Source: Catellicoccus marimammalium M35/04/3
Lineage (GTDB): Bacteria; Bacillota; Bacilli; Lactobacillales; Catellicoccaceae
Direction: 5' to 3'
Length of the DNA: 64,000 bases
NCBI RefSeq assembly: GCF_000313915.1
Contig: NZ_AMYT01000007.1
Coordinates: 1-64,000, forward strand
Below, piece by piece: positions 1 through 64,000 of the stretch (the stretch's first letter is position 1; every line of letters begins with the position of its first letter). The notes under the pieces are model-generated. The model was not told the DNA's origin. It made no database searches and saw nothing but the letters and a program-made list of their open reading frames with translations. Position numbers and translations under genes: made by a program.

Positions 1-45
1 CTTTTTTTGTTTAAAAGGAAATTTTATCTATCACCAATTAACGAT

Positions 46-118
46 GGAGACTTAGCTCAGCTGGGAGAGCATCTGCCTTACAAGCAGAGGGTCAGCGGTT
101 CGATCCCGTTAGTCTCCA
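46..118 (+). tRNA. tRNA-Val, anticodon TAC
   Basis: A full cloverleaf can be drawn. The acceptor stem pairs GGAGACT (46-52) with AGTCTCC (111-117), with discriminator A at 118. The anticodon stem TCTGC/GCAGA closes the loop CTTACAA with anticodon TAC at 79-81, and a T arm carries TTCGATC. UAC reads GUA and, by wobble, other valine codons. CCA is not encoded (the next bases are TAC), so it would be added by the CCA-adding enzyme. A terminator follows directly, so this is the last or only gene of its transcript here. Confidence 0.96.
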
Positions 119-124
119 TACGTG

Positions 125-156
125 AAAAAGCAGTGCTTTAGGCACTGCTTTTTTTT
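125..156. terminator. Bidirectional intrinsic terminator after tRNA-Val
   Basis: AAGCAGTGC (128-136) pairs with GCACTGCTT (142-150) around a 5-nt loop. A T run follows on the plus strand and an A run precedes it (a T run on the minus strand). It can serve both the tRNA and the leftward dehydrogenase gene ending at 168. Confidence 0.9.
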
Positions 157-167
157 ATTTTCTTAAT

Positions 168-965
168 TTATCCACGACGAGAAGCGTCTTCCATGACATC
201 TCCATAAATAGGAGTAGGTAAGCCAAAACCACCAGCAACAGGAATTAATTCTCCAGTAATGAATGAAGATTGATCGCTCGCTAAAAAGACAGCTAGGTTC
301 GCAATATCATCTGGTGTTGCGACACGTTTTAATGGCACGTGTTTTAAAAATGTATTTAAGAATGATTCACTCATATTATTTAGTGCAGCATCGGTTGCAA
401 CCAATCCTGGTAGAATAGCATTTGCGCGAATTCCATTTTGAGCGTATTGAACAGCAATATTTTTGGTTAAAGAATTTACTGCAGCTTTTGATGTGCTATA
501 AGCTAAACGAGAAATATCAGGTGTATTTCCAGCGACAGAAGAAATATTAATAATAGAACCTTGATTTTGTTCTTGCATATAAGGAATTGCATATTTACAT
601 GTATAGTAAACACTTGCTAGGTTAATATTGACGACATCAAAGAATGCTTCGCTGTCTCCTTCTAAAAGTGTTAAATCTTTTTTTGTATCTGTATGGCCAA
701 AGTTATTGATCAAAATATCAATTTTTCCTTCTTTTTCTGCGACTTCTTTCATCATTGGTTCATAAGATGAAAAATCATAAGCATCATAAATAACATGGCG
801 ATAACGATCGTTTTCAGCATGTAATTCTTGTACTAATTTACGATTTTTCTCACTATCACGAACAGCCATATAAACAATGGCACCTTCTTCTACTAAACGA
901 TGAGAAATAGCTAAACCAATTCCACGACTGGCAGCAGTTACAACCGCAACTTTATTTTCTAACAT
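168..965 (-). CDS. Short-chain dehydrogenase/reductase, 7-alpha-hydroxysteroid dehydrogenase-like
   Basis: A 265-aa NAD(P)-dependent SDR oxidoreductase. The Rossmann motif is TAASRGIG (10-17), with TAA in place of the usual TGx, followed by NNFG at 87-90, a Ser pair at 142-143 and catalytic Tyr156/Lys160. The same TAA variant, the region DISRLAYSTSK and the C-terminal stretch AGGFGLPTP resemble, from memory, clostridial 7-alpha-hydroxysteroid dehydrogenases, which oxidise the 7-OH of bile acids. Arg36 after the second strand would suit NADP. The ATG at 965 has AAAGGAGG just upstream; a longer ORF reaching 1031 would start inside the neighbouring terminator and was rejected. It is a single gene between two terminators. 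SDR family membership is sure. The steroid substrate is inference; another 3-oxoacyl or sugar reductase activity is possible. Confidence 0.85.
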   Translation of the reverse strand: MLENKVAVVTAASRGIGLAISHRLVEEGAIVYMAVRDSEKNRKLVQELHAENDRYRHVIYDAYDFSSYEPMMKEVAEKEGKIDILINNFGHTDTKKDLTLLEGDSEAFFDVVNINLASVYYTCKYAIPYMQEQNQGSIINISSVAGNTPDISRLAYSTSKAAVNSLTKNIAVQYAQNGIRANAILPGLVATDAALNNMSESFLNTFLKHVPLKRVATPDDIANLAVFLASDQSSFITGELIPVAGGFGLPTPIYGDVMEDASRRG

Positions 966-1020
966 GTTAAGTCCTCCTTTTAATTCATAACTTATATTAT
1001 AACAGAAAGAATCAGGAACA

Positions 1021-1050
1021 AAAAAAAACACCGCTCATGGCGGTGTTTTT
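1021..1050 (-). terminator. Intrinsic terminator of the universal stress gene
   Basis: ACACCGC (1028-1034) and GCGGTGT (1040-1046) form a stem. Reading leftward it is followed by eight T (A run 1021-1028). T's on the plus side make it potentially bidirectional. Confidence 0.85.
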
Positions 1051-1055
1051 ATTTA

Positions 1056-1505
1056 TTAATGAACAAGTAATACATCACAAGGTGCATGATGAGTTACATA
1101 TTTTGTAGTACTTCCTAAAAGGATAGCATCACTTAATTTTACTTCATTATTTCGACCTAAAAGAATTAAATCAGCCGCTAATTCATCTGGTAATTCATGA
1201 CTTAATACTTGTCTTGGATCACCGGTAACAACATAAGGATGGATTCTTTCATCATCTTCTAGATGAGCTTTTTTAATTTCGTTGATTACGAAATCTTTAT
1301 GCTTTTGAATGTGATAATCTTCAATATTATCTTCATTTTCAATAGGAGCAGCTACTCCATTCATTCCTAAAAGTTCATCTGGATAACTAATAACATTGAC
1401 GACATAAATGTTTGATTGATCATTAGCAAGCATTGGTAATTTTTTAAATAAACGTTGTGCTGTTTGATCATTATCAATTGCTAAAATAATATTATGATAA
1501 CACAT
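1056..1505 (-). CDS. Universal stress protein (UspA family)
   Basis: A 149-aa single-domain Usp protein. It opens with the hydrophobic strand and Asp (NIILAIDND) that bind the nucleotide in this family. The C-terminal ATP-binding signature G-2x-G-9x-G(S/T) is only partly kept: Gly117 is followed by Asn120 where the second Gly should be, then GST at 131-133 one residue late. The protein may therefore be a non-ATP-binding member. RBS AGGAGGGA lies at 1511-1518. It is a single-gene transcript ending at the terminator below 1050. Usp proteins respond to stress and starvation; the specific role cannot be read from the sequence. Confidence 0.88.
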   Translation of the reverse strand: MCYHNIILAIDNDQTAQRLFKKLPMLANDQSNIYVVNVISYPDELLGMNGVAAPIENEDNIEDYHIQKHKDFVINEIKKAHLEDDERIHPYVVTGDPRQVLSHELPDELAADLILLGRNNEVKLSDAILLGSTTKYVTHHAPCDVLLVH

Positions 1506-1569
1506 AACTATCCCTCCTACTTTTATTGTAGGATTATGTGTAAAATTTTACAAGCAAAAAGGGAAACGA

Positions 1570-2175
1570 TTACATTTTTATACTGCGTAGAATGTAATAT
1601 CCCTTATCTTTAGTGATAATTTCAACATTTCCAAAGACTTCTTCCATTTTCTTTTGCGCGCTAGGTGCTCCTTGTTTTTTTTGAATCACAACCCAAAGTT
1701 CTCCTTGTGGTGCTAGATGTGAATAGGCTTCTTCTAAAATAGTATGAACTACTTTTTTACCTGCACGAATTGGTGGGTTTGTAACAATATAATGATAATC
1801 GTTTTTCTCTACATTACGGTAAGCATCAGACTCAAAAATATGAGTTTCTTTTTGGACTCCATTTTTTAAAGCATTATGACGAGCTAAATCCATAGCACGT
1901 AAGTTTACATCAACCATATCTACAGGAATATGATAAATTTTTGCCAAGGTAATTCCCATTGCTCCATAACCACAACCAACATCTAATAATGTTCCTGTAA
2001 TTTCCTCATGGGTTTGATAAAACGCTTGTAATAAAACACGAGAACCATAATCAATTGCATTCTTAGAAAAAACACCATTATCTGTGCGGAATTGAAGTGT
2101 TGTATCAGCAAAAGAAAAAGGAATCGTTTCATAATGATGAGCTAAAGATTCATCATTGGTATAATAGTGATTCAT
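1570..2175 (-). CDS. Class I SAM-dependent methyltransferase, RsmC/YbxB type
   Basis: A 201-aa methyltransferase. It has the SAM-binding loop DVGCGYGAMG and the catalytic NPPIRAGK motif (NPP[F/I]R) that marks the RsmC/RlmG group methylating the exocyclic amine of guanine in rRNA. The B. subtilis relative is YbxB, a single-domain form about this size. A TTG two codons upstream gives a slightly longer ORF, but the ATG at 2175 has AAGGAGAT at ideal spacing. It lies back to back with coaA, whose promoter occupies the 80-bp gap. 16S rRNA m2G methylation is the likely role, by family. Confidence 0.85.
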   Translation of the reverse strand: MNHYYTNDESLAHHYETIPFSFADTTLQFRTDNGVFSKNAIDYGSRVLLQAFYQTHEEITGTLLDVGCGYGAMGITLAKIYHIPVDMVDVNLRAMDLARHNALKNGVQKETHIFESDAYRNVEKNDYHYIVTNPPIRAGKKVVHTILEEAYSHLAPQGELWVVIQKKQGAPSAQKKMEEVFGNVEIITKDKGYYILRSIKM

Positions 2176-2199
2176 AATCAAATCTCCTTCATTTTTCTA

Positions 2200-2228
2200 T
2201 TGATTGGAATATTTTCCTGTATTACAAT
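2200..2228 (+). promoter_or_regulatory. Sigma-A promoter for coaA-guaA
   Basis: The -35 is TTGATT (2200-2205) and the -10 is TACAAT (2223-2228), with a 17-bp spacer. The start codon lies about 28 bp downstream. Confidence 0.6.
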
Positions 2229-2255
2229 AATGTTAATTATACAAAGGAGTTGCAA

Positions 2256-3143
2256 ATGGAATCAATACCTATTACTTACGATTATTATGCGAGAGAAGAA
2301 TGGGCTAATTTAAATCATCAAAAAATGGCAATTCCTCTATCTGAAGAAGAGTTACAAATTTTGATTAGTACACAAGATCAACTAAATTTACAAGATATAC
2401 AAGAGATTTATCTTCCGTTATTACATTATTTAACATTAATCTATGAAGAATATCGATCTTTACAACAAAAAAGAGCTTCTTTTTTGCAAAAAAGAAATAC
2501 TTCCATTCCTTTTATTATTGGGATTGCAGGGAGCGTAGCAGTAGGGAAGAGTACACTTGCTCGTGTTTTACAAGTACTATTAGAAAGAATTTATGGTCTA
2601 TCTGTTTCCTTGGTGACAACAGATGGTTTTTTGTATTCTAAATCTGAATTAGAACAAAAAGGATTATTAGATCGTAAAGGATTTCCTGAAAGCTATGACA
2701 TGCCAAAATTATTGCACTTTTTAGAAGAATTAAAAGTAGGAAAAAAAGAAGTACATGCTCCAATTTATTCTCATGAAAAGTACGATATTATCCCAGATGA
2801 AGTGATTACCATCTGCGAACCAGATATTGTGATTGTAGAAGGAATTAATGTTTTACAAAATCCTTGGAATGAACGAATTTATATCAGTGATTTTTTTGAC
2901 TTTTCTATTTATTTAGACGCAGAAATTTTTCGCATCCAACAGTGGTATTGTGATCGATTTTTGTTATTGCGAGGAAATGAATTTGCAACAAAAGAAGAAG
3001 CCATTCGTATTGCAACAAAAGTTTGGAAATCTATCAATGAGAAAAATCTTTTGGAATATATTTTACCGACAAAATATCGGGCAGATTTGATATTACATAA
3101 GACGAAATCTCATTTTATGGATTATATTTTATTAAAAAAATGA
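2256..3143 (+). CDS. coaA: Pantothenate kinase (type I)
   Basis: A 295-aa kinase that phosphorylates pantothenate in the first step of coenzyme A synthesis. The P-loop is [12 protein letters not shown], followed by the DGFLYSK segment typical of the prokaryotic type I enzyme and the YDxPxLL-like region (SYDMPKLL). A TTG six bases upstream extends the ORF, but the ATG at 2256 sits 6 nt after AAAGGAG. It runs 13 bp ahead of guaA and probably shares its transcript. Confidence 0.95.
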
Positions 3144-3156
3144 TAGGAGGGATTGG

Positions 3157-4704
3157 GTGGCCATCGAGAATACAGATATGGAAAAAATTATTGTATTAGA
3201 CTTTGGAAGCCAATATAATCAGTTAATTACACGTCGTATTCGTGAATTTGGAGTTTACTCTGAATTATTAAGTCATCGTCTAACAGCGAAAGAAATCCAA
3301 GAAATGAAGCCAAAAGGAATTATTTTTTCTGGTGGACCAAATAGTGTCTACGATGAAAATGCATTCCATATTGATCCAGAAATTTTTGAATTAGGAATTC
3401 CTATTTTAGGAATTTGTTATGGGATGCAATTAATGGCTCATAATCTAGGTGGAAAAGTAGAATCCGCAGAAAGTAAAGAATATGGACAAGCTTTTATTGA
3501 AGTATCTGATGATGCAGTCTTATTCCAAGATACACCAAAAACACAACAAGTTTGGATGAGTCATGGAGACTTAGTAACTGAAGTACCTACTGGATTTGAA
3601 GTCGTAGCGACAAGTGAAAACTGTCCAATTGCAGCAATGCAAAATAAAGAACGTAATTTCTACGCATTACAATTCCACCCAGAAGTACGCCACAGCGAGT
3701 ACGGAAACGATATTTTACGTAATTTCGCCTTTTCTGTTTGTGGTTGTTCTGGAGATTGGACAATGGATAACTTTATCGATATGCAAATTGAAAAAATTAG
3801 AGCTCAAGTAGGCTCAGAAAAAGTATTATTAGCATTATCTGGTGGAGTAGATTCTAGTGTCGTAGGTGTTCTTTTAAATAAAGCCATTGGCGATCAATTA
3901 ACTTGTATCTTTGTAGACCATGGTTTATTGCGTAAAGGCGAAGCAGAACAAGTAATGGATATGTTAGGTGGAAAATTTGGCTTAAACATTATCAAAGTAG
4001 ATGCGAAAGACCGCTTCTTATCTAAATTAGAAGGAGTTTCTGATCCAGAGCAAAAGCGTAAGATTATCGGAAATGAATTTATCCGTGTCTTTGATGATGA
4101 AGCAGCTAAATTAGAAGGAATTCGTTGGTTAGCTCAAGGAACTCTTTATACAGATATTATTGAAAGTGGAACAGATACTGCACAAACCATCAAATCTCAC
4201 CATAATGTAGGTGGATTACCAGAAGATATGCAGTTCCAATTAATCGAACCATTGAATACTTTATTTAAAGATGAAGTTCGAGCTTTAGGATTACAAATGG
4301 GAATGACAGAAAATGTAGTTTGGCGTCAACCATTCCCAGGACCAGGATTAGGAATTCGTGTCTTAGGTGAAGTTACCGAAGAAAAATTAGAAATCGTACG
4401 TGAAAGTGATGCTATTTTACGTGAAGAAATCCAAAAAGCAGGATTAGAACGTGATATTTGGCAATACTTCACAGTTTTACCAGGAATTCGTTCTGTCGGA
4501 GTAATGGGTGATGGACGAACTTATGATTATACTATCGGAATTCGTGCAATTACTTCTATTGATGGAATGACTGCAGACTTTGCTCGTATCGATTGGGATT
4601 TATTACAAAAAATCTCTGTTCGTATCGTCAATGAAGTCGCACACGTGAATCGTGTAGTTTATGATATTACAAGTAAGCCACCAGCAACTGTAGAATGGGA
4701 ATAA
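3157..4704 (+). CDS. guaA: GMP synthase (glutamine-hydrolysing)
   Basis: A 515-aa bifunctional enzyme that converts XMP to GMP. The N-terminal class I glutamine amidotransferase has nucleophile Cys87 (GICYGM) and His174/Glu176 (FHPEV). The ATP-pyrophosphatase motif is SGGVDSS at 228-234. The C-terminal dimerisation domain ends in KPPATVEWE. The start is GTG at 3157, 6 nt after AGGAGG; an internal ATG (codon 8) lacks a comparable RBS. It ends at a strong terminator. Confidence 0.98.
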
Positions 4705-4706
4705 TA

Positions 4707-4735
4707 AAGAAGGAGGACATCCTCCTTCTTTTTTT
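4707..4735 (+). terminator. Intrinsic terminator after guaA
   Basis: A perfect 10-bp stem, AAGAAGGAGG (4707-4716) with CCTCCTTCTT (4721-4730), loop ACAT, then a T run. Confidence 0.93.
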
Positions 4736-4785
4736 CTTCTATTAGTAATCACTCATTTTTTATTGCTCTTTTTTTATCTTTCATA

Positions 4786-4911
4786 GTGCAAAAGATTCGA
4801 TCTTTTCGATTTTTATTCGCTTTATTGATTCTAATATTGATTTATTACCTGTATTATTTCTTAACAAAATCTTTTGCTTGGAAAAATGTAAAAGAACAAA
4901 AAAGAACGTAA
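4786..4911 (+). CDS. Possible 41-aa membrane peptide (doubtful)
   Basis: In the 517-bp gap between guaA and arcA a GTG-started frame encodes 41 residues: a basic N-terminus (QKIRSFR), a run of about 18 hydrophobic residues (LFALLILILIYYLYYFL) and a basic tail (KEQKRT). That is the layout of a small membrane protein. There is no recognisable ribosome-binding site upstream, and AT-rich DNA readily gives Leu/Ile/Phe/Tyr codons by chance. It may be a relic or noise. The rest of the gap up to about 5049 shows nothing I recognise. Confidence 0.18.
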   Translation: MQKIRSFRFLFALLILILIYYLYYFLTKSFAWKNVKEQKRT

Positions 4912-5049
4912 TCCCTTGATTTTGTTAGTTCTTTCTCTTTTTGAATATAATATAGAACACATACTGAGAAAAAAATGAGTTAAATTTTAATCAAATTATA
5001 ATTTTAATGAGAAACTTCTTTATTTTTGTTTAATATTCATAAAAAATCA

Positions 5050-5075
5050 AGAAAACGATTACAAAACTGTATAAT
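5050..5075 (+). promoter_or_regulatory. Candidate cre site overlapping the arcA promoter
   Basis: AGAAAACGATTACA (5050-5063) fits the CcpA cre consensus TGWNANCGNTNNCA with one mismatch, at the first base. It lies directly upstream of a consensus -10 TATAAT (5070-5075) that lacks a good -35, an arrangement that suits catabolite control of arginine use. The cre and -10 are seen; CcpA binding is inference. Confidence 0.5.
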
Positions 5076-5081
5076 ATGCAT

Positions 5082-5096
5082 ATAAATTGAATTTAT
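5082..5096 (+). promoter_or_regulatory. AT-rich 15-bp palindrome in the arcA leader
   Basis: ATAAATT-G-AATTTAT is a perfect palindrome just downstream of the putative -10. It could be an operator for an ArgR/AhrC-type regulator, whose ARG boxes are AT-rich palindromes, but it is not a close match to the published consensus. Confidence 0.3.
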
Positions 5097-5101
5097 TTAT
5101 T

Positions 5102-5147
5102 AAAACGTTATCTTTCTAACATAAAAGTGTTAAAAAGATAACGTTTT
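5102..5147 (+). promoter_or_regulatory. Long inverted repeat in the arcA leader
   Basis: AAAACGTTATCTTT (5102-5115) is the exact reverse complement of AAAGATAACGTTTT (5134-5147). Inside it TAACA (5117-5121) pairs with TGTTA (5128-5132), leaving one mismatch and a 6-nt loop. The 46-nt hairpin is followed by TTTT-CA-TTTT, a weak tail for a terminator. It could be an attenuator, an mRNA 5' stabiliser or an extended operator. A second possible promoter (TTTTCA at 5144-5149, TATTAT at 5167-5172) starts at its right arm. Confidence 0.55.
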
Positions 5148-5221
5148 CATTTTATGAACTCCATTATATTATAAGTGTGGTTGATAGATAAAACCTAATA
5201 AACAAAGTGGAGGTTAGTAAT

Positions 5222-6457
5222 ATGGAACATCCTATTCATGTTATGTCAGAAATTGGCAAACTGAAAACAGTTATGTTACATCGTCCAGGTGCGGAAGTTG
5301 AAAACTTAACACCAGATTTGATGGAACGCCTATTATTTGATGATATTCCTTATTTACCAATCGCTCAAGAAGAGCATGATTATTTCGCTAACACATTACG
5401 TGAAAATGGAACAGAAGTTTTATACTTCGAAAAATTAGCTGCTGAAGCGATTGACGCAGGAAATGTTAAAGAACAATTCCTTAAACAAATGTTAGATGAG
5501 TCTGACATTGAATCACAATACATCTACGATGCATTGTACGAATATCTAATTTCAATGAACACACAAGATATGATTGATAAAATCATCGCTGGTGTTCGTG
5601 ACATCGAATTAGATTTAGGCAACGATCACTCATTATACAGTGTAGTAACTGCTGACGATCGTTATCCATTCTTAATGGATCCAATGCCAAATACTTACTT
5701 CACTCGTGACCCTCAAGCTTGCATGGGTAACGGTATTACAATCAACAAAATGACTTTCGCTGCTCGTCAACGTGAATCATTATTAACAGAAATGATTATC
5801 AAACATCACCCACGTTTTGCTAACAAAGGTGTAGAAGTTTGGTTAAACCGTGACCAAAAATGGCATATTGAAGGTGGAGACGAATTAATCTTAAACGATG
5901 AAACAATCGCAATTGGTATCTCTCAACGTACAACTGCACAAGCCATCGAAAGATTAGCTCGTAACTTATTCGCTAAACACAGCAACTTCAAACGTGTATT
6001 AGCTGTTAAAATTCCTAACAACCGTGCAATGATGCACTTGGATACAGTATTTACAATGGTTGACCGTGATAAATTCACAATTCACCCAGGTATCCAAAGC
6101 AATGGTGGAGAAGTAGATACATACATCTTAACACCAGGTGAAAACGATACAATCAACATTGAACATCGTTCTGACCTACAAAACATCTTGAAAGAAGTTT
6201 TAGGAGTTTCTGAATTATTACTATTACCTTGTGGTGGTGGAGATGCAATCATCGCTCCTCGTGAACAATGGAATGATGGTTCTAACACATTAGCAATCGC
6301 TCCAGGTGAAGTAGTAACTTATAACCGTAACTACATTTCAAACGCTTTATTACGTGAAAACGGAATTAAAGTTCACGAAGTTATTTCAAGTGAATTATCT
6401 CGCGGTCGTGGGGGCCCACGTTGCATGAGCTGTCCAATTGTTCGTGAAGATATTTAA
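5222..6457 (+). CDS. arcA: Arginine deiminase
   Basis: A 411-aa enzyme that hydrolyses arginine to citrulline and ammonia, the first step of the ADI pathway. FTRDP and HIEGGDE active-site motifs are present, and nucleophile Cys401 lies in PRCMSCP near the C-terminus. The ATG at 5222 follows GTGGAGG with 8-nt spacing; an in-frame GTG at 5207 lies within that RBS. Codon use is strongly biased (AAC, TTC, CGT), unlike the housekeeping neighbours and typical of high expression. It is the first gene of an arcABDCR operon with a cre-like site and a hairpin leader upstream. Confidence 0.97.
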
Positions 6458-6486
6458 TTTAGAACTTATTTAAATAATGATGTACG

Positions 6487-6516
6487 GCAGGCGAGTGCCT
6501 AACCTCGCTCGCCTGT
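6487..6516 (+). other. Intercistronic hairpin between arcA and arcB
   Basis: GC-rich CAGGCGAG (6488-6495) pairs with CTCGCCTG (6508-6515). No T run follows, so it is more likely an mRNA-processing or 3'-end-stabilising hairpin that sets the arcA:arcB transcript ratio than a terminator. Confidence 0.7.
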
Positions 6517-6546
6517 CATTTAATGATTATATTCGGAGGGAAAAAA

Positions 6547-7563
6547 ATGAATTCAGTATTCCAAGGAAAAGACTTTTTAGCAGTTAAAGATTTTACACCA
6601 GCAGAAATCGAATATTTAGTAGATTTTGCTATTCATTTGAAAGAAATGAAAAAAAATAACATTCCTCATCGTTACTTAGAAGGTAAAAACATTGCTTTAT
6701 TATTTGCAAAAACTTCTACTCGTACACGTTCAGCGTTTACAGTAGCTTCTAACGATTTAGGTGCTAACCCTGAATTCTTAGGTGCAAACGATATCCAATT
6801 AGGTAACAAAGAATCTATCGAAGATACAGCTAAAGTATTAAGCAGCATGTTCGACGGAATTGAATACCGTGGATTCGCTCAATCAGACGTTGAAGAATTA
6901 GCTGAATACTCAACAGTTCCAGTATGGAATGGTTTAACAGACAAATGGCATCCAACACAAATGATCGCTGACTACATGACAATCAAAGAAGAATTTGGTT
7001 ATCTTAAAGGCTTAACATTAGCTTACGTTGGTGACGGTCATAACAACATGGCTAACAGCTTAATGGTATGTGGTGCTATGTTAGGTGTTAACGTTCACAT
7101 CGTTGCTCCAGATTCATTACAACCATCAGAAGATGTTGTTGAATTAGCAAACAAATTCGCTGCAGAATCAGGTGCTCACATCTTAGTAACTAGCGACATC
7201 GACGAAGGTGTTAAAGGTGCTAACATTATGTACGCTGACGTATGGGTATCAATGGGTGAAAGCAACTGGGAAGAACGCGTTAACTTATTAAAACCTTACC
7301 AAATTAACATGGACATGATGAAGAAAACAGGAACTCCTGATGATGAATTAATCTTCATGCACTGCTTACCAGCATTCCATGATACAAAAACAGAATATGG
7401 TAAAGACGTTGAAAAGAATTACGGTATGACAGAAATGGAAGTTACTGATGAAGTATTCCGTTCTAAATACGCTCGTCAATTCCAAGAAGCTGAAAACCGT
7501 ATGCACTCAATCAAAGCAATTATGGCTGCTACACTTGGAGACTTATTCATCCCACGTGTGTAA
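6547..7563 (+). CDS. arcB: Ornithine carbamoyltransferase, catabolic
   Basis: A 338-aa enzyme that phosphorolyses citrulline to ornithine and carbamoyl phosphate. The carbamoyl-phosphate loop is STRTR (57-61), HPTQ is at 135-138, the ornithine-binding SMGES at 235-239 and HCLP at 272-275. Length and position after arcA indicate the catabolic enzyme. The ATG at 6547 follows GGAGGG; an ATG at 6523 in the same frame precedes that RBS and was rejected. Highly biased codons as in arcA. Confidence 0.97.
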
Positions 7564-7600
7564 TAGAAAGTACTTAATATCATAAACAGTACTCAATTGG

Positions 7601-7649
7601 AGGGTAGGGACACCATCTTATAGGATTGGGTTCTTACCCTTATTTTGTT
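7601..7649 (+). terminator. Internal hairpin/partial terminator between arcB and arcD
   Basis: AGGGTA (7601-7606) pairs with TACCCT (7635-7640). Inner pairing of ACC-ATC with GAT-TGGGT gives an extended 40-nt stem-loop, followed by TATTTTGTT. It may reduce read-through, leaving less arcD and arcC mRNA than arcAB. Confidence 0.55.
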
Positions 7650-7655
7650 AATATA

Positions 7656-7729
7656 GTGAATGAACAGTGAGAATTTTTGCTGTTCTAGATCTTTGACAGT
7701 TGTATAAAATTCTCTATCTGTTCACTGAT
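7656..7729 (+). promoter_or_regulatory. arcD leader with alternative inverted repeats and a possible promoter
   Basis: GAACAG at 7662-7667 can pair with CTGTTC at 7680-7685 or with a second CTGTTC at 7718-7723. In the second case the pairing extends through GAGAATTTT/AAAATTCTC. TTGACA at 7693-7698 is a perfect -35, but the -10 is unclear. Mutually exclusive hairpins suggest attenuation or an internal promoter for arcDC; neither is proven. Confidence 0.4.
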
Positions 7730-7750
7730 TTTAAAGAAGAGGTGAGAAGA

Positions 7751-9187
7751 ATGGCAGAAGAAAAAGAGAAAAAACTAGGTCTTGTTGAGTTAACAATGCT
7801 TGTTATCGGTTCTATCATCGGTGGAGGAATCTTCAACTTAATGACAGATATGGCAGTTGCCACATCATTAGGTGGAATGATCATCGGTTGGATTATTACT
7901 GGTATCGGTATGGCATTCTTAGTACTATGTTTCGAAAACTTGAATGAAAAACGTCCAGATTTAGAAGCAGGTATTTTTAGTTACGCTAAAGAAGGTTTTG
8001 GAGATTACATGGGATTCAACTCCGCTTGGGGTTATTGGTTATCTGCATTTTTAGGAAATGTTGCTTACGCTACGCTATTATTTAGTTCTATTGGTTTCTT
8101 TATTCCTATCTTTGGTAATGGTCAAAACTTAGCTTCAGTAATTGGTGCATCTATCTTACTATGGGGTGTACATTTCTTAATTACTAAAGGGGTTGAATCT
8201 GCTGCGTTTATCAATAAAATTGTTACTTTTGCGAAATTAATTCCATTAGCAATCTTTATCGTAGCAGTAATTCTTTCATTCAAACTTGGCTTATTTACAC
8301 AAGATTTCTGGGGAACAGTAAGTGGTAAATTCGAATTTGGTCCAGTAATGCAACAAGTTAAAGCTTCAATGGCTGTAACTGTATGGGTATTCATCGGTAT
8401 TGAAGGTGCCGTTGTTTTATCTGGTCGTGCGAAAAACCGTAAAGATGTTGGTAAAGCTACAATCTTAGGTTTAATCACAGTATTATCAATTTATTGCTTA
8501 ATCACAGTATTATCATTTGGTGTAATGTCTCGTACAGGATTACAACACTTAACTCAACCTGCAATGGCTGAATTATTAGAACAATTAGTTGGTCATTGGG
8601 GAGCAATCTTAGTTAATATTGGGGTTATCGTTTCTGTATTAGGTGCTTGGTTATCATGGACAATGTTCTCAGCAGAATTACCATATCAAGCAGCTAAAGA
8701 GGGAGCTTTCCCTAAAGCATTCGCTAAAGAAAACAAAAATGGAGCACCTATTAATTCATTAATCTTTACAAACGTATTAGTACAATTATTTATCTTTACA
8801 TTCTTGATTAGTGATCGTGCTTACAATTTCTTATACACATTAGCAACATCTGCAATCTTAATTCCATATGCATTAACTGCATTCTACCAATTAAAATATT
8901 CTATCCAAGAAAAACAAGGTACACCTAAACGTACATGGAATATTATCATTGGTTTATTAGCAAGTATCTACAGTGTGTGGTTGATCTACGCAGGTGGTAC
9001 AACATACTTCTTATTAACAATGTTATTATTCTGCCCAGGTATTTTAGTATACGCATGGGTACGTAAAGAACAAGGTAAGAAATTATTCAAACCTTATGAA
9101 TGGGTAATCGCAATTATCGTTATTGTGTTATTCATCTTTGCTATCTATCAAATTATGACAGGTGCAATCGACATTAATAACTTATAA
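7751..9187 (+). CDS. arcD: Arginine/ornithine antiporter
   Basis: A 478-aa integral membrane transporter of the APC (basic amino acid/polyamine antiporter) family, with about 12-14 hydrophobic segments and the family signature GSIIGGGIFN in the first. It exchanges external arginine for internal ornithine, so uptake costs no energy. The start at 7751 follows GAGGTG; the ORF extends upstream to 7700 through the leader hairpin, which was rejected as coding. The order arcABDC places the transporter before the carbamate kinase. Confidence 0.95.
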   Translation: MAEEKEKKLGLVELTMLVIGSIIGGGIFNLMTDMAVATSLGGMIIGWIITGIGMAFLVLCFENLNEKRPDLEAGIFSYAKEGFGDYMGFNSAWGYWLSAFLGNVAYATLLFSSIGFFIPIFGNGQNLASVIGASILLWGVHFLITKGVESAAFINKIVTFAKLIPLAIFIVAVILSFKLGLFTQDFWGTVSGKFEFGPVMQQVKASMAVTVWVFIGIEGAVVLSGRAKNRKDVGKATILGLITVLSIYCLITVLSFGVMSRTGLQHLTQPAMAELLEQLVGHWGAILVNIGVIVSVLGAWLSWTMFSAELPYQAAKEGAFPKAFAKENKNGAPINSLIFTNVLVQLFIFTFLISDRAYNFLYTLATSAILIPYALTAFYQLKYSIQEKQGTPKRTWNIIIGLLASIYSVWLIYAGGTTYFLLTMLLFCPGILVYAWVRKEQGKKLFKPYEWVIAIIVIVLFIFAIYQIMTGAIDINNL

Positions 9188-9197
9188 TAAGAAAAGG

Positions 9198-9246
9198 ATG
9201 AGTAGCAGTCGTTACGCTACTCATTCATTAAGAGGAATTTCCTCTT
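9198..9246 (+). other. Two hairpins between arcD and arcC
   Basis: ATGAGTAGC (9198-9206) pairs with GCTACTCAT (9216-9224), then AAGAGGAA (9230-9237) with TTCCTCTT (9239-9246). Neither is followed by a T run, which suggests mRNA processing or stability elements. Confidence 0.6.
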
Positions 9247-9296
9247 AAATGATTATCAACGTAAAATATAATCGACAAATAAAGGAGAATATAACA

Positions 9297-10241
9297 ATGT
9301 CACAAAAAATCGTAGTCGCTTTAGGCGGAAATGCTATTTTATCAAAAGATGCTTCAGCTGAAGCTCAAAAAGATGCTTTACGTCGTACAGCAGAACAATT
9401 ATTAAAATTCATCCAAAACGGAGATGCATTAACAATCTCTCACGGTAACGGACCTCAAGTAGGTAACTTGTTATTACAACAACAAGCTGCTGATTCAGAA
9501 AAAAATCCAGCAATGCCATTAGATACATGTGTAGCTATGACTGAAGGTAGTATCGGTTTCTGGTTACAAAATGCTATGTTAGACTTATTACGTCAAAACA
9601 ACATTGATAAAGATGTAGTATCTTTAATCACTCAAGTAGAAGTTTCTGCAGAAGATCCAGCATTTGCTAACCCAACAAAACCAATCGGACCATTCGTTAC
9701 AGAAGAAGAAGCAAAACAAGCAATGGCTGAAAATGCGGATACAACTTATAAAGAAGATGCAGGTCGTGGATGGCGTAAAGTTGTTGCTTCACCAAAACCA
9801 ATCGACATTTGCGAAAAAAATGTTATCAACTCATTAGTTAACCAAGGCGTAATCACAATCAGCGTTGGTGGTGGGGGAATCCCAGTAGTTAAAAAAGATA
9901 ACAAATTCGTTGGTGTAGAAGCAGTTATCGACAAAGACTTCGCATCAGAAAAATTAGCTGAATTAATCGATGCAGATACATTATTAATTTTAACTGCTGT
10001 AGATAATGTTTACATTAACTACAACAAACCAGATCAAAAGAAATTAGAAGAAGTTTCTGTTGAAGAAGCTGAAGAATACATTGCACAAGGTCAATTTGCT
10101 GCAGGAAGCATGTTACCAAAAGTAGAAGCTGCTTTAGCATTCGTTAAAGGACATAAAGACCGTCGTGCAGTAATTACTTCATTAGATAACATTGAAGAAT
10201 TTATCAAAAACGGTGCAGGTACAGTAATCGTAGACCGTTAA
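9297..10241 (+). CDS. arcC: Carbamate kinase
   Basis: A 314-aa amino-acid-kinase-fold enzyme that transfers phosphate from carbamoyl phosphate to ADP, the ATP-yielding step of the ADI pathway. The N-terminal [19 protein letters not shown] and a Gly-rich [10 protein letters not shown] segment are characteristic. The ATG at 9297 follows AAAGGAG; an upstream ATG at 9249 lies before the RBS. Codon bias matches arcA and arcB. Confidence 0.97.
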
Positions 10242-10268
10242 TTATAAAAAATTAAGGTAGAATTTGGG

Positions 10269-10913
10269 ATGAAAACATTATTTTTAGACATTTTAAAACA
10301 TCGTCCGTACTCAGAAGAGGGACAATTTTTACAAAATAAAATTATTACTCGTCGATATCCAAAAAACCAAGTTTTATTCTATCAATGGGAGGACGCACAG
10401 TGGATATATATGCCTGTTGATGGATTAGTGGTGTTAAATCGATATGAGGATAATGGTGATTTGCTTTACCACGGATTGGTATTGCCTGATACTTTCTTTC
10501 CTTTAACCAATGTCTTTGGGCAAGAACAATACGAGTATGAAGCAATGACATTAACTGAAGTTGAAACATGGCAAATGAAAAAAGAAGATTTCATCTTATT
10601 TTTAGAACGTTTTCCCCAATACTACCCACAATTATGTCAAGATTTAGTGAAGATCAATAGTCGTCTAGAAGAGAGATTGCATTTCTTAATGGTCGCAAGT
10701 GCCAAAGAAAGAATAGAGAATATTGTCCTAAATCTAATTGAAGATTATGGCGTCCAGCAAGGAGACTGGAATGTGTTACCATGGCCGATCACGGTAACAG
10801 AAATTGCGCAAATTAGTGGTACCACAAGGGAAACTGCTTCTTTAGCAATGAATCAACTACGCCGTAATGGTTCTATTCGTTATGAACATAAGCAACTCTC
10901 TTTACCAATTTAA
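10269..10913 (+). CDS. arcR: Crp/Fnr-family regulator, ArcR type
   Basis: A 214-aa protein with an N-terminal cNMP-binding-like beta-roll and a C-terminal winged helix. The helix-turn-helix is in VTEIAQISGTTRETASLAMNQL. It lacks the Cys cluster of Fnr, so direct oxygen sensing by an Fe-S centre is unlikely. In other Firmicutes ArcR activates the arc operon. It lies 27 bp after arcC, with a weak RBS (AAGGTAG) and plain codon use, consistent with low expression from the end of the operon. I found no convincing TGTGA-N6-TCACA site before arcA. Confidence 0.88.
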   Translation: MKTLFLDILKHRPYSEEGQFLQNKIITRRYPKNQVLFYQWEDAQWIYMPVDGLVVLNRYEDNGDLLYHGLVLPDTFFPLTNVFGQEQYEYEAMTLTEVETWQMKKEDFILFLERFPQYYPQLCQDLVKINSRLEERLHFLMVASAKERIENIVLNLIEDYGVQQGDWNVLPWPITVTEIAQISGTTRETASLAMNQLRRNGSIRYEHKQLSLPI

Positions 10914-10925
10914 GAAAATTCAAAG

Positions 10926-10966
10926 AAGAAGTGGATATCAATTTTTGGTATCCACTTTCTTTTTTG
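10926..10966 (+). terminator. Terminator of the arc operon
   Basis: GTGGATA (10931-10937) pairs with TATCCAC (10949-10955), flanked by A-rich and T-rich arms, then a T run. Confidence 0.85.
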
Positions 10967-11065
10967 TAAATTGTAGAATATAGTTTTTTTTGAAGCGTTT
11001 AGTGGTAAAATAATAAAGATGGTGTTAAATTAAAAAGATGTAAATTTTTAGAAAGTTGGAACAAA

Positions 11066-12748
11066 ATGACAGAGGAAAAGATGGAAGTTTCCACAGATGA
11101 TTATGTGGATTCAGAATCAAAAGAAGAACTTGTTCATGAAGAGATAGAAGAAAATAATAATATTGTTAAAGGTTCATTATGGATGACCATCGGAAGTATT
11201 ACTTCTCGACTATTAGGAGCTGTTTATATTATTCCTTGGTATGCTTGGATGGGTGAACATGCGGAAATGGCTAATAGTTTATTTGGGAAAGGATACAATA
11301 TTTATTCTTTCTTCTTGATGATTGCGACGGCAGGAATTCCAAGTGCTGTAGGGAAGCAAATTGCCAAATATAATGCTTTAAATGAATATCGACTAAGTGA
11401 TCGTCTATTCCGAAAATCATTGGGATTGATGTCTATTTTTGGCTTTATTTTTGCGGCCGTCATGTTTTTTGCAGCACCTGTTTTAGCGCAAGGAGATATG
11501 AATTTAGTGCCGACGATGCGAGCACTGAGTTTATCGGTGTTAATTTTCCCATGTATGAGTGTCGTTCGTGGTTACTTTATGGGGAATCAAGATTTGATGC
11601 CAAGTGCTGTTTCGCAAATTGTTGAACAATTCATTCGTGTATTTTATATGCTATTAATGACTTTCATTATTATGAAAGTTCTTTCTGGAGATTATGTCGC
11701 AGCCGTGACTCAATCTACCTTTGCTGCGTTTGTCGGAATGATTGGTTCTTTTGCCGTTCTAGGTTACTTTTATTGGAAGGGCCGTAAAGAACGAAGTATT
11801 CGAATGGCGAATAGTAATAATGAATTGAGTGTTTCTACTACTTCTTTGATTAAAGAAATGTTGATTGAAGCCATTCCCTTCATTATTATCGGTTCAGCGA
11901 TTCCTTTATTTAAATTGGTCGATCAATATACCTTTGAACCAATGATGAAGCAGTTTACTAGTTATTCTAGTACGCAATTAAAAGAGATGTTTAGTATTTT
12001 AAGTGTCAATCCAGACAAATTGACAATGATTATCATTTCTCTAGCGACTTCTTTATCTGCTGCGAGCTTACCAGTAATTACGGAAGCTTTTATTAAAGGA
12101 GATCGTAAAGGAGTAGGGAAATTATGTAGTGAAAGTATTCAATTATTTTGTCTTGTAATGTTCCCTGCAATTGTTGGAATGTCGATTGTTGCTGTTCCAG
12201 TATATACAATCTTTTATGGACATAACATGTTAGGATCAGAAGTGCTGATTGCTTGTACCGTCTCGAGTTTAGTCTCTGGTTTCTTTATGTTATCTTCTGT
12301 TTTATTACAGGCGATGTTTATGAATCGTCAATTGTTAATTGAATTGGCCATTGGATTTATTGTTAAATGTATCATTCAATATCCATGTATTTATGCTTTT
12401 AAAATTTATGGTCCAATTATTGCAACAACGATTGCTTTTTGTATTACGGATTTACTAATTATTCGTTCGTTAACCAAAGCATCAGATATTCGTCTATCTC
12501 TTTTAGGCAAACGATTATTATTAATTTTATTAATGACTACCCTTATGGGAGTGGGAACTTTTTTAGCCGAACATTTATTATGTCAATGGTTATCTCCTGC
12601 TTCTCGACTTGGCGCAATGGTTTTATTTGCGATTTGTTTAGGTGTAGGAGTAGTTATCTACGCATATTTTGTTTTAAAAACAAGAATTGGCGATGTCTTA
12701 TTAGGACAAAAAATTGGCGGATTACGCCAAAAATTAAGAATCAAGTAA
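11066..12748 (+). CDS. Polysaccharide biosynthesis/lipid II flippase-type membrane protein (YtgP/SpoVB/MurJ family)
   Basis: A 560-aa protein with an acidic cytoplasmic N-terminus of about 33 residues and then about 14 transmembrane segments beginning GSLWMTIGSITSRLLG, the entry motif of the MOP-superfamily PST/MurJ group. The closest named relatives are YtgP of Bacillus and streptococci, which act as lipid II flippases in peptidoglycan synthesis. The RBS before 11066 is weak; ATG at 11081 preceded by GAGGAAAAG is a possible alternative start. It sits alone between two terminators, followed by rsuA. Family sure, substrate inferred. Confidence 0.88.
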   Translation: MTEEKMEVSTDDYVDSESKEELVHEEIEENNNIVKGSLWMTIGSITSRLLGAVYIIPWYAWMGEHAEMANSLFGKGYNIYSFFLMIATAGIPSAVGKQIAKYNALNEYRLSDRLFRKSLGLMSIFGFIFAAVMFFAAPVLAQGDMNLVPTMRALSLSVLIFPCMSVVRGYFMGNQDLMPSAVSQIVEQFIRVFYMLLMTFIIMKVLSGDYVAAVTQSTFAAFVGMIGSFAVLGYFYWKGRKERSIRMANSNNELSVSTTSLIKEMLIEAIPFIIIGSAIPLFKLVDQYTFEPMMKQFTSYSSTQLKEMFSILSVNPDKLTMIIISLATSLSAASLPVITEAFIKGDRKGVGKLCSESIQLFCLVMFPAIVGMSIVAVPVYTIFYGHNMLGSEVLIACTVSSLVSGFFMLSSVLLQAMFMNRQLLIELAIGFIVKCIIQYPCIYAFKIYGPIIATTIAFCITDLLIIRSLTKASDIRLSLLGKRLLLILLMTTLMGVGTFLAEHLLCQWLSPASRLGAMVLFAICLGVGVVIYAYFVLKTRIGDVLLGQKIGGLRQKLRIK

Positions 12749-12749
12749 A

Positions 12750-12777
12750 GAAGACGAAGATTTCGTCTTCTTTTTTT
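12750..12777 (+). terminator. Terminator after the flippase gene
   Basis: GAAGACGAA (12750-12758) pairs with TTCGTCTTC (12762-12770), then seven T. The stem begins right after the stop codon. Confidence 0.92.
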
Positions 12778-12794
12778 ATCATAGAGGTGAAAGC

Positions 12795-13517
12795 ATGAGA
12801 ATAGATCAATTATTGAGTAAAGTAGGTTATGGTTCAAGAAAAGAAGTGAAGCAACTCTTAAAAAAAGAAGAGGTTTGTTGCGATGGAAAACGAATTAAAG
12901 ATGGAAAGTACCAAGTGGATCCAGAACAACAACTCATTACGGTGAATCAAGAAAAAATTCAATACCAAAAATATCGTTATTACTTACTAAATAAACCCAA
13001 AGGATGTGTTTCAGCCACAGAAGATGCTCAGCATCGAACGGTTCTTTCGTATTTAAAAAAAGAAGACCAAAAAGAAGTATTTCCTGTGGGACGATTAGAT
13101 AAAGACACAACTGGACTTTTATTATTAACTAATAATGGAGAGTTGGCCCATGAATTACTTGCTCCCAAAAAACATGTAGATAAATTATACTGGGCAAAAA
13201 TTGATGGTCCTGTTACAAAAGAAGCACAAGAGGCTTTTGCTAAAGGAATCTCTCTCAATGAAAAAGAACAAGCAAAGCCAGCGCAGTTAAATCCTTTAGC
13301 GCAAAAAGAAGGGGATTGGGCAGAGGTTACGATTTCAGAAGGGAAATTTCACCAAGTCAAACGAATGTTCCATGCAGTAGGAAGAGAAGTCTTAGCCTTA
13401 GAAAGAAGAAGTATGGGGCCTTTACAATTGCCCAATGACTTGGCTCAAGGTGAGTATCGACCACTCACAAAAGAAGAACTTTCGGCTTTAGAACGTCTTA
13501 CAGGGATAGAGTTGTAA
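12795..13517 (+). CDS. rsuA: Pseudouridine synthase, RsuA family
   Basis: A 240-aa enzyme with an N-terminal S4 RNA-binding domain (RIDQLLSKVGYGSRKEV) and the catalytic-Asp motif GRLDKDTTGLLLLT. Members make pseudouridine 516 in 16S rRNA, and the length fits RsuA better than RluB. RBS GAGGTG. It stands between the flippase terminator and pepV. Confidence 0.92.
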   Translation: MRIDQLLSKVGYGSRKEVKQLLKKEEVCCDGKRIKDGKYQVDPEQQLITVNQEKIQYQKYRYYLLNKPKGCVSATEDAQHRTVLSYLKKEDQKEVFPVGRLDKDTTGLLLLTNNGELAHELLAPKKHVDKLYWAKIDGPVTKEAQEAFAKGISLNEKEQAKPAQLNPLAQKEGDWAEVTISEGKFHQVKRMFHAVGREVLALERRSMGPLQLPNDLAQGEYRPLTKEELSALERLTGIEL

Positions 13518-13598
13518 TATAATATTCGTATCTATCGGAAAAATATGCTAGAATGGGAGTAACATGAGAGGGATATCTCATATATAGGAGGAATTTTT

Positions 13599-15005
13599 AT
13601 GACTGTAGATTTTAAAGCAGAAGTAGAAAAACGTTGGGATGACTTATTAGCTGACTTGAAAACAGTATTAGCAGTTCCAAGTGTACGCGATGATAGTCAA
13701 GCCACAGAAGATGCTCCATTAGGACCTGGTCCACGTGATGCATTATTAAAATTTTTAGAAATTTTTGAACGTGATGGATTTAAAACAAAAAATGTAGATA
13801 ACTTAGCAGGTTACTTAGAATACGGTGAAGGCGACGAAATGTTAGGAATTATCGGACACGTCGACGTTGTTCCTGTAGGTGACGGCTGGGATTCAGATCC
13901 ATTTACACCAGTAATTAAAGATAACCGTATTTACGCTCGTGGTTCTAGTGATGACAAAGGACCTACAATGGCCGCTTACTACGGATTAAAAATTATTAAA
14001 GAATTAGGTTTACCTGTTTCAAAACGTATCCGTTTAATTTTAGGTACAGACGAAGAAACAGGTTGGACAGGAATGACTCATTACTTAGAAACAGAAGAAA
14101 CTCCAGACTTTGGTTTCTCTCCAGATGCTGAATTCCCAATCATCAACGGAGAAAAAGGGAACATGGTAATGAACATTCATACAAAAGGAGCAAATGATGG
14201 AGCTTACCAATTAATTAAATTTGATGCAGGTATGCGTCCAAACATGGTTCCTGATTTAGCAGTAGCAATGGTTCAATTCCCAGAAGCAGAAACAGATGCT
14301 CTTGTAGATGCATTTGGTGCTTTCTTAGATGAATCTCCAGTAACAGGTAAAATTGATATTGATGATAACATTGCGACAATTACTGTTAATGGTAAAGCAG
14401 CTCACGGAGCAAAACCAAATACAGGAATTAATGCAGCAACATTCTTAGCAACATTCTTAGCGAAATATGACTTCAATGGAGCTGCTCGTGACTACTTAGG
14501 AATCATCACTGATTTATTACATGAACAACCATTCGCTGACAAACTTGGTTTGAAAGAATGCGACGAAAACATGGGAGATTTAACAATGAACGTTGGTATC
14601 TTCAAATTTGATCAAGAATCTGAAGATAACACAATCAACTTAAACTTCCGCTTCCCTACAGGAACAGATGAACGTATCGCTAACCAAGTTGGTGAAAAAG
14701 TTGCTCCTTACCATGCAACAGTGAACTTAGAACCAGGTACACACGTTCCTCACTACGTACCAGGAGATGATCCACTAGTACAAACATTATTAGATGTTTA
14801 CCATGAACACACAGGATTACCTGCTCATGAACAAGTAATCGGTGGTGGTACTTTTGGTCGTTTATTAGAACGAGGCGTGGCTTATGGTGCAATGTTCCCA
14901 AATAGTATTGATACAATGCACCAACCAAACGAATTTATGGATTTAGACGATTTATTCCGTTCTGCAGTTATTTATGCAGATGCAATTTATCGCTTAGCAA
15001 AATAA
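13599..15005 (+). CDS. pepV: Dipeptidase PepV
   Basis: A 468-aa zinc metallopeptidase of the M20 family that cleaves a broad range of dipeptides in the cytoplasm. Metal-binding and catalytic motifs are GHVDVVPVGD, RGSSDDKGP, TDEETGW and the C-terminal MHQPNE. The long insertion between the catalytic halves (the lid domain of PepV) is present. GGAGG precedes the ATG. Codon use is biased toward highly expressed codons, as in the arc genes and ldh, consistent with a main peptide-utilising enzyme. Confidence 0.95.
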   Translation: MTVDFKAEVEKRWDDLLADLKTVLAVPSVRDDSQATEDAPLGPGPRDALLKFLEIFERDGFKTKNVDNLAGYLEYGEGDEMLGIIGHVDVVPVGDGWDSDPFTPVIKDNRIYARGSSDDKGPTMAAYYGLKIIKELGLPVSKRIRLILGTDEETGWTGMTHYLETEETPDFGFSPDAEFPIINGEKGNMVMNIHTKGANDGAYQLIKFDAGMRPNMVPDLAVAMVQFPEAETDALVDAFGAFLDESPVTGKIDIDDNIATITVNGKAAHGAKPNTGINAATFLATFLAKYDFNGAARDYLGIITDLLHEQPFADKLGLKECDENMGDLTMNVGIFKFDQESEDNTINLNFRFPTGTDERIANQVGEKVAPYHATVNLEPGTHVPHYVPGDDPLVQTLLDVYHEHTGLPAHEQVIGGGTFGRLLERGVAYGAMFPNSIDTMHQPNEFMDLDDLFRSAVIYADAIYRLAK

Positions 15006-15016
15006 GATAAAGATGA

Positions 15017-15047
15017 GAAAAGGGTCTATTTTTAGACTCTTTTCTTT
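15017..15047 (+). terminator. Terminator after pepV
   Basis: A 12-bp stem GAAAAGGGTCTA (15017-15028) with TAGACTCTTTTC (15033-15044), one G-T pair, then T's. Confidence 0.9.
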
Positions 15048-15103
15048 ACTTTTTGCGTTCTTTTCGTCATAATAAATAAAAAAATTTAATCGAGGATAAG
15101 AAA

Positions 15104-15958
15104 ATGAATAAAGAAAAAATTGCTATTTTGGTGGATTCTGCTTGCGATGTACCGCAATATTTACAAGAGGAATTACCGATTTATTGTGCTCCAGTAACGA
15201 TTCAATATCCAAATGAATGTTACTTTGATCGCGTAAATATTACACCTGATGAAGTTTATGATCGATTAGAAAAAGAAATTCCTACAACTTCTTTACCTAC
15301 TGGAGAAAATGTCGAAAAAGTATTAACACAAATTCAAAAAGATGGTTATGAAAAAGTCATTGCTTTTACGATTTCTTCTGCTTTGAGTGGAACGTATCGA
15401 TTTATTGAGCTGATGTTAGAAGATAGCCCATTAGAAGGAAAAGTGATTGATACAAAAAGTATTGGAATTGGTAGTGGTTTATTTGCAATTGAAGCGGCTC
15501 AGTTAGCAGAATCAGGTCGTACTTTTGCAGAAATTGTGCGTACTTGTAGTGAAACAAAGAAAAGTAAGGTTTTCATTAGTTTAAGCACGTTAGAATATTT
15601 ACAAAAAGGTGGACGCATTGGTCTTGTTAGTGCAAAAGTAGGACAGTTACTGAAAGTAAAACCCATTATTTCTTGTAACCATGAAGGAGTGTATTACACA
15701 GCCGCAAAAGTAAGAGGAAAAAGAAAACGAATCCCTGAATTATTAAAATTAGTGGATGAAGTGCTCGATGAACATGGACAACATCCATTTGTTTTAGCAG
15801 TTGCACATGGAAAAGATGACCAAGCTGAAGCATTATATGAGGAAATGAAAGAACGTTATAGTCACGCTCAACATATTTATTATGGAGACATTAGTCCTGC
15901 TTTGGGCGTACATACAGGACCGGGCCTATTGGGCGTAGGAATTTATTTTTTAGGATAG
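15104..15958 (+). CDS. DegV family fatty-acid-binding protein
   Basis: A 284-aa DegV protein with the opening strand VDSACDVP, TSLPTGENV and ISSALSGTY motifs that line the fatty-acid site. The related FakB proteins hand bound fatty acids to FakA kinase for phospholipid synthesis; which chain this one prefers, or whether it is a FakB, cannot be read here. GAGGAT serves as RBS. Single gene between terminators. Confidence 0.9.
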   Translation: MNKEKIAILVDSACDVPQYLQEELPIYCAPVTIQYPNECYFDRVNITPDEVYDRLEKEIPTTSLPTGENVEKVLTQIQKDGYEKVIAFTISSALSGTYRFIELMLEDSPLEGKVIDTKSIGIGSGLFAIEAAQLAESGRTFAEIVRTCSETKKSKVFISLSTLEYLQKGGRIGLVSAKVGQLLKVKPIISCNHEGVYYTAAKVRGKRKRIPELLKLVDEVLDEHGQHPFVLAVAHGKDDQAEALYEEMKERYSHAQHIYYGDISPALGVHTGPGLLGVGIYFLG

Positions 15959-15982
15959 AGAGGAAGGCTTCCTCTCTTTTTT
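15958..15982 (+). terminator. Terminator after degV
   Basis: GAGAGGAA (15958-15965) pairs with TTCCTCTC (15969-15976), 3-nt loop, then six T. A TATAAT at 15985-15990 immediately after it may be the -10 of the yhaO operon. Confidence 0.9.
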
Positions 15983-16007
15983 GTTATAATAAAAAAGAGG
16001 TGAGATT

Positions 16008-17192
16008 ATGAAATTTATGCATATTGCGGATTTACATCTCGATCGACCTTTCGAAGGAATTCAACATATTTCTTCTTTTTTACAAGAAAAATTTCAGGAA
16101 AATAGTGCCCAAGTGCTAGAGAATATTTTGCAGACGGCTATTGAAGAAGACATCGATTTTTTATTGATTGTTGGAGATACTTTTCATCAAGCACATGTCA
16201 GTTATGAAATGCAAGAACTATGGGTGCACTTTCTACAACAGTTAATCGATGAAGGAATTCAACCTTGTGTTGTTTTTGGGAATCATGATTATTATGACCC
16301 AGCGCGCTATTGGTTAACATGGCCAGAAGAAGTGATTTATTGGGACTCAGAAGAAGTAGAGACAAAATATATTGAATCGGCCACAGGAGAGCTGATTGCG
16401 ATTAGTGCTTTTTCTTATTGTCATGCCCATATTAAAGAGGAAAAAGCAACACAATTTCCTTGGCGCGATGAAGAAGTAGATTATCATTTGGGATTATATC
16501 ATGGTCAACAAGGGCAAAATGAATATGCCCCTTTTCAATTAGAGACTCTAAAAAGTCGAGGATATGACTATTGGGCATTAGGACATATTCATCGTTATCA
16601 ATTGTTATCAGAAAGAATTGCGTACAGTGGAACGATTCAAGGGAAATTACGCAAGGAATGGAATTTAGGACGAGCAATTATTGGAGAATTGAATGCAGGG
16701 CGATGTGACATTCGTCCTGTCTTATTATCTCCACTGTATTATCAAAAGATAGAAATAACGATTACGAATCAAACGATTGCAGAATTGATTCAAGAAATGC
16801 ACCAACAATGTCTCTATCAAGGGGATACTGTGGTAGATGTAGAATTGATTTTTACAGAAGAAAGTGATGAGGCGGTAAAAGAAGAATTAGAATCTGCAGA
16901 TTTTCGTCATTATTTATATCAAGGATTAGCGACAGGAGAGCATCTCTTTGTCATCTCTTTACGTTATCGTTATCCTTCTTCTTCCTTCCACTTTTTAGAT
17001 GAAAAATTAAAAGAAGAAATTGCTCAGCATTATCAAGAAGAAGAGTTGTTTTCTGCTGTAGGAGAGATTATTTTTCAAGATGAATCCCTCGCACCCTACA
17101 CAAAAATGCTAATGCAAAATCGTCATTCTATTATTGAAGAAGCGTTGGATTCGTTAGAAGAAGATTTAAAGGAAATACAAGATGAAAATTAA
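16008..17192 (+). CDS. yhaO: DNA repair exonuclease YhaO (SbcD/Mre11-like metallophosphoesterase)
   Basis: A 394-aa calcineurin-like phosphoesterase. Metal-ligand motifs are HIADLHLD, VGDTFHQ, GNHDYYD and LGHIHRYQ. By analogy with SbcD/Mre11 it processes DNA ends together with the ATPase encoded next. RBS GAGGTG. The stop codon overlaps yhaN by 11 bp, indicating coupled translation of the two subunits. Confidence 0.92.
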   Translation: MKFMHIADLHLDRPFEGIQHISSFLQEKFQENSAQVLENILQTAIEEDIDFLLIVGDTFHQAHVSYEMQELWVHFLQQLIDEGIQPCVVFGNHDYYDPARYWLTWPEEVIYWDSEEVETKYIESATGELIAISAFSYCHAHIKEEKATQFPWRDEEVDYHLGLYHGQQGQNEYAPFQLETLKSRGYDYWALGHIHRYQLLSERIAYSGTIQGKLRKEWNLGRAIIGELNAGRCDIRPVLLSPLYYQKIEITITNQTIAELIQEMHQQCLYQGDTVVDVELIFTEESDEAVKEELESADFRHYLYQGLATGEHLFVISLRYRYPSSSFHFLDEKLKEEIAQHYQEEELFSAVGEIIFQDESLAPYTKMLMQNRHSIIEEALDSLEEDLKEIQDEN

Positions 17193-19269
17193 AGAAGCAT
17201 ATATTAGCCAATTTAAAAAGTGGCAGCAAAAAAAGTTTATCTTTTCAGACCATTGGACACATATTACTGGAGAAAATGGAGCAGGAAAGACGACGCTTTA
17301 TGAATTTTTATTTAGTATCCTTTTTGGGTTTAAATATTTAGAAAGCTCTGAATATTTACAAAGTGATGCGGGTGGATATTTGATTATCGAAAAAGAAGGC
17401 ATACAGTATCAAGTAGAACGCTACTTACATCAGCATCGAGGTAGAGCGACAGTGATTCAACTACCAGAACGCTCAATTATTGGCTATGAAGAAGTATTAC
17501 AAGAATTATTAGGCGTAAAAGTGCAAGAAGCCAAAAATATTTATATGTTTGACGCCATGAATGTAGCACAACAAAAAATTCATGAGGCAGATTGGCAAGC
17601 GTATATTCTTTCTTATGCTTTTTCTGGTAGTGATCAACTCTTTGCCTTAGAAAAGAAATATCAAAAAGAACAAAAAGGATATTATAAAATTCGTAGCCAA
17701 GCAGGGAAAATACAACAACTACAACAAGAAATTCAATATTTACAACGCAAAATTGAAGAAGTAGAAGCAAAACAACCGCCGATTTGGTTAGAACAACAAG
17801 CACTACAGGTGCAACAAGAACTACGGCAATTAGAAAGAGAATATTCTTGTGCTATGCGGGCAGAAGAATTAACAAAAGTAGTTCAAGAAACAGAATTATA
17901 TTTACCTTATGAAGAAACGCTCATCCAAGTACTCCAACAGTTGGATACAGAAGAGTCGATTCCTGATCATATTGACGAAAAAACTTTTCAACAACTTGTT
18001 TCTCATTATCAAAAGATGAAACAACAGCGACAAAAATATCAAAAGATTCAAAAGCGTTATCAACAATTTGCCAAAGTTTATTCGCAATGGAAAGAGGCGC
18101 AACAAGCAAAAATAAAAAAACAAAAAGTATTCCTTTTCAGTGGTATTTTTGTTACACTGATTGGCTTTTTTCTTTTGCTATATCGGCCAACGATATGGAA
18201 AGGGTTTTTCTGGATAGCTTGGTTGATATGTTTTATTGTTTTAGTTTTAAAACAAGATAATAAAATCCCTAATAATCAATCTTTTATTCAAAAAGCAAGT
18301 CAATTAGCAGGACAAAATATTACTGATTTATCTATGGCGGATACCTATCTCGTATCGCTACAAAAACAGCGTATCGCCTGTATAGATTTTTCTCCATTTT
18401 ATCCACATTTATCTTTAGAAGGCCTATCTTTTAAAGAAAAAATTATCCACATTCATCAATTTTTAGTGGAACAAAAACATTGGATAGAGCTAGAAAAACA
18501 AAAACAGCAGAAGACAGAAATACAAAATGTGGATAAAATTATGGCCAGCGTCCCAAACTTCTCTTTTGAAAACAATGAACAAACAATTGTTTTCTGTAAA
18601 TCTGTTTTAAAACAGGTTTCGGAGTATTCTCGACACGCAACAGAATTGTGGAAAGTTTCAGAGCAAATTCCAACGGATTTTTCGAAAAGAGAATGGGAAC
18701 AAAAAATTGAGAATAAAAAAACAGAATATAGAGAATGGATGGCTCAAAAAGAAGAACAAACTTCAGGAAAAGAAATGAAACTTTGGTACCAAGAGAAAAG
18801 TCAAAAAGAAGCAGAACTCTACCAAGAATTAAAATCTTATCAAATGTTATCATTAAAACTGAATTGGGTTCGTGATATGAAAGAAGAACTGGAAGGAAAC
18901 CAGTTACAATTATTATTACAAAAGGCCAGTTATTACTTATCTAAATTGATTGGTAAAAATATCCAGGTACAATTTAAAGATCAGAAGTTAGTGTGGAAAG
19001 AAAAAGATCAAATCTATCAATTAGGCCAGTTATCCTTAGGAACAAAGAGCCAAGTGATTACTGCTTTACGTTTTGCTTTTATTTTGAGTCAAAAAGAAAT
19101 TGAGTTTCCAATTTTTTTAGATGAAGCTTGGGCTTTTTATGATGAAAAAAGAAAAGAAAGATATTTTCTTTTATTACAAAAGATTAGTGAGACAAGACAA
19201 ATTTTTACCTTTGCTCATGAACCGTTAGAAATGGAAAATATAAAAATGATTCAATTGGAGGAAGAATAA
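17182..19269 (+). CDS. yhaN: YhaN-type SbcC/Rad50-like ATPase, short form
   Basis: A 695-aa SMC-like ATPase. The Walker A GENGAGKTT is near residues 32-40, the signature region LSLGTKSQV and Walker B FLDEAWAFYD are near the C-terminus, and Gln/Glu/Lys-rich coiled-coil stretches lie between. Two hydrophobic helices interrupt the coiled coil near residue 320 (FSGIFVTLIGFFLLLY and a second), as in Bacillus YhaN, so the protein is probably membrane-associated. B. subtilis YhaN is about 960 residues, so this copy has much shorter arms. It overlaps yhaO by 11 bp and yhaM by 1 bp. Confidence 0.88.
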   Translation: MKIKEAYISQFKKWQQKKFIFSDHWTHITGENGAGKTTLYEFLFSILFGFKYLESSEYLQSDAGGYLIIEKEGIQYQVERYLHQHRGRATVIQLPERSIIGYEEVLQELLGVKVQEAKNIYMFDAMNVAQQKIHEADWQAYILSYAFSGSDQLFALEKKYQKEQKGYYKIRSQAGKIQQLQQEIQYLQRKIEEVEAKQPPIWLEQQALQVQQELRQLEREYSCAMRAEELTKVVQETELYLPYEETLIQVLQQLDTEESIPDHIDEKTFQQLVSHYQKMKQQRQKYQKIQKRYQQFAKVYSQWKEAQQAKIKKQKVFLFSGIFVTLIGFFLLLYRPTIWKGFFWIAWLICFIVLVLKQDNKIPNNQSFIQKASQLAGQNITDLSMADTYLVSLQKQRIACIDFSPFYPHLSLEGLSFKEKIIHIHQFLVEQKHWIELEKQKQQKTEIQNVDKIMASVPNFSFENNEQTIVFCKSVLKQVSEYSRHATELWKVSEQIPTDFSKREWEQKIENKKTEYREWMAQKEEQTSGKEMKLWYQEKSQKEAELYQELKSYQMLSLKLNWVRDMKEELEGNQLQLLLQKASYYLSKLIGKNIQVQFKDQKLVWKEKDQIYQLGQLSLGTKSQVITALRFAFILSQKEIEFPIFLDEAWAFYDEKRKERYFLLLQKISETRQIFTFAHEPLEMENIKMIQLEEE

Positions 19270-20207
19270 TGTTACGAGATTATCAAGAAGGAGATTATGT
19301 AGAAACTCCCGTCTATGTGGAAATGGTGGAAAAAAGAGAAGACCGAAAAGGGAATTTTTATCTTTCCTTATTAGTGCGAGATAAAAGTACCTCTGTTAAT
19401 GCTAAATGGTGGAATGTACCAGAAAATGAGCAACTCCAAGAAGGAGAAGTGATTTTAGTTCAAGGAAGAATGACGCTTTTCAATGAGAAAAAACAATTGA
19501 AAATTCAAAAAATTCAAAAAATTACTGAAGGAGAAGCCGCTGATCCAAGTCAATATCAAAGAATTGTACACAAATCAAAAGAGGCATTGATGCAAGAATG
19601 GAACGAAGCTTGTAATGAGATTACTAACGAGCGTTATCGTTATTTATTAAAAGAAATTTGGCGTCAAGAGCGTGAAAAAATTAGTACCTATCCTGCTGCT
19701 AAAAGTTTTCACCATGCGTATTCACAAGGATTAATGACACATACCTTATCGATGTTTCATGTCGCAAAAGCAATTTGCCAATGTTACCCTTATTTGCATA
19801 AGGATTTATTATTAACCGGAGTGTTATTCCATGATTTAGGAAAGATTGATGAGTTTACCCAATCCAATCAACCGCAATATTCTTTAATTGGAAATCTAGT
19901 AGGTCACATTGTTTCAATTGTAGAGCGTATTGATGAGTTGAGCCTAGAACAAGGATGGGATTTAAACGAAGAAGACTTGATTAGTCTAAAACACTTGATT
20001 TTGGCTCATCATGGGAAAAAAGAATATGGTTCTCCAATTGAACCTAAATTACTAGAAGCAGAAGTACTTCATTTTATTGACCATTTAGATGCAACGATTG
20101 AAATGATTCATACAGCACTATTAGATACTCCAAAAGGTGAATTTACTGAGCGTCTAGCAGGTCTAGATTATCGACAATTTTATCATTTGCAAGATGGAGA
20201 AGAATAA
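19269..20207 (+). CDS. yhaM: 3'-5' exoribonuclease YhaM
   Basis: A 312-aa protein with an N-terminal OB-fold and a C-terminal HD domain (HHAYSQGLMTHT, LFHDLGKIDE, LILAHHG). YhaM trims RNA 3' ends, including those left at terminators, and also acts on single-stranded DNA. ATG overlaps the yhaN stop as TAATG with GGAGG upstream. Co-transcription with yhaON is conserved in Firmicutes. Confidence 0.95.
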   Translation: MLRDYQEGDYVETPVYVEMVEKREDRKGNFYLSLLVRDKSTSVNAKWWNVPENEQLQEGEVILVQGRMTLFNEKKQLKIQKIQKITEGEAADPSQYQRIVHKSKEALMQEWNEACNEITNERYRYLLKEIWRQEREKISTYPAAKSFHHAYSQGLMTHTLSMFHVAKAICQCYPYLHKDLLLTGVLFHDLGKIDEFTQSNQPQYSLIGNLVGHIVSIVERIDELSLEQGWDLNEEDLISLKHLILAHHGKKEYGSPIEPKLLEAEVLHFIDHLDATIEMIHTALLDTPKGEFTERLAGLDYRQFYHLQDGEE

Positions 20208-20237
20208 GAAAGTAAGGAAGAAATATCTTTTTGTTGA

Positions 20238-20369
20238 TTGCTTATAAAGAGGGCTTTTGATAAAATGAGAGAGAAAAAAACGGAATAAAATCCGTGCATG
20301 TCTTACGTAATGAAACTAGAATCTATGGCACCATGGTAACAATCGCTGTTATTCTAGGTGCCTTTTTTT
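20238..20369 (+). promoter_or_regulatory. leuS promoter and attenuator-like leader
   Basis: The promoter is TTGCTT (20238-20243), 17 bp, TAAAAT (20261-20266). In the leader, ACGGA/TCCGT (20280-20295) forms a small hairpin. GGCACC (20327-20332) pairs with GGTGCC (20357-20362), with TAACA/TGTTA inside, followed by seven T: an intrinsic terminator ahead of the start codon. TGGCACC recalls the core of T-box antiterminators (TGGNACC), but the flanks differ and the leader, about 113 nt, is too short for a usual stem I. Terminator likely; T-box identity doubtful. Confidence 0.6.
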
Positions 20370-20385
20370 AATAAGGAGGAAGAAT

Positions 20386-22800
20386 ATGCCTTACAACCAT
20401 CATAAGATTGAAAAAAAATGGCAAAAATATTGGCAAGAAAACCATACGTTTAAAACTGGGGAAGATCCAGAAAAAGAAAACTTTTATGCCTTAGATATGT
20501 TCCCTTATCCATCTGGTCAAGGGTTACACGTTGGGCATCCAGAAGGATATACAGCGACAGATATTTTATCTCGTTATAAACGTGCTCAAGGGTATAATGT
20601 ATTACACCCAATGGGTTGGGATGCATTTGGTTTACCAGCAGAGCAATATGCGTTAGATACAGGAAATAACCCAGCAGATTTCACACAAGAAAATATTGAT
20701 AACTTTAAACGTCAAATCAATTCTTTAGGCTTTAGTTATGATTGGGATCGTGAGATCAATACTACAGATCCAGAATACTATAAATGGACACAATGGATTT
20801 TCACTAAAATGTATGAAAAAGGCTTAGCCTATGAAGCAGAAATTCCAGTAAACTGGTGCCCAGCTTTAGGAACTGTATTAGCCAATGAAGAGGTTATCGA
20901 TGGAAAAAGTGAACGTGGTGGACACCCAGTATATCGTAAACCAATGAAACAATGGATGTTAAAAATTACTGCTTATGCAGATCGTTTATTAGAAGACTTA
21001 GATCTTGTGGATTGGCCAGAAAGCATTAAAGATATGCAACGCAACTGGATTGGTAAATCTGAAGGAGCAATGGTTCGCTTTGCTGTAGCAGATACAGAAG
21101 AATCTTACGAAGTATTTACGACTCGTCCAGATACTTTATTTGGTGTAACTTACTCTGTATTAGCTCCAGAACATGAATTAGTAGCTAAAATTACTACGCC
21201 AGAACAAAAAGAAGCAGTGGAAGCTTATGTAGAAGTTGCAGCGAAAAAATCAGATTTAGATCGTACTGATTTAGCAAAAGAAAAATCTGGAGTCTTCACA
21301 GGAGCTTATGCGATTCATCCGATTACAAAAGAAAAATTACCAATTTGGATTGGCGATTACGTTTTATCTAGCTATGGTACAGGAGCAATTATGGCCGTTC
21401 CAGCACATGACGAACGTGACTACGAGTTTGCTAAACAATATGACTTACCGATTCGCCCAGTGATTGAAGGTGGCGATGTAGAAAAAGAGGCTTACACAGG
21501 AGATGGACGCCATATTCATTCTGACTTTTTAGATGGAATGGATAAAGAAGAAGCGATTCAAGCAATGATTCAATGGTTAGAAGAACATCAAGTAGGTCAC
21601 AAAGAAATTACTTATCGTCTACGTGACTGGTTATTCAGTCGCCAACGTTATTGGGGAGAACCAATTCCAATTATTCATTGGGAAGATGGAACAACAACAG
21701 CAGTTCCAGAAGAAGAATTACCACTACGTTTACCAGTAACAAATAATATTAAACCAAGTGGTACTGGAGAATCTCCATTAGCAAATATTGAAGAATGGGT
21801 AGAAGTAGTTGATCCAAAAACAGGAATGAAAGGTCGTCGTGAAACAAACACAATGCCACAATGGGCTGGAAGTTCTTGGTATTTCTTACGCTATATCGAC
21901 CCACATAATAAAGAAAAATTAGCGGATTACGATAAATTAGAAAAATGGTTACCAGTAGACATCTATATCGGTGGAGCAGAACATGCTGTATTACACTTAT
22001 TATATGCTCGTTTCTGGCATAAATTCCTTTATGATTTAGGTGTAGTTCCAACAAAAGAACCATTCCAAAAATTATTCAACCAAGGAATGATTTTAGGGGA
22101 AAATAACGAGAAAATGAGTAAATCTCGTGGAAATGTAGTGAATCCAGATGATGTAGTCGATCAGTATGGCGCCGACACGCTACGCTTATATGAAATGTTT
22201 ATGGGACCATTAGATGCTTCTATTGCTTGGAGCGAAAATGGCTTAGAAGGAAGCCATAAATTCTTAGATCGCGTATGGCGTTTATTCATGAACGATCATG
22301 ATGAATTAAGTGATAAAGTTCAAGAATCAGACGATACAACATTGACAAAAGTTTACCATCAAACAGTGAAAAAAGTATCTGCGGACTTTGATGCATTACA
22401 TTTCAACACAGCCATCTCACAAATGATGGTCTTTGTAAATGAAGCGAATAAAGCTAATGTTGTTCCAAAAGAATATGCAGAAGGATTTATTCAATTATTA
22501 GCACCAATTGCGCCTCATATTTGTGAAGAAATTTGGGAAGCATTAGGTCATAACGAATCTATTTCTTATGTTCCATGGCCAACCTATGATGAAGAAGCAT
22601 TAGTGGAAAATGAAGTAGAAATGATTGTTCAAATCAACGGTAAATTGAAAGCTAAATTCATGGCTAATGTCGATGAAGATAAAGAAGTATTAGAAAAAGC
22701 AGCATTAGCTTTAGATAAAGTACAAGAACAATTAGAAGGAAAAACAATCCGTAAAGTCATTGTGATTCCAAACAAAATTGTTAATATTGTTGCTAACTAA
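20386..22800 (+). CDS. leuS: Leucyl-tRNA synthetase
   Basis: An 804-aa class Ia synthetase. The HIGH-type motif reads HVGHPEGYT, the CP1 editing domain contains the TTRPDTLFG threonine-rich segment and AVPAHDERD, and the KMSKS loop is KMSKSRGN. It charges tRNA-Leu and hydrolyses misacylated isoleucine or norvaline. RBS AAGGAGGA. Preceded by an attenuator-like leader that probably tunes its expression. Confidence 0.98.
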
Positions 22801-22811
22801 TAAAAAAGATG

Positions 22812-22840
22812 GGATGGAGAAGATTTTTCTCCATCCTTTT
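22812..22840 (+). terminator. Terminator after leuS
   Basis: GGATGGAGAA (22812-22821) pairs with TTCTCCATCC (22827-22836), then T's. Confidence 0.92.
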
Positions 22841-22875
22841 TCTTTTTCTCTCAAGAAAACGATGCACAAGAGAAG

Positions 22876-22895
22876 TACCTATGTTACGATAGGTA
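22876..22895 (+). promoter_or_regulatory. Inverted repeat upstream of mprF
   Basis: TACCTAT (22876-22882) and ATAGGTA (22889-22895) are perfect complements separated by GTTACG. With no T run it looks like a protein operator rather than a terminator. It lies 43 bp before the mprF start. AGAAAACGATGCAC just upstream (from about 22855) resembles a weak cre. Confidence 0.35.
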
Positions 22896-22937
22896 TGTTA
22901 TGATTTTGGCAAAATAAAGAAGAAAGGAGGAGAAGAA

Positions 22938-25376
22938 ATGAAAAAAATATGGCAGTGGGTGAAAGATCATCTACTGTGGTTTAAAATTATCTTCATTGCT
23001 TCGATTTTGTTCTTTGTTGTCAATCAATTAAGTCGTATTTTACAAGGAATGACTTGGCATAAGTTTATGACTTTATTGCAACAACAAGGCGCAATGTCGA
23101 TTCTTTCGATGATGATTTTAGGGTGTGTCGCCGCCACACCGATGATTTTATATGATGTAGCGACGACACGGTTGTTAAAAACAAAGATTACTACCCGTTC
23201 TTTACTTAAAGAAGGTTGGATTATCAATACGATTAATAACCTAGTAGGTTTTGGTGGAGTCGTTGGTGTCACTTTGCGAGCAAATCGCTATATGGAAAAA
23301 GAAAAAACAAAAGATGCGATTGCAGATATTACAAAATCAACACTCTTTCTTTTAAGTGGACTTTCTACGCTTTGTTTGATTATGTTGGGCGTGATTTATC
23401 TTGTTCCTAGTGAAGCGATGTATCGCTCGTATACTCTTTGGCTATTATTAGGAAGTGGCTATGTCGTATTGTTACTTTTATTTGTTGCCCGTTCAAGAAA
23501 ATTTTTCCGTGATTTTTCTAAAAGAACATTAGCTACATTTTACTTGGCTTCTTTAGGACAATGGACAGGCGCATTAGGAATTTTCCTTTGGATTGGGTAT
23601 CAAATTACAAAAGAAACATCGATTGTCCAAATTGCTCCTCTCTTTGTTGTAGCGACATTGATTGGGATGTTAACGATGGTTCCTGGAGGAATGGGAACCT
23701 TTGATGTGTTGATGATTTTAGGATTGAATAGCTTAGGCATTAGTAAAGAAATTGCTTTAATGTGGCTCTTATTCTATCGTCTTTTTTACTATGTCATTCC
23801 TTTTATTTCTGGCTTAATTTTATTTACAAAAGAAACAGGAACAAAAATCAATCGTCTATTTGCCGGTTTACCTTCTCGTTTCTTTAGTAAAGTTTCTCAT
23901 CGTTTTGTTTCGGTGATTTTATATGGCTCAGGAATTTTAATGATTATTTTATCAGCCATTCCTAACTTATCTGCTGTTAGCCAAGTGGTGAATTATATTT
24001 TCCCATTTTCAATGCACTTTTTTGACCAAGCATTAAATATGATTGTCGGATTATTACTGATTGGTCTTGCTCGAGGGGTAAATGACCAAGTGAAAAAGGC
24101 GTATCGCGCTAGCTTATTATTACTGATTTTTTGCTTTATCAACACCGTGTTGGCGACACGCTCGTGGCAATTGATGCTCTTTTTTGTTGTAACCTTCTTA
24201 CTATTATATCTATCAAGACATCAATTTTATCGTGAGCGCTTTGTTTATTCTTGGAGTGCATTATTACTAGATAGTACCATCTTTTTATTTATTTTTATTT
24301 TTTATGGCGTGATTGGCTACTTTACAAGCAATGTTCAACAAGGACCAACCTTGAAGTTTTGGCTGTTCCCGTCAGAAAAGATTTGGTTCCAAGGATTGAT
24401 TGGTCTCTTAGTGGCGATTTTGATTTTAGTCGCTTTATACCATTATCTTTCTAGTGATGTACCTTTTGGTGAAGCATATCAAGAGCAATACTTCTTACCA
24501 TTGGCGAAAAAATATGGTTGTGATCGTTATCAACAACTTGCTTATACTGGAGAATATCGTCACTTTTATTATCAAAAAGAAAATCAAATTCAGGTGATTT
24601 TGACGTTCTTTATTCGAGCGAATCGTTGTATTTTACTTTCTACGCCATTAGGGGAAGAAAAGTATTGGAAAGAGGCGATGGAAGCCTTTATGACGCAGGC
24701 AGACATTAATGACTATCAAGTAGTTGCTTTGTTTGCCAACCAAAAATTTAGTTTAGCCTTACATGAACTAGGATTTAAATTTATGAATATTGGGGAAGAA
24801 GGATTTGCGGTAGCGCAAAAAGCAAAAGAAAAGGATCTTGATTTTACAGAAATTTCCAAAGAAGAGTGGGTAGAAGAGTACCCAATGTTATCTTCTTATT
24901 TGCGAAAAAAAGTTTCCGATTATCCTGCTCCTAAAGATTTTTGGCTGAAAAAAGAAGTATTAGAACAAAATACGATTTTAGCTTTTGGTCAAAAAGAGGC
25001 TCGTGTGGGCTATGCGGTGATTACAGAAAATGAGCAATATTATAGTGTTCTAGGAATTTTTACAGAGCAAGAAGAAAAAGAGCAAACAGTAGAAATTTTA
25101 CAAGCGCTAGAACAAATTGCGCAACAGAAAGGAAAACAACTTTCTTTAGAATTTAGTCCTCTAGCAAACGTAGGGAATTCTTCTTATGCCTTTTTAGAAG
25201 AAAAATGGATCCATGTGATTTATAACTTTGGGAATACGATGACTAATTTTGAACAACAACGTCAACGTTTAGCTCCTTATGTGAATGAATGGCATCATCG
25301 CTATTTATGTTATCGTGGACATCAACCTTTTATTTTCTTACTCATTCAATGTTTTTTCCGCTTAGGTAAGAAATAA
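22938..25376 (+). CDS. mprF: Bifunctional lysylphosphatidylglycerol flippase/synthetase MprF
   Basis: An 812-aa membrane protein. About 14 transmembrane helices fill residues 1-510 (the flippase half, with VPGGMGTFD in the DUF-type core). A cytosolic C-terminal GNAT-like DUF2156 synthase domain transfers lysine (or alanine) from aminoacyl-tRNA to phosphatidylglycerol. Modified lipids reduce membrane negative charge and confer resistance to cationic antimicrobial peptides. AGGAGG precedes the ATG. An inverted repeat upstream may be an operator. Confidence 0.92.
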   Translation: MKKIWQWVKDHLLWFKIIFIASILFFVVNQLSRILQGMTWHKFMTLLQQQGAMSILSMMILGCVAATPMILYDVATTRLLKTKITTRSLLKEGWIINTINNLVGFGGVVGVTLRANRYMEKEKTKDAIADITKSTLFLLSGLSTLCLIMLGVIYLVPSEAMYRSYTLWLLLGSGYVVLLLLFVARSRKFFRDFSKRTLATFYLASLGQWTGALGIFLWIGYQITKETSIVQIAPLFVVATLIGMLTMVPGGMGTFDVLMILGLNSLGISKEIALMWLLFYRLFYYVIPFISGLILFTKETGTKINRLFAGLPSRFFSKVSHRFVSVILYGSGILMIILSAIPNLSAVSQVVNYIFPFSMHFFDQALNMIVGLLLIGLARGVNDQVKKAYRASLLLLIFCFINTVLATRSWQLMLFFVVTFLLLYLSRHQFYRERFVYSWSALLLDSTIFLFIFIFYGVIGYFTSNVQQGPTLKFWLFPSEKIWFQGLIGLLVAILILVALYHYLSSDVPFGEAYQEQYFLPLAKKYGCDRYQQLAYTGEYRHFYYQKENQIQVILTFFIRANRCILLSTPLGEEKYWKEAMEAFMTQADINDYQVVALFANQKFSLALHELGFKFMNIGEEGFAVAQKAKEKDLDFTEISKEEWVEEYPMLSSYLRKKVSDYPAPKDFWLKKEVLEQNTILAFGQKEARVGYAVITENEQYYSVLGIFTEQEEKEQTVEILQALEQIAQQKGKQLSLEFSPLANVGNSSYAFLEEKWIHVIYNFGNTMTNFEQQRQRLAPYVNEWHHRYLCYRGHQPFIFLLIQCFFRLGKK

Positions 25377-25378
25377 AA

Positions 25379-25415
25379 AAACTCGGAAGGATAGATTTCC
25401 TTCCGAGTTTTTTTA
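25379..25415. terminator. Bidirectional terminator between mprF and prsA
   Basis: CTCGGAAGGA (25382-25391) pairs with TCCTTCCGAG (25398-25407), flanked by an A run on the left and a T run on the right. It serves the converging genes. Confidence 0.93.
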
Positions 25416-25422
25416 TTTTTAA

Positions 25423-26373
25423 TTATTTTTCTTCTTTTTTGTCATCTTTTTGGTCGCTATTAGAAGCACCTGTAAATTGAGCTAAGACATTTTGTAAGTC
25501 TTTGTCATCAACTTTAACATCTTCTTCTTTCAATGCTTTCTTAATTGTTTCTTGCATGAATGTAGGGTTAGATAATTCTTGTTGAGTAACGATATCTTTT
25601 AATTCTTTTTCATATTTCTTATAGTCGTTACCTTTATCTTGTTGTTTATTCATTTTGATAATGTAGTAAGAATCAATCGTTTGTAAAGTAGATGGATCTT
25701 GTGTTGATGCTTTAATTACTTTAGAGATTTGTCCATCTTTCATTTTCCATGCAGCTTCTTTTACTGCGGCAGGAACGTTTGTAGAGTTAGAGTCAAAAGT
25801 AATTTCTCCATCTTTTTTCGCGCTTTCATCTGCAGATTCTTTCTTCGCAATTTCGCCAAATTTCTTAGGATCTTTTTCAACTTTAGCTAATAAATCATCA
25901 GCTTTTTTCTTTTCAGATACGCAAATTACTTGTGCTTCTACTTCTGGATGGAAGTCTTTGAAGGCTTTTTTCATTTGATCATCTGTGACTTTAACATTTG
26001 ATTTCAATAATTCTTGAATTGTTAATTGTTGTTTTAATGATTTTTTGAATGATGATTCAGATTGACCAATTAATTTTAATTGTTGTTCAAATTTATCTTT
26101 ACCACCAATTTGTTTTTGGATTTTTTCTAATTCTTTATCTACATCTTTATCAGAAACTTTATCTCCACATTGTTCTTCAGCAACTTTAGCGATAACCATT
26201 TGTTGTAAAGTTTGTTGGCTTGTTTCTAAAGTTTTGATTTTGTTATAGTATTGTTCTTGTGTAATGCCGCCACCTTTCATAGATACGACATAATCGTCTT
26301 TCTTACCACACCCAGTTAATAAAAATAAACCACATAAGCTAGCAGTGGCGATAGTTAACATGCTTTTTTTCAT
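25423..26373 (-). CDS. prsA: Foldase lipoprotein PrsA
   Basis: A 316-aa secreted lipoprotein. The signal peptide ends in lipobox L-T-G-C with lipidated Cys22. A SurA-like N-terminal helical region and a parvulin-type peptidyl-prolyl isomerase core (ICVSEKKKADDLLAKV to YYIIKM) follow, then a Lys/Asp-rich tail. It assists folding of exported proteins outside the membrane. RBS AAAGGAG. Its neighbours ytxH, hit and divergent ecsAB reproduce the Bacillus arrangement. Confidence 0.94.
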   Translation of the reverse strand: MKKSMLTIATASLCGLFLLTGCGKKDDYVVSMKGGGITQEQYYNKIKTLETSQQTLQQMVIAKVAEEQCGDKVSDKDVDKELEKIQKQIGGKDKFEQQLKLIGQSESSFKKSLKQQLTIQELLKSNVKVTDDQMKKAFKDFHPEVEAQVICVSEKKKADDLLAKVEKDPKKFGEIAKKESADESAKKDGEITFDSNSTNVPAAVKEAAWKMKDGQISKVIKASTQDPSTLQTIDSYYIIKMNKQQDKGNDYKKYEKELKDIVTQQELSNPTFMQETIKKALKEEDVKVDDKDLQNVLAQFTGASNSDQKDDKKEEK

Positions 26374-26468
26374 AGTTTTCTCTCTCCTTTAGTTTCTTTT
26401 TCTATCTTACTGAAAAAAAAGAATTCTGTCATTCTTTTTTTATCTATTGATAAAAAAAATTAAACTTC

Positions 26469-26921
26469 TTATTTTTTCTTCGTTCTTCTTTTTTGCATTG
26501 CTTTTTGGTCCAACAGTTGTTCATACACAAAATAACTTGGTGCACGTAATGTTAAAGGAGAAACAATGATGTTTTTCACTTCTTCTTCTCCTTTCGCTGC
26601 TGCAAGATCTTGTTGTAAGATTTGAATACTTTGTTGTACCCGTTGAATTCGTGGATTCAATTGAAATTCAGCAGCACGCTTTAATTCTTCCACATCTTCT
26701 TTCATTTGTGGAATCACCGTCTGCAATGTCTGAGTTAAATGGTGGAAAGATTGGCGAACATCATTTAATGAATCTTGTACTTCATGTAAATCTGAAGAAA
26801 GATGCTTTGTTTCATCAACGATTTTTCGTCGCAATTCTTTTCCGGAAGTGGGTGCTTCAAACACACCGACTATAGCGCCTGTCGCTACACCTAAAAGTGT
26901 TGATAATACAGTGCCTAACAT
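26469..26921 (-). CDS. YtxH domain-containing protein
   Basis: A 150-aa protein with an N-terminal hydrophobic, Gly-rich membrane segment (LSTLLGVATGAIVGVFEAP), the conserved SGKELRRKI of the YtxH family and a long predicted coiled coil. The C-terminus is basic (KRRTKKK). It probably sits at the membrane; function unknown. It starts within the hit stop codon (1-bp overlap) with GGAG upstream and is translated with it. Confidence 0.85.
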   Translation of the reverse strand: MLGTVLSTLLGVATGAIVGVFEAPTSGKELRRKIVDETKHLSSDLHEVQDSLNDVRQSFHHLTQTLQTVIPQMKEDVEELKRAAEFQLNPRIQRVQQSIQILQQDLAAAKGEEEVKNIIVSPLTLRAPSYFVYEQLLDQKAMQKRRTKKK

Positions 26922-27355
26922 TATTTTTCTCCTTCTAATTCTTCGGCGATACGGTTAGCGATACGCTTCATTTCTTCTTCGGTATATTGAGAAGAATGGT
27001 CCGTAAATTCAATTGTTAATCCATCATTTTGTGCATAGCGAGGTAGTAAATGAATATGAGAATGGAAGACCGTTTGTCCAGCTAATTCTCGGTTATTATT
27101 TAAGATATTTAATCCTTTCATTTCTGGAAAAGCAGCTTGTAAAGCACGAGCAATTTTAGGAATGCGTGCAAATACTTCACCCGCTAAGGTTGCATCATAT
27201 TCAAAAATATCTTGGCAATGCGTTTTTGGAATAACTAATGTGTGCCCTGGGGTTACTTGACTTAAATCTAAGAAAGCGTAAACAACATCATCTTCATAGA
27301 TTTTGTAACTTGGAATTTCCTTTTGGGCGATTTTACAAAAAATACAATCCTTCAT
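26921..27355 (-). CDS. HIT family nucleotide hydrolase
   Basis: A 144-aa histidine-triad protein with the motif HSHIHLLPR. An N-terminal zinc-type Cys pair (CIFC) is seen as in many bacterial Hit proteins. It acts on AMP-linked nucleotides such as adenosine phosphoramidates. RBS GAGGG. First gene of the leftward hit-ytxH group, divergent from ecsA across 236 bp. Confidence 0.93.
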   Translation of the reverse strand: MKDCIFCKIAQKEIPSYKIYEDDVVYAFLDLSQVTPGHTLVIPKTHCQDIFEYDATLAGEVFARIPKIARALQAAFPEMKGLNILNNNRELAGQTVFHSHIHLLPRYAQNDGLTIEFTDHSSQYTEEEMKRIANRIAEELEGEK

Positions 27356-27559
27356 AGTGAGTCCCTCGTTTTTTAATTATTACTTATGAAGAAGAAAGAT
27401 TTTTGTTTTTTTCGTGTCTTTCTTCTATCATAAAGAAGTAAGTGAATGATTTATATAATCACTCTATCCTTCTCTATGTTACCATGAGAGAGTAAAGAAT
27501 TGTAACAATAAAGAGAGAAGATAAGAAAAGTTTATTTAGAAATCCAAAGAATGAGAAAA

Positions 27560-27568
27560 TGATATAAT
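27560..27568 (+). promoter_or_regulatory. Extended -10 promoter for ecsAB
   Basis: TGA-TATAAT at 27560-27568 is an extended -10 element 23 bp before the start codon. No good -35 is seen, which is usual for extended -10 promoters. The rest of the 236-bp divergent gap is AT-rich without other clear signals. Confidence 0.55.
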
Positions 27569-27591
27569 AAAAGAATTAGGAGGAATGGATT

Positions 27592-28329
27592 ATGGGGTTA
27601 AAAATTGAAAATTTAACGGGGGGATATGGTAGTTTTCCCGTATTAAAAGAAGTCTCTTTAGAGGTCAATAATGGGGAACTTGTCGGATTGATTGGTCTAA
27701 ATGGGGCTGGGAAAAGTACCTTAATTAAACATATTATTGGATTATTATCACCAATGAAAGGAAAAATTGAAGTCGATGGCGATACGCTAAAGACAGCAGA
27801 AAAAAAATATTATTCTCATATTGGCTTTATTCCAGAAACACCAAGTCTGTATGAAGAACTAACATTAAAAGAGCATATTGAAGTTACAGCGATGGCTTAC
27901 GATATTCCAATGGATGTGGCATGGGAGCGAGTGAAGCCTCTATTAAAAAAATTCCGCTTAGAAGAAAAATTAGATTGGTTCCCAGTGCATTTTTCAAAAG
28001 GGATGAAACAAAAGGTAATGATTTTATGTGCGTTCATGATTGAACCGACATTATGTATTATTGATGAACCTTTTTTAGGGTTAGATCCTTTAGCGATTGA
28101 TTCTTTACTACAGTTAATGGTGGAAGCAAAAGAAGCGGGAGCAGCTATTTTAATGTCTACTCATATTTTAGCTACCGCAGAAAAATTCTGTGATCGTTTT
28201 ATTGTTCTACATGAAGGAAAAGTATTAGCAACAGGAACGTTAGAAGAATTGCAAGCTCAATTTTCAATGCCAAATGCTAGCTTAGATGAGATTTATTTAT
28301 CATTAACAAAGGAGAATATGCATGGATAA
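27592..28329 (+). CDS. ecsA: ABC transporter ATPase EcsA
   Basis: A 245-aa ATPase. Walker A is GLNGAGKST, the signature is the divergent FSKGMKQKV typical of EcsA, and Walker B is CIIDEPFLGLDP. With EcsB it forms a transporter linked to regulated intramembrane proteolysis and peptide export in Bacillus and enterococci. RBS AGGAGG. Overlaps ecsB by 8 bp. Confidence 0.94.
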   Translation: MGLKIENLTGGYGSFPVLKEVSLEVNNGELVGLIGLNGAGKSTLIKHIIGLLSPMKGKIEVDGDTLKTAEKKYYSHIGFIPETPSLYEELTLKEHIEVTAMAYDIPMDVAWERVKPLLKKFRLEEKLDWFPVHFSKGMKQKVMILCAFMIEPTLCIIDEPFLGLDPLAIDSLLQLMVEAKEAGAAILMSTHILATAEKFCDRFIVLHEGKVLATGTLEELQAQFSMPNASLDEIYLSLTKENMHG

Positions 28330-29497
28330 ATTATACCAAGAGCGGATTCGTCTCCAAAGAAAGAAAATGATGCGCTATTTGCGCTATGTTTTTAATGATC
28401 ACATTACAGCGATTCTTTTTATTTTATTTGGTGGACTCGCTTTATATTATGCGAATTGGATTAAGACCTTAGAAAAAGGAAATATCGCTTTTTTATGGCT
28501 ATATGTTCTATTATTTACCGTATTGTTATCGGTTGGAAAACTAGCTACGTATCTTCAACGTGCAGATATGGTCTTTTTATTACCAAAAACTTATGAGTTA
28601 CCGAAGTATTTGCAAAAAGCAAAGAAACAATCTTACGCTTTACCTGCTGTAGTATTAATTCTTGCTTTTGTAGCTTATCTTCCTTTATTATTTACTGTTC
28701 ATTCTTGGTCCATCGTGTCTCTGATTTTACTTGGAGGACAATTGCTTTTATTAAAAGCTATCGACCTTATTCGCCAAGAAAAAGCTTTATTTTCATCAAA
28801 AGAACATGCGGTATATTATTATCTTTTTGCCGCAATTACACTTGCTATATCGGTTATCGTGTCGCCGCTATTTGGCTTTGTGGCAACCATTCTTTTATTT
28901 GCCATTCAATGGGCAATCAAAGATAAGGAAGCATTTTTCCAATGGGAAAAGGCAGTTCAATATGAGGAAAAACGAATGCAACGAATTTATCGCTTCTTTG
29001 CCTTATTTACGGATGTGCCAGATGTAACAACAAAAGTAAAACGCAGAGCCTATTTTGATCCATGGTTAAATCGAATGAAAAAAGATGCGGCTCATACCTA
29101 TGATTATTTATATTGGCGAGAATTGATTCGTAATAATGAATATATTGGATTATTTATTCGTTTAACATTGATTACCCTTCTTTTCTTATGGTTACGACCT
29201 TCTAAAGGAGTCCTTATCATTGGCGCGATGGCTTTCTTATACTTACTACTATTACAAATACAACCTATCCGTCATGCTTTTGATTATGTGTTAGCGATTC
29301 ATTTATATCCAGTTAAAGAAAAAGAACAGCAGGCCGCATTACAAAGAATTTATTTTTGGATTTCCTTTGCTTTTGCTGTACCTGTCGCAGCGATGAGTTG
29401 GTATGTCGCCGACATAGCGACAGCTGGAATCGTTTTTATTCTTTTGTTACTTGAAGAAGTAGTCCTTTATCGCTTATCATGGAAGAAAAAGAAATAG
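28322..29497 (+). CDS. ecsB: ABC transporter permease EcsB
   Basis: A 391-aa membrane protein with clustered hydrophobic helices in the N-terminal and C-terminal parts and a basic cytosolic stretch between (QYEEKRMQRIYRFF to RRAYFDPWLNR). It starts MDKLYQERIRLQRKKMMRYL, as EcsB proteins do. It is the membrane partner of EcsA; overlap implies coupled translation. A perfect short palindrome ATGTCG-C-CGACAT lies at 29403-29415. Confidence 0.9.
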   Translation: MDKLYQERIRLQRKKMMRYLRYVFNDHITAILFILFGGLALYYANWIKTLEKGNIAFLWLYVLLFTVLLSVGKLATYLQRADMVFLLPKTYELPKYLQKAKKQSYALPAVVLILAFVAYLPLLFTVHSWSIVSLILLGGQLLLLKAIDLIRQEKALFSSKEHAVYYYLFAAITLAISVIVSPLFGFVATILLFAIQWAIKDKEAFFQWEKAVQYEEKRMQRIYRFFALFTDVPDVTTKVKRRAYFDPWLNRMKKDAAHTYDYLYWRELIRNNEYIGLFIRLTLITLLFLWLRPSKGVLIIGAMAFLYLLLLQIQPIRHAFDYVLAIHLYPVKEKEQQAALQRIYFWISFAFAVPVAAMSWYVADIATAGIVFILLLLEEVVLYRLSWKKKK

Positions 29498-29509
29498 GAG
29501 GATTTGCCT

Positions 29510-30163
29510 GTGCGTGTGCGAAATAAACCACAAGCCTTAGCAATGTTAGAAAAATATCCGCAATATGTCATTCAAAACCCAGAAGACTATCGTGGAAAAT
29601 GGCAAACATTATTTGAAAAAGAACAACCATTACATATCGAGGTCGGATCAGGGAAAGGTCGTTTCATTAATGAAATGGCAAAAGCACATCCTGAAATTAA
29701 TTATATCGGGATTGAAATGAATAAAAATGTCCTTGTGAATGCCTTAGATAAATTAGTTGAATCAGAAGTACCGAATTTAAAATTACTATTGGTAGATGGT
29801 CGTAATTTGAATGAATACTTTGCGGATGGAGAAGTTCATCAATTGTATTTGAATTTTTCTGATCCATGGCCAAAAACACGTCATGAAAAAAGAAGATTAA
29901 CTTATCGTTCTTTTTTAGAAACGTATGAACAGATTTTACAACCGAATGGAGAAATTCATTTTAAAACAGATAATCGAGGATTATTTGAATATTCATTGGC
30001 GAGTTTCTCACAATATGGCATGATTATTAAACAAGTTTGGTTAGATTTACATGCCAGTGATTTTGCAGGAAATATTATGACAGAATACGAAGAGAAGTTT
30101 TCTAGTCGTGGGCAAGTGATTTATCGTGTAGAAGCTTACTTCCCAGAGAAAAAAGAAAAATAA
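29510..30163 (+). CDS. trmB: tRNA (guanine-N7)-methyltransferase
   Basis: A 217-aa enzyme that makes m7G46 in tRNA. Motifs: [11 protein letters not shown] (SAM loop), GIEMNKN, and [16 protein letters not shown], the TrmB signature. The start is GTG at 29510, giving the family N-terminus MRVRNKP and 8-nt spacing from AGGAGG; a TTG two codons upstream is only 2 nt from the RBS and was rejected. It follows ecsB closely and ends at a terminator. Confidence 0.95.
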
Positions 30164-30173
30164 TGGAATGCTT

Positions 30174-30204
30174 AAGAAGTTCTTAGTTAAGAACTTCTTT
30201 TTTT
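30174..30204 (+). terminator. Terminator after trmB
   Basis: A perfect 12-bp stem, AAGAAGTTCTTA (30174-30185) with TAAGAACTTCTT (30188-30199), 2-nt loop, then T's. Confidence 0.92.
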
Positions 30205-30229
30205 ATTGCTTATTTTTACCCATAAAAAA

Positions 30230-30343
30230 ATGACAAGAAGGAAAGGAAATTAAATTAAAAATAAATTTCTTCTTATTGGCGCAGGAGTAATAATTTTACT
30301 CAATGGTTATGATTTACAAAAAATCGATGTAGAAATTGCATAA
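30230..30343 (+). pseudogene. Possible broken small membrane-protein ORF
   Basis: ATG at 30230 opens MTRRKGN, then meets TAA at 30251-30253. The same frame continues IKNKFLLIGAGVIILLNGYD and on to a stop at 30341-30343, making 37 codons if the first stop were sense. The product would have a basic start, one hydrophobic helix and a short polar tail. It may be a small gene killed by a nonsense mutation, or chance. A terminator follows immediately. I do not recognise it. Confidence 0.25.
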
Positions 30344-30377
30344 AAAGAGCGAAAAGACATATTCTTTTCGCTTTTTT
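30343..30377. terminator. Bidirectional terminator before the PepSY gene
   Basis: GCGAAAAG (30349-30356) pairs with CTTTTCGC (30364-30371), with an A run on the left and T run on the right. It serves the leftward PepSY gene and anything arriving from trmB. Confidence 0.85.
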
Positions 30378-30380
30378 CTT

Positions 30381-30707
30381 TTATTTTGTTGTAAATTCGA
30401 TGAGTTCACCTGTTTTTTTATCGATGAAAAATTCATAGTAAGTTAACGGTTGATTTTCTTCTTTTAAAGCAATTCCACCATGATATCCTGTATGTACTTC
30501 TCCAAAGTCTTTGGTTGTGACAGGAGTGCAGTTAATCCATGAATTTTCAATCGTTCCATATTGACTCAATTCTTTTTTCAAGCGATTTAGTAGCCAATGA
30601 GGACGATTCTTTTCGTAATAACGATGTCCTAAATAAGCGCCTCCTGCAACGACTGCACTAGAAAGTAAAGTTAGACCGATAAATTCTTTTTTTTCCATCT
30701 CTCTCAT
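30381..30707 (-). CDS. Small PepSY-domain membrane-anchored protein
   Basis: A 108-aa protein with a single N-terminal hydrophobic segment (FIGLTLLSSAVVAGGAYLG) and an extracytoplasmic PepSY-like domain ending YYEFFIDKKTGELIEFTTK. PepSY domains are thought to inhibit or bind peptidases; no function is assigned. Two in-frame ATGs at 30707 and 30698 are both possible because the RBS is weak; TATAAT reading leftward at 30739-30734 gives a promoter. Confidence 0.7.
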   Translation of the reverse strand: MREMEKKEFIGLTLLSSAVVAGGAYLGHRYYEKNRPHWLLNRLKKELSQYGTIENSWINCTPVTTKDFGEVHTGYHGGIALKEENQPLTYYEFFIDKKTGELIEFTTK

Positions 30708-30873
30708 TCCAATCTCTTAATATCATTTGCTTTATTATATCATTTTTAGTCAGGAAAAGAGAAATCGTTTACTTGTTTGGAGGCAAGATTGGAATTTGTT
30801 ATTCTTAAAACTAGGAGGAATGGTAAAAATCGTATATAATGATAGATAAAAAGAAAAGAAAGGGACGAAAAAA

Positions 30874-31974
30874 ATGACAGAAGATTTATTTGCCCAAATT
30901 AAAGAAATTACGGAAATTCAGGCCACAAGTGGTAATGAAGGACCAATGCGTGACTTTTTAGTCCAACAAATGAAAGGCAAAGTGGATGAAATCCAATTTG
31001 ATGGATTGGGTGGTGTTTTTGGCATTAAATATAGCAAAAAAGAAAATGCCAAAACAGTTATGGTTGCGGCTCACATGGATGAAGTTGGATTTATGTTGAC
31101 TCGTATTCGTGAAAACGGAATGTTAAACGTTGTACCATTAGGAGGATGGAATCCTTACGTAGTAAGTGCACAACGCTTTACATTACAAACAAAAGAAGGA
31201 GATATCCCAGTCATCTCTTCTTCTATTCCACCTCATTTATTACGTGGAACAAATGGTCAAGCTAATGTAGAAGTATCAGAAATTTTATTTGATGCTGGTT
31301 TTACTTCTAAAGAAGAAGCACTATCTTATGGTGTACGTCCAGGAGATCCAATTATCCCACAAAGTGAAACAATTTTAACAGCAAATGGTAAAAATGTGAT
31401 TTCTAAAGCTTGGGATAACCGTTATGGCTGCTTAGTAGTCAAAATGTTATTAGAAGAATTACAAGATGTAGATTTAGATGTCAACTTAGTCATTGGAGCA
31501 AACATCCAAGAAGAAGTAGGTCTACGTGGAGCAACAGCTTCAGCTACAAAATTCAAACCTGATTTATTCTTCGCGGTAGATTGCTCTGCAGCTAATGATA
31601 TTGAGACAAAAACAAATACTTTTGGTCATCTAGGAGAAGGATTCTTAATCCGTATTCAAGATCCACGTTTCTTAATGTTACCACGCATGCGTGATTACAT
31701 TTTAGAAATTGCCGAAAAACATGATATTCCACATCAATATTATGTTTCTAAAGGCGGCACAGATGCAGCAGCAGCTCATCAAGCCAACGAAGGAATTCCA
31801 AGTGCAGTGATTGGTGTAGTTGCTCGTTATATCCATACGCATCAAGGAATGTTTAATATCGAAGATTTCTTAGCTGCGAAAAAAGCCTTGAAAGAAATTT
31901 TACTAGACTTAAACACAGAAAAAGTAAATCAAATTGTATATGGAGAATACGGCGATGGAACAATTAAAGGATAA
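30874..31974 (+). CDS. pepA: Glutamyl aminopeptidase, M42 family
   Basis: A 366-aa binuclear zinc peptidase. Metal ligands lie in AHMDEVGFM, KAWDNRYG, QEEVGLRG and VDCSAAND, with a late His in GVVARYIHTHQG. PepA removes N-terminal Glu/Asp from peptides in lactic acid bacteria; B. subtilis has ytoP at the same place in its map. RBS AAAGGGA. The last 20 bases overlap the thioredoxin-like gene. Confidence 0.93.
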   Translation: MTEDLFAQIKEITEIQATSGNEGPMRDFLVQQMKGKVDEIQFDGLGGVFGIKYSKKENAKTVMVAAHMDEVGFMLTRIRENGMLNVVPLGGWNPYVVSAQRFTLQTKEGDIPVISSSIPPHLLRGTNGQANVEVSEILFDAGFTSKEEALSYGVRPGDPIIPQSETILTANGKNVISKAWDNRYGCLVVKMLLEELQDVDLDVNLVIGANIQEEVGLRGATASATKFKPDLFFAVDCSAANDIETKTNTFGHLGEGFLIRIQDPRFLMLPRMRDYILEIAEKHDIPHQYYVSKGGTDAAAAHQANEGIPSAVIGVVARYIHTHQGMFNIEDFLAAKKALKEILLDLNTEKVNQIVYGEYGDGTIKG

Positions 31975-32266
31975 AGCAATGTTAGAAAAAGCGATGCAAG
32001 AAGGGCAAAATATTTTGTATTTTACTGCAGAATGGTGCCGTGATTGCCGCTATATTGAACCAGCAATGCCAGAAATTGCGGCAGAATTTCCAGAATGGAC
32101 AATGATTAAAATTGATGCTGATCAATGGATGGATGAAATGTTAGAGTTAGAAGTTCGTGGAATTCCTAGCTTTGTAGCTTTCAAAGACGGAAAAGAAGTA
32201 GGCCGTTTTAGTAATCGTAATCGTAAGACAAAAGAACAAATTGTGGAATTTATTTCTCAATTATAA
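31955..32266 (+). CDS. ytpP: Thioredoxin-like protein YtpP
   Basis: A 103-aa thioredoxin fold with active site WCRDC instead of WCGPC, and the cis-Pro loop GIPSF. ATG at 31955 lies inside pepA in another frame with GGAG 9 nt upstream; an ATG at 31934 has no RBS. Probably a thiol-disulfide reductase with altered redox potential. Conserved next to pepA and ytpR in Firmicutes. Confidence 0.88.
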   Translation: MEQLKDKAMLEKAMQEGQNILYFTAEWCRDCRYIEPAMPEIAAEFPEWTMIKIDADQWMDEMLELEVRGIPSFVAFKDGKEVGRFSNRNRKTKEQIVEFISQL

Positions 32267-32309
32267 TTTTTCTTTTGTTTAATTGTCTTGTGTGATTACG
32301 TTGTGGTCA

Positions 32310-32318
32310 TGATATAAT
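32310..32318 (+). promoter_or_regulatory. Extended -10 promoter for ytpR
   Basis: TGA-TATAAT at 32310-32318, 35 bp before the TTG start. No clear -35. Confidence 0.55.
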
Positions 32319-32352
32319 AATAGTAGTAATCGAAAAGTAAAGGAGAATAAAA

Positions 32353-32976
32353 TTGATTTTTTCATTTAATGAAGCTGTATTTGGAGATTGCTTGATGGTT
32401 TTATTACAAAATGCAAGTGATCAACCAGAAGTCAAAGCAGTGGGTAATGTCGTTGCTTTGTACAACGCAGAAGGTGAAGTAAGCGGATATAACTTTTTTA
32501 ATATCAAAAAACTAGTACCTTCAATTTCAGGAAAAAAAGGACAAGTCTTTCCTACTGATAGCGAAATTGATCAATTAAATGCCCTTTTATTTGATTGTGG
32601 ATTTACAACGCTTTTAGATAAAGCAGAAAATCGTCCACATATCGTCACTGGATTTGTGAAAACTTGTGTGGACCATCCAGACTCTGACCACTTACATATT
32701 ACAGAAGTTGAAGTGGCTGATGGAAAAGTTTTACAAATCGTTTGTGGAGCACCAAATATTGAGGCAGGTCAAACGGTAGTTGTTGCCACTCCAGGTTCAA
32801 TGATGCCAGATGGTACTTGCATTTGGCCAGGAGAATTGCGCGGAGTACCAAGCTCAGGAATGATTTGTTCCGCAAAAGAATTGCATTTAGAAAATGCACC
32901 AAAAGAACGAGGAATCTTAGTTCTACCAAAAGAAACGCAAATTGGTGTACCTTTTACCGCTTCAATGGTAGGATAA
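32353..32976 (+). CDS. ytpR: tRNA-binding-domain protein YtpR
   Basis: A 207-aa protein. The second half is an OB-fold tRNA-binding domain of the PheT/Trbp111 kind (VDHPDSDHLHITEVEV, CGAPNIEAGQ, GVPSSGMICS). The start codon is TTG at 32353, 7 nt after AAAGGAG; no ATG is available nearby. Role in the cell is unknown beyond RNA binding. B. subtilis has the same gene after ytpP. Confidence 0.9.
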   Translation: MIFSFNEAVFGDCLMVLLQNASDQPEVKAVGNVVALYNAEGEVSGYNFFNIKKLVPSISGKKGQVFPTDSEIDQLNALLFDCGFTTLLDKAENRPHIVTGFVKTCVDHPDSDHLHITEVEVADGKVLQIVCGAPNIEAGQTVVVATPGSMMPDGTCIWPGELRGVPSSGMICSAKELHLENAPKERGILVLPKETQIGVPFTASMVG

Positions 32977-32994
32977 AACAAAAAGGGGGAATCT

Positions 32995-33267
32995 ATGATG
33001 GATAATGGACAAACAAGACGTTTCACAGCAGAAGAACATAAGGAATTGATGGTCGCTGATACTTTAATTCGTGTTTACGATGCCTTAGCTGAAAAAGGTT
33101 ATAACCCAATTAACCAAATTGTCGGCTACTTATTGTCGGAGGATCCAACATATATCCCTCGACATAAAGATGCTCGTAAATTAATTCGCCAAGTAGAACG
33201 CGATGAAATTATGGAAATTTTAGTTCGTGACTACTTAGAACATCACGGAGTTAACATTGAAGAATGA
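32995..33267 (+). CDS. ireB: IreB family regulatory phosphoprotein (DUF965)
   Basis: A 90-aa protein with the family core [19 protein letters not shown] and [13 protein letters not shown]. In Enterococcus faecalis IreB is phosphorylated on N-terminal threonines by the PASTA kinase IreK and modulates cephalosporin resistance. Here threonines occur at positions 7 and 11 of the N-terminal tail. Matching phosphatase and kinase genes lie at 60.8-63.4 kb. GGGGGAATCT precedes a double ATG. Overlaps ruvX by 4 bp. Confidence 0.93.
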
Positions 33268-33689
33268 AGCGATACATGGGATTAGATGTTGGTTCTAAAA
33301 CTGTAGGGATTGCGGTAAGTGATCCTTTAGGTTGGACCGCACAAGGAGTAGAAATTATTCCAATTGATGAAGAAAAAGGCTACTTTGGCTATGATCGAGT
33401 CAAAGCGTTAGTCAAAGAATATCAAGTACAAGCTTTTGTTGTTGGCTTACCAAAGCATATGAATAATAGCTTAGGGGATCGTGCTGAAGCGGCGATACGC
33501 TATGGAGAACATCTAGAGCAACGCTTTGGCTTACCTGTTTATTATCAAGATGAACGATTAACGACCGTCGAAGCAGAACGAATGTTAATTGAAGAGGGAA
33601 ATGTCTCTCGTAAAAAAAGAAAACAAGTGATTGATAAACTAGCGGCGGTAATGATTTTACAAAATTATCTCGATCGTCAATCATTTTAG
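33264..33689 (+). CDS. ruvX: Putative Holliday junction resolvase/pre-16S rRNA nuclease YqgF
   Basis: A 141-aa RNase H-like protein. Catalytic carboxylates lie in [26 protein letters not shown] and YYQDERLTT, plus the C-terminal [15 protein letters not shown]. The family member studied in E. coli processes the 5' end of 16S rRNA. Start overlaps the ireB stop (ATGA) and has only a distant GGAG, so translation is probably coupled. Confidence 0.94.
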
Positions 33690-33700
33690 GAGGAAAGAAC

Positions 33701-34018
33701 ATGGTAGAAACAAATGAACGCGACTACTTAACATTAGTCGATGAACAAGGAAATGAAGAACTTTTTGAAATCTTATTAACTATTGATGGTCAAGAAGAAT
33801 TCGGTAAAAACTACGTATTATTATGCCCATCAAACGTACCAGATGGAGAAGAAGTAGAATTATTAGCTTACTCTTATGAAGAAGATGAAAATGGTGAAGG
33901 CGGAAAATTAAACGAAATCACTACAGATAAAGAATGGGATATGGTAGAAGAAGTCTTTGGTGCATTTATGGCTGAAGAAAGCGAATGCGACCACGAACAT
34001 TGTAACCATAAACATTAA
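33701..34018 (+). CDS. DUF1292 protein with a His/Cys-rich tail
   Basis: A 105-aa acidic protein of the DUF1292 (YrzB) family ([20 protein letters not shown]). The C-terminus [10 protein letters not shown] packs two Cys and four His in ten residues, which could bind zinc or another metal. Conserved after ireB-ruvX in Firmicutes; function unknown. RBS TTAGGAGGA. Confidence 0.85.
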
Positions 34019-34025
34019 AAAAGAG

Positions 34026-34061
34026 AGCCACACAGGGAATTTCCTTGTGTGGCTTTTTTTA
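34026..34061. terminator. Bidirectional terminator between DUF1292 gene and rnhC
   Basis: AGCCACACA (34026-34034) pairs with TGTGTGGCT (34046-34054) with extra G-C pairs inside, then a T run; an A-rich left flank serves the converging rnhC. Confidence 0.9.
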
Positions 34062-34065
34062 TGTT

Positions 34066-34956
34066 TTAGAGTTTAGCCTTAATTTTTTGCGTGTTTTTGA
34101 AATGAAGCTTTGCGACTTTTTCTAGGGTATCGACCCCGTATCGACGACATAGCTCTACTCCTACTTGATCTACTTTTTCTCCTGCACCACTTGGTAAAGT
34201 GAGATGATAAGGAACACCGAGTTGTTCTAATTGTTCTAAAAATAAAGTGCGAGCAATAATGCTAGCTGCCGCGACAGCAAGATGCTCTTGTTCTCCTTTT
34301 ACCCGCATCAAGACAGGATGATGAGGCTGTTCTTTTTCTTCTTTAACATATTGTTGATAATTTTTTTCAGAAGTAAATTGATCAATCAGTAACGCGTCTA
34401 AAGGTTGGTTTTCCTTTTCTATTCTTTTTTCTAATAAAAGAAGTGCTTGGTTATGCAAAGCTACCTTCATTTTTACGGCATTATATCGTGGTTGAATGGC
34501 ATTATATTTTTTAGGAGAGACAATTAATGCTTGATAGGGTAATTTTTCTTTTAACTGTGGCGCAATTTTTTTCATTTTTTCATCGGTTAACGTTTTTGAA
34601 TCGGCTACTTCTAAAGTAGTCAACCAAGGAATATCCTCTTTTGTGACATAGGCAGCGACAACGACAAGAGGACCAAAGTAACTTCCATTTCCTACTTCAT
34701 CACTACCAATTAAAGAGAGTTGGGATAGAGAAGAAGAGGAAGGCTCTTTTTCTTCTTTTTCTTCTTTTTGCCAACGATAATATTCTTGTTCCGCATTTTT
34801 TCCTTGAAAAAGAATTTTCCCACTTTGATAAGCAGTAATTCTTGTTCCTTGATATTGAGCAGCCCAATCCGCATGAGGAGGAGGAGTGATGCAATACTTT
34901 TGATAAAAAGTTTGCAGTTCCTTATTCTCTTTTTTTAATAATGTATAGTGACTCAT
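34066..34956 (-). CDS. rnhC: Ribonuclease HIII
   Basis: A 296-aa enzyme that cleaves RNA in RNA-DNA hybrids. An N-terminal TBP-like substrate-binding domain precedes the catalytic GSDEVGNGSYFGP motif; further carboxylates are in VADSKTL and LIDQF. The ATG at 34956 has AAAGGAGG upstream; the ORF could run to 35112 but without an RBS and over the zapA start. Divergent from zapA, the usual arrangement. Confidence 0.95.
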   Translation of the reverse strand: MSHYTLLKKENKELQTFYQKYCITPPPHADWAAQYQGTRITAYQSGKILFQGKNAEQEYYRWQKEEKEEKEPSSSSLSQLSLIGSDEVGNGSYFGPLVVVAAYVTKEDIPWLTTLEVADSKTLTDEKMKKIAPQLKEKLPYQALIVSPKKYNAIQPRYNAVKMKVALHNQALLLLEKRIEKENQPLDALLIDQFTSEKNYQQYVKEEKEQPHHPVLMRVKGEQEHLAVAAASIIARTLFLEQLEQLGVPYHLTLPSGAGEKVDQVGVELCRRYGVDTLEKVAKLHFKNTQKIKAKL

Positions 34957-35046
34957 ATCATTCCTCCTTTTTTCTTTTATTTTATCATAGGATGAATCAT
35001 GGTCTATAATATGATAGAATAAGGTGGTTATAAGGAGGGAAAGAAG

Positions 35047-35457
35047 ATGCGTTTTTGTTTTACCATTCGAGATCAAAAATTTTATGTGCAAACCGAAGAA
35101 AATCAAGAGCAATTAGAGGCGATACAGCATCGATACGCTGAATGGAGTGAACGTTGCTCTTCTTTATCAACTTATCAATCTGCGATTGCAATTGCTATAA
35201 ATGCTCTTTCGGACCAATTAAAATTAGAAAAAGAAGTCGCTGCTTTGAAAAAAGAAAATGAAGCATTACAAAAGAAGTTGGACCAATGGGAAAAAAGTCC
35301 AGAATATAATACTTTATTAACTCAAATTCAAAAAAAGATGGAACAAGATTTATCTGTAGCGATGGCAAAAGAAGATGAACAAGCCGTTTGTCAAAAGCAA
35401 CAATTATTAAATCAAGTTCATAAAGCAAAAATTAAACAAAAGAAAAGGAGAAAATAG
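35047..35457 (+). CDS. zapA: Cell division protein ZapA
   Basis: A 136-aa protein: a short N-terminal globular part (MRFCFTIRDQKFYVQTEENQ, TYQSAIAIAINALSDQL) and a long coiled coil ending in a basic tail (KIKQKKRRK). ZapA promotes FtsZ bundling. It is longer than the B. subtilis protein (about 85 residues). The assignment rests on the conserved position between rnhC and cvpA and on the overall pattern. RBS AAGGAGGG. Confidence 0.8.
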   Translation: MRFCFTIRDQKFYVQTEENQEQLEAIQHRYAEWSERCSSLSTYQSAIAIAINALSDQLKLEKEVAALKKENEALQKKLDQWEKSPEYNTLLTQIQKKMEQDLSVAMAKEDEQAVCQKQQLLNQVHKAKIKQKKRRK

Positions 35458-35459
35458 CT

Positions 35460-36005
35460 ATGCTTTCTGCTCTTATCATTATCCTTCTTTTTCTGGCGTT
35501 TTACGTCGGTTATCGTCGAGGAATTGTCAGAAATTTATTTTACTTTGCTGGCTATGCAGCTACTGTATTTGTAGCCTTGCTTTTAGGACCAAGATTAGGA
35601 AATCATTTTACTCTATGGATTCCTTTCCCAGCACCTAATTTAAATACGCAATTAACTTTTTATAGTCAGGATTGGTTATTGAAATTAGAAGAACCTTTCT
35701 ATCACTTATGTGGCTTTTTATGTATCTGCCTTTTAGGATGGTTATTGACTCATTTTATCGCTCATTTGTTATTTGCTAAATGTAAATTACCTACTGGAGC
35801 GTTATCTCAAGTGAACCATATTTTAGGAGGATTATTACAAGTCGTTGTCGTTTATATTTTTTGCCTTGTAGGGTTATTATTATTGAGTGTTTTACCTGTT
35901 CCTTCCATTCAAGCTGCTTTAGAAAATAGTACGGTGGTTCAATGGATGTGGTATCAAACACCAATGCTTATTCCTTGGTTACAAAACTTTATTTTAGGGA
36001 TGTAA
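35460..36005 (+). CDS. cvpA: CvpA family membrane protein
   Basis: A 181-aa protein with four predicted transmembrane helices, starting in the typical LIIILLFLAFYVGYRRG segment. CvpA relatives are linked to colicin V production in E. coli and to envelope functions elsewhere; the precise role is unknown. It starts 2 bp after zapA and is followed 11 bp later by mutS2. Confidence 0.88.
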   Translation: MLSALIIILLFLAFYVGYRRGIVRNLFYFAGYAATVFVALLLGPRLGNHFTLWIPFPAPNLNTQLTFYSQDWLLKLEEPFYHLCGFLCICLLGWLLTHFIAHLLFAKCKLPTGALSQVNHILGGLLQVVVVYIFCLVGLLLLSVLPVPSIQAALENSTVVQWMWYQTPMLIPWLQNFILGM

Positions 36006-36016
36006 GGAGGGTTTTT

Positions 36017-38389
36017 GTGAAAAAATTATTATCATTATTAGATTATTCTTTTGTCATTGATGAGTTACAACAAAAAGTTGCTACACCAATGGTAGAAGAA
36101 CATATTCATCAGATTACTCCTTCTTTTGTCAAAGAAGAGGTGCAACAAGCATTAGAACAAACAAAAGAAGCAATGACGATGTTACGCTTAGGAAAAGAAT
36201 TACCTTTTTTAGCTTTAACCGATCCAAGACAAAGTCTTTCTCGGATTAAAATTGGTGCTTCCATTCAAGCGTTAGAAATCTTAAATTTAGGGCATATCTT
36301 AAAAAATGCGGCACAAGTTCTTCGTAAATTAGAAGAATTAGAGGAAGAAGAAAGTTTTCCAGAATTGAAAGCTTTGATTCAACAATTACAACCTATCCCT
36401 TCATTATCTGGAGAAATTCATCGTTGTATTAATGAACAAGGACAAGTAGAAGATAGTGCTACAGAACGTTTAGCTCAATTACGTCGTCAAATTCGTCAAT
36501 GCGAACAACAAATTCGTGGACAATTATCAGAGATGATTCGTGGGAAAAATAGTCGTTATTTGAGCGACGCAGTAATTACGATGCGTTCTGACCGTTATGT
36601 AATTCCTGTAAAAGCAGAATATCGTAATCAATTTGGTGGGATGGTCCATGACCAAAGTGCGACCGGACAAACTCTATTTATTGAACCAAAAGCGATAGTA
36701 GAGTTAAATAATCGTCGTCAACAAATGAAAGTGGAAGAAAAAGAAGAAGTACAACGAATTTTGGCTCAATTAATTCAAGAAATTATGCCTCATCGTCAAG
36801 AAATTCAACAAAATGCCTATCATTTAGGTCAATTAGATGTGATTCAAGCTAAAGCAAAATTGGCTGCAGAGATGAAAGCTTGTATCCCAGAAATGAGTAC
36901 TACTCAATCTTTTTCTTTTTTACAAGCACGCCATCCTTTATTGAATCCAGAAACGGTAGTGCCTAATGATATTTATTTAGGTGAAGAATTCCAAAGTCTT
37001 TTAATTACAGGACCAAATACCGGAGGAAAAACCATTACGTTAAAAACAGTGGGCTTATTACAACTCATGTTACAAACAGGAATGGCCATTCCGGTAGCAG
37101 AAGAAAGTACAATGACTATCTTTGATCAAATTATGGTAGATATTGGGGATGAACAATCCATTGAACAAAGTTTGAGTACGTTTTCTGGTCATATGAAAAA
37201 TATTATTCAAATTTTAGACCGTGTCGGGCGACATAGCTTAGTGCTACTTGATGAATTAGGAGCAGGAACTGATCCACAAGAAGGGGCAGCATTAGCGATT
37301 GCGATTTTAAATCGTCTCTTACAAAAAGGAGCATTAACCTTATGTACGACACACTATCCTGAATTAAAAGTTTATGCTTATAATGAGCCTCACACTTGCA
37401 ATGCAAGTATGGAGTTTGATGTGCAAACATTATCTCCAACGTATCGCTTATTAATTGGTGCTCCTGGAAGCAGTAATGCTTTTGAAATTTCTTTACGTCT
37501 AGGATTAGATCCAACGTTGATTACAGAAGCTAAAGAAAACATGGATCATCAAACAGGGGATTTGGCCAATATGATTGAGCAATTAGAAAATGCTCGTCAA
37601 GGTTATGAAGAAAAAGAACACGCCTTTACTGAAAAATTAAGTGAAACAGAAGCACTACAAAAAGAATTGAAAGAAGCTTTTGCGGCGTTTAAAAAAGAAA
37701 AAGCGCACTTATTAAAAGAAGCGAAAAAAGAAGCAAATCAAGTCGTAGAAAAAGCAAGTGTGGAAGCGAAAGAAATCATTCAAGATTTAAAAGAAAAGCA
37801 AGAACATTTAGATACAAAAGCAGTCAAAGAGCATGAATTGATTGCTGCGCAAACGCAATTAAATCATTTGAAATCTGAAGAAGAACAACATTTATTGAAA
37901 AATAAAGTATTACAACGAGAAAAGAAAAAACAAGCACTAGCTGTGGGAGACGAAGTATTGGTAGAAAGTTATGGGCAACGTGGAACTTTGGTGCGCCCAT
38001 TTAAAGATGGTACTTGGGAAGTTCAATTGGGAATTTTAAAAATGAAATTACCAGAATCAGAATTTACAAGAACGAAAAAAGCGCAAGAGCAACAAAAAGA
38101 AACGACCATGACTACTATCCAACGTTCTAACTCAAAAGGAGTAAAAGCTTCTTTAGATTTACGTGGAGAACGATATGAAGAAGCAATGCAAAAAGTAGAA
38201 CAATACTTAGACCAAGCATTAGTTGCTGGATATCACAGTGTAACGCTTGTTCACGGAAAAGGAACTGGAGCTTTACGTCAAGGAATCCAAAAATTACTTC
38301 AACGTCATCGTCATATTGATCATTTTGAATATGCTCCTGCAAATGCCGGTGGAAATGGCGCAACGATTGTTTATTTCAAAGGAGCATAG
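36017..38389 (+). CDS. mutS2: Endonuclease MutS2
   Basis: A 790-aa MutS-like ATPase. Core helical domain, then Walker A GPNTGGKTI, Walker B LVLLDELGAGTDP, a charged coiled-coil and a C-terminal Smr nuclease domain (SLDLRGERYEEAM, LVHGKGTGALRQG). MutS2 blocks recombination and rescues collided ribosomes in Bacillus. The start is GTG at 36017, 6 nt after AAGGAGG; a longer ORF from 35942 runs inside cvpA. Confidence 0.95.
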   Translation: MKKLLSLLDYSFVIDELQQKVATPMVEEHIHQITPSFVKEEVQQALEQTKEAMTMLRLGKELPFLALTDPRQSLSRIKIGASIQALEILNLGHILKNAAQVLRKLEELEEEESFPELKALIQQLQPIPSLSGEIHRCINEQGQVEDSATERLAQLRRQIRQCEQQIRGQLSEMIRGKNSRYLSDAVITMRSDRYVIPVKAEYRNQFGGMVHDQSATGQTLFIEPKAIVELNNRRQQMKVEEKEEVQRILAQLIQEIMPHRQEIQQNAYHLGQLDVIQAKAKLAAEMKACIPEMSTTQSFSFLQARHPLLNPETVVPNDIYLGEEFQSLLITGPNTGGKTITLKTVGLLQLMLQTGMAIPVAEESTMTIFDQIMVDIGDEQSIEQSLSTFSGHMKNIIQILDRVGRHSLVLLDELGAGTDPQEGAALAIAILNRLLQKGALTLCTTHYPELKVYAYNEPHTCNASMEFDVQTLSPTYRLLIGAPGSSNAFEISLRLGLDPTLITEAKENMDHQTGDLANMIEQLENARQGYEEKEHAFTEKLSETEALQKELKEAFAAFKKEKAHLLKEAKKEANQVVEKASVEAKEIIQDLKEKQEHLDTKAVKEHELIAAQTQLNHLKSEEEQHLLKNKVLQREKKKQALAVGDEVLVESYGQRGTLVRPFKDGTWEVQLGILKMKLPESEFTRTKKAQEQQKETTMTTIQRSNSKGVKASLDLRGERYEEAMQKVEQYLDQALVAGYHSVTLVHGKGTGALRQGIQKLLQRHRHIDHFEYAPANAGGNGATIVYFKGA

Positions 38390-38453
38390 TTTTCGATATC
38401 TTTTTTCTCCTATGTTAAAATGAGAATGAAGAAAGATAAAGGAGCGAAGAATC

Positions 38454-38762
38454 ATGGCAGAAGCAATTACTGATGCAAACTTTGTAGAAAAAACAATTGA
38501 TGGACTATGTTTAGTTGACTTTTGGGCACCTTGGTGTGGTCCATGTCGTATGCAAGGACCTATCATTGATGAGTTAGCTTCCGAGTTAACTGATGTTCAT
38601 GTTTATAAATTAAACATCGATGAAAATCCAGATACAACACAACGCTTAGGTGTACGTAGTATCCCAACAATGTTCTTAATGCGCGATGGAGAAATCGTTG
38701 AAACGATTGTTGGTTTACATACAAAAGAACAATTATTAGAGATTATCAATTCTTATCGTTAA
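38454..38762 (+). CDS. trxA: Thioredoxin
   Basis: A 102-aa thioredoxin with active site WAPWCGPCRM and cis-Pro in RSIPTMFL. General cytosolic disulfide reductase. RBS AAAGGAG; conserved between mutS2 and uvrC; own terminator downstream. Confidence 0.97.
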   Translation: MAEAITDANFVEKTIDGLCLVDFWAPWCGPCRMQGPIIDELASELTDVHVYKLNIDENPDTTQRLGVRSIPTMFLMRDGEIVETIVGLHTKEQLLEIINSYR

Positions 38763-38780
38763 GAATACAAATAAAAAGGA

Positions 38781-38809
38781 AGGGCTAGGTGTCTAGCCCT
38801 TTTTCTTTT
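38781..38809 (+). terminator. Terminator after trxA
   Basis: AGGGCTAG (38781-38788) pairs with CTAGCCCT (38793-38800), 4-nt loop, then T's. Confidence 0.92.
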
Positions 38810-38827
38810 GGTAAAGAAGGTGAGAGA

Positions 38828-40615
38828 ATGAACGATTTAATCAAACACAAATTAAAATTATTACCTGATCAACCAGGATGTTATTTGATGCATAATGAAG
38901 CCGATGAGATTATCTATGTAGGAAAAGCAAAATCATTAAAAAATCGAGTGCGTTCTTACTTTACAGGTGAACATAATGAAAAGACGAAACGTCTAGTTGC
39001 TGAATTAGTAGATTTTGAATATATCGTTACAAGTTCAGAAAATGAAGCTTTGGCTTTAGAAATGAATTTAATTCAAGAAAATCAACCTAAATATAATATT
39101 TTATTGAAAGATAACCGGAGCTATCCGTATTTAAAAATTACTAAGGAACGTTATCCTCAATTAAAAATCACAAGAAAAGTACAAGAAGATCAAGCAGAAT
39201 ATTTTGGACCTTATCCAGATATCCAAGCTGCAAAAGAGACAAAAAAAATCTTAGATCGCCTCTATCCTTTGCGTAAGTGTGGACCGAATGAAAAGAAACC
39301 TTGTTTTTATCACCATTTAGATCAATGCTCTTGTCCTTACTATTTTCAATTAGATCCTAAAGAATATCAAAAAGAGGTGCAAAAAGTACGTCATTTTCTT
39401 CAAGGCGACATGGATCCTGTTGCCGAACGCTTAGAACAAAAAATGAATCAAGCAGCAGCCAAACAAGAGTATGAAATGGCTGCAGAATATCGTGATGAAT
39501 GGAAAGCCATTTTAAAGATGAAAGAAGAACAAAAGGTAACACATGCCGAAGACATTGATCGCGATATTGTTGGTTATGCTGTGCGCCAAGGAAAAATCGG
39601 AATTCAAATTTTTCATATTCGTCATGGGAAAATGATTCAACGGGACATGGATAGTTTTTATAGCATAGATTCTGTGGAAGAAACCGTCTTGACCTACCTA
39701 CTACAATTTTATCAACAAAACTTAGTTCCAAAAGAAATATTAGTTCCCGTGTCGCTCGACATAGATGCGCTACAGCAATGGATTCCAACAACAATTCGGG
39801 TACCTAAACGAGGAGAAAAGCATTCATTTGTTCAATTAGCTTGTAAAAATGCGGCGAAACAGCTTCAAGATGAATGGGAATTACAAGATAAAAAAATACA
39901 ACGTCAAAAAAGAGGTTGGGATCAATTAGCTGAAAAACTACATCTTCCTTTTTTACATCGTTTAGAATCTATTGATAATTCTCATTGGCAAGGAAAGGAT
40001 AATGTTTCTGGTCTAGTGGTATATATTGATGGAAGAAAAGCACCAAAACAATATCGTAAGTTTAAAATTAAAGAAAGCCAAGGAGATGACTATCGCGCGA
40101 TGAAAGAAGTGGTATATCGCCGATATAGTCGTCTGCAAAAAGAAGGAGAACCTTTACCAGACTTACTGTTAGTAGATGGAGGAAAAATTCAGGTTGAAGC
40201 TGCAAAAGAGGTATTAAAAGAACAATTAGGACTTTATATCCCTGTTGCAGGAATGGTCAAAGATGAGCATCACCAAACCAGAGCATTATTATATGGCGAT
40301 CCATTACAAGAGATTCCTTTACAAGATGCAAGAGAAGCTTTTCATCTGCTAGAAGAAATCCAACAGGAAGTCCATCGCTATGCCTTACATTTCCATCAAA
40401 AGACAAGACGAAAAAGTGGATTACAATCCGTTTTACAAGAAATTCCAGGTGTAGGTGTGAAAAGAAGACAACAATTACTGAGTCATTTTTCTGATTTAAG
40501 TGAAATGAAAAATGCCTCTGTAGAAGACTTTATGCAAATTGGAATTCCTAAAAATGTTGCGCATAATGTTTATGATTTTTTTCATAGAAAGGATGATAAA
40601 CCGTCCAAAATGTGA
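38828..40615 (+). CDS. uvrC: Excinuclease ABC subunit C
   Basis: A 595-aa nuclease that makes the 3' and 5' incisions in nucleotide excision repair. N-terminal GIY-YIG domain (GCYLMHN, IIYVGKAKSLKNRV), Cys-rich region, UVR motif (AAKQEYEMAAEYRDEW), RNase H-like domain (LLLVDGGKIQ) and a C-terminal helix-hairpin-helix (IPGVGVKRRQQLL). The ATG at 38828 follows AAGGTGAG; a GTG at 38789 lies inside the trxA terminator and was rejected. Confidence 0.96.
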   Translation: MNDLIKHKLKLLPDQPGCYLMHNEADEIIYVGKAKSLKNRVRSYFTGEHNEKTKRLVAELVDFEYIVTSSENEALALEMNLIQENQPKYNILLKDNRSYPYLKITKERYPQLKITRKVQEDQAEYFGPYPDIQAAKETKKILDRLYPLRKCGPNEKKPCFYHHLDQCSCPYYFQLDPKEYQKEVQKVRHFLQGDMDPVAERLEQKMNQAAAKQEYEMAAEYRDEWKAILKMKEEQKVTHAEDIDRDIVGYAVRQGKIGIQIFHIRHGKMIQRDMDSFYSIDSVEETVLTYLLQFYQQNLVPKEILVPVSLDIDALQQWIPTTIRVPKRGEKHSFVQLACKNAAKQLQDEWELQDKKIQRQKRGWDQLAEKLHLPFLHRLESIDNSHWQGKDNVSGLVVYIDGRKAPKQYRKFKIKESQGDDYRAMKEVVYRRYSRLQKEGEPLPDLLLVDGGKIQVEAAKEVLKEQLGLYIPVAGMVKDEHHQTRALLYGDPLQEIPLQDAREAFHLLEEIQQEVHRYALHFHQKTRRKSGLQSVLQEIPGVGVKRRQQLLSHFSDLSEMKNASVEDFMQIGIPKNVAHNVYDFFHRKDDKPSKM

Positions 40616-40658
40616 GATAATGTAAACAATTAAGTGTTAGGAAGAAAGGAGTAGTCAA

Positions 40659-40970
40659 ATGGGGAATATCCCGTGGCTTGTCATTATGGAGTGCCTCGTT
40701 GCACTAATTGCAATCATTTACTACATCCGTAAAGTAATGCAGTGGTCCCATAGTGAACAAAAAGAAGCAATCTTTAGTCCTGCCAGCCAAGTGACTTTTT
40801 TAACGTTTATTTTAGGGTTTAGTATCCTATTAATTCGTTTAAATGTTAGTCCTATTGGAAGTGGTGAGACAACACGATGGCTTGTCGCTATTTTTACCGT
40901 AATTACATTCGTTAATGCAGTCAGTGTGTGGCATTACGAACGTAAAGCGTTAGGAAAAAAGAAGAGATAA
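40659..40970 (+). CDS. Small three-helix membrane protein, unknown function
   Basis: A 103-aa protein I do not recognise. Three hydrophobic segments are visible (about residues 6-23, 46-62 and 73-91), separated by a polar loop (QWSHSEQKEAIFSPAS) and a short loop (NVSPIGSGETTRW), with a basic C-terminal tail (ERKALGKKKR) that should be cytoplasmic. AAAGGAG precedes the ATG. It lies 43 bp after uvrC and 15 bp before metG, so it is probably co-transcribed with metG. Confidence 0.75.
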   Translation: MGNIPWLVIMECLVALIAIIYYIRKVMQWSHSEQKEAIFSPASQVTFLTFILGFSILLIRLNVSPIGSGETTRWLVAIFTVITFVNAVSVWHYERKALGKKKR

Positions 40971-42986
<2,016 letters not shown>

Positions 42987-43002
42987 TTAGATACAAAAAA
43001 AG

Positions 43003-43034
43003 AACACTGGATGAAAGTCCAGTGTTTTCTTTTC
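43003..43034 (+). terminator. Terminator after metG
   Basis: AACACTGGA (43003-43011) pairs with TCCAGTGTT (43018-43026), then T's. It overlaps a spurious upstream extension of tatD. Confidence 0.9.
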
Positions 43035-43052
43035 AAAAGAAAGGTGAGAGAG

Positions 43053-43841
43053 ATGTATTTTGATACCCATACACATTTAAATGATGAAGCATTCTTAGGA
43101 AAAGAAGAAGAATATGTTGCACGAGCAAAAGAAAATGGTGTAACAAAAATGGCAATTGTTGGATGTAATCAAGAAACCAACGCACAAAGTTTAGCCTTAA
43201 GTACCAAATTTCCTGAACTTTATAGTATTATTGGTTTTCATCCCACAGATATTAAAGAATATAATGAACAAACAGAGCAACAACTAGAAGCTCAATTAGC
43301 AGAAGAAAAAGTGGTGGCTTTAGGAGAAATTGGTGTGGATTATTACTGGATGGAAGATCCAAAAGAAGATCAAGAAAAGATTTTTCGTCGTCAATTAGCA
43401 ATCGCTCGTAATCTTCATCTTCCAGTGAGCATTCATACTCGTTCAAAAGAAAAAGATTCTTTTGAAGCTTACGAAGATGTTTATCGTATTTTAAAAGAAG
43501 AAAAAGTACCAGGAATTATTCATAGTTTTAATGGGAATGTAGAATGGATGGAGCGCTTTTTAGATTTAGGAATGCATATTTCTTTTAGTGGAGTGGTCAC
43601 TTTTAAAAATGCAAAAATGGTACAAGAAGCCGCAAAAAAAGTACCAAAAGAAGCGTTTTTAATTGAAACCGATGCTCCTTATTTAGCTCCAGTACCAAAA
43701 CGCGGAAAACAAAATGAACCTGCGTACGTACGATATGTCGCTGAGTATATCGCCGATTTATGTGCAGTAACACCAGAAGAAATTGCAAAACAAACGATGC
43801 ATAATGCATGCACTCTTTTTGGAATTGAGGAAGAAAAATGA
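43053..43841 (+). CDS. tatD: TatD family metal-dependent hydrolase
   Basis: A 262-aa TIM-barrel nuclease. Metal motifs THTHLND, GEIGVDYYW, SIHTRS, IHSFNGN and ETDAPYLAP. TatD enzymes have 3'-5' DNase activity and 3'-deaminase-type repair roles. ATG at 43053 follows AAAGGTGAG; the frame extends upstream through the metG terminator. Overlaps rnmV by 4 bp. Confidence 0.93.
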   Translation: MYFDTHTHLNDEAFLGKEEEYVARAKENGVTKMAIVGCNQETNAQSLALSTKFPELYSIIGFHPTDIKEYNEQTEQQLEAQLAEEKVVALGEIGVDYYWMEDPKEDQEKIFRRQLAIARNLHLPVSIHTRSKEKDSFEAYEDVYRILKEEKVPGIIHSFNGNVEWMERFLDLGMHISFSGVVTFKNAKMVQEAAKKVPKEAFLIETDAPYLAPVPKRGKQNEPAYVRYVAEYIADLCAVTPEEIAKQTMHNACTLFGIEEEK

Positions 43842-44395
43842 AAGAAATCAAAGAGTTAATCGTGGTAGAAGGGCGCGATGATATTATTCGTGTCCAACAA
43901 GTGGTAAAAGCAGATTGCATTGAAACTCATGGTTCAGCAATCGATGAAGCAGTGTTTTCTTTAATTGAAAAAGCAATAGAGCAACGAGGAGTCATTGTCT
44001 TTACCGATCCAGATTTTTCTGGTGAAAAGATTCGTACTACCATTACCCAACACTTTCCTCAAGTAAAGCATGCTTTTTTAAGTAAAAAAGAAGCTGCCCC
44101 TGCACATAAAGGAAGTCTAGGAGTAGAGCATGCGAGTGATGAAGCGATTTTAGCTGCTTTGGAAGGTGTGTCGACACCGTGTCGCAAGGAGAAGGCATCT
44201 ATCCCACGCTCTTTTCTACAAGCTTTTGGTTTATTAGCTGGAAGTGATGCGAAGAAAAGACGTGCGTATTTAGGAGAAGCATTGCATATTGGATATACTA
44301 ATGGAAAACAATTACAAAAAAGACTTGCGATGTTTGGAATTACTACAGAACAAATTGAAGCAGTCATGATACAATATGAAAAAATAGAAAATTAA
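43838..44395 (+). CDS. rnmV: Ribonuclease M5
   Basis: A 185-aa Toprim nuclease (LIVVEGRDDIIRV, FTDPDFSGEKIR) that matures 5S rRNA precursors. The usual tatD-rnmV-rsmA order is kept. ATGA overlap with tatD indicates coupling. A palindrome GTGTCGACAC sits at 44168-44177 in a poorly conserved part of the gene. Confidence 0.95.
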   Translation: MKEIKELIVVEGRDDIIRVQQVVKADCIETHGSAIDEAVFSLIEKAIEQRGVIVFTDPDFSGEKIRTTITQHFPQVKHAFLSKKEAAPAHKGSLGVEHASDEAILAALEGVSTPCRKEKASIPRSFLQAFGLLAGSDAKKRRAYLGEALHIGYTNGKQLQKRLAMFGITTEQIEAVMIQYEKIEN

Positions 44396-44407
44396 AGGAG
44401 AAGAAGA

Positions 44408-45292
44408 ATGATAGAAAAGGATATTGCCAGTCCTTCTAGAACAAAAGAAATTTTACAACGTCATGGATTTTCATTCAAAAAAAGTCTAGGACAAAACTTT
44501 TTAACCGAACCTAATATTTTACGCCATATCGCCGCTACGGCAGAGCTAAATAAAGAGAGTCAAATTATAGAAGTTGGTCCAGGAATTGGTGCATTAACAG
44601 AACATTTAGCTCGTTCTGGAGGAGAAGTACTTGCTTTTGAAATTGATGGTCGTTTATTACCGATTTTAGAAGAAACCTTAGCTCCTTATGATAATGTCAC
44701 TGTAGTAAACGAAGATGTATTAAAAGTGAATTTGCGAGAAATTGCCAGTCAAGTATTTGATTTAGAAAAACCGATTCAAGTGGTCGCAAATCTTCCTTAC
44801 TATATTACAACGCCAATTATGATGCATTTTTTAGAGTCGGATTTACCAGTAGAAAAAATGGTTGTAATGATGCAAAAAGAAGTAGCAGAAAGAATCCAAG
44901 CTAAACCAAAATCAAAAGCTTATGGTTCATTATCGATTGCAGTGCAATATTATATGGAAGCAAGTATTGCTTTTATTGTGCCAAAAACAGCGTTTGTACC
45001 TCAACCAAATGTCGATTCTGCGATTTTGAAATTAGAACGTCGTCAACAGCCGTTAGTAGAAGTTAAAGATGAGGACTTTTTCTTCAAAGTAGTGAAGGCT
45101 GCTTTCCAATTGCGTCGTAAAACGTTATGGAATAATTTATTACATACTTTTGGTAAAGATGAAGCGACGAAAGCTTGGTTAGAACAAAGCTTATCTTTAG
45201 CAGAAATTGATCCAAAACGTCGAGGAGAAACATTATCCATTGAGGAGTTTGCTTCCTTAGCAAATCATATGTTAGAATGTAAGCAAAATTAA
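44408..45292 (+). CDS. rsmA: 16S rRNA dimethyladenosine transferase
   Basis: A 294-aa KsgA enzyme that dimethylates A1518 and A1519 of 16S rRNA. Motifs [22 protein letters not shown], and [10 protein letters not shown] (catalytic NLPY). AAAGGAGAAG is the RBS. It ends 6 bp before the folT riboswitch. Confidence 0.97.
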
Positions 45293-45297
45293 ATTAA

Positions 45298-45408
45298 GGG
45301 TAGAAAAAGAGCGTTAAGTGTCCAAAATAACGAATGAAGTTTTGGAACGAAAAATGAAAATTTGCGATTCTTTTTCGCATTCACACATTTGTGAGCCCGA
45401 TAAGGGGG
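45298..45408 (+). ncRNA. Tetrahydrofolate (THF) riboswitch upstream of folT
   Basis: Conserved blocks of the THF class occur in order: GTAGA (45300-45304), GCGTTAAGTGT (45311-45321), AACGAA (45346-45351) and GCAT (45377-45380). P2 pairs GAAAAAGA (45303-45310) with TCTTTTTC (45369-45376). P3 pairs CCAAAA (45322-45327) with TTTTGG (45340-45345). Downstream, TCACA/TGTGA (45381-45394) forms a hairpin, and CCC (45396-45398) can pair with the GGGGG Shine-Dalgarno at 45404-45408. This suggests control of translation initiation. The P1 stem is weak as I draw it. Sequence match is from memory of the class, but its place before a folate transporter gene fits. Confidence 0.88.
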
Positions 45409-45414
45409 ATTACA

Positions 45415-45933
45415 ATGAAAACAAAAAAAAGAACAAAAAAGATCGTCTTACTGGCTCTATTAGTGGCCATCATGGTCATTTTTAGTCGATTTATTTCGAT
45501 TGAAACGGAATTTTTGAAGTTTAGTTTTACTTTTATTCCAGAAGCGATCACTGGAGCTTTATTCGGTCCAATTTGGACACCTGTAGCTACGGTAGCTGCA
45601 GATTTTATTGGGATGTGGATTGCTCCAAAAGCACAATTTTTCTTTGGATTTACTCTAAATGCCTTAATTACTGGGGTTATTTATGGGTACTTTTTAGGAA
45701 AAAGAGAAGTAAAATGGTCCAATATTGCTTGGGCAGTAATTTTAAATGCAGTCATTGTGCGTTTAATTTTGACACCAATTTGGCTTTATATGATGTATCA
45801 TATGCCTTTATTAGCCATTATGCCGGTGCGTATTTTAAAACAATGTATTACTGTACCACTAGAAATTATTGCGTTAGATTTAATTTTACGTCGCTTACCA
45901 CTAGCACGTTGGCGTAAAGAAATAGATGGATAG
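45415..45933 (+). CDS. folT: ECF transporter folate-specific S component FolT
   Basis: A 172-aa membrane protein with six predicted helices (VLLALLVAIMVIFSRF first, then GALFGPIWTPVATVAADFIG). S components capture the vitamin and dock on a shared EcfAA'T module, not encoded in this window. The folate assignment rests on similarity to FolT proteins and on the THF riboswitch. The ATG at 45415 follows AAGGGGG; an in-frame start at 45391 lies inside the riboswitch. Confidence 0.9.
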   Translation: MKTKKRTKKIVLLALLVAIMVIFSRFISIETEFLKFSFTFIPEAITGALFGPIWTPVATVAADFIGMWIAPKAQFFFGFTLNALITGVIYGYFLGKREVKWSNIAWAVILNAVIVRLILTPIWLYMMYHMPLLAIMPVRILKQCITVPLEIIALDLILRRLPLARWRKEIDG

Positions 45934-45956
45934 AGAGGAGAAATCCTCTCTTTTTC
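45933..45956 (+). terminator. Terminator after folT
   Basis: GAGAGGA (45933-45939) pairs with TCCTCTC (45944-45950), GAAA tetraloop, then T's. Confidence 0.9.
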
Positions 45957-46014
45957 TTTTGCGATTCATTTTCAAAATAAAGAAAATATCTTGGAAAAGG
46001 TTTGCAAAAAGTCG

Positions 46015-46043
46015 ATGACAAGTGAAAAGAAAAGTGATAAAAT
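46015..46043 (+). promoter_or_regulatory. ldh promoter
   Basis: ATGACA (46015-46020), 17-bp spacer, TAAAAT (46038-46043). The transcript would have a leader of roughly 75 nt. I see no convincing Rex or cre site. Confidence 0.6.
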
Positions 46044-46126
46044 GTAAATGTAATTGAGAGTTGCAAAATCATTTTCAAAGAGGTTGTAACTTTTTCAAAA
46101 TAAAACAAAATTTTGAGGTGACTGAA

Positions 46127-47071
46127 ATGAAAAAAACTTCAAGAAAAGGAGTTATCGTAGGAACTGGTTTCGTAGGAACTGGTATTGCGTACTCTATCTT
46201 AAACCAAAATATCTTAAATGAAATGGTCTTAGTAGACTTAAACGAAGACAAAGCAGAAGGTGAAGCTCGCGACTTATTCGACGGCGTTACTTACACAAAC
46301 GGAAACTGCCGCGTGAAAAGTGGAGACTACTCAGAATGTAAAGATGCAGATGTAGTTATCGTAACTGCTGGTATCAACCAAAAACCTGGTCAAACTCGTT
46401 TAGAATTAGTAGATACAAACGCTAAAATTATGAAATCTGTTATCCGTTCAGTAATGGATTCAGGATTCGACGGCGTATTAGTAATCGCTTCAAACCCAGT
46501 AGACGTTTTAACTTACGTTGCATGGCAAGAATCAGGATTACCTCAAAACCGTGTAGTAGGTACAGGTACATCTTTAGACTCAACTCGTTTACGTATGCAA
46601 GTTGCTAACAAATTAAACGTAGATCCTCGTGATGTTTCTGCATTCATCATTGGTGAACACGGAGATTCAGAAACAGCAGTTTGGTCACACGCTACAGTTG
46701 GTGGTAAACCAATCATGCAAATGATCGAAGACGGCGAAGGAATCACTAAAGAAGACTTAGATGAAATGTACGTTGCTGTACGTGATGCAGCTTACTACAT
46801 CATCGACCGTAAAGGTTACACAAACTTCGGTATCGGTTTAAGTACTGCTCGTGTTGTTAAAGCAATCTTAAACGACGAACATGCAATCTTACCAGTATCT
46901 GCATACTTCGAAGGTCAATACGGATTAGAAGATATCTACACAGGTATTCCAGCAATCGTTACTGAAAACGGTGTTGAACGTATTGTTGAATTACACATCA
47001 CTGATGAAGAAAAAGCACAATTACATAAATCAGCTTCAGAATTACGTGAAGTATTAGATTCAGTTCGTTAA
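46127..47071 (+). CDS. ldh: L-lactate dehydrogenase
   Basis: A 314-aa NAD-dependent enzyme that reduces pyruvate to L-lactate and regenerates NAD in fermentation. NAD loop GTGFVGTGIAY, the substrate-specificity loop with NQKPGQTR, and catalytic His in GEHGDSE. ATG at 46127 follows GAGGTG; an upstream ATG at 46061 lies in the leader. Codons are strongly biased (AAC, GAC, CGT), as expected for one of the most expressed genes. Confidence 0.97.
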   Translation: MKKTSRKGVIVGTGFVGTGIAYSILNQNILNEMVLVDLNEDKAEGEARDLFDGVTYTNGNCRVKSGDYSECKDADVVIVTAGINQKPGQTRLELVDTNAKIMKSVIRSVMDSGFDGVLVIASNPVDVLTYVAWQESGLPQNRVVGTGTSLDSTRLRMQVANKLNVDPRDVSAFIIGEHGDSETAVWSHATVGGKPIMQMIEDGEGITKEDLDEMYVAVRDAAYYIIDRKGYTNFGIGLSTARVVKAILNDEHAILPVSAYFEGQYGLEDIYTGIPAIVTENGVERIVELHITDEEKAQLHKSASELREVLDSVR

Positions 47072-47088
47072 TTTGTGTCTATCTATAT

Positions 47089-47121
47089 AAAAGAAGCTCC
47101 CAATTTTGGGAGCTTCTTTTT
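47089..47121. terminator. Bidirectional terminator between ldh and the ClC gene
   Basis: A 14-bp stem, AAAAGAAGCTCCCA (47089-47102) with TGGGAGCTTCTTTT (47107-47120); A/T runs on both sides. Confidence 0.95.
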
Positions 47122-47124
47122 GTT

Positions 47125-48423
47125 TTATTTTATTTTCTCTTCGACATGGCAATTTTTCTTTTGTTTTAAAGGCAAAATCGATTGGCCAATCCAATATTTA
47201 GGACGAATTAATTTTTGAGAAGTATAGATTCCATTATGACCAGAAAGCATATAACTTAAAATAGTAACGAATAATAAGTAAGTTGCTCCTTGCGCACCGA
47301 ATAATTCAATTCCCATAACAAAACAAGTAATAGGAGTATTCGTTGCGGCCGCAAACACGCCAACAAAACCAATAGCTGCCATAAAGCCAATCGGTAAATC
47401 CATCCATTGATTTAAGAAACTTCCTGCAGTAGCACCAATCCCAAATAAAGGAGTCACTTCTCCCCCTTGGAATCCACTTCCTAAACTTAAAACAGTAAAG
47501 ACTAATTTACCTAAAAAGTCTAAAGGATGAGCTTGTCCGGTAAAAGCTTCAGATAGCATAGGTAAGCTTAAACTTAAGTAACGTCCTGTATGTAGGATAA
47601 TCGCTAAAGTGACTACGACCATACCCCCAACAATATTCACTAACACAGGATTTTTTAATAGTTTGGTATAAAATCCTTTGACTAATTGAACGCCTTTTTC
47701 AAAGCAAAAACCTAAAAAGCCAAAGAAAATACAACAAATAATTAATTTAACAATTAACATAAAAGATAATTCTGGCACAGGTCCCATCACATAATGAGCG
47801 TGGTGCACAGGGAAGGATTCTGCAACAATATTTGCTAAAAATCCACTTAAAAAGACAGGGAATAAAGCTTCTACACGCATGCGACCAATAACAAGGACTT
47901 CTAAAGCAAATAATGTTCCTGCTAAAGGAGTACCAAAAACGGCAGAAAAGCCAGCACTGATCCCACACATAATAATCCATTCTTTTTCCACTTCTGTAAT
48001 TTTAAAAAGACGACTGATATGGTAAGCAATGGTTCCACCCATTTGCGTAGCTGTTCCTTCACGACCTACAGAACCCCCAGTTAAATGAGTAAAAATTGTT
48101 CCGAACATTGTTAAAGGTACCAAACGCAAAGGTACATATTCATCAGATCCAGAAGCTGCACGAATGACTAAGTTATTTCCACCGCCTGCACCTTTTCCAT
48201 GATAATTATATAAGTAAGAAAAAATTCCTCCGACAACCGGTAAAAATAAAACAATCCATGTATGCTCATTTCGAATACCGATACATTTTTCCAAAGTAAT
48301 AAGGAAAAAGGCTACAAGACAACCAACGATGACACTAATAATACTACAGATAATTGTCCATTGCAGCATATATAAGAAAATATTCCAAATGCTAGCAAAG
48401 GTACGTTCAATACTTTTTTTCAT
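47125..48423 (-). CDS. ClC family anion channel/transporter
   Basis: A 432-aa membrane protein of the voltage-gated chloride channel family. GSVGREGTATQMGG (residues 117-130) is the central selectivity motif with the gating Glu, but it has GREGT, not the GREGP of Cl-/H+ exchangers. The first motif is GAGGGNN (78-84) instead of GSGIP. These changes recall the fluoride-exporting and SycA-like subgroups, so the transported anion is uncertain. ATG at 48423 follows AAGGAG; the frame runs on to 48483 without RBS. No fluoride riboswitch is visible upstream. Confidence 0.87.
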   Translation of the reverse strand: MKKSIERTFASIWNIFLYMLQWTIICSIISVIVGCLVAFFLITLEKCIGIRNEHTWIVLFLPVVGGIFSYLYNYHGKGAGGGNNLVIRAASGSDEYVPLRLVPLTMFGTIFTHLTGGSVGREGTATQMGGTIAYHISRLFKITEVEKEWIIMCGISAGFSAVFGTPLAGTLFALEVLVIGRMRVEALFPVFLSGFLANIVAESFPVHHAHYVMGPVPELSFMLIVKLIICCIFFGFLGFCFEKGVQLVKGFYTKLLKNPVLVNIVGGMVVVTLAIILHTGRYLSLSLPMLSEAFTGQAHPLDFLGKLVFTVLSLGSGFQGGEVTPLFGIGATAGSFLNQWMDLPIGFMAAIGFVGVFAAATNTPITCFVMGIELFGAQGATYLLFVTILSYMLSGHNGIYTSQKLIRPKYWIGQSILPLKQKKNCHVEEKIK

Positions 48424-48493
48424 AAAAACTCCTTTCTTTTTCACTATTTTCATTATATCATTGAAAATATTAAAATAACCCAAAAATTCTATT

Positions 48494-48532
48494 TGATAAC
48501 GGTTTCAAAAACAAAAATATTCATGGTATGAT
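48494..48532 (+). promoter_or_regulatory. cre-like site and promoter between the ClC and GNAT genes
   Basis: TGATAACGGTTTCA (48494-48507) is a perfect match to TGWNANCGNTNNCA. It overlaps a weak -35 (TTTCAA, 48503-48508) of a promoter with extended -10 TGG-TATGAT (48524-48532) driving the GNAT-ung-pta-tsaE genes. CcpA control of one or both directions is plausible. Confidence 0.5.
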
Positions 48533-48560
48533 AGAACTGGGCAGATAAGGAGGAAATATA

Positions 48561-49127
48561 ATGATTCGAACAGCAACAAAAAAGGATATTCCAGCCTATG
48601 CTTATCTTTTAATGACAATTTTTAAAGATATGGAACTCCCTTTATTACAGACATGGGGAGAGGCATCAGTCTTCCAATATTTATGTCAAGCTTGTACCAA
48701 AGAGGGATATCGCTATTTTTATCAACGAGTTCGTCTTTTGGAAGAAGAAAAGAAAATTATTGGTGTAGCAGTGGGTTATCCAGCAACAGAAGAAAAAGAC
48801 ATTGACCAAGGATGGGCGCAAGTATTGGAGGAAGAAAAGATTCCATTTGAGCCTCTATTTTGGGAGTCTGAATGTGAAGGAAAAGATTGGTATATCGATA
48901 GCGTGTCGGTCGACACAGCTTGGCGTGGAAAAGGAATCGGTACAAGATTGCTTGAAGATCAAATCGAAGTAGCAAGAGAAAAAGGCTACGCAACCGTAGC
49001 TTTAAATGTTGATTTTCAAAATCCGCGAGCACGTAAATTATATGAGTCCATTGGCTTTATTTGCCATAAGGAAAAAGAGATTTCAAATCATCCTTACGCT
49101 TATATGCATTTTTATACGGAGGACTAA
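48561..49127 (+). CDS. GNAT family N-acetyltransferase
   Basis: A 188-aa acetyl-CoA-dependent acetyltransferase; the acetyl-CoA loop is VSVDTAWRGKGIGTRLLE and motif B ALNVDFQNPRARKLYESIGF. Substrate unknown. AAGGAGGAAA is the RBS. It is 2 bp ahead of ung. A palindrome GTGTCG-GT-CGACAC at 48903-48916 falls in the codons just before the acetyl-CoA loop. Confidence 0.88.
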   Translation: MIRTATKKDIPAYAYLLMTIFKDMELPLLQTWGEASVFQYLCQACTKEGYRYFYQRVRLLEEEKKIIGVAVGYPATEEKDIDQGWAQVLEEEKIPFEPLFWESECEGKDWYIDSVSVDTAWRGKGIGTRLLEDQIEVAREKGYATVALNVDFQNPRARKLYESIGFICHKEKEISNHPYAYMHFYTED

Positions 49128-49129
49128 TT

Positions 49130-49789
49130 ATGGATTGGTCAACATTTATTCAAGAAGAGATGAAACAACCGTATTTTCAATTGTTAGCACAATATTTAAC
49201 AGAAGAATATCGTTGTTACTCCGTATTTCCACCAAAAGAAAAAATTTTTCAAGCCTTTGCTTATACTCCTTACGATGAAGTAAAAGTCGTTTTATTAGGA
49301 CAAGATCCCTATCACGGAGAAGGACAAGCACAAGGACTAAGTTTTTCGATTCAAAAGGGACGAAAACTTCCTCCTTCTTTACAAAATATTTATAAGGAAT
49401 TATATGAAGATTTAGCGATTGAACCGGTTTCTCATGGAGAATTAGTTTCTTGGGCTAAACAAGGAGTTTTATTATTAAATACAGTATTAACTGTACGTAA
49501 AGGAGAAGCAAATTCGCACCAACAAAAAGGATGGGAAACTTTTACTGATCATGTATTGGAAGCTTTGAATCAATCCGAAAAGCCAATTGTTTTTCTTTTA
49601 TTTGGTCGGCAAGCGTTAAATAAAAGAGCTTTGATTGATGAAGAAAAACATTATGTGATTGCTACACCACATCCCAGTCCACTTTCTGCCTACCGTGGTT
49701 TTTTTGGTTCACATCCATTTTCCAAGGCAAATCAAAAATTAGCGGATAGTAAACGTGTCCCTATTCAGTGGCAATTACCAGAATATTAA
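49130..49789 (+). CDS. ung: Uracil-DNA glycosylase
   Basis: A 219-aa family 1 enzyme. Catalytic GQDPYHG, uracil-pocket LLLNTVLTV and HPSPLSAYRGFFG. It removes uracil from DNA at the start of base excision repair. RBS CGGAGG. ung-pta-tsaE is a common order in lactic acid bacteria. Confidence 0.97.
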   Translation: MDWSTFIQEEMKQPYFQLLAQYLTEEYRCYSVFPPKEKIFQAFAYTPYDEVKVVLLGQDPYHGEGQAQGLSFSIQKGRKLPPSLQNIYKELYEDLAIEPVSHGELVSWAKQGVLLLNTVLTVRKGEANSHQQKGWETFTDHVLEALNQSEKPIVFLLFGRQALNKRALIDEEKHYVIATPHPSPLSAYRGFFGSHPFSKANQKLADSKRVPIQWQLPEY

Positions 49790-49810
49790 GAGATAAAGTG
49801 AGGAACAATC

Positions 49811-50836
49811 ATGGACTTTTTTGAACAATTAAAAATGAAATTAAAAGATCAAAATGTACGCTTAGTTTTTCCCGAAGCAACAGATGAACGAATTATTAAA
49901 GCTTGTGCACGTCTACAAGCAGAACACTTAATTCAACCAGTATTATTAGGGGATAAAGAAGAAATTGAACCGATTGCTTATCGTTGTGGTGTGTTAATTG
50001 ATGAAATTGAATTTATCAATCCAAAAACTTATCCTCGTTTAGAAGAAATGATTGATACTTTATTTACTCGTCGTAATGGTAAAATTACTAAAGAAGAAGC
50101 AAGAGAATTAGTTCAAGATGTAAACTACTTTGGTACAATGTTAACTTACATGGGCATTGTAGATGGTATGGTCAGTGGAGCGATACACTCAACAGGAGAT
50201 ACCGTTCGTCCCGCCTTACAAATTATTAAAACTAAACCAGGAGTAAAACGAACCAGTGGAGCTTTTCTACTTTTACGTGGACGTGGGGACCAAGAACGCT
50301 ATCTATTTTCTGATTGTGCGATTAATGTGGATCCAGATGCTCCTTTATTGGCAGAAATTGCAATGGAAACAGCTAAAACAGCAGAATCATTAGGAATTCC
50401 TCCTCGTGTGGCTATGTTAAGTTATTCCACAAATGGTTCAGGTTCAGGACCTGCTGTTGATAAAGTGAAAGAAGCTTTGGAAATTATTAAAGAAAAAAAT
50501 CAAGATCCAAATGCCATTTTTGAAGGAGAAATTCAATTTGACGCCGCTTATGATAAGACGGTTGCAGATTTAAAATATCCAGATTCTAAAATTGCTGGGA
50601 AATGTACAGTCTTTGTCTTCCCAGAATTACAATCAGGAAACATTGGTTATAAAATTGCTCAACGTCTAGGTGGTTTTGATGCGATTGGACCTATTTTACA
50701 AGGCTTAAACAAACCAATTTCTGATTTATCACGTGGTGCTTGCACGAATGACGTATATAAAGTAAGCTTAATTACAGCAATGCAAGCATTAATGGATAAG
50801 GATGAAGCAAATGACAGTGAAATTAAGAACCGTTGA
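49811..50836 (+). CDS. pta: Phosphate acetyltransferase
   Basis: A 341-aa enzyme that interconverts acetyl-CoA and acetyl phosphate, feeding ATP formation by acetate kinase. Motifs: LVFPEATDERI, DGMVSGAIHSTGDTVRPALQIIK, SYSTNGSGSGP, VFPELQSGNIGYKIAQRLG. RBS GAGGAAC. Its last 26 bases overlap tsaE. Confidence 0.96.
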   Translation: MDFFEQLKMKLKDQNVRLVFPEATDERIIKACARLQAEHLIQPVLLGDKEEIEPIAYRCGVLIDEIEFINPKTYPRLEEMIDTLFTRRNGKITKEEARELVQDVNYFGTMLTYMGIVDGMVSGAIHSTGDTVRPALQIIKTKPGVKRTSGAFLLLRGRGDQERYLFSDCAINVDPDAPLLAEIAMETAKTAESLGIPPRVAMLSYSTNGSGSGPAVDKVKEALEIIKEKNQDPNAIFEGEIQFDAAYDKTVADLKYPDSKIAGKCTVFVFPELQSGNIGYKIAQRLGGFDAIGPILQGLNKPISDLSRGACTNDVYKVSLITAMQALMDKDEANDSEIKNR

Positions 50837-51272
50837 GGAAACAGAAAAAATTGGAGAAATTATTGGTGAACAAGCACTTCCTGGACAAGTCATTGTTTTG
50901 ACAGGAGATTTAGGTGCCGGAAAGACCACCCTAACGAAAGGAATTGGAAAAGGATTAGGCATTCACACCATGATTAAAAGTCCTACCTATACACTGATTC
51001 GTGAATACGAAGAAGGGAGAATCCCTCTTTATCATATGGATGTTTATCGTCTAGAAGATGCGTTTGATCTAGGATTGGATGAATATCTTTTAGGAGATGG
51101 CCTATGTATTATCGAGTGGGGAGAACAAATTGTAGATTTGTTACCTGATTCTTATTTGCAATTGGAGCTACGTCGAGGTCAAGGAGAAGACCGAGAATTG
51201 GCAGTGAATATTAAAGGGACAGAAACTCCAGAACTAAAAGCAATGAAAGAAAAAATTGAAGCGTGTCGATAG
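50811..51272 (+). CDS. tsaE: tRNA threonylcarbamoyladenosine biosynthesis protein TsaE
   Basis: A 153-aa ATPase required for t6A37 tRNA modification with TsaB and TsaD (not in this window). P-loop GDLGAGKTT, then KSPTYTLIREY and HMDVYRL. ATG at 50811 has AAGGAT upstream within pta; ATG at 50802 precedes it in frame but without RBS spacing. Confidence 0.94.
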   Translation: MTVKLRTVEETEKIGEIIGEQALPGQVIVLTGDLGAGKTTLTKGIGKGLGIHTMIKSPTYTLIREYEEGRIPLYHMDVYRLEDAFDLGLDEYLLGDGLCIIEWGEQIVDLLPDSYLQLELRRGQGEDRELAVNIKGTETPELKAMKEKIEACR

Positions 51273-51296
51273 GTGACACGATTGAAGATATAATAG

Positions 51297-51326
51297 AAAA
51301 AAAGAGCGTGTTAACGCTCTTTTTTG
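51297..51326. terminator. Bidirectional terminator between tsaE and exoA
   Basis: AAAGAGCGT (51301-51309) pairs with ACGCTCTTT (51314-51322), GTTA loop, A run left and T run right. A second inverted repeat CGTGTC/GACACG (51262-51280) spans the tsaE stop codon. Confidence 0.9.
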
Positions 51327-51334
51327 ATATATCG

Positions 51335-52096
51335 CTAGTCGATATGGTCTAAGGTTAAACCTACTGGACAATGGTCGCTTCCTAAAATATCGGTATAAAT
51401 ACATGCCTCTTGAATATCTTTTTGTAAACGATTAGAAACCAAGAAATAATCAATTCGCCAACCAGCATTATTTTCTCTAGCATGGAAACGATAACTCCAC
51501 CAAGAATAAACGCCAGTAGTTTCTGGATATAAGTAACGGAAAGTATCGGTAAATCCAGTGTTTAATAATTCAGTGAACGCATTTCGTTCTTCATCACTAA
51601 ACCCAGCTTTTCCTCGGTTAGGACGCCAATTTTTTAAGTCGATATTTTGGTGTGCTACGTTTAAATCACCACAAATAATGACGGGTTTTTTTTCATCCAA
51701 TTGATGTAAATATTCACGAAAGGCAGCTTCCCACTGTAAACGAAAATCAATTCGTTTTAATTCGCTTTGTGCATTTGGTGTGTAGCAAGTGACTAAATAA
51801 AATTCTGGATATTCTAAAGTGATTAAACGACCTTCATGATCTAATTCTTCAATTCCTAAGCCATATTGAACTGATAGAGCAGGTTGTTTAGCAAAAATCG
51901 CTGTACCTGAATAACCTTTTTTCTCTGCATAATTCCAATATTGTGTGTATCCTTCTAAAGGAAGGTCAATCTGTCCTTCTTGTAATTTTGTTTCTTGTAA
52001 ACAAAAGAAGTCAGCATCTAATTGGTTAAAAACATCCAAAAATCCTTTTTTCACTGCGGCACGTAATCCATTTACATTCCAAGAAATAAATTTCAT
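51335..52096 (-). CDS. exoA: Exodeoxyribonuclease III / AP endonuclease
   Basis: A 253-aa exonuclease-endonuclease-phosphatase enzyme: WNVNGLRAA, LQETKL, CGDLNVAH and SDHCPVGL hold the metal and catalytic residues. It nicks abasic sites, complementing Ung at 49 kb. ATG at 52096 follows AAGGAG; the frame extends to 52189 across the divergent murB promoter and was rejected. Confidence 0.95.
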   Translation of the reverse strand: MKFISWNVNGLRAAVKKGFLDVFNQLDADFFCLQETKLQEGQIDLPLEGYTQYWNYAEKKGYSGTAIFAKQPALSVQYGLGIEELDHEGRLITLEYPEFYLVTCYTPNAQSELKRIDFRLQWEAAFREYLHQLDEKKPVIICGDLNVAHQNIDLKNWRPNRGKAGFSDEERNAFTELLNTGFTDTFRYLYPETTGVYSWWSYRFHARENNAGWRIDYFLVSNRLQKDIQEACIYTDILGSDHCPVGLTLDHID

Positions 52097-52150
52097 CCCA
52101 AAAACTCCTTTCTTTTTTCTTAATAATGTTCTATTTCTTTCGTAAAAAGA

Positions 52151-52159
52151 TGCTATAAT
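52151..52159 (+). promoter_or_regulatory. Extended -10 promoter for murB
   Basis: TGC-TATAAT at 52151-52159, 33 bp before the start codon; -35 region poor. Confidence 0.6.
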
Positions 52160-52191
52160 GATTATGACTTTATCATACAGGAGGAACATCT

Positions 52192-53091
52192 ATGGATACA
52201 AAAAAAATGCAAAATACACTACCAGAATTAAAAATTCTCGTAGATGAACCTTTAGCAAATTATACGTATACCAAAACAGGCGGGCCTGCGGATGCACTTG
52301 TTTTTCCTAAAAATCGCCAAGAATTAAAAGAAGTCGTTCATTATGCCAATATGGAAGGGATTTCTTGGCAAGTCTTAGGAAATGCGAGTAATTTAATTGT
52401 TCGTGATAGTGGTATTCGAGGAATTGTTATTTTATTATCAGAGATGGCCGAGGTAGTTGTAGAAAACCAACGTATCGTTGCAGAATCAGGAGCAAAATTG
52501 ATTGATGTAACGAAAAAAGCCTTAGATGCATCATTATCTGGATTAGAATTTGCTTGCGGTATTCCAGGAAGCATCGGTGGTGCGGTGTATATGAACGCTG
52601 GAGCTTATGGCGGAGAAATCAAAGATGTCTTATCTGCCATTGATGTGATGTTAGAAGATGGAACGATTACTACTTGGACGAAAGAAGACTTATCTTTCTC
52701 TTATCGTCATAGTGCATTACAACAGCAAAAAGCCATTGTTTTATCTGCTAGTTTTGATTTAGAAGCTGGATCTTATCCAGTAATTGCTGAAAAAATGGCA
52801 GAATTAACAGATTTACGTGAAAGTAAACAACCATTAGAATATCCATCTTGTGGTAGTGTATTTAAACGTCCAAAAGGGCATTATACAGGTCCTTTAATTA
52901 TCGAAGCTGGATTACAAGGATATCAAATTGGTGGAGCGCAAGTATCTACTAAGCATGCAGGATTTATTGTTAATATCGATCATGCAACAGCGACAGATTA
53001 CATTCAATTAATTCATCATATCCAAGAAGTAGTGAAAGAAAAATTTGATGTGGAATTAGAAACAGAAGTTCGCATCATTGGTGAAGAATAA
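52192..53091 (+). CDS. murB: UDP-N-acetylenolpyruvoylglucosamine reductase
   Basis: A 299-aa FAD enzyme that makes UDP-MurNAc for peptidoglycan. FAD site YTKTGGPADALVFP, GNASNLIVRDSG and GIPGSIGGAVYMNAG; the catalytic Ser of the type II enzyme is in YPSCGSVFKRP. RBS AGGAGGA. Confidence 0.97.
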   Translation: MDTKKMQNTLPELKILVDEPLANYTYTKTGGPADALVFPKNRQELKEVVHYANMEGISWQVLGNASNLIVRDSGIRGIVILLSEMAEVVVENQRIVAESGAKLIDVTKKALDASLSGLEFACGIPGSIGGAVYMNAGAYGGEIKDVLSAIDVMLEDGTITTWTKEDLSFSYRHSALQQQKAIVLSASFDLEAGSYPVIAEKMAELTDLRESKQPLEYPSCGSVFKRPKGHYTGPLIIEAGLQGYQIGGAQVSTKHAGFIVNIDHATATDYIQLIHHIQEVVKEKFDVELETEVRIIGEE

Positions 53092-53100
53092 AGAATAAAA

Positions 53101-53126
53101 GACCTCCAAAATTGGAGGCCTTTTTT
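53101..53126. terminator. Bidirectional terminator between murB and srtA
   Basis: CCTCCA (53103-53108) pairs with TGGAGG (53113-53118) with further partial pairing, A run left and T run right. Confidence 0.88.
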
Positions 53127-53799
53127 ATTCTGTCGCAATTAGTGGTCCTTGAATGCATAAGCGTTGGTCACCTGAAGTATTACAAGTAATTAATGTAATT
53201 TCTTTTTCTCCATGATTAGCAATTACTTGCGTATCTTTTGGTGAGATATAACGAATCGATTCTGCTTTATAAACATAGGTATGTTTTGAATTTTTTAAAT
53301 AAATTTTAGCTCCTTTTTGCAAGTTCACCAACGGAGAAAAAAGTGTAGTCTGGTCATTCATATTGTGGGAAGCAAGAGCGTAGTTTCCAGTCCCCATTTT
53401 TTGATTGGGCTTCATCGTTCCTGCACCACTACTTAAAACACTGTTACTTACTCCTTCTAAGATTGGTAAATTGATATGTACACTTGGAATATCAATAATA
53501 CCTAGATAGTTCATCGATGAAATATTTTTCTTTAAGTGTGCTCGTTCCTTTGCTACATCTTGTAAAGTTACTTCTTTCACATCTGAAAAATCAAAACTTG
53601 GTTTGTTCTTTTTCTTTTTGTTGTCTTTATCTTTAGGTGCTTGTTGAATCACTTCTTGAGTCATGGAACGCACAAGATATTGTTTGATTGGTTCATTAAA
53701 AATAAAAATTAAACCAATTGCAAATAATAGAAGTAAGATGAGAATGAAACAGAAACGTTTCACATAATACCCTATTTTTTTCTTACCCTGATTTGTCAT
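53125..53799 (-). CDS. srtA: Class A sortase
   Basis: A 224-aa membrane-anchored transpeptidase. N-terminal transmembrane helix (FILILLLLFAIGLIFIF), a Lys-rich linker and the catalytic domain with His in ASHNM, Cys206 in LITCNTSG and Arg213. It attaches LPxTG proteins to peptidoglycan. No LPxTG substrate gene is seen in this window. The ATG at 53799 follows GGGGG; the long upstream extension has no RBS. Confidence 0.93.
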   Translation of the reverse strand: MTNQGKKKIGYYVKRFCFILILLLLFAIGLIFIFNEPIKQYLVRSMTQEVIQQAPKDKDNKKKKNKPSFDFSDVKEVTLQDVAKERAHLKKNISSMNYLGIIDIPSVHINLPILEGVSNSVLSSGAGTMKPNQKMGTGNYALASHNMNDQTTLFSPLVNLQKGAKIYLKNSKHTYVYKAESIRYISPKDTQVIANHGEKEITLITCNTSGDQRLCIQGPLIATE

Positions 53800-53926
53800 A
53801 TGATTCCCCCTTTTCTTTATACTAACTTTTTTGTTACAAAAATGAAACAGAATTATTGATAAACTGTATCGAAAAAGAAGAAAAAATTGTGTAAAATGAA
53901 AAGTAGATTGCAAAGGGAGGGATTGA

Positions 53927-54678
53927 GTGAGAGAAACAGTATATGTGCATTTAGACACAATTAGTAATTCGATATTAACTAAAGGCATTTCAGCTCATGA
54001 TTTTTATCAATCTTTATCCCATATCCCAGACAATATTATGTTGTTAAATCAAGAACATGATTGGGGAGAATTTGAAAATCATACAGCAATGCGAATCATT
54101 AAAGGAAGAGAACAAGTAGAACAGTATTTATCTTCTGCTCAACGAAATGAAGAGAATACATGTTGGATTGATTTTTCTGATTTACATTTGATTAAACAAT
54201 TGACTCCTATCGAAATTTCTGAATTGCTTTACTTTGGTCATATGAAATATCATTTGCATTCGCCATTTTTTTATAAGTTGCAAAATGATTATGTCTTTTT
54301 GACTTTAGGAGAAGAAGTAAATAAATTGTATTGCCGACAATTAGAAGATTTTTATCGCTTATTAAGTCAAAAAATTCATGAACAATTGTTGGAACGTTGT
54401 AAGGAAAGAAAAGGTTGGATTAAAAAACCGATTTCTATTACTCCACCACCTCTTTATGTCTTAAAAGAATTAAAAGAAGTGTGGCAAGAAGGAGTGGTCT
54501 TATATTTTGGGGGAGTGACTTGGGATGAAGAACAAGTGCACTTACCGATTTACCGCGTAGAAGATCGTTTAAAAAATGTCGATGAAATTGAATATACAAA
54601 AGAAATGCAAGTAGCAGAATTGATTTATCATCGCAAAGAAGAGGAATGGACAACCCAACTCATTTTAGGAGAAGAGTT

Positions 54679-54682
<4 letters not shown>
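53927..54682 (+). CDS. Conserved-looking protein of unknown function
   Basis: A 251-aa soluble, slightly acidic protein that I do not recognise. GTG at 53927 has AGGGAGG 6 nt upstream, and the stop overlaps the acpS start (ATGA), so it is a real, translationally coupled gene. Features: TVYVHLDTISNSIL at the start, TPIEISELLYFGHMKYHLHS in the middle and a Pro-rich turn (KKPISITPPPLYVLKEL). No transmembrane segments, signal peptide or nucleotide-binding loop. Coupling to acpS may mean shared dosage rather than shared function. Confidence 0.75.
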
Positions 54683-55709
<1,027 letters not shown>

Positions 55710-55713
55710 GACT

Positions 55714-56022
55714 ATGATGTTAAAACCATCCATCGATTTATTATTAGATCGAGTAGATTCAAAGTATTCTTTAGTAATTTTGTCAGCAAAACGTGCGCAT
55801 GAATTAGATAATCATGCTCGTAAAATGTTACAACATTATGAATCTTATAAGAGTGTTGGGAAAGCTTTAGAAGAAATTGCGGCAGGAGATGTAACGATTT
55901 ATCCTAACCCAGAATTGAAAAGAGAAATGGTTCGTCGTCAAGAGCAAGAAGCAGAAATGATGCGCCAACATGAAGAAGAAGCGTTAGAAGAACGTGTAAA
56001 ATTAGATTCCATTTTTAAATAG
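55714..56022 (+). CDS. rpoZ: RNA polymerase omega subunit
   Basis: A 102-aa subunit. [30 protein letters not shown] is the omega N-terminus (quoted in two parts: [11 protein letters not shown] and [16 protein letters not shown]), followed by the conserved [11 protein letters not shown] charged Glu/Arg tail is added. GAGGAG RBS lies in the end of gmk. Confidence 0.95.
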
Positions 56023-56026
56023 AAAA

Positions 56027-56059
56027 GAAAGGAGGGAAGAAGATTCCCTCCTCTTTTTA
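56027..56059 (+). terminator. Hairpin/terminator between rpoZ and priA
   Basis: GGAGGGA (56031-56037) pairs with TCCCTCC (56045-56051), then TCTTTTT. It probably reduces, rather than stops, transcription into priA, which has no separate promoter that I can see. Confidence 0.7.
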
Positions 56060-56073
56060 TGAAAGGATAAAAA

Positions 56074-58458
56074 ATGAAGATAGCACAAATCATCGTAGAT
56101 ATGCCTTTACAACAAACAAATACTCCTTATGATTATTTGATTCCTCAAGCATGGGAAGAACGATTACATCCAGGTATGAGTGTGGTTGTTCCTTTTGGTC
56201 GACAAAATCGAAAAAAACAAGGGTTTATTGTTGGCATCAAAGAGGCCACAGAAATAAATCCCAAATGGAAAACCATCATTGAATATGATGATCAAATTTG
56301 GTTAACGCCAGAACTTTTATCTATCGCTCAATTTTTGATGGAAGAGACTTGTGCTTTTTATATTCGCTGTCTACAAGTGATGTTACCTCCATTAGCGAAA
56401 CGAAGATTTAAGCGTTGCTACCAAATTCAAGTGGAAAATGAAGAAACTTGTACTTTTTTTGCTAAGAAAAAAGAATGGTGGGTAGGCAAAAATGAACCAA
56501 CAGAAGAAAAACAACTCCAATCTTGGGTGAAAAAAGGTTGGGTGACGATCGTTGAAGAAGAACAAAAAAAAGGAGCCAAAGAAAAACTCGTTTGGTTTGG
56601 AAAACGATTAGCTTCCCTTGAACGATTAGAAGAAGAACAAGCAAAAACAAGAAAAAACGCAGTTCGATGGCAAGAAGTATTAGAAATGATAAAGCATCTT
56701 TCTAACAAAGATTGGCAACCTCTTTCTACAAAAATTGCACAAGCTCAGTGGCAAAAGGCAGAAGAAAAAGGATTCATCGTTCGAACTCAACAAGCAGTCT
56801 CTCGGTTACAAAAAGAAGAAGGTACTACAAGTAAACCTTTGTCTTTAACAGAAGAACAAAAAAGAGCCAAAGAAGCAATTCTTGTTTCCAATCAAAAACA
56901 AGAACATACTACCTTCCTTTTAGAAGGAGTTACCGGAAGCGGAAAAACAGAAGTTTATATGCAAGTGATTGAAGAGGTGTTGAAACAAGGACAAACAGCC
57001 TTACTTTTAGTACCAGAAATTGCCTTAACTTCTCAAATTGTGCAGCGTTTTTATGCTCGTTTTGGTAAAAAAGTAGGCGTATTGCATAGTGGTTTGAGTG
57101 CTGGAGAAAAATATGATGAGTGGCGCTCGATTCAAAAAGGAGAAGTTTCTATTGTAATTGGAACTCGGTCGGCGATTTTTGCTCCATTAGAAAAGATAGG
57201 GGTCATCATCATTGATGAAGAGCATGAAAGTAGTTATAAACAAGAAGAGATGCCACGCTATCATGCAATAGAAGTGGCTAAGTTCCGTGCCAAATATCAT
57301 CACTGTCCTGTAGTTTTAGGCAGTGCGACTCCTTCTTTGGAATCACGAGCGAGAGCAGAAAAAGGACGTTATCAACTATTGCGTTTAACGACACGTCCGC
57401 AAACACAATCTTTACCTAGCGTTCAATTATTAGATATGAGAACCTGTGAAAAGCATCCCACTTGTTTTCACTTTAGCTTGAATTTATTGAATCAAATTTA
57501 TTACTGTCTAGAACGAAAAGAACAGGTGATTTTATTGCTAAATCGTCGCGGATATGCTTCTTTTTTACAATGTTCTAGTTGTGGGGAAGTGATGCAATGT
57601 CCAAACTGTGATATTTCTTTGACCTACCATGCTAATGATCAAGCTTTAAAATGTCATTACTGTGGCCATGAAGCTCCTGTTCCTCAAGAATGTCCGCATT
57701 GTCACCAAAAAACGATGATGCACCATGGAATGGGAACACAACAAGTGGAAGAACAAATACATCAGCTATTTCCTTCTGCTCGTATTTTGCGAATGGATGT
57801 GGATACAACACGACAAAAGGGAAGCATTCAACAGAAATTAAAAGCATTTTCAGAACAAAAAGCTGATATTTTAATTGGTACGCAAATGATTGCTAAAGGA
57901 TTGGACTTTCCTAACGTAACCTTGGTAGGAGTATTAAATGCAGATACCGCTCTTTATTTTCCTGATTTTCGAGCGAGTGAACGTTGTTTTCAATTATTAA
58001 CTCAAGTCAGTGGCCGAGCAGGAAGAGGAGAAAAAGAAGGAAAAGTGATTATCCAAACGTATAATCCTGAGCATTATGCCATTCAATGTGCTGTTCAACA
58101 AGATTATGAATCTTTTTTCAAAAAAGAAATGTATTATCGTCACTTAGGAAACTATTCTCCCTACTACTATACCGTAGCGATTACAGTTAAAAGTGAGGAA
58201 TCACATCTTGCGTATAAGTATGCTAAAATAATAAAAGAGCAATTGGTTCAACAAGTCGAAACGACAACCTTTATTATTGGTCCAACAATGGAACCTTTAA
58301 TTCGAATGAAAAAGCAATATTATTATCAAATCATTGTGAAATATAAAAAAGAACCACAATTGCTAATGTATTTGAAAGAATTATTAGAATCACTGCAAAT
58401 GGCGGAACGAGAAAAAGTTTATATTATGATTGATAAAGAGCCATTGCATTTATTATAG
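56074..58458 (+). CDS. priA: Primosomal protein N' (replication restart helicase)
   Basis: A 794-aa superfamily 2 helicase. N-terminal 3'-DNA-binding domain, P-loop GVTGSGKTEVY, IIDEEHESSYK box, and a zinc region with eight Cys (CSSCGEVMQCPNC and CHYCGHE...CPHC). It reloads the replisome at stalled forks. RBS AAAGGAT. 8 bp before fmt. Confidence 0.96.
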   Translation: MKIAQIIVDMPLQQTNTPYDYLIPQAWEERLHPGMSVVVPFGRQNRKKQGFIVGIKEATEINPKWKTIIEYDDQIWLTPELLSIAQFLMEETCAFYIRCLQVMLPPLAKRRFKRCYQIQVENEETCTFFAKKKEWWVGKNEPTEEKQLQSWVKKGWVTIVEEEQKKGAKEKLVWFGKRLASLERLEEEQAKTRKNAVRWQEVLEMIKHLSNKDWQPLSTKIAQAQWQKAEEKGFIVRTQQAVSRLQKEEGTTSKPLSLTEEQKRAKEAILVSNQKQEHTTFLLEGVTGSGKTEVYMQVIEEVLKQGQTALLLVPEIALTSQIVQRFYARFGKKVGVLHSGLSAGEKYDEWRSIQKGEVSIVIGTRSAIFAPLEKIGVIIIDEEHESSYKQEEMPRYHAIEVAKFRAKYHHCPVVLGSATPSLESRARAEKGRYQLLRLTTRPQTQSLPSVQLLDMRTCEKHPTCFHFSLNLLNQIYYCLERKEQVILLLNRRGYASFLQCSSCGEVMQCPNCDISLTYHANDQALKCHYCGHEAPVPQECPHCHQKTMMHHGMGTQQVEEQIHQLFPSARILRMDVDTTRQKGSIQQKLKAFSEQKADILIGTQMIAKGLDFPNVTLVGVLNADTALYFPDFRASERCFQLLTQVSGRAGRGEKEGKVIIQTYNPEHYAIQCAVQQDYESFFKKEMYYRHLGNYSPYYYTVAITVKSEESHLAYKYAKIIKEQLVQQVETTTFIIGPTMEPLIRMKKQYYYQIIVKYKKEPQLLMYLKELLESLQMAEREKVYIMIDKEPLHLL

Positions 58459-58466
58459 GAGGACTT

Positions 58467-59408
58467 ATGACAAAAATTATTTTTATGGGAACACCACAAT
58501 TCTCAGTCCCTATTTTAGAAGGATTGATTGAAAAAGGGTATGACGTCATTGGAGTAGTGACACAGCCGGATCGTCCAAAAGGTAGAAAAAAAGTATTAAC
58601 TCCTTCTCCAGTGAAAGAAGCTGCGTTAGCACATCATTTACCTATTTGGCAACCAGAAAAAATTTCTGGCTCGAAAGAGATGGAAGAAATCATTGCTCAA
58701 AAACCAGATTTAATTATTACTGCTGCTTTTGGTCAATTTTTACCAGAGCGTTTATTAGAAGCACCAACTTATGGAGCGATTAATGTCCATGCTTCTTTAT
58801 TACCAAAATATCGTGGGGGCGCTCCAGTCCATTATGCGATTATGGAAGGAGAAGAAAAAACAGGCGTTACGATTATGCAAATGGTGAAAAAAATGGATGC
58901 AGGAGACATTTTATCACAAGCTGAAATTACTATTGGAGATAGTAATGTAGGAGAAATGTTTGAACGCTTAAGTCTTTTAGGTCGAGATTTACTATTAGAT
59001 ACACTTCCTCTTTACTTAGAAGGAAAAATTACTCCTCAACCACAAAATGAAGAAGAAGCTACCTATTCACCAAATATTACAAGAGAACAAGAAAAAATGG
59101 ATTGGCATCGTCCAGCCAAAGAATTAGCTTATCAAGTTCAAGGAATGAATCCTTTCCCTGTTGCTCATACGACAAAAGAGGGTCAACGTTGGAAAATTTG
59201 GGCTGCAAAAGCACAAGACAAAACAACAGATAAAGCACCTGGAACTATTTTAGCGATTGCCAAAGAAGGGCTAGAAGTGGCCTGTGGGAAGGGTACCGTT
59301 TTGGCGATTACGGAATTACAACCGGCAGGAAAAAGCAAAATGGATATTCAATCTTTTGTCAATGGAATGGGACGCAATATGCAAGTAGGAGAAACTTTTG
59401 ATGTCTAA
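58467..59408 (+). CDS. fmt: Methionyl-tRNA formyltransferase
   Basis: A 313-aa enzyme that formylates initiator Met-tRNA using 10-formyl-THF. Catalytic NVHASLLPKYRGGAP, DAGDI and an OB-fold C-terminal domain. RBS TAGGAGG. Overlaps rsmB by 8 bp. Depends on the folate supplied by FolT. Confidence 0.96.
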   Translation: MTKIIFMGTPQFSVPILEGLIEKGYDVIGVVTQPDRPKGRKKVLTPSPVKEAALAHHLPIWQPEKISGSKEMEEIIAQKPDLIITAAFGQFLPERLLEAPTYGAINVHASLLPKYRGGAPVHYAIMEGEEKTGVTIMQMVKKMDAGDILSQAEITIGDSNVGEMFERLSLLGRDLLLDTLPLYLEGKITPQPQNEEEATYSPNITREQEKMDWHRPAKELAYQVQGMNPFPVAHTTKEGQRWKIWAAKAQDKTTDKAPGTILAIAKEGLEVACGKGTVLAITELQPAGKSKMDIQSFVNGMGRNMQVGETFDV

Positions 59409-60759
59409 AAAAGAACGAAAAGTAAGTCCAGAATTAGAAAAAACAGTACGTTATCAAGCGTTAGAAATTTTATTGCGTGTGCGTAAAAACCAAGCATACT
59501 CCAATTTAATGATTAAAAAGGCTAAAGTAGAAGAAAAAGATCGAGCACTATTAGCAGAATTGGTTTATGGGACGATTAGTCGTCGTTATACCTTAGAATA
59601 TATTCTTTCTCCTTTCATTCAAGGAAAAAAGGTACAAGATTGGGTGCAAGAACTTTTACTTTTAGCACTGTATCAACTGCTATTTTTAGATCGAGTACCG
59701 AATCATGCGGTAGTGGATGAAAGTGTGAAAATTGCTAAAGAAAAAGGAAATCCAGGAATCGGTAAATTTGTAAATGGTGTGTTACGTAATCTCTTACGTA
59801 GTGATTTAAAAGATCCAAGAGCGATTCAAGATCCTATTGAACGTTTGAGCATTATGTATAGTGTACCTAAAGATTTAGTTTCTTTGATTGTAGATCAATA
59901 TGGGAAAAAAGAAGCAGAAGATTTATTGGCTTCCTTACTTACTCCAAGTCATGCCAGTGCTCGTTTAACAAAACGTGAAGATGATAGAGAAGATTGCTTA
60001 GAAACTTTGAAAAAAGAAGGATTTTCAGTTAAAGAAAGTCCAGTTTCTCCTGATGGCATTATTGCTGCGACTGGACATTTAGCAGGAAGTAAGGCTTTTA
60101 AAGAAGGAAGGATTACGATTCAAGACGAAAGTTCAATGCTCGTAGCTCCTGCCTTACAAGTAGAGCCACAACATCAAGTATTAGATGCTTGTGCTGCTCC
60201 TGGAGGAAAGACAGGGCATATTGCTAGTTATTTAGATGCCACTCAAGGAGGAAAAGTAACAGCGTTAGATATTCACCAACATAAATGTGAATTAATTGAA
60301 GAAACTGCAGCACGCCTTCACGTCACAGATCGTGTGACTGCACAAACGTTAGATGCTCGAAAAGTTGGAGATACTTTTGCAAAAGAAAGTTTTGATCGTA
60401 TTTTAGTGGATGCACCTTGTTCTGGCCTTGGGTTGATGCGAAGAAAGCCAGATATTAAATACAGTAAATCTATTACTGATTTATCACGTTTATCTACGAT
60501 TCAATTACAAATTTTAAATGCCTGCGCTCCTTGTTTAAAACAAGGTGGAATTATGGTATATAGTACATGTACAATTAATAAAGAAGAAAATGAAGCAGTG
60601 GTTACTCAATTTTTAAAAGAACATCCGGAGTTTACGCTAATTCCTGTTCAAGGAGCAGAATCGATTCCAGCTTCTGTCCATCCATTAGGAGTAACGATAT
60701 TGCCTCATCAATATCATACGGATGGCTTCTTTATTAGTTGCCTACAAAAATCCAAATAA
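59401..60759 (+). CDS. rsmB: 16S rRNA (cytosine-C5)-methyltransferase
   Basis: A 452-aa enzyme that makes m5C967. N-terminal NusB-like domain, SAM loop DACAAPGGKTGHIA, DAPCSGLG and catalytic Cys in YSTCTINKEENE. A TTG codon just before ATG 59401 extends the frame by one residue; the ATG has AGGAG at 9 nt. Confidence 0.96.
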   Translation: MSKKERKVSPELEKTVRYQALEILLRVRKNQAYSNLMIKKAKVEEKDRALLAELVYGTISRRYTLEYILSPFIQGKKVQDWVQELLLLALYQLLFLDRVPNHAVVDESVKIAKEKGNPGIGKFVNGVLRNLLRSDLKDPRAIQDPIERLSIMYSVPKDLVSLIVDQYGKKEAEDLLASLLTPSHASARLTKREDDREDCLETLKKEGFSVKESPVSPDGIIAATGHLAGSKAFKEGRITIQDESSMLVAPALQVEPQHQVLDACAAPGGKTGHIASYLDATQGGKVTALDIHQHKCELIEETAARLHVTDRVTAQTLDARKVGDTFAKESFDRILVDAPCSGLGLMRRKPDIKYSKSITDLSRLSTIQLQILNACAPCLKQGGIMVYSTCTINKEENEAVVTQFLKEHPEFTLIPVQGAESIPASVHPLGVTILPHQYHTDGFFISCLQKSK

Positions 60760-60770
60760 GAGGTGAAAAA

Positions 60771-61511
60771 ATGGAAATTCAATTAGGAACAGATGTCGGT
60801 CAGCGGCGTAAAAATAATGAAGATTATGCTGCTTATTTTTATAATGAAGATGGACAACTACTTGTCTTATTAGCAGACGGTATGGGTGGCCACCAAGCAG
60901 GAGATATTGCGAGTCGTTCTGTGGTTGAAAATTTAGGAGCCTTATGGAAACAAACCGATGCCTTAAATGTCACTCAAGCTAGTGATTGGTTATGGGCACA
61001 AATTCAGTTAGAAAATAAAAAAATCGTCGACCAATGGTATGAAGACGAAAATAAATATGGCATGGGTACAACGATTATTGCTTTGGCAGTGATTCGCTCT
61101 CATGTAGTCATTGCCCATGTCGGAGATAGCCGAGTGTATTTATTAAATGAGCAAGGAATTCAACAAATTACAGAAGACCACTCTTTGATTAATATCCTGC
61201 TAAAAAATGGTGAAATTGATGAAGAAATGGCTGCGAACCATCCAAAGAAAAATATGTTAACAAGTACGGTTGGAATGGAAGGACCTATGGAAATCGAAAC
61301 TTGTGTACATAAGAAAAATAGTGGGTACTTTTTATTATGTTCAGATGGGTTAAGTAGTATGCTAACCCCAGAAGAGATCTATCAATGTGTGATGGAAGAA
61401 AAAGACTTATCCACAGCAGTACAACGTTTACTTTTATTAGCCAATGAAGCAGGAGGCTATGATAATATTACGGTCGCATTATTAGATTGTGAAGGGAAGG
61501 AGGAAGAATAA
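60771..61511 (+). CDS. prpC: PP2C-type serine/threonine phosphatase (PrpC/Stp/IreP)
   Basis: A 246-aa metal-dependent phosphatase. Motifs [44 protein letters not shown] and GGYDNITV. It reverses phosphorylation by the PASTA kinase encoded next; in enterococci the pair is IreP-IreK. ATG at 60771 follows AAGAGGTG. Its stop overlaps the kinase start as TAATG. Confidence 0.96.
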
Positions 61512-63391
61512 TGGAAGTAGGACAAAAGATTAATGGTCGTTATGAAATTATCCGTGGAATTGGTAGCGGTGGAATGGCTAAAGTTTATTTAGCTTATGAT
61601 TTAATTTTAAATCGAGAAGTCGCAGTAAAAATTTTGCGTTTTGACTTTCAAAATGATCCTAAAGCGTTGCAGCGTTTTCAAAGAGAAGCTTTGGCAGCAA
61701 GTGAAATTGTCCATCCAAATGTGGTAGAGATTTATGATATTGGTGAAGACCACGGCTTGCAATACATTGTTATGGAATACGTCAAAGGAACAGACTTAAA
61801 AACTTATATCTACGAAAATGCACCGATTTCTTTTGATAAAGCAGTAGATATTATGCAACAAATTCTATCTGCTGTAGCAGTTGCTCACCAACATCGCATT
61901 ATCCACCGTGATTTAAAACCACAAAACATTTTAATTAACGGTGCAGGAGAATGTAAAATTACTGACTTTGGAATTGCAGTAGCTCTTTCGGAAACTTCCA
62001 TTACGCAAACAAGCACGTTATTAGGTTCTGTCCATTATTTATCTCCAGAACAAGCCAGAGGAGCGAATGCGATACCACAGTCTGATATTTATGCATTAGG
62101 AATTATTTTATATGAGCTTTTGACAGGGAAGGTTCCTTTTGATGGAGAGTCTGCGGTTTCGATTGCTTTGAAACACTTCCAAGAAGAAATTCCTTCTGTT
62201 CGTAAGGTAAACCCTAACATTCCGCAAGCGTTAGAAAATGTAATTTTTAAAGCGACAGCGAAAGATCCAAATGAACGCTATCGAAGTGTCAATGAAATGT
62301 CCGAAGATTTAAGTACAGTTCTTTCAGCGACTCGTGTTAATGAGCCTGTCTTTTTAACTAAAAAAGAACAAGCTGAATTAGCACAGAAAAAACAAGCAGA
62401 AAAAGAAAAAGAACAACAAAAAGAAGTAGAACCACCAAAACAAGAAACAAAAAAGAAAAAGAAGAAGAAAAAGAAACGCAAATGGTGGTTATGGGTGTTA
62501 CTTCTCCTTCTTTTATTGGGTGTAGGCTCCTTCTTTTTACAACCAAAAACTTCAGTGCCTGATTTAACTGGAAAATCAGTAAATGAAGCGGAACAAATTT
62601 TACAAAAACAACATTTGAAAATTGACGATGTCGAATATGAATTTGATTCTTCGATTCCAAAAAATCATGTCATTCGAACAAAACCAAAAGAAGGAACGAC
62701 GGTAAAACGTTATAAAAAAGTTCTGTTGATTGTTAGTCGAGGTACTGAAAGTTATACGATGAAAAATGTTTTAGGACAAAATATCGATGATGTAGTGGCC
62801 TCTTTAGAAAATGATGGTTGGAATAAAAAAGATATTGAAATTACCAAATGTTTGAATAGTACTTTTGATAAAAATATGATCTTTGAGCAAGAACCAAGCG
62901 CACAAACAAAATTGACAGTAGGAAAAGATAAAATTTCTCTTCTTGTCAGTGTTGGATCTTCAGGATTACCTTTAGAAGATATGTCTGGTTGGAGTCAAAG
63001 TGAAGTAGAACAATATTTAAGTCGTAATGGTCTACATGTCATTTGGAAATATGAACCAAGTAATAAAGAAAAAGGAACCGTTCTTCGTCAAGAGCCAAGT
63101 TCAAATACAGATATGAGTATTGGTGATTCTGTAGTTGTTACTTTAGCAAGTGACAAAGAAACAAGTAGTGGAAACTCTTATGAAGGAACGCCTGCTTCAG
63201 AAAATCGACCACAATCTGAAGCACCAGTAAATCCAACAACGCCATCTTCTACTCCGGCATCTGAGGCGCCAGCGGTAAGTGAGGAACATACTCCAGAGTC
63301 TACACAACAAAGTGCTCCTACAGAAGCACCGGCAGTAGAACCAAATAATGGTGCATCCGAGGCACCAGCAGTAGAAAATACAAATCATTAA
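61511..63391 (+). CDS. prkC: PASTA-domain serine/threonine kinase (PrkC/StkP/IreK)
   Basis: A 626-aa transmembrane kinase. Glycine loop [10 protein letters not shown] (16-25), Lys40, HRDLKPQN (132-139) and DFG (152-154). A juxtamembrane stretch has nine consecutive Lys (314-322), followed by a transmembrane helix (about 325-343). Three extracellular PASTA repeats follow (about 347-411, 414-481, 485-547). The last 79 residues are Ser/Pro/Thr/Glu-rich with four EAP(A/V) repeats. PASTA domains sense muropeptides or lipid II; likely targets include IreB (33 kb). Confidence 0.97.
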
Positions 63392-63403
63392 CGGAGGTTT
63401 TGC

Positions 63404-64000
63404 GTGAAAGGACAAATTTATAAAGCATTAAGTGGATTTTATTATATTCAAAAAGGAAATGAGACGTATCAAACACGAGCGCGAGGAAATTTTCGTAAAA
63501 AAGGTGAAAGTCCACTCGTAGGAGATTGGGTTGAGTTTGAAAGCACTAGTGAAGTCGATGGGATGATTACAAAAATTTATCCAAGAACGAGTGAATTAAA
63601 ACGACCTCATGTTGCCAATGTCAGTCAAGTAATCATTGTTATGAGCGTGAAAGATCCTAATTTTTCTCCTCTGTTACTGGATCGCTTTTTAGTTCAAGCA
63701 GAGTCTTTAGGAATGAAGACGATTCTTTATTGGTCCAAAATTGATTTATTAACTACTGAAGAAAGAGAAGCAATAGAAAATTATAAAGAGCAGTATATGG
63801 CTTTAGGGTATCCAGTTTTGTTTGGAGAAGAAGGAATCGTTAATCCAGAATTGTTCTCTTATTTGAAGGATGAATTAACAGTATTAATGGGGCAATCTGG
63901 AGTAGGAAAATCTACACTCTTGAATGCTTTACATCCTGAAGGAAAACGAGAAATTGGAGAAGTTTCTCAAGCATTGGGGCGTGGTCGTCATACGACACGT
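63404..64000 (+). CDS. rsgA: Ribosome small-subunit GTPase RsgA (5' part)
   Basis: The first 199 codons are present and the frame runs off the window. GTG at 63404 has ACGGAGG 6 nt upstream, overlapping the prkC stop. An OB-fold N-terminus (IYKALSGFYYI, VGDWVEFE) precedes the circularly permuted GTPase: SKIDLL (G4) comes before GQSGVGKSTLLNAL (G1) and GRGRHTTR (G2 region). RsgA helps mature the 30S subunit. prpC-prkC-rsgA is the conserved order. Confidence 0.96.
   Translation, partial: MKGQIYKALSGFYYIQKGNETYQTRARGNFRKKGESPLVGDWVEFESTSEVDGMITKIYPRTSELKRPHVANVSQVIIVMSVKDPNFSPLLLDRFLVQAESLGMKTILYWSKIDLLTTEEREAIENYKEQYMALGYPVLFGEEGIVNPELFSYLKDELTVLMGQSGVGKSTLLNALHPEGKREIGEVSQALGRGRHTTR

What the first reader, a model, noticed from the sequence alone, without database searches (positions are those of the whole stretch)
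45298..45417. THF riboswitch with apparent Shine-Dalgarno control in front of folT
Conserved THF-class blocks GTAGA, GCGTTAAGTGT, AACGAA and GCAT occur in the expected order. An 8-bp P2 (45303-45310/45369-45376) and a 6-bp P3 (45322-45327/45340-45345) can be drawn. Downstream, CCC at 45396-45398 can pair with the GGGGG ribosome-binding site, and a TCACA/TGTGA hairpin lies between, so ligand binding could hide or expose the RBS. No terminator is seen, so translational control is inferred. The P1 stem is unusually weak.
Basis: partly seen in the sequence, partly recalled or inferred. Interest (0 to 1): 0.6.

Follow-up and report, generated by a model that had tools for sequence, protein, structure and literature searches.

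The report
THF riboswitch controlling a folate transporter
This is an ordinary member of a known class of RNA folate sensors sitting in front of a folate-uptake gene in a small lactic-acid-type bacterium; its one oddity is that the short closing stem (P1), which nearly all relatives keep, is almost absent here.

Summary
Rfam's THF model (RF01831) matches 45294-45388 at 58.3 bits (gathering 36), upstream of a FolT-family ECF S component (45415-45933). P2, P3, P4, the conserved junction letters and the L3-J2/1 pseudoknot (GAATG 45332-45336 / CATTC 45378-45382) are present, and 160 of 246 genomes of the order carry the family. Translational control is supported: TTCACA (45380-45385) can pair with TGTGAG (45390-45395), leaving the ribosome site more open, or TTGTGA.CCC (45389-45398) can pair with GGG.TTACAA (45406-45415), hiding it. 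Relatives have the same three-strand layout in different letters. 'P1 is weak' is right and understated: two isolated pairs remain, where 19 of 19 aligned relatives keep three contiguous ones. No DHPS or GTP cyclohydrolase I was detected in the genome, but DHFR was, so folT plausibly serves a folate auxotroph. Verdict: new member of a known kind, low interest. Ligand binding, the OFF direction and function without P1 are inferred, not shown.

The parts
45294..45388 (+). THF-I riboswitch aptamer (RF01831), whole model match
   Evidence: cmscan 58.3 bits, gathering 36
45294..45298 (+). P1 5' strand TTAAG; model partner CACAT (45384-45388); only G45298-C45384 and the isolated U45295-A45387 can pair
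45303..45314 (+). P2 5' strand (pairs with 45364-45376, bulge at A45367)
   Evidence: model alignment and fold; covariation
45318..45328 (+). P3 5' strand (pairs with 45339-45348; 45320 unpaired)
45332..45336 (+). L3 strand of the pseudoknot, GAATG, partner CATTC 45378-45382
   Evidence: sequence; a complementary 5-mer found in 82 of 83 THF loci checked, G-U allowed
45352..45363 (+). P4, AAAT-GAAA-ATTT
   Evidence: model alignment; covariation
45364..45376 (+). P2 3' strand
45377..45382 (+). J2/1 GCATTC, containing the pseudoknot strand CATTC (45378-45382)
45380..45385 (+). anti-sequestor strand A (TTCACA); overlaps the pseudoknot strand by 3 bases
   Evidence: fold with strand B about -4.1 kcal/mol
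45389..45398 (+). switch strand B: TGTGAG (45390-45395) pairs with A, or TTGTGA + CCC (45389-45394, 45396-45398) pairs with C
45404..45408 (+). GGGGG Shine-Dalgarno site, 6-base spacer to the ATG
   Evidence: sequence
45406..45415 (+). sequestor strand C: GGG (45406-45408) + TTACAA (45410-45415, including the A of the ATG), pairs with strand B and hides the RBS
   Evidence: fold about -9.6 kcal/mol; of 1000 spacer shuffles 8 reach it and 1 reaches both hairpins
45415..45933 (+). folT, folate-family ECF transporter S component, 172 aa
   Evidence: TIGR04518 149.3 bits, cut-off 60; PF12822

Best explanation
A THF-I riboswitch in the folT leader that represses translation when tetrahydrofolate is plentiful. 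With ligand, the L3-J2/1 pseudoknot (and what is left of P1) holds 45378-45384, so TTCACA cannot pair with TGTGAG; the freed TTGTGA.CCC strand pairs with GGG.TTACAA and hides the Shine-Dalgarno site. Without ligand TTCACA/TGTGAG forms, leaving at most CCC/GGG over the site, and folT is translated. Shown: membership of the aptamer family, the gene, and the conserved layout of both hairpins. Inferred: ligand binding, the direction of the switch, and that the pseudoknot rather than P1 supplies the competition here.
For: RF01831 at 58.3 bits. FolT at 149.3 bits. 160 of 246 genomes of the order over cut-off, with FolT relatives as the next gene in all plus-strand loci where a gene was called. Changes on both sides in 22 of 29 consensus pairs. 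Pseudoknot complementarity in 82 of 83 loci. In 87 leaders with a readable start the two competing hairpins have median energies of -9.1 and -9.6 kcal/mol; the window has -4.1 and -9.6. 1 of 1000 spacer shuffles gives both. No terminator-like site on the + strand between aptamer and folT. In solved THF-I structures the ligand-stabilised pseudoknot is the regulatory element (PMC11477058).
Against: P1, the switch helix of described THF-I riboswitches, is nearly absent. The anti-sequestor is weaker than in relatives (-4.1 against a median of -9.1), and equilibrium folding of the tail keeps the central SD bases paired whether or not the pseudoknot strand is blocked, so switching would have to depend on the order of folding during transcription. 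The anti-sequestor alone is matched by 68 of 1000 shuffles.
Confidence: 0.75

Rival explanations
1. The aptamer is real but decaying: with P1 lost and the anti-sequestor weak it no longer switches well, leaving a leader with constitutively low translation in a reduced-genome folate auxotroph.
For: P1 broken at two of three inner pairs that 19 of 19 aligned relatives keep; weak anti-sequestor; tail fold keeps the RBS mostly paired in every condition tried; 1.28 Mb genome without detected DHPS or GTP cyclohydrolase I.
Against: The conserved core letters, P2-P4 and pseudoknot are intact, and the rewritten switch strands are still mutually complementary, which drift would tend to break.
Confidence: 0.17
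2. An ON switch: GGG 45298-45300 pairs with CCC 45396-45398 around the aptamer when ligand is bound, enclosing the TTCACA/TGTGAG hairpin and releasing the RBS.
For: The fold of 45250-45450 has this pairing in its lowest-energy structure.
Against: It uses G45300 of the conserved GTAG block, its enclosed hairpin competes with the pseudoknot strand, no counterpart was seen in relatives, and switching an uptake gene on when folate is plentiful makes little physiological sense.
Confidence: 0.06
3. Chance match, no riboswitch.
For: Nothing beyond the weak P1.
Against: E 1.5e-10, the expected gene, the expected position, and widespread occurrence in the order.
Confidence: 0.01

Closest known systems
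THF-I riboswitch (Rfam RF01831), folT type of Lactobacillales
   Same: Aptamer core, P2-P3-P4, L3-J2/1 pseudoknot, folT context, three-strand translational platform with sequestor and anti-sequestor
   Different: P1 reduced to two isolated pairs; switch strands in different letters (TTCACA / TGTGAG / TTACAA instead of typical GCTGC / GTAGC / TGCT); anti-sequestor overlaps the pseudoknot strand by three bases and is weaker
THF riboswitches of Periweissella, Convivina and Fructobacillus with GGTAG...GCATTCAC
   Same: Same G/A swap at the base of P1 as the window (GGTAG with GCATTCA, instead of AGTAG with GCATTCG)
   Different: They keep a paired P1 (GG/CC or CAG/CTG)
THF-II riboswitch (folE motif)
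   Same: Same ligand, translational control
   Different: Two-helix architecture, Gram-negative bacteria, before folE (PMC9881143); the window matches THF-I

Membership tests
THF-I riboswitch (RF01831) | Covariance-model score above the gathering score | tested here: met
   58.3 against 36 bits
THF-I riboswitch (RF01831) | P2, P3 and P4 around a three-way junction with conserved GCGTTAAGTG and ACGAA | tested here: met
THF-I riboswitch (RF01831) | Long-range pseudoknot between L3 and J2/1 | tested here: met
   GAATG/CATTC, 5 bp; complementary in 82 of 83 loci
THF-I riboswitch (RF01831) | P1 helix closing the aptamer (in the Rfam model, but outside the conserved binding core) | tested here: not met
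   One inner G-C plus one isolated U-A; three contiguous pairs in 19 of 19 aligned relatives. The whole-model score passes clearly without it, so I keep the family name for the aptamer and mark the member as atypical; P1-based switching is not claimed
THF-I riboswitch (RF01831) | Located before a folate transport or synthesis gene | tested here: met
   folT, TIGR04518 149.3 bits
THF-I riboswitch (RF01831) | Binds THF or other reduced folates | not testable with these tools
   Needs in-line probing, SHAPE or calorimetry
Translational (RBS-hiding) expression platform | Mutually exclusive hairpins, one of them hiding the Shine-Dalgarno site, conserved in relatives | tested here: met
Translational (RBS-hiding) expression platform | RBS accessibility depends on the aptamer state | tested here: inconclusive
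   Equilibrium folds with and without the pseudoknot strand blocked hardly differ; kinetic folding not modelled
Transcription-terminating expression platform | Terminator hairpin with U run between aptamer and gene | tested here: not met
   None on the + strand between 45388 and 45415

The most novel reading that the evidence does not exclude
A functional THF-I riboswitch that has lost its P1 switch helix and passes ligand control directly from the pseudoknot to the anti-sequestor strand, which overlaps the pseudoknot strand by three bases.
Probability: 0.3. Interest if true: 0.4.

Novelty: new member of a known kind. Interest (0 to 1): 0.17.

Why it matters
It is an ordinary riboswitch annotation, useful mainly because this lineage appears to depend on folate uptake. 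If it proves to switch without P1, it would separate the role of the pseudoknot from that of P1 in THF-I gene control, which solved structures treat as coupled.

Tried and rejected
Close relatives of this species were sought by protein in genome contigs (none found) and by family (only this genome is held), so P1 loss could not be checked within the lineage. A class-wide pattern search is void: its spacing was wrong by one base and it did not match the window itself. The earlier strict pattern is usable, and none of the loci it found continues as GCATTCACA; its hits in Thalassolituus, Lampropedia, Chloroflexi and Chitinophagales look like chance pattern matches. A transcription-terminator platform was considered and rejected. 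SD-accessibility figures used wrong SD bounds for the window (AAGG instead of GGGGG); one search replaces them. One region (L158) was fetched with useless coordinates. In one search fourteen loci failed the orientation test; twelve were viewed, of which eleven keep three or more P1 pairs and one (L144) is shifted in register; L088 and L115 were not examined. L017 and L024 were read on the wrong strand, which leaves Watson-Crick P1 pairs countable. L153 is a register shift (its P1 is CAG/CTG). The primary THF-I structure papers (PMC7981257, PMC3169164) are not held.

Full report
Observation. The Rfam search of the whole window gives two matches over gathering score: a tRNA at 46-118 and RF01831 (THF) at 45294-45388 on the + strand, 58.3 bits, gathering 36, E 1.5e-10, full model length. 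The aptamer match starts one base after the stop codon of rsmA (44408-45292; TIGR00755 273.5 bits), and the next gene, 45415-45933, is a folate-family ECF S component (TIGR04518 149.3 bits). No promoter-like site lies between rsmA and the aptamer in the simple scan, so the leader may be part of an rsmA-folT transcript (inference).

Anatomy. P2 is 45303-45314 with 45364-45376, P3 45318-45328 with 45339-45348, P4 45352-45355 with 45360-45363 closed by GAAA. L3 carries GAATG (45332-45336), complementary to CATTC (45378-45382): the THF-I pseudoknot. A complementary 5-mer is found in 82 of 83 loci checked, with G-U allowed, as GAATG/CATTC, GGATG/CATTC, GGATG/CATCC and a few others. In a 20-sequence alignment 22 of 29 predicted pairs have changes on both sides that keep the pairing.

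P1. The model pairs 45294-45298 (TTAAG) with 45384-45388 (CACAT). Only G45298-C45384 and the isolated U45295-A45387 can pair. In the alignment the other 19 sequences keep all three inner pairs, in CG, AU, UA and GC versions; the window is the only one broken at the second and third. Over the 113 loci oriented, only two others have fewer than two contiguous inner pairs: L127 (one mismatch but four pairs in all) and L153, a register shift. So the remark that P1 is weak is right, and P1 is close to absent.

Expression platform. In typical relatives the strand after the pseudoknot (GCTGC) pairs with a downstream GTAGC as anti-sequestor, or AGCA.CTC pairs with GAG.TGCT around the Shine-Dalgarno site as sequestor. 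The window has the same layout in other letters: TTCACA (45380-45385) / TGTGAG (45390-45395), or TTGTGA.CCC (45389-45398) / GGG.TTACAA (45406-45415). The energies are -4.1 and -9.6 kcal/mol, against medians of -9.1 and -9.6 over 87 leaders, the window included. When the spacer bases were shuffled, 68 of 1000 reached the first energy, 8 the second and 1 both. There is no terminator between aptamer and gene, so control is most likely translational. In the window the anti-sequestor overlaps the pseudoknot strand by three bases, so the pseudoknot itself can compete with it; in typical relatives the overlap is with P1. Equilibrium folding of the tail keeps the central SD bases paired with or without the pseudoknot strand blocked, so the switching step rests on homology and on a presumed order of folding, not on these energies.

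Direction. THF-I riboswitches act through pseudoknot-dependent P1 stability (PMC11477058) and control folate transport and synthesis genes in Firmicutes (PMC9881143). I expect OFF with ligand; this is inference from homology and physiology.

Biology. The genome (1.28 Mb, 23 contigs, one THF riboswitch) has no match to the pterin-binding/DHPS family (PF00809) or GTP cyclohydrolase I (PF01227) and does have DHFR. Folate uptake followed by reduction is therefore plausible. The genome resembles the published Catellicoccus marimammalium draft in size (1,290,194 bases, PMC3569323), but the window is 34.9% GC against 42.0% stated there, so that identity is only a guess.

Conclusion. A genuine, slightly atypical THF-I riboswitch with a conserved translational platform; the class and its folT context are known. 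Interest is low; the near-absence of P1 is the one point worth a bench test.

Noticed in passing
G000 (whole genome): No match to pterin-binding/DHPS (PF00809) or GTP cyclohydrolase I (PF01227), but DHFR present: probable folate auxotrophy.
   Followed up: partly
45391-45414: A GTG-start reading frame in phase with folT begins inside the switch hairpin, 8 codons before the ATG; the ATG at 45415 with GGGGG before it is the more likely start.
   Followed up: no
44408-45414: rsmA stops at 45292, one base before the aptamer match, with no promoter-like site between: rsmA and folT may be co-transcribed.
   Followed up: no
45932-45951: Terminator-like hairpin with a T run directly after folT (pattern scan only).
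   Followed up: no
L162-L188 (Lactobacillaceae loci): Periweissella, Fructobacillus and Convivina THF riboswitches share the window's G/A swap at the base of P1 (GGTAG with GCATTCA) but keep P1 paired.
   Followed up: partly
L156 (G025, reverse strand): The folT leader of a relative with a 3.1 Mb genome has the THF 5' half but no GCATTC at the usual distance (an insertion or decay of the 3' half); several other genomes of the same genus also score low.
   Followed up: no
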